The notes beneath the pieces were generated by a model, which worked only from the letters and a program-made list of their open reading frames with translations, was not told the DNA's origin and made no database searches. From Allomyces arbusculus (Eukaryota; Blastocladiomycota; Blastocladiomycetes; Blastocladiales; Blastocladiaceae), in the NCBI GenBank assembly GCA_027604705.1, contig JADHYV010000141.1, forward strand, positions 1-26,213: DNA of 26,213 nucleotides. The letters run 5' to 3'. The position numbers and the translations under genes are program-made. This document shows positions 1 through 26,213 of the stretch, piece after piece. Each line of letters starts with the position of its first letter. Position 1 is the stretch's first letter.

Positions 1-153
1 ACGCGGCAGCGGCAGCAGCACGCGTGCACACCTTGCCCGCGGTCGTCACGATCTTATAGGGCGGTTCAACGCACTAGAGGAGGCGCGAAAGAGGAAGAAT
101 TTGACGGGGAAAGTTGGTTAACGCTGGGCACATTGCAACGACACAATCTGGTG
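1..153. other. Window edge, no gene seen
   Basis: No reading frame with recognisable protein features was found. On the minus strand this is the 3' flank of the secreted-protein gene that ends at 154. Confidence 0.4.
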
Positions 154-697
154 CTAACAAATTAGAAGTGCGTACTGGGGCAGACTTGACGAACATCTGG
201 CGTAAAGATCGCCAGCAGTCGCGACCAGCTTGAACCCAAACAACTCCGCCATTCCCGCCAGCAGATGAAAGTACCCTTTAGAGAAATTGGCCACTTTTAA
301 GCTGTCCTCAGGCTTGATGATGCACTTGCCACCCGTCATGGGCGACGACGTGACGCCTGCAGGGAAACAAACAGGCAGAAGATAATCGCGACAATCATTC
401 GCTTTGTTCCACTTGCCCATGGCCAGTCTTGATATTTCATGCACCCTTGTCTTGGCTGTTGATTGAGCACCTGGGATTGTTCGCCAGCGCAGCCGTTGTC
501 CGTAACGATCAGGCATGCTTGCGTGGTCGGCGTGATCGCGTATTTGGCAAAGGCCATCGACCCGACGACACTGTCACCGAAGTATCATAATACCACCCGT
601 CTGGTGTCATGTCTATAGTCCCAGAGTGCGTTGAACCGGCCGCGAAAACGAGCAAGGCGAGCGTCGCAAGGAGTGCGATCGTATTGAAGTGATCCAT
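154..697 (-). pseudogene. Broken small secreted-protein gene
   Basis: On the minus strand a start at 697 opens a typical signal peptide (MDHFNTIALLATLALLVFAA). The sequence then continues as one plausible protein only by changing frame twice: first near 575, where the reading moves from ...DGWYYDTS into SMAFAKYAITPTTQACLIV, and again near 450-480, into a C-terminal part containing SLKVANFSKGYFHLLAG and ending at 154. The pattern (a TxQACLIVTDxxC block, a short loop, then a 'sFsKGxFxLxaG ... KLvA' block) resembles small secreted beta-rich proteins of fungi; that family match is from memory and unnamed. A related fragment lies at 6827-7080. The two frame changes suggest a pseudogene, although base-call errors or an unusual intron cannot be ruled out. 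No function can be given. Confidence 0.5.
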
Positions 698-799
698 GGC
701 CGAAAGTGGTGCACGTGCGGGTCGAAAGCTGGGAAGCCCGCGCGAAGGCGAAAGTTAGAATTCGTGTCGAAGGGCTGTTGAAGGAGAGAATTGCTCGGG

Positions 800-871
800 A
801 GCAGTTCGCCGACCGGCAAGTGTACGAGGAAGGGCATATGCTGCGTGTCAACTGGACGCGCGTGGATAAGA
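800..871 (+). pseudogene. Neuroguidin gene fragment, inverted
   Basis: About 70 bases read FADRQVYEEGHMLRVNWTR in the plus strand, nearly the same as FADRQAYEEEHMLRVNWTR of the intact neuroguidin gene on the minus strand (near 13900-13970). The match stops abruptly on both sides and no start or exon structure remains. The orientation is opposite to the intact gene. It lies just beyond the 3' end of the inverted ATPase-tail copy, matching the order seen at 12-13 kb, so it is best read as part of a duplicated block and not as an independent gene. Confidence 0.75.
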
Positions 872-1214
872 TCATTTCACGTCTGCTGCCACGAAACCCG
901 AAGATCGGGCCATGTGTCGACGTACTCCATGCGGAACCATATCGACTGCATACACTGGTGCTCGCTTATGCGGCTGGCTCCTGAGAATACAGAGCATGCC
1001 GTTTCGCCCTTCCGATGTGATATTCATGCGGTCCTGATAAAGAATGCGCTTGTTGAAGGGTACGAAGAGGTATCACTTTCCACACATTCACAATGTCATG
1101 GACCAGGCTGTCACAATGAGATACGGGTGCTTGCGGATCTTTTGACTTGTCACTCTGATGTCAGTTTCTCTCACGGTGCTTGGTGGTGACACAGCACGCC
1201 GCCGTGGCAAACGA

Positions 1215-2940
1215 TGCGGCCGCCTCCATGTCTGGAACGTCCTCTCCATGTCTGAACCGGCACGTTCCAGGTCCGAAACAGCCTCATCCCGCGCCGAAAC
1301 CCGCGGTTCGTACGGTGGTGGCGGCGGAAAATCACCGCCATGCTCGTCGGCAGAAACCTGCATGATGCACCCGAAGTTGGCGAGGGCGTGAACGTCCACC
1401 TGCTGATGCGCTCGGCCGACGACGTCCATGACAACGAGCGACCCGGGGGCGGCCGGCATGCGCGCATGGGCAGCCTGGCCAGGACGGGTAGCCGGGTTGG
1501 AATATCAATCGCAGCAATATCGATCTCGATTCGTGCAATTGTCTGGGTGGAAAGGATCGACAAAGCGCGGTTGACGCCAGCGATCAGTGCTGGGGGAACT
1601 ACAGGTGCATTGGAGAGGGATGCTGACGCGGCAAGCTTGCCAAGCTTGGAATGAACGAGGGAAATTAGTGATCGCAGAGGACGAACCGCCAACCGGTGTC
1701 ACAGACCCCACGCTGTACACTTCGACTGTGTTCAAAAACAGGTCGTCAAAGAGATACACATTCGGCATCTTCATCAGGCGCAGCACCAACTTGTTGAACC
1801 CAATCGCCGATCCGACCTGAATCGATTCAATCGGGACGCGCCATTGTACTTACTGGCCGTCGGTGGCCAGCAGCTGAATGTCATCGACACAGAGCGTACG
1901 CGACTCCCACCCGAGCTGGATATCCGGGCCAATGGCGGGAGCTTGAATGTTGACTTGGACGTTGATTTTTGGAAGCAAGTCGGATGGCGACCGAAGACGC
2001 ACGCGCAGTTCCCAGCCGTTGGGGACCACGAGCACCGCACGTGGTCGAAATCTGAATAAACGCAAGTCAGTGTCAGAAAGTACTAGAAATTTGGTCGACG
2101 AGTAGACGGTGGATGGAAGGAAAGTGACAAAAAATTGAGCCAACACATCCGCACTCGCAGCACCTCGCCCATGGAACTGGTCGGATTGTTCATGGGGATG
2201 ATCCAATCGGGTTCGCCGACGTGGCGATCAGGTCCTCGGCAAGGCGGCGAAAACAAGACAAAAGAGCATATTGCTCCAACGAAAACCCGCCCTTCATCGC
2301 CGCGTGCCTTACTGACGTGTGAGTGCACTCAGGCGCTGCGAAGCCGGCAAATTGAGCAGACTCGTCCCATATCATTTTTGCCAACTCGGGGGCATACTCC
2401 TCGGCCACATCCTGCTTCTGCTTCCCCATCCGCAACTCTTATTGCGCTCATCGCCTTCACCCGCCATGACGGCCATGTCTTGCTCATACTCCTCCACCTG
2501 CCCCGCAACTTGCTGCATGTCTTCTTCGCGCGTCGAGACCGTGTCTGTACTCTTCTCTTCGGCCACAGCTTGCTCCACCTGCTCTGTTGGCCCCGCAAGC
2601 CCTCGTGCCTCATCTTCATCGTCGCTTCCGCTCGCCTCCACCTCCTGGCCTCCACCTCGCAGGCCGCGATCCGGCACGCCTCTTCTTCCCCTTCATGATC
2701 CAAAGCGCTTGTATCAATGCAACTGTCGAGCTGCGGCAAGGTCAAGAGCGTGCGATGCTGGCCGTCCATGGCCGTCTGCAGGGTCTGGCCATTGTCGCAT
2801 GCCGGATTCACTTCCGGATTTCGAAGCAGGTCCGTGACCGCGTCGACAAACCCAGCATGCACCATCGCAGCGAGAGTCTCTGAGAGGAGCGCAGCCTTGA
2901 TCGTTTCCGGAACGAGCAAATGCGTGTGAATCGCGTCGTA
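1215..2940 (-). pseudogene. Decayed inverted copy of ATPase C-terminal half
   Basis: Read from 2940 down to 1215 this matches, in order, the part of the plus-strand ATPase locus from about 10225 to 12060: the YDAIHTHLLVPETIKA block, the ankyrin-like stretch (DAVTDLLRNPEVNPACDNG), a charged Glu/Arg region, RHVGEPDWIIPMNNPTSSMG, the beta-rich block with LGWESRTLCVDDIQL, a VYLFDDLFLNTVEVYSVGSV segment, and the tail DFPPPPPYEP. The AAA+ domain itself is absent, so no Walker motifs remain. Several frame changes separate the blocks, so it is a pseudogene. It keeps an apparent intact intron acceptor (TTATTCAG before the ATTTCGACC exon) that is altered in the plus-strand copy, and it keeps the frame after DWIIP that the other copy has lost. 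Divergence from the plus copy is considerable, so the duplication is not recent. Confidence 0.75.
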
Positions 2941-3051
2941 GACGGGTGGACGCTATCAATCGGCCCGTTTCTCTTGGCATGCAAAACTGTCGCATCAGGC
3001 CGCAATATGTTGACAAAGCGGAATATCATCATATCAACGATGACAAGCAAA

Positions 3052-4470
3052 TCACGAACAACTGGGCCAGTGCCAAGGCGCTGCGCGCGGCGCCGCAGGT
3101 CCAGCGTGCGCCGGCGCACTCTGTGGTGCGGGCACGGTTGGAAATAGAACGCCCCGAGAAGGGCGGGTCAGGATCGGAGGTGGAGGAGGGGCGTGGTGAT
3201 GCTGCGGAGCAGTACGGGATGCAAGAGGCGAGTGCGCGGGGTGGGATGGGGAAGACGACATGGGCGACCAGTGCGCCGCGTCCAGCGGAGCGTTGGGCGA
3301 CCAGCACAGATCGGGTGCGTACGGTGGTGAGGCGACAGGCGGCGAGGTCATGAAGTAGGGCTGGACGGGAATGGTCGGCGACCACAAGTAGCCCGCAGGC
3401 ATGGGGGAAATTTGCATTGGGGGCGGCGCATTGGGCCAGGCCACGGGCGACGCGGGAGACCGGACACTTGCCGGTGATGCGCCAGGCCAAGGACCGGCCG
3501 GTGGTGGAGATTGTGCGCTCGCGGGTGACCACAATGACCGTGCCGAACCACCTCCATACGGTGGAGTGCGACCCGCTCCTCTTCCACCACGTCCGCGACC
3601 AGCACCACCGCCGCCACCACGCGCAAATCGCCGGCGTCCACGCCGTCGTGACCCCTTGGCTTGCGGCGGCGTTCCCGGCGGCATCGCGACGTTACCCTTG
3701 GCCCACACATTGTTCGCCACGTCCTGTACCGCCTTTGCAAGCGAAAGCGCACCTTCACGCGCACGCAGCCGTTCAGATTTCAATCGGTCGCGCTCCTCGA
3801 CCGCACGGCGCTCGCGATCTGCCGCTGCTCTCGCCTCGGCACGTCGCCTGCGCTCCGCGTGCCAGGCCGTGTGCACGTCGTCGGCACGGCTCTTCCACGC
3901 GCGCCACGCGCGCACGGCCGTGACTGGGTCGGCATTTGCAATCTGGTCACACAGATCGCCGACAGCGAGTCCCGTCTGCTCCCACAACAAACCGGTGTAC
4001 TGCGCAACGTTGTCGTAGAGCGGAAACGCGTGAGTGAGCGGCGGTGCGCCGCCAGTAGAAGGTGCAGCAAGTGCGAATGCCGGATCGAATGCGGGACTGG
4101 CCAAATCGAGACGCGGGTCGACGGGTCCAGCGGGTGCGCGGCCTGTCCAGTCGACCGACCCGGCACGGTGCAATGGCGGAACAGGCGGACACGGTGGGGC
4201 ACCGGGTGCTGGCGGCGGCGCGGTGCGCAGGTCGGCAGCAGAGACAGACGCAGCGCGCGCTCCCACGGGCAGACCCGACCGTGTCGGGGCCGATCGGCGT
4301 GAACTTGCTTTATGGCGCGGAGGCGTTTCGGCTGCATGGTTCCCGTGCACGTATACGGGTGTCGCACGGAAGACGAGCTTGGGCGCGGCCGGATGGTTAG
4401 CGAGCTCGGTAAGGGGTCGCGTTGTCGCTGTCGTTGTCGTCGTGGATGAGGGTGCAGCTGGATGGGCCAT
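3052..4470 (-). CDS. Pro-rich protein with helical segment and RGG box
   Basis: A 472-residue frame from ATG 4470 (context GCGCCATGG, a good eukaryotic start); the frame is open further up to an ATG at 4722 (556 residues), but that extension reads like leader sequence rich in CCACC repeats. I do not recognise the family. Visible parts: a low-complexity Pro/Ala/Thr N-terminus; a probably folded stretch (FPLYDNVAQYTGLLWEQTG and following) leading into a long charged helix rich in Arg/Glu/Ala, likely coiled coil, around residues 190-250; an Arg/Gly cluster (RRRGRRRFARGGGGG, RGRGGRGAGR) near residues 275-305, typical of RNA binding; then a disordered tail with four WSP tripeptides. The RGG box suggests an RNA-associated role, which is inference. 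The gene diverges from the epoxide hydrolase; the two starts are about 470 bp apart. No intron is required. Confidence 0.6.
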   Translation of the reverse strand: MAHPAAPSSTTTTTATTRPLTELANHPAAPKLVFRATPVYVHGNHAAETPPRHKASSRRSAPTRSGLPVGARAASVSAADLRTAPPPAPGAPPCPPVPPLHRAGSVDWTGRAPAGPVDPRLDLASPAFDPAFALAAPSTGGAPPLTHAFPLYDNVAQYTGLLWEQTGLAVGDLCDQIANADPVTAVRAWRAWKSRADDVHTAWHAERRRRAEARAAADRERRAVEERDRLKSERLRAREGALSLAKAVQDVANNVWAKGNVAMPPGTPPQAKGSRRRGRRRFARGGGGGAGRGRGGRGAGRTPPYGGGSARSLWSPASAQSPPPAGPWPGASPASVRSPASPVAWPNAPPPMQISPMPAGYLWSPTIPVQPYFMTSPPVASPPYAPDLCWSPNAPLDAAHWSPMSSSPSHPAHSPLASRTAPQHHHAPPPPPILTRPSRGVLFPTVPAPQSAPAHAGPAAPRAAPWHWPSCS

Positions 4471-4603
4471 GGCGCGACTTGGAGGATCCGACGCGGCGCG
4501 CGGGCCGGAGCGCGGGCCGCGCGCGCAGTGCGGGGACTTGGAACGCGTCCGCGGGCCACAGTCGTCGTCGGTGCGGGGGAGCGTTCGCGGCTGTGGCAGC
4601 GGT

Positions 4604-4641
4604 GGCGGTGGGTGGCGGTGGGTGGCGGTGGAGAGGGTGGT
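4604..4641. repeat. GGCGGTGGGT short tandem repeat
   Basis: Three near-perfect copies of a 10-base GTGGCGGTGG-type unit followed by a related GGTGGTGG run. It lies between the two possible starts of the minus-strand Pro-rich gene and favours the downstream start, because the repeat would otherwise encode a Pro/His run. Confidence 0.6.
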
Positions 4642-4938
4642 GGCGTGCGGTGGAGAAATACAGCTGACCGGTAATGAGCGGCCAAGTGCTTTTGACATGC
4701 CCACAACCAGCGCTCCACACAAGGATTATCCACCGCATCCCCTTGACGCGTGCTTGCTCGCGTTTGCCTCTGCTTCGGTTCGGCAGTCGGCACCGTCGGT
4801 TCGGCTGATGCTCACGACCATGGCCATCACCAGCAATACTCCGACTATGATTCGACCCACGCTGCCGCGACCGCGCTCCCTCTAAAAGACCGTCTCGCAC
4901 CGACTGGCACGATCGACGCGACCACAACGATCAGCAAA

Positions 4939-6404
4939 ATGGCCAACCGCGAGTCGCCTGCGCAAGCGCGCTTTACCATGGACCCGGCTGACCCCGAGTC
5001 CTTCAACCACTGCTTTGCTGCTGTCGCCAACGGCAAGCGCATGCGTACGGTCAATCACTTCATAGTGCCCTAGCGCCATGATACGTGCGCATGTCGTCGC
5101 GAATGCTTCCACTGGTCTTTGCAGAGCCACGACTGACAATTTTGTATCATCGACGCGTTAATCGCGCAGACTATGTCGATCAAGGCCCTGAGTCGGCGCA
5201 CGTCGTGCTTTTCCTCGTGCACGGGTTCCCTGACGTGCGTTTCTTTTGCTCAAAGATAGAGTCTGCTTGGTGGAGCGCGCGTCCTCAAATATTCGTGCTC
5301 CTCTCATAGATCTGGGCCGGCTGGCGCAAAGTCATTCCAGGCCTTGTCGCCCGGGGCTACCGAGTCGTGGTTCCGACCATGCGCGGGTGCGGTCTGTCTG
5401 ACACGGCGCACGCGCCGCGCAACGACACCCAGGCGCTGTCGCAGTACTCGATCCGCGCGCACTGTCTCGACTTGGCGCTGCTCGCGCAGCAGCTCGTGCC
5501 TGTGAGCACGCGCAAGTACCACAAGCTAGTGTGGATTGGCCACGACTGGTGCGTTGTTCAATCGCATACCTCGGCCTATGTGTGATCACCTGTGCTGACC
5601 CGTCATGCCCACAATTTAGGGGAAGCTTCATCGTCTTCCGCATGCCGCTTCACCACCCGCAGCTCGTCGACGCGGCCGGCAGTCTGTGCGTCCCCTACTC
5701 GCCGCCGCACACGCACTTCTACCCTACGCGCGACCTGGAAAAGATTCTGCCGCATTTCGCGTACCAGGTCGTCTTTGACGAGCAGAACGTCGAGCCCGCC
5801 ATGGACGCCAATGTCGAGCGCGCGCTGACACTCTTCTTCCAAGGGCACACGGGCCACCTCGACCTGAGCATTTTGTCAAAAGTGTTCCTGCCCGGCGCCG
5901 ACACCGCCAATTTGCACCCGCCGCTCGAGTCGCTCGTGCCCGGGTGTGTGCTGCGTACCGACGACAAGGTGTGGGACTATTACGTGCGCATGTTTCAGCG
6001 CACGGGGTTCCACGGCGGCATCTGCGGGTACCGCGTGCGCAAGATCAACTTTGACGACGAATTGCCGCTTCTCAAGGCCGATGCAAGCTGTCGCGTGATC
6101 AAGGTGCCGTTCTTGCTCGTGACGGTCGGCCGCGATCCGTGTTTCCCGCCGACCATGGGCGCGCACCAGGGCCAGTTCTTGCCCAAGCTCACGGTCAAGG
6201 TACGCGATGGAATCGTTTTCGGAGGGTGGGTGCAGTTCACTGAATTGACTGAACGGTGGACTCTTCTGTTCATAGCACATTGAGCTTGCCGGTCATTGGG
6301 TCAATCAGGAGCAGCCCGAGCAGGTCGTCGATCACATCTGGTCGTGGCTGCAATCCGTTAACGCGACCGAGTGGGGAGGCGCCATCTACAAAGTCAAGCT
6401 GTAA
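4939..6404 (+). CDS. Soluble epoxide hydrolase (alpha/beta-hydrolase)
   Basis: Five exons (4939-5044, 5170-5234, 5310-5548, 5620-6199, 6276-6404) join in frame to a 372-residue protein; all introns are GT...AG and 71-125 nt. Epoxide hydrolases open epoxides to diols through an ester intermediate. All expected catalytic parts are seen: HGFPD oxyanion-hole motif (His53), nucleophile Asp136 in GHDWG, lid tyrosine Tyr274 in TGFHGGICGYR, acid Asp309 in VGRDPCFPP, and base His337 in AGHWVNQE. The splice junctions fall inside HGFPD|IWAGWR and GHDW, and joining restores both motifs, which supports the model. The start at 4939 (CAAAATGGCC) precedes FNHCFAAVANGKRMHYVDQG, the usual N-terminal strands of the family. 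There is no signal peptide, so it is probably cytosolic or peroxisomal; the C-terminus KVKL is not a clear PTS1. Other alpha/beta-hydrolases such as haloalkane dehalogenase are less likely given the Tyr motif. Confidence 0.93.
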
Positions 6405-6681
6405 TTGACATGATGGTGGGAACACCGAGGTCCCGCGCGTTGCGCTTCATGTTGTCATGGCCACAACGGTGAAATTCAAATACATATTTCTTTTGCGTCC
6501 AGAGCCTTTGTAGAGGGAACGTCAGAATCGGACCTTCACGGTCTCTTACTTTCGAAAGCAAGGATTTGACTTGGCACGACCAGCTTCACAGCATCGTGAC
6601 TTCCACTCTTCCATCCAAACACCAAGTTTACCCGACCGCTGCACAGCCGCCTGAACGGCGGTGCGCAACATTTCGAAATCG
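6405..6681. other. Intergenic stretch before TATA box
   Basis: No supported gene. It holds the 3' flank of the epoxide hydrolase (TTTTGCGT region, less GC-rich) and the upstream region of the broken secreted-protein gene at 6827. Confidence 0.4.
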
Positions 6682-6688
6682 TATAAAA
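6682..6688 (+). promoter_or_regulatory. TATA box
   Basis: TATAAAA lies about 140 bases before the ATG at 6827. It is one of very few clear TATA boxes in the window and would suit an inducible secreted-protein gene, but the gene it faces is now broken. Function is inferred from sequence and position only. Confidence 0.45.
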
Positions 6689-6826
6689 CAGGCTACTACC
6701 GGCCGACGCTCTCGAGCAGCTTCTCAGCAACGACAGAACGACTTGGATTCCCGCGCAGCAACGCGCGGCCAATCTTCCCGTGACTCGACCACCAAGTCTA
6801 CGCACGCACGCACACGCACGGACGCC

Positions 6827-7080
6827 ATGGCTCCGCACGCAACGATCACGCTTGCCGTCGCCGGATCGGCGTATGCGCTGACGACCATCACCTCGCTCGA
6901 CACGTGAATTCGATTCTTTTTATTGAAGCCAATACTTTGACCTTGGACACCTTCTCGTTCACGGTGAGCGAGCAAGCGTGCCTGATTGCGACCGACTCGG
7001 CCTGTCCTGAATAGGAGTTCCAGGTGGCCATCAACGGCCAGGATAAGGGTGCGTCCACGCTAATGCCGCGCCGCTGAAAG
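6827..7080 (+). pseudogene. Second broken secreted-protein fragment
   Basis: An ATG at 6827 (GACGCCATGGCTC) opens a hydrophobic leader (MAPHATITLAVAGSAYALTT) that ends at a stop at 6905. A second frame then gives TLTLDTFSFTVSEQACLIAT, an in-frame TAG at 7012, and FQVAINGQDKG before another stop. The 'TVSEQACLIATDSACPE' part pairs with 'TPTTQACLIVTDNGCAGE' of the minus-strand gene at 154-697, so both belong to one small secreted-protein family. The break between leader and body cannot be explained by a normal-sized intron (only about 25 bases are available). It is therefore called a pseudogene; function unknown. Confidence 0.5.
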
Positions 7081-7213
7081 TAGCGTGCGGCTCCAGATCA
7101 AGGCGTGACACGTTTCTGGGTTTCGCAACATTGGGAAAACGTCGCCGTCGGCGGGCGGCTGCGACCCTACTTCACGAAGTTGGCCCACTCGAACGATGCT
7201 CAATCGAGCTGGA

Positions 7214-7271
7214 GGTGCTCAATCCATGCTAATCGGCCCTCGATTAGCCGATTCAGAATCAATTGAGCACC
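7214..7271. repeat. Nested inverted repeat (hairpin)
   Basis: GGTGCTCAAT at 7214-7223 pairs with ATTGAGCACC at 7262-7271. Inside it, AATCGGC at 7231-7237 pairs with GCCGATT at 7247-7253, giving a two-tier stem of 10 and 7 base pairs with internal loops. ATTGAGCACC also occurs near 463-472 and 13574-13583. It could be a remnant of a small mobile element or a structured transcript part; nothing in the sequence decides. Confidence 0.6.
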
Positions 7272-7357
7272 CAGGGGAGTAAGAAAATGGCAAGGTCCGC
7301 ATTTGTCAATTTAAAAACTCTCCTGTCGATTCAGGTTCAGTTTGAGCAAATTACGTC

Positions 7358-7447
7358 TCGATTGACACCCTTGCAAGTCGATTGACCTCCACCCCATATC
7401 GATTGGCCTCCACCCCAGCTCGATTGACCTCTACCCATGCTCGATTA
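7358..7447. repeat. 21-nt tandem repeat (TCGATTGACCTCCACCCC-like)
   Basis: TCGATT begins at 7358, 7378, 7399, 7420 and 7441, giving about four units of 20-21 bases that drift gradually. On the minus strand the units read as a seven-residue repeat (VEVNRxG), but no credible gene contains it. It ends just before a CTCAG acceptor-like site at the start of the third ATPase-tail copy, so it may have lain in an intron of that former gene. Confidence 0.7.
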
Positions 7448-7449
7448 AT

Positions 7450-8133
7450 CTCAGGCGCGTGCCCATCGACTCCATCCGTCTCAACTCGACCGTCGGCTTC
7501 CACAAGGTTGTGGTGCACCTGACCTAGGTGAAAACACGGTGCTTTTTGGCAAGCTGTTCCTCGACATGGTCGAGATGCGCCTGGTGTCCCCAATCGACGC
7601 GCCCGCTGCACCGTTGTAGCCGGCGACGGAACCCGTTACTGCACAGCTCGCTGGCTGCACCTTCCGGGCCTTCTCCAAGTTCGACGAGACTGTTGCGTCT
7701 GCATCGTCTGGCCCGCCCCTTCTCGCAGCTCCCGCGTCGTACGAGGCGAATGCGCTGCACGCCGTAGACACTCTCCACCCGGACAATCGCACTGTCATGG
7801 ACCCGCAATGGGCAAACATCCACGTGACCGCGGCGACGGCAGCTCGGGCACCCGAGGTCGTGCCTGTGCGTGCATAGCAGCCGACAGCTGGAATGCAAAT
7901 GGGCATGGACGATTTGGGCAACTAAATCAGCAAATGGACGTCCACAGCGAGTTGCCGCCGCCACCTTACGCGTCACCGGCTCCAGGAGGCAGGACGAAGC
8001 TATTACGGACCTCGAGGAGGTGGCTCGGACAATGGAGCGGTCTGTGCAGCGCTTGATAGCGACATTCCGGCCCTGGAACCATCTGAGCAGCAGGCCGCTC
8101 TGGCCATCTAGTCGCGCAGCTGATGGCTGTTGA
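7450..8133 (+). pseudogene. Third decayed copy of ATPase beta/PPxY tail
   Basis: The sequence matches only the last part of the ATPase locus. RVPIDSIRLNSTVGFHKVVV corresponds to RVPVEPVQIGSALGFNKLSL of the 9-12 kb locus, LFLDMVEMRLVSPI to LYLNTVKVYRVESVAPI, VDTLHPDNRTVMDPQW to VDPIHPDDRTIRDPRW, and ELPPPPYASP to DFPPPPPYEP. After the PPPPY motif it reads DEAITDLEEVARTMERSVQ, which matches DEAVSDLERAGSDMERTFQ of the inverted copy at 1.2 kb, so a short C-terminal coiled coil is an old part of the tail. In-frame stops (for example the TAG after VVVHLT near 7524) and frame changes show that it is no longer coding. The block between the MDD(L/V)G motif and the PPPPY motif is shortened. Confidence 0.7.
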
Positions 8134-8767
8134 GAGAAGCGTTGCATGTTTAACCCTGATGTCCATCTTCTATACACATATGTTTACCTGCTTGTAAATA
8201 CGACTGGCGCTTCAAAGACCGACATGTTGAGCCCTGGCACAGGTGCACTTGGCCATGGACGTCTACGGTTGTTGACAAGCAGTCTCCTCGCTCGCGTGTC
8301 CAGGCAGGTTGGCTCAATCATTACCACCAAGGGTATGACAAGAGTGGAGGAAGCTGGCTCCCAGCCACTGTTTGAATGACTGAGCAAGTTGCGCTCGAAG
8401 TGTACAGTTGCATGCATGCGCGACAAAGCACGTCGAAAAGCTCAAAACGTTTCCCCTATGGAAGGCAATGGCGCTTCCGCAATAATTCAACTGGTAAGCC
8501 TTTCCATGTTTTCCCTGACCATCGACTTGCCTGAGCTAGACGACAATCATACGTACTTGGGCCCGCAATTGAAATGATTCGCAATGATTGACCATGCGAC
8601 GGCTTCACCCAAACAGTTTCGAGAATCGCGGCAAGCAGCACACTTCAGAGGAATGCAAGCGTCAGGCAATCTGCTGTGTTGGGTGTCACAATCAACAGTT
8701 ACCGGACCTCTTGTACGTTGAGATGCACCCCGTGCACATAACTTCCTCCTCCCGCTAGTGTTTATAT
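8134..8767. other. Gene-poor stretch, nothing recognised
   Basis: Short open frames occur on both strands, but none shows domains, credible splice structure or relation to other parts of the window. Base composition is less GC-rich than in the genes, which fits non-coding DNA. Confidence 0.4.
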
Positions 8768-8813
8768 GAGAAGAGAAGAGAAGAGAAGAGAAGAGAAGAG
8801 AAGAGAAGAAGAG
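8768..8813. repeat. (AAGAG)n microsatellite
   Basis: About eight uninterrupted AAGAG units followed by AAGAAGAG, located some 430 bases upstream of the probable ATPase start. It is likely to vary in length between strains. Confidence 0.95.
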
Positions 8814-9243
8814 TGACCGCAAGCAAGTTATCGATGTTGTACGGAAGGCTGACGAGAAAGGTTTATTACGCTTGTTAGTGCGTCTTCGTGCTTTTATGAT
8901 CCAACCGCACACTGTACTTTTTGCCTTGGCGCTGTTCTTCGAGGCTTATGCATCATCACTCTTGACGCCGCTTGTCGCCTACCAGTTGTATCAGCTAGGA
9001 AGTCTTTGTTCGAGTCGGAACCTCAAATATGTGGTCGTTCTAGGTCTTTTTTGTGGCTTTATGGGCAGTCTTGCAACTGCCAGATGTTCAGAAGTGCTTG
9101 GAGTGTCTGGTGTATCGATTAACCAGCCCAGCCTGCTGTTGCACGCTTCACTTCAAGAAGATCCATTTGCATCGTCCGAGTCTCTGCAATCTTCCCGCTA
9201 CTCACCAAGAAGCTTGAATCTCAAGGCCTGCGCATGTTCCGCG
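8814..9243 (+). other. Upstream region of ATPase, open frame of doubtful coding status
   Basis: The ATPase frame stays open upstream of 9244, back to an ATG at 8896 and beyond. The extra 116 residues contain two hydrophobic stretches (VLFALALFFEAYASSLL and YVVVLGLFCGFMG) and a Ser-rich part, with less GC-rich codons than downstream. Either the ATPase has a membrane-anchored N-terminus or this is leader/promoter DNA. I favour leader, since MoxR-family proteins normally begin shortly before the GRxE helix. Confidence 0.4.
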
Positions 9244-11014
9244 ATGCGGGAGCACGACGCGCTGGCAGCGGCTGTGCTCTCCAAGGCCACGATGATTCAC
9301 CAAAACCTCGACGCCAACTTCATCGGCCGCGATGAATACATCCGTGTGCTCCTTCTCGGCCTCCTCACGGGTCAGAACGTGCTCGTTCTCGGTCCCCCCG
9401 GTACCGCCAAGACGGCAGTCATCAGTGATTTCTTTGCTCGCATCAAGGCCGTGTCGACAGTAACGCATGGCGGGCGTGACTGGTCCAGCACGCACTTGCA
9501 AGAACTGATTGGTACCATGTCGGAGATCGTCGCAGTTGATGATGTCTTCGAGGTCAAGAGCAAGGTTTGCTCAATCTGGATCAGCTTGCTCGACCAGCGT
9601 TTGTTTTGCCAAGGATCGGCGCAGTTGCATTTTGTGGCGGCGACGTCCGACCAAATACCTTTTGATCCGGACCACGTGCGGCTCCTCGACCGATTCCCAC
9701 TTCGCGTTTTTGTCGATGGGCTCGACGACGAGAGGCTCGACCTTTTGCTGGATGCATCCCCCCCACTGGGCCGGAATCGCGCTGCAGCGCAAGCTGAGTC
9801 TGACGTGACCCAACTAGACTTCAGGACCGATGTGTATGCGCTCCTCGATGCAGTCAACGAGGCTCCTGCGTTGCCTTTACCTATTGACGTCAAGGCCATG
9901 ATCCTCGATTATGCCCGCTTTGCCAATGGGCTCAACTTGACGGGCGAAGCATCGCCTTCGCCCAAGGTCGTGCAGACGCAATCGCGCGAAGTTTATTGCA
10001 GCAACGTGATTACGAACCGCGGCATTGTTGCGTTTTCGGGCACGTTGCGCGTCATTGCCTTTTTACACGGCCGCGGCTCGACTCCATGTGCCCTCGACGT
10101 GTTTCCGCTCACTTACATGTCTTGGCACACCGCGGCGCAGCGTAAAGTGGTCGCTGCCAGGATGCTTGACAAGTTGCACGATGCACTGCCCGCACTCATC
10201 GAGAACAACGGTGCTGATTGGGGCTACGACGCGATTCGCACCCATTTGTTCATTCCGGACGCTATCAAGGCCATGCTCTACTCGCAAATTCTCGCCGATA
10301 TGGTGCAATTTGGGCTCGCGGATGCGGTCGTGGACCTGCTTCGAATTCCAGACGTGGATCCGTCGCACAACAGTGGCTTATTGCTGCAGGCGGCCATGGA
10401 CGGCCAGCATCACTCGCTCTTGTCCATGCTGCGGCTCGACAGCCGGATCGATACAACCGCGTTGGATCAACATGAGGAGGAGGAAGCGCGCCAACTCGCA
10501 GTCCGTGATGAGGAGACTCAAGACGAGGGGAAGAGCGGGTGCGAGAGTGAAGTCGAGGCGCGGGAGATCGCATTTCCGACTGGAGACGACGTGGACAAGG
10601 CAGTGGGCGGAGACAGTTTTAGAACAATTGCGGCGAGCGAAGAGGGCGCGCAACAAGTTATGGCGAAGGTGGAGGAGCAGAAGCAGGTTTTACCAGTCGT
10701 GGTGGGCGAATTTGAAACGCGAGGAGAGAAGCGGGTGGAGAAGCAGGAGCAGGACGCGGCCGAGGAGCGTGCGCTCGAGTTGGCGGAAAAAATGCTCGAT
10801 GGGACTCGTCCGCCCGATTTGCCGGCGCTGCAGCGCCTGAGCACTCTCGCAAGCGAACGAGGTACGCGGTGGGCAGGCAGGCCCTCACCAAGTCGTCTTG
10901 GAACCTCAAAGCTCACGCTCGCCTTGACCTCTCATAGACGACTTGATCACGCTCTCGGCGGCAAAGGTGTATCACGGCCGACACGTCGGTGAAGATGACT
11001 GGATCATCCCGTGA
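9244..11014 (+). CDS. MoxR/RavA-like AAA+ ATPase with ankyrin-like and Glu-rich regions
   Basis: Exons 9244-10861 and 10938-11014 (intron GTACGC...TCATAG, 76 nt) give 564 residues ending at TGA 11012-11014. The N-terminal third is a MoxR/RavA-type AAA+ module: FIGRDEYIRVLLLGLLTGQN, Walker A GPPGTAKT (50-57), Walker B region VAVDDVF (Asp99, Asp100), sensor-1 region AATSDQIP (Asp136), and LLDRFPLR with Arg150. Such ATPases usually act as chaperone-like remodellers and in bacteria are paired with VWA-domain proteins; no VWA domain is seen here. Two positions differ from the usual family: Walker B Glu is Asp, and the sensor-1 Asn is Asp. Residues about 355-400 look like degenerate ankyrin repeats (DLLRIPDVDPSHNSG...AAMDGQHHSLL). 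Residues about 405-515 are Glu-rich and probably coiled coil. The ATG at 9244 is my choice; 8896 is possible. In the inverted copy the frame continues past DWIIP into the beta-rich tail, so the stop here may be secondary. Confidence 0.7.
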
Positions 11015-12062
11015 GCGATCCGACCAGCTTGATGGGCGAGGCGCTGCGAGTTCGCGTGTGCTGGCTCAATGTATGTCACACCTTCATCTCATCCGCCCAT
11101 CAGCTCGAGGATCATCGCGGCATTTAACTGACGCTCTGAATCACTTCGGATTTCGACAACGGCGCTCCTGGTCCCCAACGGCTCGTGGGAGCTGCGCGTG
11201 CGGCTCAAGTCGCCATCCTACCGGCTTCCGAAAAACAACGTTGAAGTCACCCTCCAAGCCCCAGTCATTGGCCCGGAAAACCAACTCGGGTGGGAGTCCC
11301 GCACGATCTGCGTCGACGACGTGGGAGTCCCGCACGATCTGCGTCGACGACATTCAGCTGCCGTCTACAGACGACCAGCACGTGCAATGGCGCGTACCGG
11401 TTGAACCCGTCCAAATTGGATCGGCGCTCGGATTCAACAAGCTCTCGTTGGGCCTGATGAAGATGCCGAACGTGTATCACTTCGACGATTTGTATTTGAA
11501 CACGGTCAAAGTGTACCGCGTGGAGTCTGTGGCACCGATTGGCGGCTCGTCGTCGTCGTCGGCCCTTGATTTTCCACCAGTTCTGTCCAAGCTCAGCAAT
11601 ATTGCCGCGTCCGCGTCTTTGTCCAACGCACCTGTCGTCATTGCCCCAGCTCTCATTACCGGCGCGCAATCGCACTTCGTCGATCCTATTCACCCAGACG
11701 ATCGCACGATTCGGGACCCGCGGTGGGACGATCTTGCTGCGACTGCCGGGCCAAATCGCTCACCCGTTGACGCCGGGCCCACGCGCACATGGCGGCCGTC
11801 CCCTGGGTCGCACATTGTCATGGACGACGTCGGCCGAGCACATCAGCAGGTGGACGTTCGCGCCCTCGCCAACGTCGGGCGCATCCTGCAGGGTTCAGCC
11901 AACGAGCATGGCGTCGATTTTCCGCCGCCACCACCGTACGAGCCGCGGGATTCTCTGCAAGGGGAGGCTGCTCAGAGCCCGGGCCTGGGGGTGGCGGATT
12001 CGGACATGGACGAGGGCGAGAACGTTCCGGACTTGGAGGCGGCAATGCCAGGCCTGGAATAG
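11015..12062 (+). pseudogene. Beta-rich PPxY tail of the ATPase locus, out of frame
   Basis: This continues the ATPase locus in the same order as the inverted copy at 1.2-2.2 kb. Compared with that copy, one base is missing at about 11010 (after DWIIP), the acceptor before the ATTTCG exon near 11150 reads CGG where the inverted copy has CAG, and a perfect 31-bp tandem duplication at 11290-11351 shifts the frame in LGWESRTICVDD. From 11352 to the TAG at 12060 the frame is open. It contains RVPVEPVQIGSALGFNKLSL, MPNVYHFDDLYLNTVKVYRV, a Ser/Ala/Pro linker, MDDVGRAHQQVDVRALANVG and DFPPPPPYEP near the end. The FDDLYLNTVKVY part recalls jelly-roll or carbohydrate-binding-like beta domains, but this is weak. 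PPPY is the classical ligand of WW domains, including Nedd4/Rsp5-type ubiquitin ligases. The tail may have been part of the ATPase protein or a separate neighbour gene. Confidence 0.6.
11290..11351. repeat. Perfect 31-bp tandem duplication
   Basis: The 31 bases at 11290-11320 (starting GTGGGAGTCCCGCACG) are repeated without a mismatch at 11321-11351. The length is not a multiple of three, so the coding frame shifts. The inverted copy at 1.9 kb has only one unit. Confidence 0.97.
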
Positions 12063-12859
12063 AGTGAGTCAGCCGTTTTTGTGGAAGAAAGTGCCGTTCA
12101 GTCCTCCGAAACGAGGCGCGAAGAGTCGCTGGTGTCTTATGCAATATTGTGGTTCGTTGGATAGTCTCTGTCCAATATTTCGCTCCAACGTATGTTCATT
12201 ATCACAGAATATGTGTGTTGGCGATCATCCTGCGGGTTAAACACAAACGAGGCTGGAGCCGTCCACTTTTTCACAAATGCCAGTACCTTGCGCAGGAAGC
12301 GGCTCCAGACGGTGAAGAGCAATGGCGCCTGTTTGAAAATCAGGAAGCGGAACGGCCCGCTCTTGTAAAGCATCCTGACCAATGGGACTGGGCGAGTTGC
12401 GTGACGGGCGCGATTGTTCCTGCAAAGCGCAATTTGATGCATCAGGATCCAAAGAAAAAGCATTGGGTCATGTAGCTTCTCTACCCTCTTTTATTGTTCT
12501 CGGATTAAACCCAATCCCCTTTAGATCTCACAATGTGAACTGCAGAAAAGCTTCGTGCATCCTTCTTCGTTCTCGACTTGACTGACCTGGGACGGGTTGC
12601 TGCTGCGTGAATATGCCTGTTCCCATTTCACACAGTAGCAACAATGATTGACCCAAGATGCAGGAATGTCGCTGCGCAAACAAGAGCCGGAGGGAAATCA
12701 GGGAAATTAGTGGTGATAGCTCGACTCACCGGAGTGTGTAATCATGGAGGTGCAGACGCTGTTCGTGGATGCTTCAGAGGCAAGTCGGGCAACGATGTGG
12801 CCCTGTTGCAAATACAGTACTCCCATATCAATCATTGACGCCGGCCCGCTGACTTGCCA
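12063..12859. other. Intergenic stretch, nothing recognised
   Basis: Two overlapping open frames of 108 codons on opposite strands (12149-12475 plus, 12137-12463 minus) cover the first half, but neither shows domains, a good start context or relation to a known family. The remainder is less GC-rich and has no open frame of note. Confidence 0.4.
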
Positions 12860-13190
12860 AGTCCGTTGACGGCCCACGCTTGGCCCTCCTCGACACCAAC
12901 CCTACGTCATCCTCGTCATCGGCATGCCGCCCGCGCTTCTACTTGTCGCGTTTGTCGACATACGACAGCACGTCCGCATTGTCATTGACCGCCCCACCAA
13001 GATCCTCGTTCAGGTTGAGCAACTCGTTGGTGAGCCCGACGCGCTCGAGCTGACTGCGCTTCTTCTTGTGCAGCGCATCCAGTTGACACACAGCATTTGA
13101 TATTCTCGTACGCCTGCCGGTCGGCGAAATGCTTGTGACTCGAATCGGCAGCGGCCGATTTCCTGCGCACCAGGACTTCCGCCAGCTTCA
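12860..13190 (-). pseudogene. Partial duplicate of neuroguidin C-terminal region
   Basis: About 330 bases match the minus-strand neuroguidin coding sequence at 13685-14020 closely by eye, from the HKHFADRQAYE block through the region that in the intact gene reads VGLTNELLNLNEDFGG and SYVDKRGKKKRGRHADDED. Stops and frame changes break it, and both ends are abrupt. It lies about 400 bases beyond the 3' end of the intact gene in the same orientation, so it is a tandem partial duplicate. It is much better preserved and longer than the scrap at 800-871. Confidence 0.88.
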
Positions 13191-13199
13191 CTCCCACCG

Positions 13200-13590
13200 C
13201 ATCGACTTGGACACCTTCCTGTAACCGGTTTACTCAAAACGAACGTCGCGGCACTTCCAATCTGACCTTGCCTTCACCGTCCGCCAATTCTCAGTCGATC
13301 AGATCATAAACTTGAATTGAATCGTGGCAACGATGATGGTGCGTAGGTGAAGGCCGGCGCGTGCAGGGTCTCGTGCGATGCGAGCTACCGGTAGGGAATG
13401 ACGAAGGATCACAAGAATCCTTCGTTCAAATTCATGATGCGGTTGTAATTTGGCGGGGCTATTGAGGGACAGGAATGACGGTCTTCCGTTCGTGGAGGTG
13501 AGATAGCTGGCAGCAAGAAGCGCACATGACGTTCTGAGAGCAAGACGGTCCACACAAGCAAAAATGTGTTAGATTGAGCACCCCCGATCA
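13200..13590. other. Intergenic stretch between neuroguidin and its fragment
   Basis: No supported gene. Less GC-rich than its surroundings. It must hold the 3' end and polyadenylation region of neuroguidin. One copy of ATTGAGCACC, also found in the hairpin at 7.2 kb, lies near 13574. Confidence 0.4.
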
Positions 13591-14797
13591 TCATTGACGA
13601 CCCGCCGACTTTCGGCGCTTGTTTTCGCGCCCGACTGTGCGATGCAAACTGCGCTTGGCCGCCGTCTTGCGCTGCGCAAAGTCAGACGACGGCCCGCGCT
13701 TGGTGCTCCTCGACACCAGATCCACATCATCCTCGTCATCAGCATGCCGCCCGCGCTTCTTCTTGCCGCGTTTGTCGACATACGACAGTACGTCCTCGAA
13801 ATCCGCCGCATCGTCATCGACCGCTCCACCGAAATCCTCGTTCAGGTTGAGCAACTCGTTGGTGAGCCCAACGCGCTCGAGCTGACTGCGCTTCTTCTTA
13901 TCCGCGCGCGTCCAATTGACACGCAGCATGTGCTCCTCCTCGTACGCCTGCCGGTCGGCAAAATGCTTGTGAATCGACTCGGCGGCCGCCGAATCGCTGC
14001 GCACCACATCTGACCCGCGCACTTCTGGCGCATCGCCAAATTCGTCCTCGAGGTCGCGAGCGAGTCGAGCTGACGCAGCCGACCGTAATGCGCGCTGGGC
14101 CGCACGGTCGGCTTTCCGGCCGTCGTCATAGTGGACCGGCGCGAGTTTCGGCGGGCGGTAGACGCCCGTGCGTGACGTGGTCCCGCCCTTAGCGTCCTCC
14201 TCGTCGGCGTCAGACGCGGACGCGTCGGCACCCTCGTTTTCATCGTCGTCGTCGTCAAAGTTGGCCACGTTGGGCTTGAACGAGAGCGCGTCCGACGACG
14301 CGGAGGTCGATTCGGTCGCCTTGAGCAACTTGTCGATGCGGTACTTGAGTTTGGTCTCCATGGGCTTGATTTTCTCCATGATCACGCGCAGGTCGAGGAG
14401 CGAGTCGAGCGCGGGCGACGCGGTCGGCGCCTGGCCCGCGAGTTTCGTGTGCGCAACGTGGCAGAGGCCCGTAAGATAGGTCATCATGCAATCTGAGGAG
14501 CACGGGATGCAGTCAGCGAGCCGGTCTTGGGCCATCGTGAACGGGGCGGGGCGCGCGTACGGTTCTTGACTTCGAGGAACGACAGACCCTTGGCTGAGGG
14601 CTTGATCCTGGTCGTCACGATCAATGTGGCGTCAGCCCACCATATTTGAGTCTCTGAGTCGTTCAATCGGTCGTGATTGCCACGCACTTATCCGTGAGCG
14701 GTTCGACGGCGGTCTTGACTTGCAGCGCGGCATCCTGGAGGTCCTTGAGCAGCGCCTGAAACTCTTGCCTCGGGTCCTTGATCGATGTTGCTGCCAT
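13591..14797 (-). CDS. NGDN: Neuroguidin / Lcp5-like Sas10 family protein
   Basis: Three exons on the minus strand (14797-14688, 14607-14561, 14492-13591) with introns of 80 and 68 nt give 352 residues, close to the 315 of human neuroguidin. The family (yeast Lcp5) belongs to the small-subunit processome in the nucleolus and is needed for 18S rRNA maturation. Joining the exons restores the family hallmark KGLSFLEVKNH (residues 43-53), split by the second intron just before the His codon. It is followed by a Sas10-type helical region with VIMEKIKPMETKLKYRIDKL, an acidic disordered part (DDDDENEGADASASD), YRPPKLAPVHYDD, the FADRQAYEEEHMLRVNWTRADKKK block, and a basic tail (KKRGRH, ENKRRKSAGRQ) fitting nucleolar import. 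The start ATG at 14797 is the first in frame. The gene diverges from the hydrolase at 15114 across about 316 bp. Parts of its C-terminal coding region are duplicated at 12860-13190 and 800-871. Confidence 0.93.
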
Positions 14798-15113
14798 TTC
14801 GCGTCGGTTTGCTGTTGTTGAAGTGGGTTGACGCGGCCTGAGCGAGAAGTGGAGCGCTGGTGGAGGTGGGTGTGTTGACACGGTCACGCACGCGCAGGTG
14901 ATCCGTTGTAAAGTCAGCATTTCGCTACTCATCGCGTTGCATTGCCGTGCCTTCCGGCAAAGCTGTTGGACTGTGATCATCGCTGCAAACGATGCAAACT
15001 GCCGAAAACGACGACAAAGTCTTCAACAGGTTGGCGCACTAGACGCGCTCATGCTCGATTTGGATGTGGACCAAGTGTTGCCAAGCCGCTAAAGCACCTG
15101 CACGCCCAACACA
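14798..15113. promoter_or_regulatory. Shared divergent promoter region
   Basis: This 316-bp stretch separates the neuroguidin start (minus) from the alpha/beta-hydrolase start (plus), so both promoters must lie in it or in leader introns. No TATA box is visible. Short open frames here lack any support. Confidence 0.5.
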
Positions 15114-16367
15114 ATGTCGACAACGCCAGCATTCCGAGCCGCACTGGTCCCGCTGGGCCGCCTGCAGCTCTTGACGCGTTTACCCAAGACAAAGCACCGC
15201 GAAGTGACGCTGTATATCAAGGGTCAGTTGTTACCGTTGCCGTGAACGCGTTTTGAGGTATCGATGGTGTACTCAACAAGCTTGTGAACAATCCAGGCTT
15301 TCTTGCGGAGGGCGAGGACCCGAAAGACTTCCACGCGTGGTTGACGAGCCACCAGATACTCGCGCTTTCGCCCAAGCACAACTGGGTATGCCCATACCCG
15401 TGCACTCGTCATGATCGTTATGAACGAGTCCTCACCGACCGCACCATCTCCCGCAGAACAGGACGGCCTGAGCTTCGGGTACTCGTGGCACTCGGGCATT
15501 TTCCCACACATCTCCACCGTCCCGGTCCCCGTCGCGACCCTCGGCACCGTCGCCGCGCGCTTACTCTCCCTGCGCAAACTGACCCCCGTCGGGCTCGCGA
15601 CCTCGCTCGCGGTTGACGCCGCCCTAAATCTCGGCAAACTCGCTGTCCAATTCGCGGGCGCAGCGCAGCGCTCTGCCGACGGCGCACCGCATCTCGCTGA
15701 GACCCTGCTCAATTTGCGGCGCGAGTACGACCACGTGCGCGTCGTCGCGCACTCGCTTGGGTGTCGACACCTGTGCCACGCGCTGGCGCTGCTCGACCCA
15801 AACGACCGCCCAGACACTGTGCATTTCTGCGCGCCCGCCATGACGAATGCCGTGTTCCGCCGCGCGCACGAGCGCGGTGGGTTTGATCCCGAGTCTGAGA
15901 ACGAGAACAATGAAGCGCGGCAATGGGGCGACCCGCACTCAGAGCCCCCTCCTCTCCCTCCCGTCATCCCGCTCGCGCGCCGCTCTGAATTCGTCTACTG
16001 GACCCCGCAGGACGCGGTCCTCGGCACATTGTTCCGCGCGGCCAATATCGGGTCTGCGGCACTCGGCCACGTCGGGATCGTGCCGCCGATCCCAGACCCG
16101 CCGCTGACTCCCGCGCAGGTCGTGCGGCACGCTGACGGGTCGCAGCTTGTGGCGCGGCCCCACGTGGGTGCGAACGACGATGTGATGCATGGCGGAATGG
16201 TGTCGCATCCATGGGTTCGTGCGCCGCTGAAGATCGAGGCCGTGGATGTGTCGGATTTCTTTGGCCGGTCGCCCGTGCGCGCAGTGCATACGGGGTACGC
16301 GGCCGGGTTTCACTTCTTTGCGCGGGAGTATTGGAGTGGGGTCACGGACGGTGATTCGACGGAATGA
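15114..16367 (+). CDS. Alpha/beta-hydrolase (esterase/lipase-like)
   Basis: Exons 15114-15222, 15297-15385 and 15462-16367 (introns 74 and 76 nt) give 367 residues. Splicing joins VTLYIKG to FLAEGEDPKDFHAWLTSH, then HNW to DGLSFGYSWHSGIFP; without the introns the frame meets stops. The nucleophile elbow is AHSLG with Ser164, after the strand HVRVV. The following HFCAPAMTNAVF and EFVYWTPQDAVLG are the expected later strands, with Asp of TPQD a candidate acid and a C-terminal His (VHTGY or FHFF) a candidate base. The first part (IKGFLAEG) corresponds to the oxyanion-loop strand. This resembles uncharacterised eukaryotic and bacterial hydrolases that recognise a GFL...W...H pattern; I cannot name the substrate. 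No signal peptide is present. An alternative 35-nt first intron ending at 15257 is possible but shorter than all others here. It converges with the gene ending at 16472, leaving 104 bp between stops. Confidence 0.85.
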
Positions 16368-16471
16368 ACAGCGGCTGCGATGCTTTTATATATTCAGGTT
16401 GTTTGTCGGTCAACAAGGGGGGAGGGTAGGTATCGGCCAAAAAAGACAGGACGGAACGGCTTGCTCGTCCA

Positions 16472-18166
16472 TCACACGGCGGCGTGCGGCAGCACCACAA
16501 CGTTCTCCACCATGACCGGCCGCGGCCCAGCGACGACTGTGACCAGACCATCAATCACGCGTTCGGCGCCACGGCACACGGCCGCGGGCCACCGACCGAC
16601 GCGCTCGGTCCGCGCGAGCCCGTGCACGTGGTCTGCGAGGAACCGCAGGTACTCGGCCACATACCCGCGCAGCGACACGTACGCGGCGGCCAGGTGCACG
16701 AGCGGCGCGACAAGCGGGTGCCAGGTGCCCATGGGCATAGCGGAGCGGCGTTGGACGGCAGTACGCTTGGATCCTGCCGACGACGAGGCAGTGCTGGCTG
16801 TACCCTTGCGCGACCGCACGGAGACAGACGGGCTGGCCGTCGCGGTCGTGGACGCGGTCGCGGTGCGTGTCCGTGGAGTTCCGCGCGACGATGTGTTCGT
16901 GGATGCGAGTCGCGGGGACGAGGTGGACGTTGTGCACGCGAGTCCCGGGCGCAACCACCGTTGCAGGGCGACCGCGGTCGAAATGAGCAGGCCCTCGACG
17001 GACCAAATCGGCGGGAGTGACGGTTTAGGATCCGACACCCTTGCGCGTCCGGGTAGCGGGATCGATGGCGACGGCAGCGCGAGCGTGTCGGGCGCCGAGA
17101 GCGTCTCCGACTCAAGCCCGCACGCGCTCGACGCGTACGACGGCACTTCGTCAAATAGTGGCAAATGGAACCCGGGCCGCGGTGAATCGAGATAGGTCAT
17201 AACCGCGGCCTGTGCGACAGGCGGGCACGGGTCGAGTCGGATCGCGAGTGCGCGCCCGCCGGTGCCCGGGTAATTCAAGTCCGTTCGGTCTTCTTCACTT
17301 TCCGCGTACGGTGACGGGGTGATCGTCCAAATCACAGCTTCGGCGGGCAGGTTCTTCGAACACGGGTCGTCAAGCGGGAATGTGACGTGCACGCACACCT
17401 GGTGCGGAATTCCCGTGCGCACGACCGCATCCAAGTTGCGGCACAGCGCCATCAGGTCGGCCGTTTCGCTCGCGAGGCTCAAGACAGGCTTGCCCGTGAC
17501 GCGCGCGCCGTAGGGTGCCAGCGGGACAGCGATATCAATCACGCCCATGCGCGACACGTGCAAGAAGATGGTGGTCGCTGACGGCGGGCCCGTCGCCGTC
17601 ACGAGCGCGGGTGGCGGGGCTGGGCAGAGACCGAGTGGCGAGCAGGCGAGATCCGGGGCGAGGAGCGGTGCTGGGGTTGGCACGAGCAGCGTTGCCGCCG
17701 GGTCAGCGAGGTGCGCAACGAGCGGGGCAATCAGCGAGACGAGGACGACGACGGATTCGATGGGCGGGTCGGCGCCCGCTGCGGGTGGGACGGCATGCGC
17801 GCACACGGCGTACTCGGGCGAGGCGAGATGCAGCGTGTCCATGATCTGGAGCGGGAACGGCAACGGCGAGCCGCGCTGGAACGGGGCAAATGGCCCAGGA
17901 GCCATTCCCGCGGCAGCGTATGGCCCGTGGCCATGGATATCGTTGACGATCCATTGACCAGCTTTGGGATCCGGTCGGGAAACGACGAGCAGCCAGTGCG
18001 CTCGGTGCGGGCAGACCTCGAGCGAGTGCGGCAGAGCGGCTGCGGCTGTGTCGTCACTTGGGTCAGCTGGAAGATCACACCCGTTGCTCATGATTGCGGG
18101 CTGTTGAAGCAAGTCGTTTGGCCAGAATGGCGCGCCTGAAGGTGGGGAAGGGACAAGCGACGCCAT
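16472..18166 (-). CDS. Unrecognised 564-residue protein
   Basis: One uninterrupted frame of 564 residues from ATG 18166; I do not recognise it. Three regions are visible. The N-terminal 330 or so residues look folded, with hydrophobic strands (HWLLVVSRPDPKAGQWIVND, ESVVVLVSLIAPLVAHL, GVIDIAVPLAPYGARV) and an acidic loop (YAESEEDRTDLN). A Ser/Thr/Arg-rich linker follows (roughly residues 400-470), probably disordered and possibly phosphorylated. The C-terminal 95 residues appear helical (VHLAAAYVSLRGYVAEYLRF, GAERVIDGLVTVVAG). No signal peptide or clear membrane span is seen. Length, lack of stops and consistent hydrophobic patterning argue that it is real. It lies convergent to the hydrolase and divergent from pICln, whose starts are 200 bp apart, so they may share a promoter. 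Confidence 0.7.
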   Translation of the reverse strand: MASLVPSPPSGAPFWPNDLLQQPAIMSNGCDLPADPSDDTAAAALPHSLEVCPHRAHWLLVVSRPDPKAGQWIVNDIHGHGPYAAAGMAPGPFAPFQRGSPLPFPLQIMDTLHLASPEYAVCAHAVPPAAGADPPIESVVVLVSLIAPLVAHLADPAATLLVPTPAPLLAPDLACSPLGLCPAPPPALVTATGPPSATTIFLHVSRMGVIDIAVPLAPYGARVTGKPVLSLASETADLMALCRNLDAVVRTGIPHQVCVHVTFPLDDPCSKNLPAEAVIWTITPSPYAESEEDRTDLNYPGTGGRALAIRLDPCPPVAQAAVMTYLDSPRPGFHLPLFDEVPSYASSACGLESETLSAPDTLALPSPSIPLPGRARVSDPKPSLPPIWSVEGLLISTAVALQRWLRPGLACTTSTSSPRLASTNTSSRGTPRTRTATASTTATASPSVSVRSRKGTASTASSSAGSKRTAVQRRSAMPMGTWHPLVAPLVHLAAAYVSLRGYVAEYLRFLADHVHGLARTERVGRWPAAVCRGAERVIDGLVTVVAGPRPVMVENVVVLPHAAV

Positions 18167-18366
18167 CGACGTTGCGAGCAGCTGGGCGCGGACGCGACGA
18201 CGTGGAGCAGACGCGCGAGACGCGAGACGTTATGCGACCGCACCGGTGCATCCCGTGGCAAACACGCAGCCTTTCGAAGCGTGATCGCTCCATTCTGTCG
18301 TCCTTCGCCTGTTACCAACTTCCACCACGAACCCAAGCTCTTTAGACAAGACTGCAAACGTCAGTC

Positions 18367-19314
18367 ATGAACACGAACAACAGCTCAAGCACCAATGATC
18401 GCAAGCGCCCAAGGGACGCGACCGACAGCGACTTGGCACGCGAGGACGTGGCTGCGGACCCCAGCTTGGAGCCCTTCGCATTCGTCCTGTCACCGCCCGT
18501 CACGCTCCCGCCACTTCTCCCGCTTTCGGCAACCGATGCCGCCGTCGACCCGGCAACGCAAGCAATTTTACAATGGCAAGGATCCGTTTCGATCACGTTT
18601 GCACCCGCACTCGCTCGCGACGCGACGCTGCACGGAACGCTGTCCGTGACCAACCCGCGGCTCTACTTTGTACCCGCTGACGGGCCCGGGATCGTACTCG
18701 CCTACCGCGCGATTGTCATGCACGCGGTCCAAGGCGGGTCCGACCGCGCAATCTATTGCCAGCTCGGCGTCAGTCTGAAGGCACTGATTGGAGCTGCGTG
18801 GCGCGCGGCTGGTGGACAAGGAGTGGAGAGCGCTGAAGAGGATGAAGAGGAGGAGGACGACGAGTTCTCGGAACTGTGGATCAAGCCCGAAGATCCAGAC
18901 CAGCGTACGTTTTGCTGCCGTAGGCAGTTTGAGATGGACATGAACTGATCGTTTTCAATTTCTAGTGGACGCGCTCTTCTCTGACCTCTCAATGTGCTCG
19001 TCAATGCACCCGGACCCTGTCAACGAGGAAGAAGACGAAGACGGGATGATGACCGCGTTTATGGGCGGTGGTGATGGTACACATTACTCAAGCTCGCGTT
19101 TGCCGCCCTCTCTCAAGACCCCTCACTTTGACGCTCTTGGTGCCGTGTAGGCTTCTTTACAGCTGACAACATTGACGACATGTCTGTTGTCGACCTGTCG
19201 TCCGAGGGCGCTGCCAACCTGGCACGCTTCGAGGCCATGGCTGACGCGGCCGCAGCGCAGTTTGAGGACGCAGAAGAGGACGAGGACGAGGACGAGGATG
19301 CCAACGCAAACTGA
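18367..19314 (+). CDS. CLNS1A: pICln, methylosome / snRNP assembly chaperone
   Basis: Exons 18367-18904, 18966-19076 and 19151-19314 (introns 61 and 74 nt) give 270 residues. pICln binds Sm proteins and hands them to the PRMT5 methylosome and SMN machinery during spliceosomal snRNP assembly in the cytosol. The PH-like fold is visible: GSVSITFAPALARDATLHGT, LSVTNPRLYFVPADGPGIVL, a conserved 'yr.I.mHAV' strand with AIYCQLG, then an acidic run (EEDEEEEDDEFSELW) and the strand WIKPEDP. The exon 1/2 junction creates LDALFSDLSMCSSMHPDP, matching the family's C-terminal 'ally.alsec..LHPDP' helix. Exon 3 carries LSSEGAANLARFEAM, matching the 'Ls.eGqa.LerlE' motif, before an acidic end. The 70-residue N-terminal extension is longer than usual. 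It is transcribed toward PRP17 with 192 bp between them. Confidence 0.93.
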
Positions 19315-19506
19315 CGCTTTCTGGAACGACAATGTCTGTAACGGGGATATTGTTTTTTGGCAGTTGGCGTTTGCTATTTTCGTTCGTGTGTACACTCAGA
19401 GGGGCGTCTGACGTGGTGCCAAGTCAAATCAACGTGCGGCCGGCACCAACCTGCTTGCCAACGGTTTCGTGCTTCAATTTGCTCCTCTCTCAAAGTCACC
19501 TCGACC
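19315..19506. promoter_or_regulatory. Spacer between pICln and PRP17
   Basis: Only 192 bp separate the pICln stop from the PRP17 start, so it must contain the 3' end of one gene and the promoter of the next. No TATA box is seen; a T-rich part (TTGTTTTTTGGC) at about 19350 may mark the 3' end. Confidence 0.4.
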
Positions 19507-21423
19507 ATGTCCAAACTCCTCGCGCAATACGGGTCCGAGTCGGAGCAATCCGAACATGAAGCGCCCAGTATAAAGAAACCCCGGCTCGAGGGCCTCAACT
19601 CGGCCCCAGACGTGCCCGGCGTCCAGGTGAGCAGCGTTCGCTCCAGCGCAACCGCAACCCGACGCAACTCACTGAATCCGCTGATGACCAATCAATCAAC
19701 GACCAATCAATAGAGCCAAGTGGCCCTGTACGACCTGCACGCCAGCACGTCGACCGCGCTCGTGCACAACGTGCCCTACACAGCGCTTGCGCAGCCCGTC
19801 GTCGGCCCCGCGAACCCGTTCACGCACGTTCAAGCGGTCGATGTCGGGAAAGCCGAGGAGTACGTCGTCGATGATCACCAGTTCCGCACGCAGATGCGCA
19901 TGTTCCACGCGGCGCAAGTGCGGCAAGCACAGCACCAAGTCGTGCAGCACGACGTGGCCTCAGGCGTCGCCTACATTGACCCGTCGACCGTTGCCGCGCC
20001 CGCGATTAAGCGCAAACGCAAGGCCCTCGGCGACGCGGCTGTCCTCGACGGCGAGAACGCCTACCGCGGTCCGTGGGGCGGGTTCGACGACGACGATGAC
20101 GAGCCTGGGCGCGGAATCGATGCGGTGGCCGACGACGACTTGGACGCGCCCGACGAGATTGACCCGTCTTCGGCTGCATCGGTGCCGTCATCGAACCCGA
20201 AATCACGCCTGATCACGCCAGGGGCGGAAACGTCGATTTTCCACGGCAAGAACGAGCGCAACTACATTGGGCGCACGTACATGGCGGCGCCGACCGTCGA
20301 CGGCGTCGACTTGTTTGGCGAACCAGGCGAGCAAGAGTGCTTTTTGCCGAAACGGTGTCTGTTCACGTACCGCGGGCACACCAAGGGGGTCAATGCGATT
20401 CGCGTGCTGCCCAAGACGGGCCACCTGTTCCTGTCGGCGTCGATGGACGGGAAAGTCAAGCTGTGGGACGTCTACAACGACCGGCGCGTGCTGCGCACGT
20501 TTCTCGGGCACAACAAGGGCGTGCGCGATATTGCGTTTAACAATGACGGCACGCAGTTCTTGTCGGCGAGCTACGACCGGTACCTGAAGCTGTGGGACAC
20601 GGAAACGGGCAAGTGTTTGGGCGCCTTCACGACGGGCAAGGTCCCGCAGTGCGTCACGTTCAACCCGGACCCAGACAAGCAGCACATTTTTTTGACGGGC
20701 CAACAGGACAAGAAAATTTACCAGTTTGACGTGCGGTCTGGCGAGATCGTACAAGAATACGACCAGCATCTTGGGCCCGTGAACACGATCACGTTTGTCG
20801 ATGACAATCGCCGGTTCGTGACCACGTCCGACGACAAGAGTCTGCGCGCGTGGGAGTTTGATATCCCCGTCGTCATCAAGTACATTGCCGAGCCGCACAT
20901 GCACAGTATGCCCGCTGTCTCGCTCTCGCCCAACAGTACGTTTGCCGTTTACACTTGGTTCATTTGCCAAACGCTGCACCACCACCAACTGACCGCTTCT
21001 TTTGCTTTTCATATGCTACAACAGAAAAGTGGCTTGCGTGCCAGTCGCTCGACAACCAAATCATGCTCTACGCGGTCACCGACAAATTCCGACTCAATCG
21101 CAAAAAATGTTTCCGCGGCCACCTCGTCGCGGGTTACGCGTGCGAGCTCGGGTTCAGTCCGGACTCACGGTTCCTCATGAGCGGCGACTCGACCGGATCC
21201 ATGTTCTACTGGGACTTCAAGACGTGCAAGTTGCTCAAGTACGTCTGTTCATTTCGCGTTAACGACCAGGAAGGAGGAGCAAGTCAACTGACTTTTGCGG
21301 TACCTCACTTGTAGGAAGCACAAGGCGCACGACCAGGTCGTCATGGGGTGTGAGTGGCTGCCGCACGAGACGAGCAAGGTCTTGACGTGCTCGTGGGACG
21401 GCACGATCAAGCTGTGGGATTAG
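19507..21423 (+). CDS. CDC40: CDC40/PRP17 splicing factor, WD40 protein
   Basis: Four exons (19507-19626, 19714-20935, 21025-21238, 21315-21423; introns 87, 89 and 76 nt) give 554 residues. PRP17 acts in the second catalytic step of pre-mRNA splicing within the spliceosome. The N-terminus has a charged start ([16 protein letters not shown]), [17 protein letters not shown], and the family block [10 protein letters not shown]. From about residue 255 seven WD40 repeats follow, with clear [36 protein letters not shown] and [12 protein letters not shown] ends. The later junctions restore [16 protein letters not shown] and [17 protein letters not shown], as in other PRP17 proteins. The stop TAG at 21421 follows the final KLWD, exactly where the family normally ends. 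Start ATG 19507 has context GACCATGTCC. This is the most secure gene in the window. Confidence 0.97.
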
Positions 21424-22614
21424 CTGTCACCGCGGTGCGTTCCGGCGGGTGTTGTGGACGTGTCGCATAGCGCACCTTGTATCTGAGATCGCTGCGCTGG
21501 CTTGGAATGGAGATTTTTGGTGAATAATCACGTCGTCAGGTTTGACTGCATGCGCCACGAAATAGCAGCCCGTTGCAACCATCGCCAACAGTACGAAGGA
21601 GCATCAATCCGTCGGCTGTGGGAGCGTCTGGCCATTTAAGTTTGTGGCTTCGACAGCGGCATCCATAGATCGCGAACTGCCGCTGTGATAATTGTAGCCA
21701 AGGCTGCCGACGACGATGACGACAGGCGCAACGGGCGGGGTTGTTTGCAAGAGCGCGTCAATGTCGACAACAAAACGGCGCCTGAACTCGCTCCTCGTCA
21801 CGCCAGCAGGCAGTGGCGACGGCCGCAGCGGACACCGCGCGGGATGCTCAAAATCCTGGAAAGCTGCCGACCAATGATGGCATGGACGAAGAAGTGTGAT
21901 GTGAACATGGCCATGCGCCCGTCGTCACGCATTGTAGATGTGTGGTTCCATCAAGTCAAGACGAGGAAAGACGAAATGCATGCCAAGTACAAAGACTTCC
22001 ATTGGGGAAGTAATGCCAGAACATTAATGATGCGTACGGGGCGGGTTGCGGAGTCACAAGTCGAAAAGCGACTGCAGACTGCGAGGGGCGCGGCTGCATT
22101 ATATTTATAGACAAGACAGACGACGCGAACAAATCCCAACACAGCCACAACCTGAGGAACGCGAGCCCAGCGGATCGCGAAGGACCGCGCGTCGATGGTG
22201 CGATCGGGTCGCACCGTCACGTCGCTCATGGCGATCATCAACGGTGAGTCCAACCCGGTCACCAAGAACGCGGATGCGGCTTAAGTCGGTCGTGTGGATG
22301 CTGGCGGTCGCAAGGCAGCCTGCTCACCCACGTCAAAGCGAATCGTGCCAAACCAGATGTGGTGACGCATCACAGTGCACGTAATAGTATCTCCTACAAT
22401 GTCAACTCAAATACTTATCTGGCTTTAGATGAGAATGGATGACTGTTGCATCCCCAACTGTGGGCCCAGTTGCTTGGCGCGGCATTGCGCACCCATGACA
22501 TGCACCCGCCAACCGTCATGCATTGCCTGAGTCAAACTTGAGAACCACCGGAATGGACAGTTCCATAGGGCAGGAAGAAGGGGTTGACGTAGAATTGGGT
22601 CACATTTTCCACTA
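21424..22614. other. Gene-poor stretch with a possible decayed coding fragment
   Basis: Nothing in this 1.2 kb can be named. On the minus strand, from about 22385 to 22130, MRHHIWFGTIRFDVGEQ and, after a stop and frame change, DVTVRPDRTIDARSFAIRWA look more protein-like than the surroundings. A TATAAATATAA sequence reads on the minus strand at about 22096-22106. These may be remains of a gene, but no family is recognisable. The rest has no supported coding content. Confidence 0.3.
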
Positions 22615-22860
22615 AGTTATGAGGGCCTGGTCAATGTTTGCTGCGTCACCACCATATCCAAGCTCTCATGTAAAGCAATGGAGAAGGACATCAACGTCAA
22701 GGGTGCACGCTCGATCACGTCGGCGCCACATGTGTCAGGGAAGTAAGCGAGTGACAAGCGCGTGAGATTTGCAGAGAACGGGCTGTGAGGAGCAAGAACA
22801 GCTTGCCACGCATGACCAGAGATCGCGTCGTGGCAGGCCAAAAACGTTGGCGGGATTGTG
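22615..22860 (-). pseudogene. Fragment related to the F-box/LRR gene
   Basis: The minus strand reads SANLTRLSLAYFPDTCGADV followed by IERAPLTLMSFSIALHESLD. This parallels the segment of the F-box/LRR protein running from IRLRKLVAPNIEW through the cell of ARHAPGSLDLKLHGQ: the leucine spacing, the AP, and the closing S(L/F)..LH pattern all match. Identity is low and no start, F-box or downstream repeats are present, so it is at best an old relic. It is opposite in orientation to the intact gene at 23242. Confidence 0.4.
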
Positions 22861-22964
22861 TAATATTTTGGAGCCCAACCAATTCGCGATCAGGCCATAA
22901 CAGTGGGGTGGAAGGAGATGCAGGACTTGAGTCGCTGGTCATCCTCAATGATCATGGGGCATTA

Positions 22965-23241
22965 CTACTGACGATGGTCATTGCTGATGTCGACGAGGAG
23001 CACGAGAAGCGCACTGCTATGTTGATTGTTGCAAGCTTGTCACACGATGTTGCACTTCCAGGGAGTTGCACACAAAGATTTGCGACAGGTTGGACCGTTC
23101 GTTGCGTTCGCAGTCTCTTGTTCATGAGTGTCGACGTGCGTTGCTTTCACCCCCAACATATCGACCTGAAAGCGTGCAACCTTCCTCTCTTCTCCCTCCT
23201 GTCTTCTCGCACAACTCTCGACCTCCACCAACCAACCAGAC
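22965..23241 (+). promoter_or_regulatory. Promoter and pyrimidine-rich leader of F-box/LRR gene
   Basis: The last 60 bases or so before ATG 23242 are strongly pyrimidine-rich (CTTCCTCTCTTCTCCC and following), a common leader feature of actively transcribed TATA-less fungal genes. No TATA box is seen. Confidence 0.5.
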
Positions 23242-25089
23242 ATGGGCAGCACCTGCAGTGCCAGCAACACCGTGGAGCAGTGCGGCGTCGAAGACAAGGG
23301 CCAGGCGTGTCCACTGCCAACAATCACCACCTCGCGACTCGAATTGCTGCCAGATGTTGTGCTTGATCTCCTTTTCGCTGTCCTTGCACCAAGCCCGCAC
23401 GGAATTTTGCCAGGTGCCGGCACCCGCACGAAAGGCACGGATGTGGTCGACCCGGATGGCACACAAGCGCTCTTCCAGCTCGCTCAAGCGTCCACCAAGT
23501 TTTACGCCCGTGCGCTCCACTGGGCTATTAGCACTGCGCCCGTTGGATTTGTCCCGCTGGTCCGACCTGATGCAGCGTCAACCATGGTGGGCCAAGTGGG
23601 CGATCCAGCGCGTGCCCTGCAAGGCTATCTTGGCTCTTTTATTGACCAGACTGCTGACTGTGGCATGCGCGTTTACCTCATCACAGCGGTCACCTGGAAC
23701 CCCGCTGCTCCGAATCTCCGACCCTTCGACGAATTCATGGCCCAGCAGTCGATTGTCGTGCCTTGTCGGACTGTCCCCATTCCTGTCCACCAGATTCGGG
23801 CGTGCCGCTTGGACCGCAAGTTGCCGTTGCCGCCCGGCGTCGATGTGCGTGCGGCGTCATGGTCCATGCCAGACGCGCACTCTCCACGCGGCTTTTCGGA
23901 CCTGCCTGCCGCTCTTTTGCCCGTATTGACCTGTTTGCACGTATCTTTTGTCCCCAACGAAGTGCTCGACGTGGAGCTCGCTTCCAAGCTAGAGCTATGC
24001 TCATCGCTCGCCATTCTCGACCTCGAGTATGACCATTGGTTGCGCAACGACACGGTCAACAATGTGCTGGGCGTGTTTCTCCGGCATCTTCCTCGTCAGC
24101 TCAAGAGACTGTCGGTCAATGCGCGGTTTCAACGCATCAACCTGCCCGAACTATTTGATACCCAAGATGGCCAGGTTGACGACTTCAAATTGCCGAGCAC
24201 GCTGGTCGCACTGAACTTGGCTGACCGCGTTTCCGGTCCGGGCGTCTGGCACTCGGCCATATTCGATTCGTTCTTGACCGCTCTCACGCGCAACCCCGAA
24301 ATTCGGCTGCGCAAGCTCGTTGCCCCCAACATCGAGTGGAACTCGCCGACACGCTGTCATGAATTCGCGAAGTTGATTGCGCGGCACGCGCCCGGATCGC
24401 TCGACTTGAAGCTTCATGGCCAGAAAATGGACTTGAGCGACCTGATCAAATACATGATCAAGGCAAACGGCAATGCGGCGATTTGGGCACTTGATGTGTT
24501 TGGCCAGAAGTTGATGCCCGACACCCTGATCTTGGGTCATTTGTTGCAGCTCGTTGAGCTGCGCCTCAACTCCACGGACCTCGACCTGAAAGTGCTCACG
24601 ACCTTGGTGCTCTCAAATTTTACCCGTCTCCAGCTACTGTCTCTGCAGGGCGTCCGGCTCAACGACGATGCCATGGCGATTCTTGCACCGAAGCTTGCTA
24701 TGCTCACTGAGCTCCGTACGCTGCATCTGTCGCACAACGAGTTCTCGACCGCTGGGCTCGATGTGTTCACATCAGTCGCGCTGCCGCGGCTTGTCCAACT
24801 GCGCGAGCTGCTTTTGCGCAATTTGCGCAACGTCACGTCGTTTGCGACTGTCGCTGCCGCCATACCGCGGTCGGTGCGGTTGGTGGTTCTGATTGGGTCG
24901 GTGGTGTCCGATCTTGATTTGCAACTGTTCACGCAAGCACCGATTCATCAAGCCCGCGCTATTCGGTGGGGGAGCTTGATCCCAGGGCACACTTGCACAG
25001 AGCGTCGGATTGAACGCGACGCAGACACGCCCACAGGCGTGCGTGTTGTGACCAAGGCGATTCCATCGGAGATCTACATCTTTGAATAA
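23242..25089 (+). CDS. F-box-like leucine-rich repeat protein
   Basis: A single exon of 615 residues from ATG 23242. An F-box-like segment lies at about residues 33-90 (LELLPDVVLDLLFAVLAP, an inserted loop with GTRTKGTDVVDPDG, then ALFQLAQASTKFYARAL). Such proteins usually link a bound target to an SCF ubiquitin ligase through Skp1. Leucine-rich repeats follow, irregular from about residue 235 (LASKLELCSSLAILDLEYDH) and regular at about 430-545 (LVELRLNSTDLDLKVLT, LQLLSLQGVRLNDDAM, LRTLHLSHNEFSTAGL, LRELLLRNLRNVTSF), of the RNI-like type. No signal peptide or membrane span is seen, so it is probably intracellular. The F-box loop is longer than usual, so the F-box call is weaker than the LRR call. 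AATAAA overlaps the stop codon. Two decayed relatives flank it, indicating an expanding and decaying local family. Confidence 0.85.
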   Translation: MGSTCSASNTVEQCGVEDKGQACPLPTITTSRLELLPDVVLDLLFAVLAPSPHGILPGAGTRTKGTDVVDPDGTQALFQLAQASTKFYARALHWAISTAPVGFVPLVRPDAASTMVGQVGDPARALQGYLGSFIDQTADCGMRVYLITAVTWNPAAPNLRPFDEFMAQQSIVVPCRTVPIPVHQIRACRLDRKLPLPPGVDVRAASWSMPDAHSPRGFSDLPAALLPVLTCLHVSFVPNEVLDVELASKLELCSSLAILDLEYDHWLRNDTVNNVLGVFLRHLPRQLKRLSVNARFQRINLPELFDTQDGQVDDFKLPSTLVALNLADRVSGPGVWHSAIFDSFLTALTRNPEIRLRKLVAPNIEWNSPTRCHEFAKLIARHAPGSLDLKLHGQKMDLSDLIKYMIKANGNAAIWALDVFGQKLMPDTLILGHLLQLVELRLNSTDLDLKVLTTLVLSNFTRLQLLSLQGVRLNDDAMAILAPKLAMLTELRTLHLSHNEFSTAGLDVFTSVALPRLVQLRELLLRNLRNVTSFATVAAAIPRSVRLVVLIGSVVSDLDLQLFTQAPIHQARAIRWGSLIPGHTCTERRIERDADTPTGVRVVTKAIPSEIYIFE

Positions 25090-25090
25090 A
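25085..25090 (+). terminator. Polyadenylation signal overlapping stop codon
   Basis: AATAAA includes the TAA stop of the F-box/LRR gene. If used, the 3' untranslated region would be only a few tens of bases and would end about where the inverted pseudogene begins. Confidence 0.4.
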
Positions 25091-25099
25091 CCTGAGGGG

Positions 25100-25980
25100 C
25101 ATGCCTCAAGCGAGGGCATCATTGTGGTCGTCGCAAATACCAACTGCAAGTGATTCGAGACGCGGTGGAAGATTGCGGAGAAATGGCCGAGAGCGTCATC
25201 GACGTTGGCAACTTCTTCACGATCGCTCTGCTCCAGCTCGAAATTAACGAGTGATGGACATGCACCAATCTTTTCAGCGAGGATGCGGCGATCGAGATCC
25301 GAGTAGAGTGGCGCACAAATATGCATCGTGTCAGCATCAGCAGCGAGGTGAGCGTCGCATTAGAAAGGCCTCACGGGAGCAATTGATCTTCGGTCTTCCA
25401 CGACAACATTAGGTCCTCGACACGGGGCGGCAAGTTTGACCAATGATAGCTAGCTCAGAGCCGCCGAACTTGATAACACGGAACGGGATGCTTTCGCAGG
25501 TCACTGTTGAGCCCGATTGTTGTCCCACCGTTTGGAGACTAGCACCAAGAACGATTGGAGCGGCAACGATCTAGCACAGATGCGACGCCCATCAACCGGG
25601 AAGCAATACATTTCGAGCAAACGTGCATGTTATTATGGCGGCCCAGCAATTTATGAACGGTTGTCCCACAAGAATTCGTGATCGTGCTACTGCTTGCTGC
25701 TTCGCCGACGCGTCATCGGCGAGCTGGATGCAAGCACGGGAGCTGGGAGCGATTTGAGCCGTGAGAGAGGAATGATCGAAAATTTCATGAAAGGTGACCC
25801 GAATTTTGTGAGGCCGCATCATAACAGACACATGTAGCTTGAGAAATGCTTCAAACTGCACGGCGAAAACGGTGGGACGTTATGCTGATACAGGAAGGAG
25901 GCCGTTAAGGATTGAAAGCGACATGTCGTTGGGCACAAGACCAGTCGAAGCGTGAAGCCTGGTCCATCGAGAGTTATATT
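25100..25980 (-). pseudogene. Decayed inverted copy of the F-box/LRR gene
   Basis: Reading down the minus strand, pieces match the intact gene in order: STGLVPNDMSLSILNGLLPV near 25960-25900 with the F-box core (LELLPDVVLDLLFAVLAP); STVTCESIPFRVIKF near 25500 with SIVVPCRTVPIPVHQI; NLPPRVEDLMLSWKTEDQLL near 25430-25375 with LPLPPGVDVRAASWSMPDAH; GLSNATLTSLLMLTRCIFV with GFSDLPAALLPVLTCLHVS; and AEKIGACPSLVNFELEQSD near 25280 with ASKLELCSSLAILDLEYDH, continuing through VDDALGHFSAIFHRVSNHLQ. Stops and frame changes separate the pieces and the later leucine-rich repeats are missing, so it is a truncated pseudogene. Its cut 3' end lies within about 20 bases of the intact gene's stop, in tail-to-tail orientation. 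The middle part (25540-25880) is poorly matched. Confidence 0.65.
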
Positions 25981-26213
25981 CGTTGAGCCACAACAGCAAT
26001 TGGAGCAACATGAGCAACATGGAGGAGGAAGCAAGTGCAGCCAGAGCAACGAGGTGCAACGAGGGGCGAACTGTGAAAGCAAAATATTCGAGCAACGATA
26101 CGCTGCTGAGTTCTCACTTCTTCAACTTTTCGCCGTGTTCGCCACGAGCAACGAACCGCAAACGTGCTCGCGCTGTTGCAGACATGTGCAGAAATGGCCA
26201 GCCCTGTCGTGTA
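25981..26213. other. Window edge, nothing recognised
   Basis: No gene is supported. On the minus strand a hydrophobic Leu/Cys-rich frame occurs (LLMLLQLLLWL near 26010), which may be upstream or N-terminal sequence of the decayed F-box/LRR copy. Confidence 0.3.

What the first reader, a model, noticed from the sequence alone, without database searches (positions are those of the whole stretch)
9244..12062. MoxR/RavA-like AAA+ ATPase joined or linked to ankyrin-like repeats, Glu-rich coil and a beta-rich PPxY tail
Seen: a MoxR-type AAA+ module (Walker A GPPGTAKT, LLDRF) followed by ankyrin-like repeats, a Glu-rich segment, and then, in the same order in two copies, a beta-rich tail ending in DFPPPPPYEP. 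Known: MoxR/RavA ATPases are mainly prokaryotic and usually work with a VWA-domain partner. Inference: the lineage acquired a MoxR ATPase, perhaps by transfer, and gave it a new adaptor tail able to bind WW-domain proteins such as Rsp5/Nedd4 ligases. I do not know this architecture from any described system.
Basis: partly seen in the sequence, partly recalled or inferred. Interest (0 to 1): 0.72.

Follow-up and report, generated by a model that had tools for sequence, protein, structure and literature searches.

The report
Decayed RavA-type ATPase with jelly-roll tail
This stretch of a eukaryotic genome holds worn-out copies of an unusual gene in which a bacterial-type RavA/MoxR motor protein was spliced to a jelly-roll tail; a sister copy with no damage visible to us lies elsewhere in the same genome and carries the same fusion.

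Summary
The AAA+ module is real and RavA/MoxR-type: Pfam bpMoxR E 1.1e-19. A profile of three paralogues finds RavA in PDB at 2.8e-31, with no midasin or MCM at E<=0.01. The genome search gave four ATPase loci. At C2 a paralogue without visible damage has ATPase, helical region, acidic stretch and beta-rich tail, with an intron placed as in the window, so the fusion looks like a family trait.

The window copies are decayed. The main ATPase is 18 residues short between Walker A and Walker B, has Asp for the Walker B Glu and the sensor-1 Asn, and keeps 24 of 50 conserved columns (three paralogues 34-38). Its tail has a frameshift, a lost splice acceptor and a 31-bp duplication. The inverted copy lacks the ATPase; a third tail remnant lies near 7.5-8.0 kb.

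The tail models as a jelly-roll and resembles the tail of a probable F-box protein. PPxY was not found at C2 and shows no detectable constraint, so the WW-ligand idea is not supported. Ankyrin repeats are unproven. Spread among eukaryotes could not be tested.

The parts
9244..10861 (+). exon 1 of main locus: RavA-type AAA+ domain (degenerate), AAA lid, helical ankyrin-like stretch, acidic coil; start codon chosen by comparison with paralogues
9391..9414 (+). Walker A GPPGTAKT (retained)
9450..9530 (+). stretch between Walker A and Walker B that is 18 residues shorter than in the paralogues (spacing 43 against 61); the bpMoxR profile jumps from position 57 to 98 here; bounds approximate
10240..10450 (+). 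helical ankyrin-like stretch (31-residue self-repeat measured in the C2 paralogue; no Pfam Ank match); bounds approximate
10862..10937 (+). intron 1 (GT..AG, inferred), placed as in the C2 paralogue
10938..11070 (+). exon 2, first part of tail; frame broken near 11.01 kb
11071..11149 (+). intron 2 (inferred); the acceptor AG seen in copy 1, C2 and C50 is absent here
   Evidence: copy 1
11150..11545 (+). exon 3, jelly-roll domain, interrupted by the 31-bp duplication
   Evidence: model made on the C2 tail
11290..11351 (+). 31-bp perfect tandem duplication, shifts the frame
11916..11945 (+). DFPPPPPYEP (PPxY)
   Evidence: no detectable constraint
1219..2974 (-). copy 1: truncated inverted copy (helical/acidic part plus tail, no ATPase), with stops, frameshifts and altered intron-2 donor; bounds approximate
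1304..1333 (-). DFPPPPPYEP in copy 1
7525..8000 (+). third tail remnant with stops and PPPPY; bounds approximate

Best explanation
The finding is a decayed member of a small family of RavA-type MoxR AAA+ ATPases in a eukaryote. The family architecture, seen without visible damage at C2, is AAA+ domain and lid, helical (possibly ankyrin-like) segment, short acidic linker, and a C-terminal jelly-roll domain of the kind attached to a probable F-box protein of the same genome. Likely working (inferred): the C2-type protein forms a RavA-like ATPase ring whose jelly-roll domains, placed like the LARA domains of RavA, hold the client (a protein or a glycan on it) while ATP hydrolysis remodels it. The window's main copy has lost catalytic residues, some core sequence and a readable tail; it is a pseudogene or at most yields a tail-less, hydrolysis-dead subunit. 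The PPxY end is not a demonstrated part of the mechanism.
For: Shown: bpMoxR match; paralogues C19:88k, C2 and C19:51k score 157, 151 and 148 bits over one continuous stretch against 40 and 34 bits in two stretches for the window copy. RavA is the best PDB relative by sequence and for the C2 model (pLDDT 86.9; Foldseek E 3.9e-17). Intron 1 lies at the matching place in window and C2 (donor AACGAG|GTACG in both); the intron-2 position after W-L-N/D is shared by window, C2 and C50. Jelly-roll codons of main versus copy 1 show fewer nonsynonymous than synonymous changes per site (28 on 78.7 S sites, 32 on 239.3 N sites, p 4.5e-5), so the tail was once useful. Decay: Walker A-B spacing 43 against 61; 24 of 50 conserved columns kept against 37, 38 and 34; distance from the family's first fork 1.15 for the window copy against about 0.64-0.76 for the three others; frameshift, acceptor loss and duplication. 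Jelly-roll: C2 tail model pLDDT 77.6, pTM 0.66, Foldseek top hit meprin beta, with carbohydrate-binding modules lower down. RavA hexamers and LARA contacts with LdcI: PMC6987120 (passages).
Against: The main exon 1 frame is still open (740 codons), and omega for window versus C2 is 0.34, so the main copy may still make a protein; no tail was found at C19:88k, so lack of a tail need not mean death. Foldseek E for the tail is only 0.011, virus-capsid (VP2) chains rank 3 and 4, and none of the 50 rows shown is described as a PP2 or F-box-associated structure. Pfam PP2 is E 0.11 and F-box-like E 0.004, both under cut-off, and C2's own tail matches no Pfam family. The helical/acidic block shows no significant constraint (p 0.16). 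The C2 gene model is inferred from DNA, not from transcripts. Oligomer, client and location are not shown.
Confidence: 0.68

Rival explanations
1. The main window locus is a working pseudo-ATPase: exon 1 plus part of exon 2 is translated as a tail-less, hydrolysis-dead subunit that joins rings of the C2 or C19 proteins and tunes them.
For: Exon 1 open without stops; Walker A, LLDRF, sensor-2 Arg and lid Trp retained; omega 0.34 versus C2; C19:88k has a 643-codon frame and no tail was found there.
Against: 18 core residues fewer than the paralogues; 24 of 50 conserved columns; longest branch of the four. Omega on the pair mixes older constraint with recent decay. Three tail lesions beside it.
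Confidence: 0.22
2. One reading: an intact ATPase plus ankyrin plus PPxY adaptor that recruits WW-domain ubiquitin ligases.
For: PPxY in the three tails of the contig. A separate ORF 1.4 kb beyond the C19:88k frame also reads PPFY twice, though nothing shows that it belongs to that gene.
Against: All three tails are broken; no PPxY found at C2; PPxY block shows no detectable constraint (p 0.45); no Ank match.
Confidence: 0.05
3. The lesions are assembly errors and the main locus is intact.
For: No reads were available; indels and short tandem duplications can be assembly errors.
Against: Lesions of different kinds, including substitutions at catalytic positions and a splice site; copy 1 has its own set; other frames of the contig, such as the 486-aa WD40 frame, are open.
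Confidence: 0.08

Closest known systems
RavA (E. coli MoxR AAA+ ATPase, works with ViaA and LdcI)
   Same: AAA+ core, lid with the conserved Trp, best PDB match by sequence and fold; a separate beta-rich domain C-terminal to the AAA+ module
   Different: Tail fold not shown to be LARA; no CoxE/ViaA-type VWA found; eukaryotic with introns; equivalence of the helical segment to RavA's triple-helical domain not tested
bpMoxR of MoxR-vWA-beta-propeller ternary conflict systems (PMC7159879, passages seen)
   Same: Pfam PF20030 is the top match; three bacterial relatives found here lie beside bpX domains (L037, L041, L051) and the eukaryotic clade falls with them in a weakly supported group of 17 rows (77/84)
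   Different: No bpX or VWA domain in the neighbouring ORFs scanned; fused to a jelly-roll; role in conflict untested
Midasin and VWA8 (eukaryotic MoxR-clade proteins)
   Same: AAA+ of the MoxR clade in eukaryotes (clade list from passages of PMC7159879; VWA8 from passages of PMC10743472)
   Different: A separate midasin-like frame exists at C88 and scores under the bpMoxR cut-off; the window family has one AAA+ domain and no VWA match
F-box proteins with PP2 or F-box-associated jelly-roll (plant Nictaba type, animal FBXO2 type; recalled)
   Same: Tail related to the C50 tail that follows an F-box-like segment; same intron after W-L-N/D
   Different: Here the domain follows an ATPase, not an F-box; Pfam support for PP2 is only E 0.11, for C50 alone

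Membership tests
RavA/MoxR AAA+ ATPase | AAA+ core matching MoxR/RavA profiles better than other AAA+ families | tested here: met
RavA/MoxR AAA+ ATPase | catalytic set (Walker A, Walker B DE, sensor-1 Asn, DRF, sensor-2 Arg) in the window copy | tested here: not met
   Walker A, DRF and sensor-2 Arg kept; Walker B DD, sensor-1 Asp, core shorter by 18. Full set present in C2 and C19:88k. Motif roles recalled.
RavA/MoxR AAA+ ATPase | VWA partner (CoxE/ViaA type) | tested here: inconclusive
   No VWA_CoxE at E<=0.01; the control rings in 8 of 14 genomes, over cut-off in 6. VWA_2: four matches at three loci: Ssl1 (C94), midasin frame (C88) and an unassigned protein at C27. Intron-split genes could be missed.
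RavA/MoxR AAA+ ATPase | hexameric ring, ATP hydrolysis | not testable with these tools
   needs protein
bp ternary conflict system | accompanying vWA-beta-propeller and bpX genes | tested here: inconclusive
   Ten frames of the window and ten of the C2 and C19 loci, paralogues included, showed no bpX or VWA; bpX was not sought genome-wide
Ankyrin repeat | match to Ank profiles | tested here: not met
   No Ank family in the window protein or in the C2 and C19:88k segments. phmmer against 12 Ank loci of the genome: best real query E 0.42, a shuffled query 0.22. Regex for a recalled repeat signature: 0 of 565 ORFs with two or more hits. Period-31 self-repeat and helix pairs in the model leave it possible.
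PP2/F-box-associated jelly-roll | significant profile or structure match | tested here: inconclusive
   PP2 E 0.11 for C50 only; generic jelly-roll hits for C2; PP2 genome search empty, in all 14 controls too
WW-ligand (PPxY) adaptor | PPxY conserved in intact members | tested here: not met
   none found at C2; no detectable constraint in the window copies
Midasin/MCM | best match to these families | tested here: not met

The most novel reading that the evidence does not exclude
A eukaryotic lineage took in a MoxR ATPase of the bacterial ternary conflict-system type, dispensed with its VWA co-chaperone and gave it a jelly-roll recognition domain shared with F-box proteins, making a self-contained, recognition-guided remodelling machine that links a bacterial unfoldase to ubiquitin-type quality control or defence.
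Probability: 0.2. Interest if true: 0.72.

Novelty: new variant of a known kind. Interest (0 to 1): 0.45.

Why it matters
MoxR ATPases are described as widespread throughout bacteria and archaea (PMC3893208, start of abstract in the listing), and the eukaryotic MoxR-clade proteins that I saw or recall (midasin, VWA8, dynein) are built differently. A eukaryotic RavA-type ATPase that carries its own recognition domain would be a natural test of whether the VWA partner can be replaced. None of the papers listed in my searches on MoxR or RavA with fungal, ankyrin or F-box terms appeared, by title and abstract start, to describe such a protein: 20 of 807 listed, 12 of 97, 10 of 28, 1 of 1, 1 of 1. 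Unlisted, subscription and preprint papers were not seen.

Tried and rejected
Ankyrin: Pfam scans and phmmer against 12 of the Ank loci of the same genome (64 matches) gave nothing above a shuffled control; a recalled repeat signature was found twice or more in 0 of 565 ORFs of those loci; only a 31-residue self-repeat remains.

Tail family: PDB sequence searches gave nothing useful (one weak hit, E 0.048; none; two weak hits); Pfam gave only PP2 at E 0.11 for C50 (0.16 for the shorter piece) besides a weak IPU_b_solenoid match (E 0.044 and 0.062) for copy-1 pieces; the PP2 genome search rang nowhere.

Donor lineage: 97 loci (17 bacterial; the 80 kept of 88 from the viral collection) plus 4 rows of this genome gave a clean clade for the four (100/100) on a long branch (2.81) whose attachment is weak (77/84); no donor is named. 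The first genome-contig scan found none.

Haplotig or contaminant contig: unlikely, since a WD40 stretch of this contig has one match at E<=1e-50 in the genome.

VWA partner: see the membership test. Rfam on the window at gathering scores: no match. The organism was not identified; a zoosporic fungus is only my guess.

I left the odds as they were, because the catalytic substitutions and the tail lesions carry the decay argument.

Full report
What is there. The window is the whole of contig C141 of a 25.9-Mb genome. I take the genome to be eukaryotic: it has spliceosomal-type introns (inferred), an Ssl1 (TFIIH) domain at C94 (Pfam E 1.9e-39) and a 4744-codon frame at C88 with several AAA+ modules and a VWA match, which I read as midasin. 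A WD40 stretch of the contig has one match at E<=1e-50 in the genome, so the contig is unlikely to be a duplicate haplotype.

The ATPase. Exon 1 (9244-10861) matches Pfam bpMoxR, E 1.1e-19, above the cut-off. In the whole genome the family gives 7 rows: 5 over the cut-off at 4 loci (window in two pieces, C2, C19:88k, C19:51k) and 2 under it in the C88 frame. A profile of the three paralogues finds 4 PDB sequences at E<=0.01: three of RavA (best 2.8e-31) and 2r44, listed as an uncharacterized protein. A wider profile of 31 rows, 25 of them prokaryotic or phage, also finds RavA first (8e-95), with midasin at 4e-11. The model of the C2 exon (31 rows, pLDDT 86.9, pTM 0.87) finds RavA first by fold (E 3.9e-17) and MCM later (1.7e-9).

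The window ATPase is degenerate. The bpMoxR profile jumps from position 57 to 98. From the Walker A Lys to the Walker B Asp there are 43 residues, against 61 in each of the three paralogues. Asp stands for the Walker B Glu and for the sensor-1 Asn; Walker A, LLDRF, sensor-2 Arg and lid Trp are kept (motif roles recalled). Of 50 columns conserved in at least 88% of 25 prokaryotic or phage rows (chosen by me from 97), the window keeps 24, C2 37, C19:88k 38 and the N-terminal piece of C19:51k 34; the C-terminal piece of C19:51k (4 of 50, mostly gaps) and copy 1 (no ATPase) are not comparable. From the first fork of the four, the window branch is 1.15 long, the others about 0.64-0.76.

The fusion looks real in the family. 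At C2 a 563-codon frame contains an intron donor matching that of the window (AACGAG|GTACG in both), then comes the first tail piece, then a second intron after W-L-N, then a 114-residue tail piece that ends in a stop. The intron after W-L-N/D is also in the C50 gene. Splice sites are read from DNA, not from transcripts. C19:88k is a 643-codon frame with a coiled-coil-like end, and the tail search found no tail there. C19:51k is split between two frames.

The window tails are broken. Main: a frameshift near 11.01 kb relative to copy 1, intron 2 without the acceptor AG that copy 1, C2 and C50 have, and a perfect 31-bp tandem duplication at 11290-11351. Copy 1 (minus strand, about 2974-1219; 70% identical over an alignment of 1842 columns) has no ATPase, an altered intron-2 donor, an insertion and a stop. 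A third remnant near 7.5-8.0 kb has two stops in its matched part. A 72-bp piece of the neighbouring Sas10/Utp3-like gene (weak Pfam match) beside copy 1 suggests a segmental inverted duplication.

Was the tail useful? Between main and copy 1, the jelly-roll codons (106) have 28 synonymous and 32 nonsynonymous differences on 78.7 and 239.3 sites (p 4.5e-5): constraint acted after the duplication. The helical/acidic block (98 codons) gives p 0.16 and the PPxY block (57 codons) p 0.45, so no constraint is shown there; the PPxY block is short, so this is weak evidence of absence.

What the tail is. The C2 tail piece, with a five-row alignment, models as an all-beta fold with one short helix (pLDDT 77.6, pTM 0.66). 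Foldseek's top two hits are meprin beta, the next two a virus capsid protein (VP2); carbohydrate-binding modules and toxin jelly-rolls follow; best E 0.011, none under 0.001, so only the fold class is supported. The one other relative found in the genome at E<=1 outside C2 and C141 is at C50 (29% identity, E 3.3e-5 and 2.4e-5). The C50 gene has an F-box-like segment (E 0.004, under cut-off), the tail (PP2 E 0.11, under cut-off) and ends in CVIM, which resembles a prenylation signal (the CaaX reading is recalled). I read the tail as a PP2/F-box-associated type jelly-roll, tentatively; C2's own tail matches no Pfam family.

Ankyrin, PPxY, VWA. The genome search lists 64 Ank_2 matches, none at the loci of this family, and Pfam finds none in the C2 and C19:88k segments. 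A 31-residue self-repeat in the C2 segment (score 22; next best offset 14) and helix pairs in the model leave ankyrin possible. PPxY occurs in the three broken tails and in none of the three forward frames of 3.9 kb from the end of the C2 tail; the same check found two PPFY in a separate ORF about 1.4 kb beyond C19:88k (copy 1). No VWA_CoxE was found; VWA_2 gives four matches at three loci: Ssl1 at C94, an unassigned protein at C27 (two pieces) and the midasin frame. In bacteria and viral contigs, I scanned 10 of 25 listed downstream ORFs, at 8 loci: VWA in 3 (L067, L088; L043 weak), bpX domains in 3 (L037, L041, L051), neither in 2 (L036, L053).

Mechanism. Shown: sequence class, fold models, gene layout, decay. 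Inferred: ring formation, client remodelling, jelly-roll as client holder. In RavA the LARA domains mediate the contacts with LdcI (PMC6987120, passages), a precedent for a C-terminal client-binding domain; that LARA sits on legs of the ring is recalled. The main window copy most likely does nothing, or is a dead subunit.

Literature. PMC7159879 was seen in passages only, its abstract's start in a listing: that abstract places the conflict systems preponderantly in multicellular prokaryotes, and the passages I saw name no fungal member. PMC10743472 (passages) gave VWA8. Searches listed no paper that, by title and abstract start, describes a eukaryotic RavA with such a tail; several listings were capped.

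Limits. No eukaryotic sequence collection was available, so neither the age nor the spread of the fusion is known; no transcripts; organism not identified.

Noticed in passing
G000 C50:147013-147543 (L032:4514-5044): Probable F-box protein with a related jelly-roll tail, a Pro-rich stretch and a terminal CVIM that resembles a prenylation signal.
   Followed up: partly
G000 C19:50101-51442 (L017): Another RavA-type paralogue on the minus strand, split between two frames; a C5 cytosine methylase-like ORF (Pfam E 1.2e-24) lies about 2.3 kb away (L017:9320-9811).
   Followed up: partly
L016:6643-7695: Separate ORF about 1.4 kb beyond the C19:88k ATPase frame that reads DTPPFYDTPPFYD, two PPxY motifs; relation to the ATPase unknown.
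   Followed up: no
12856-13172, 13676-14006 and 800-871: Sas10/Utp3-like gene (13591-14535, minus; weak Pfam match) with a partial duplicate beside it and a 72-bp fragment beyond copy 1, pointing to segmental inverted duplication.
   Followed up: partly
11800-11972 versus 1277-1449: The last block of the tail is less diverged at synonymous sites (dS 0.19) than the rest (0.45-0.52), perhaps gene conversion.
   Followed up: no
6800-7500: Sequence upstream of the third tail remnant gave no match to the ATPase exon and was not identified; a short ATG-led reading starts at 6827.
   Followed up: no
8768-8809: GAGAA microsatellite upstream of the main locus.
   Followed up: no
18367-18948: pICln-like gene (Pfam Voldacs, E 8.7e-13; the name pICln is recalled).
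   Followed up: no
L036, L037, L041, L051, L067, L088: RavA-type relatives in bacteria and viral contigs beside bpX domains, VWA_CoxE or a protein kinase.
   Followed up: partly
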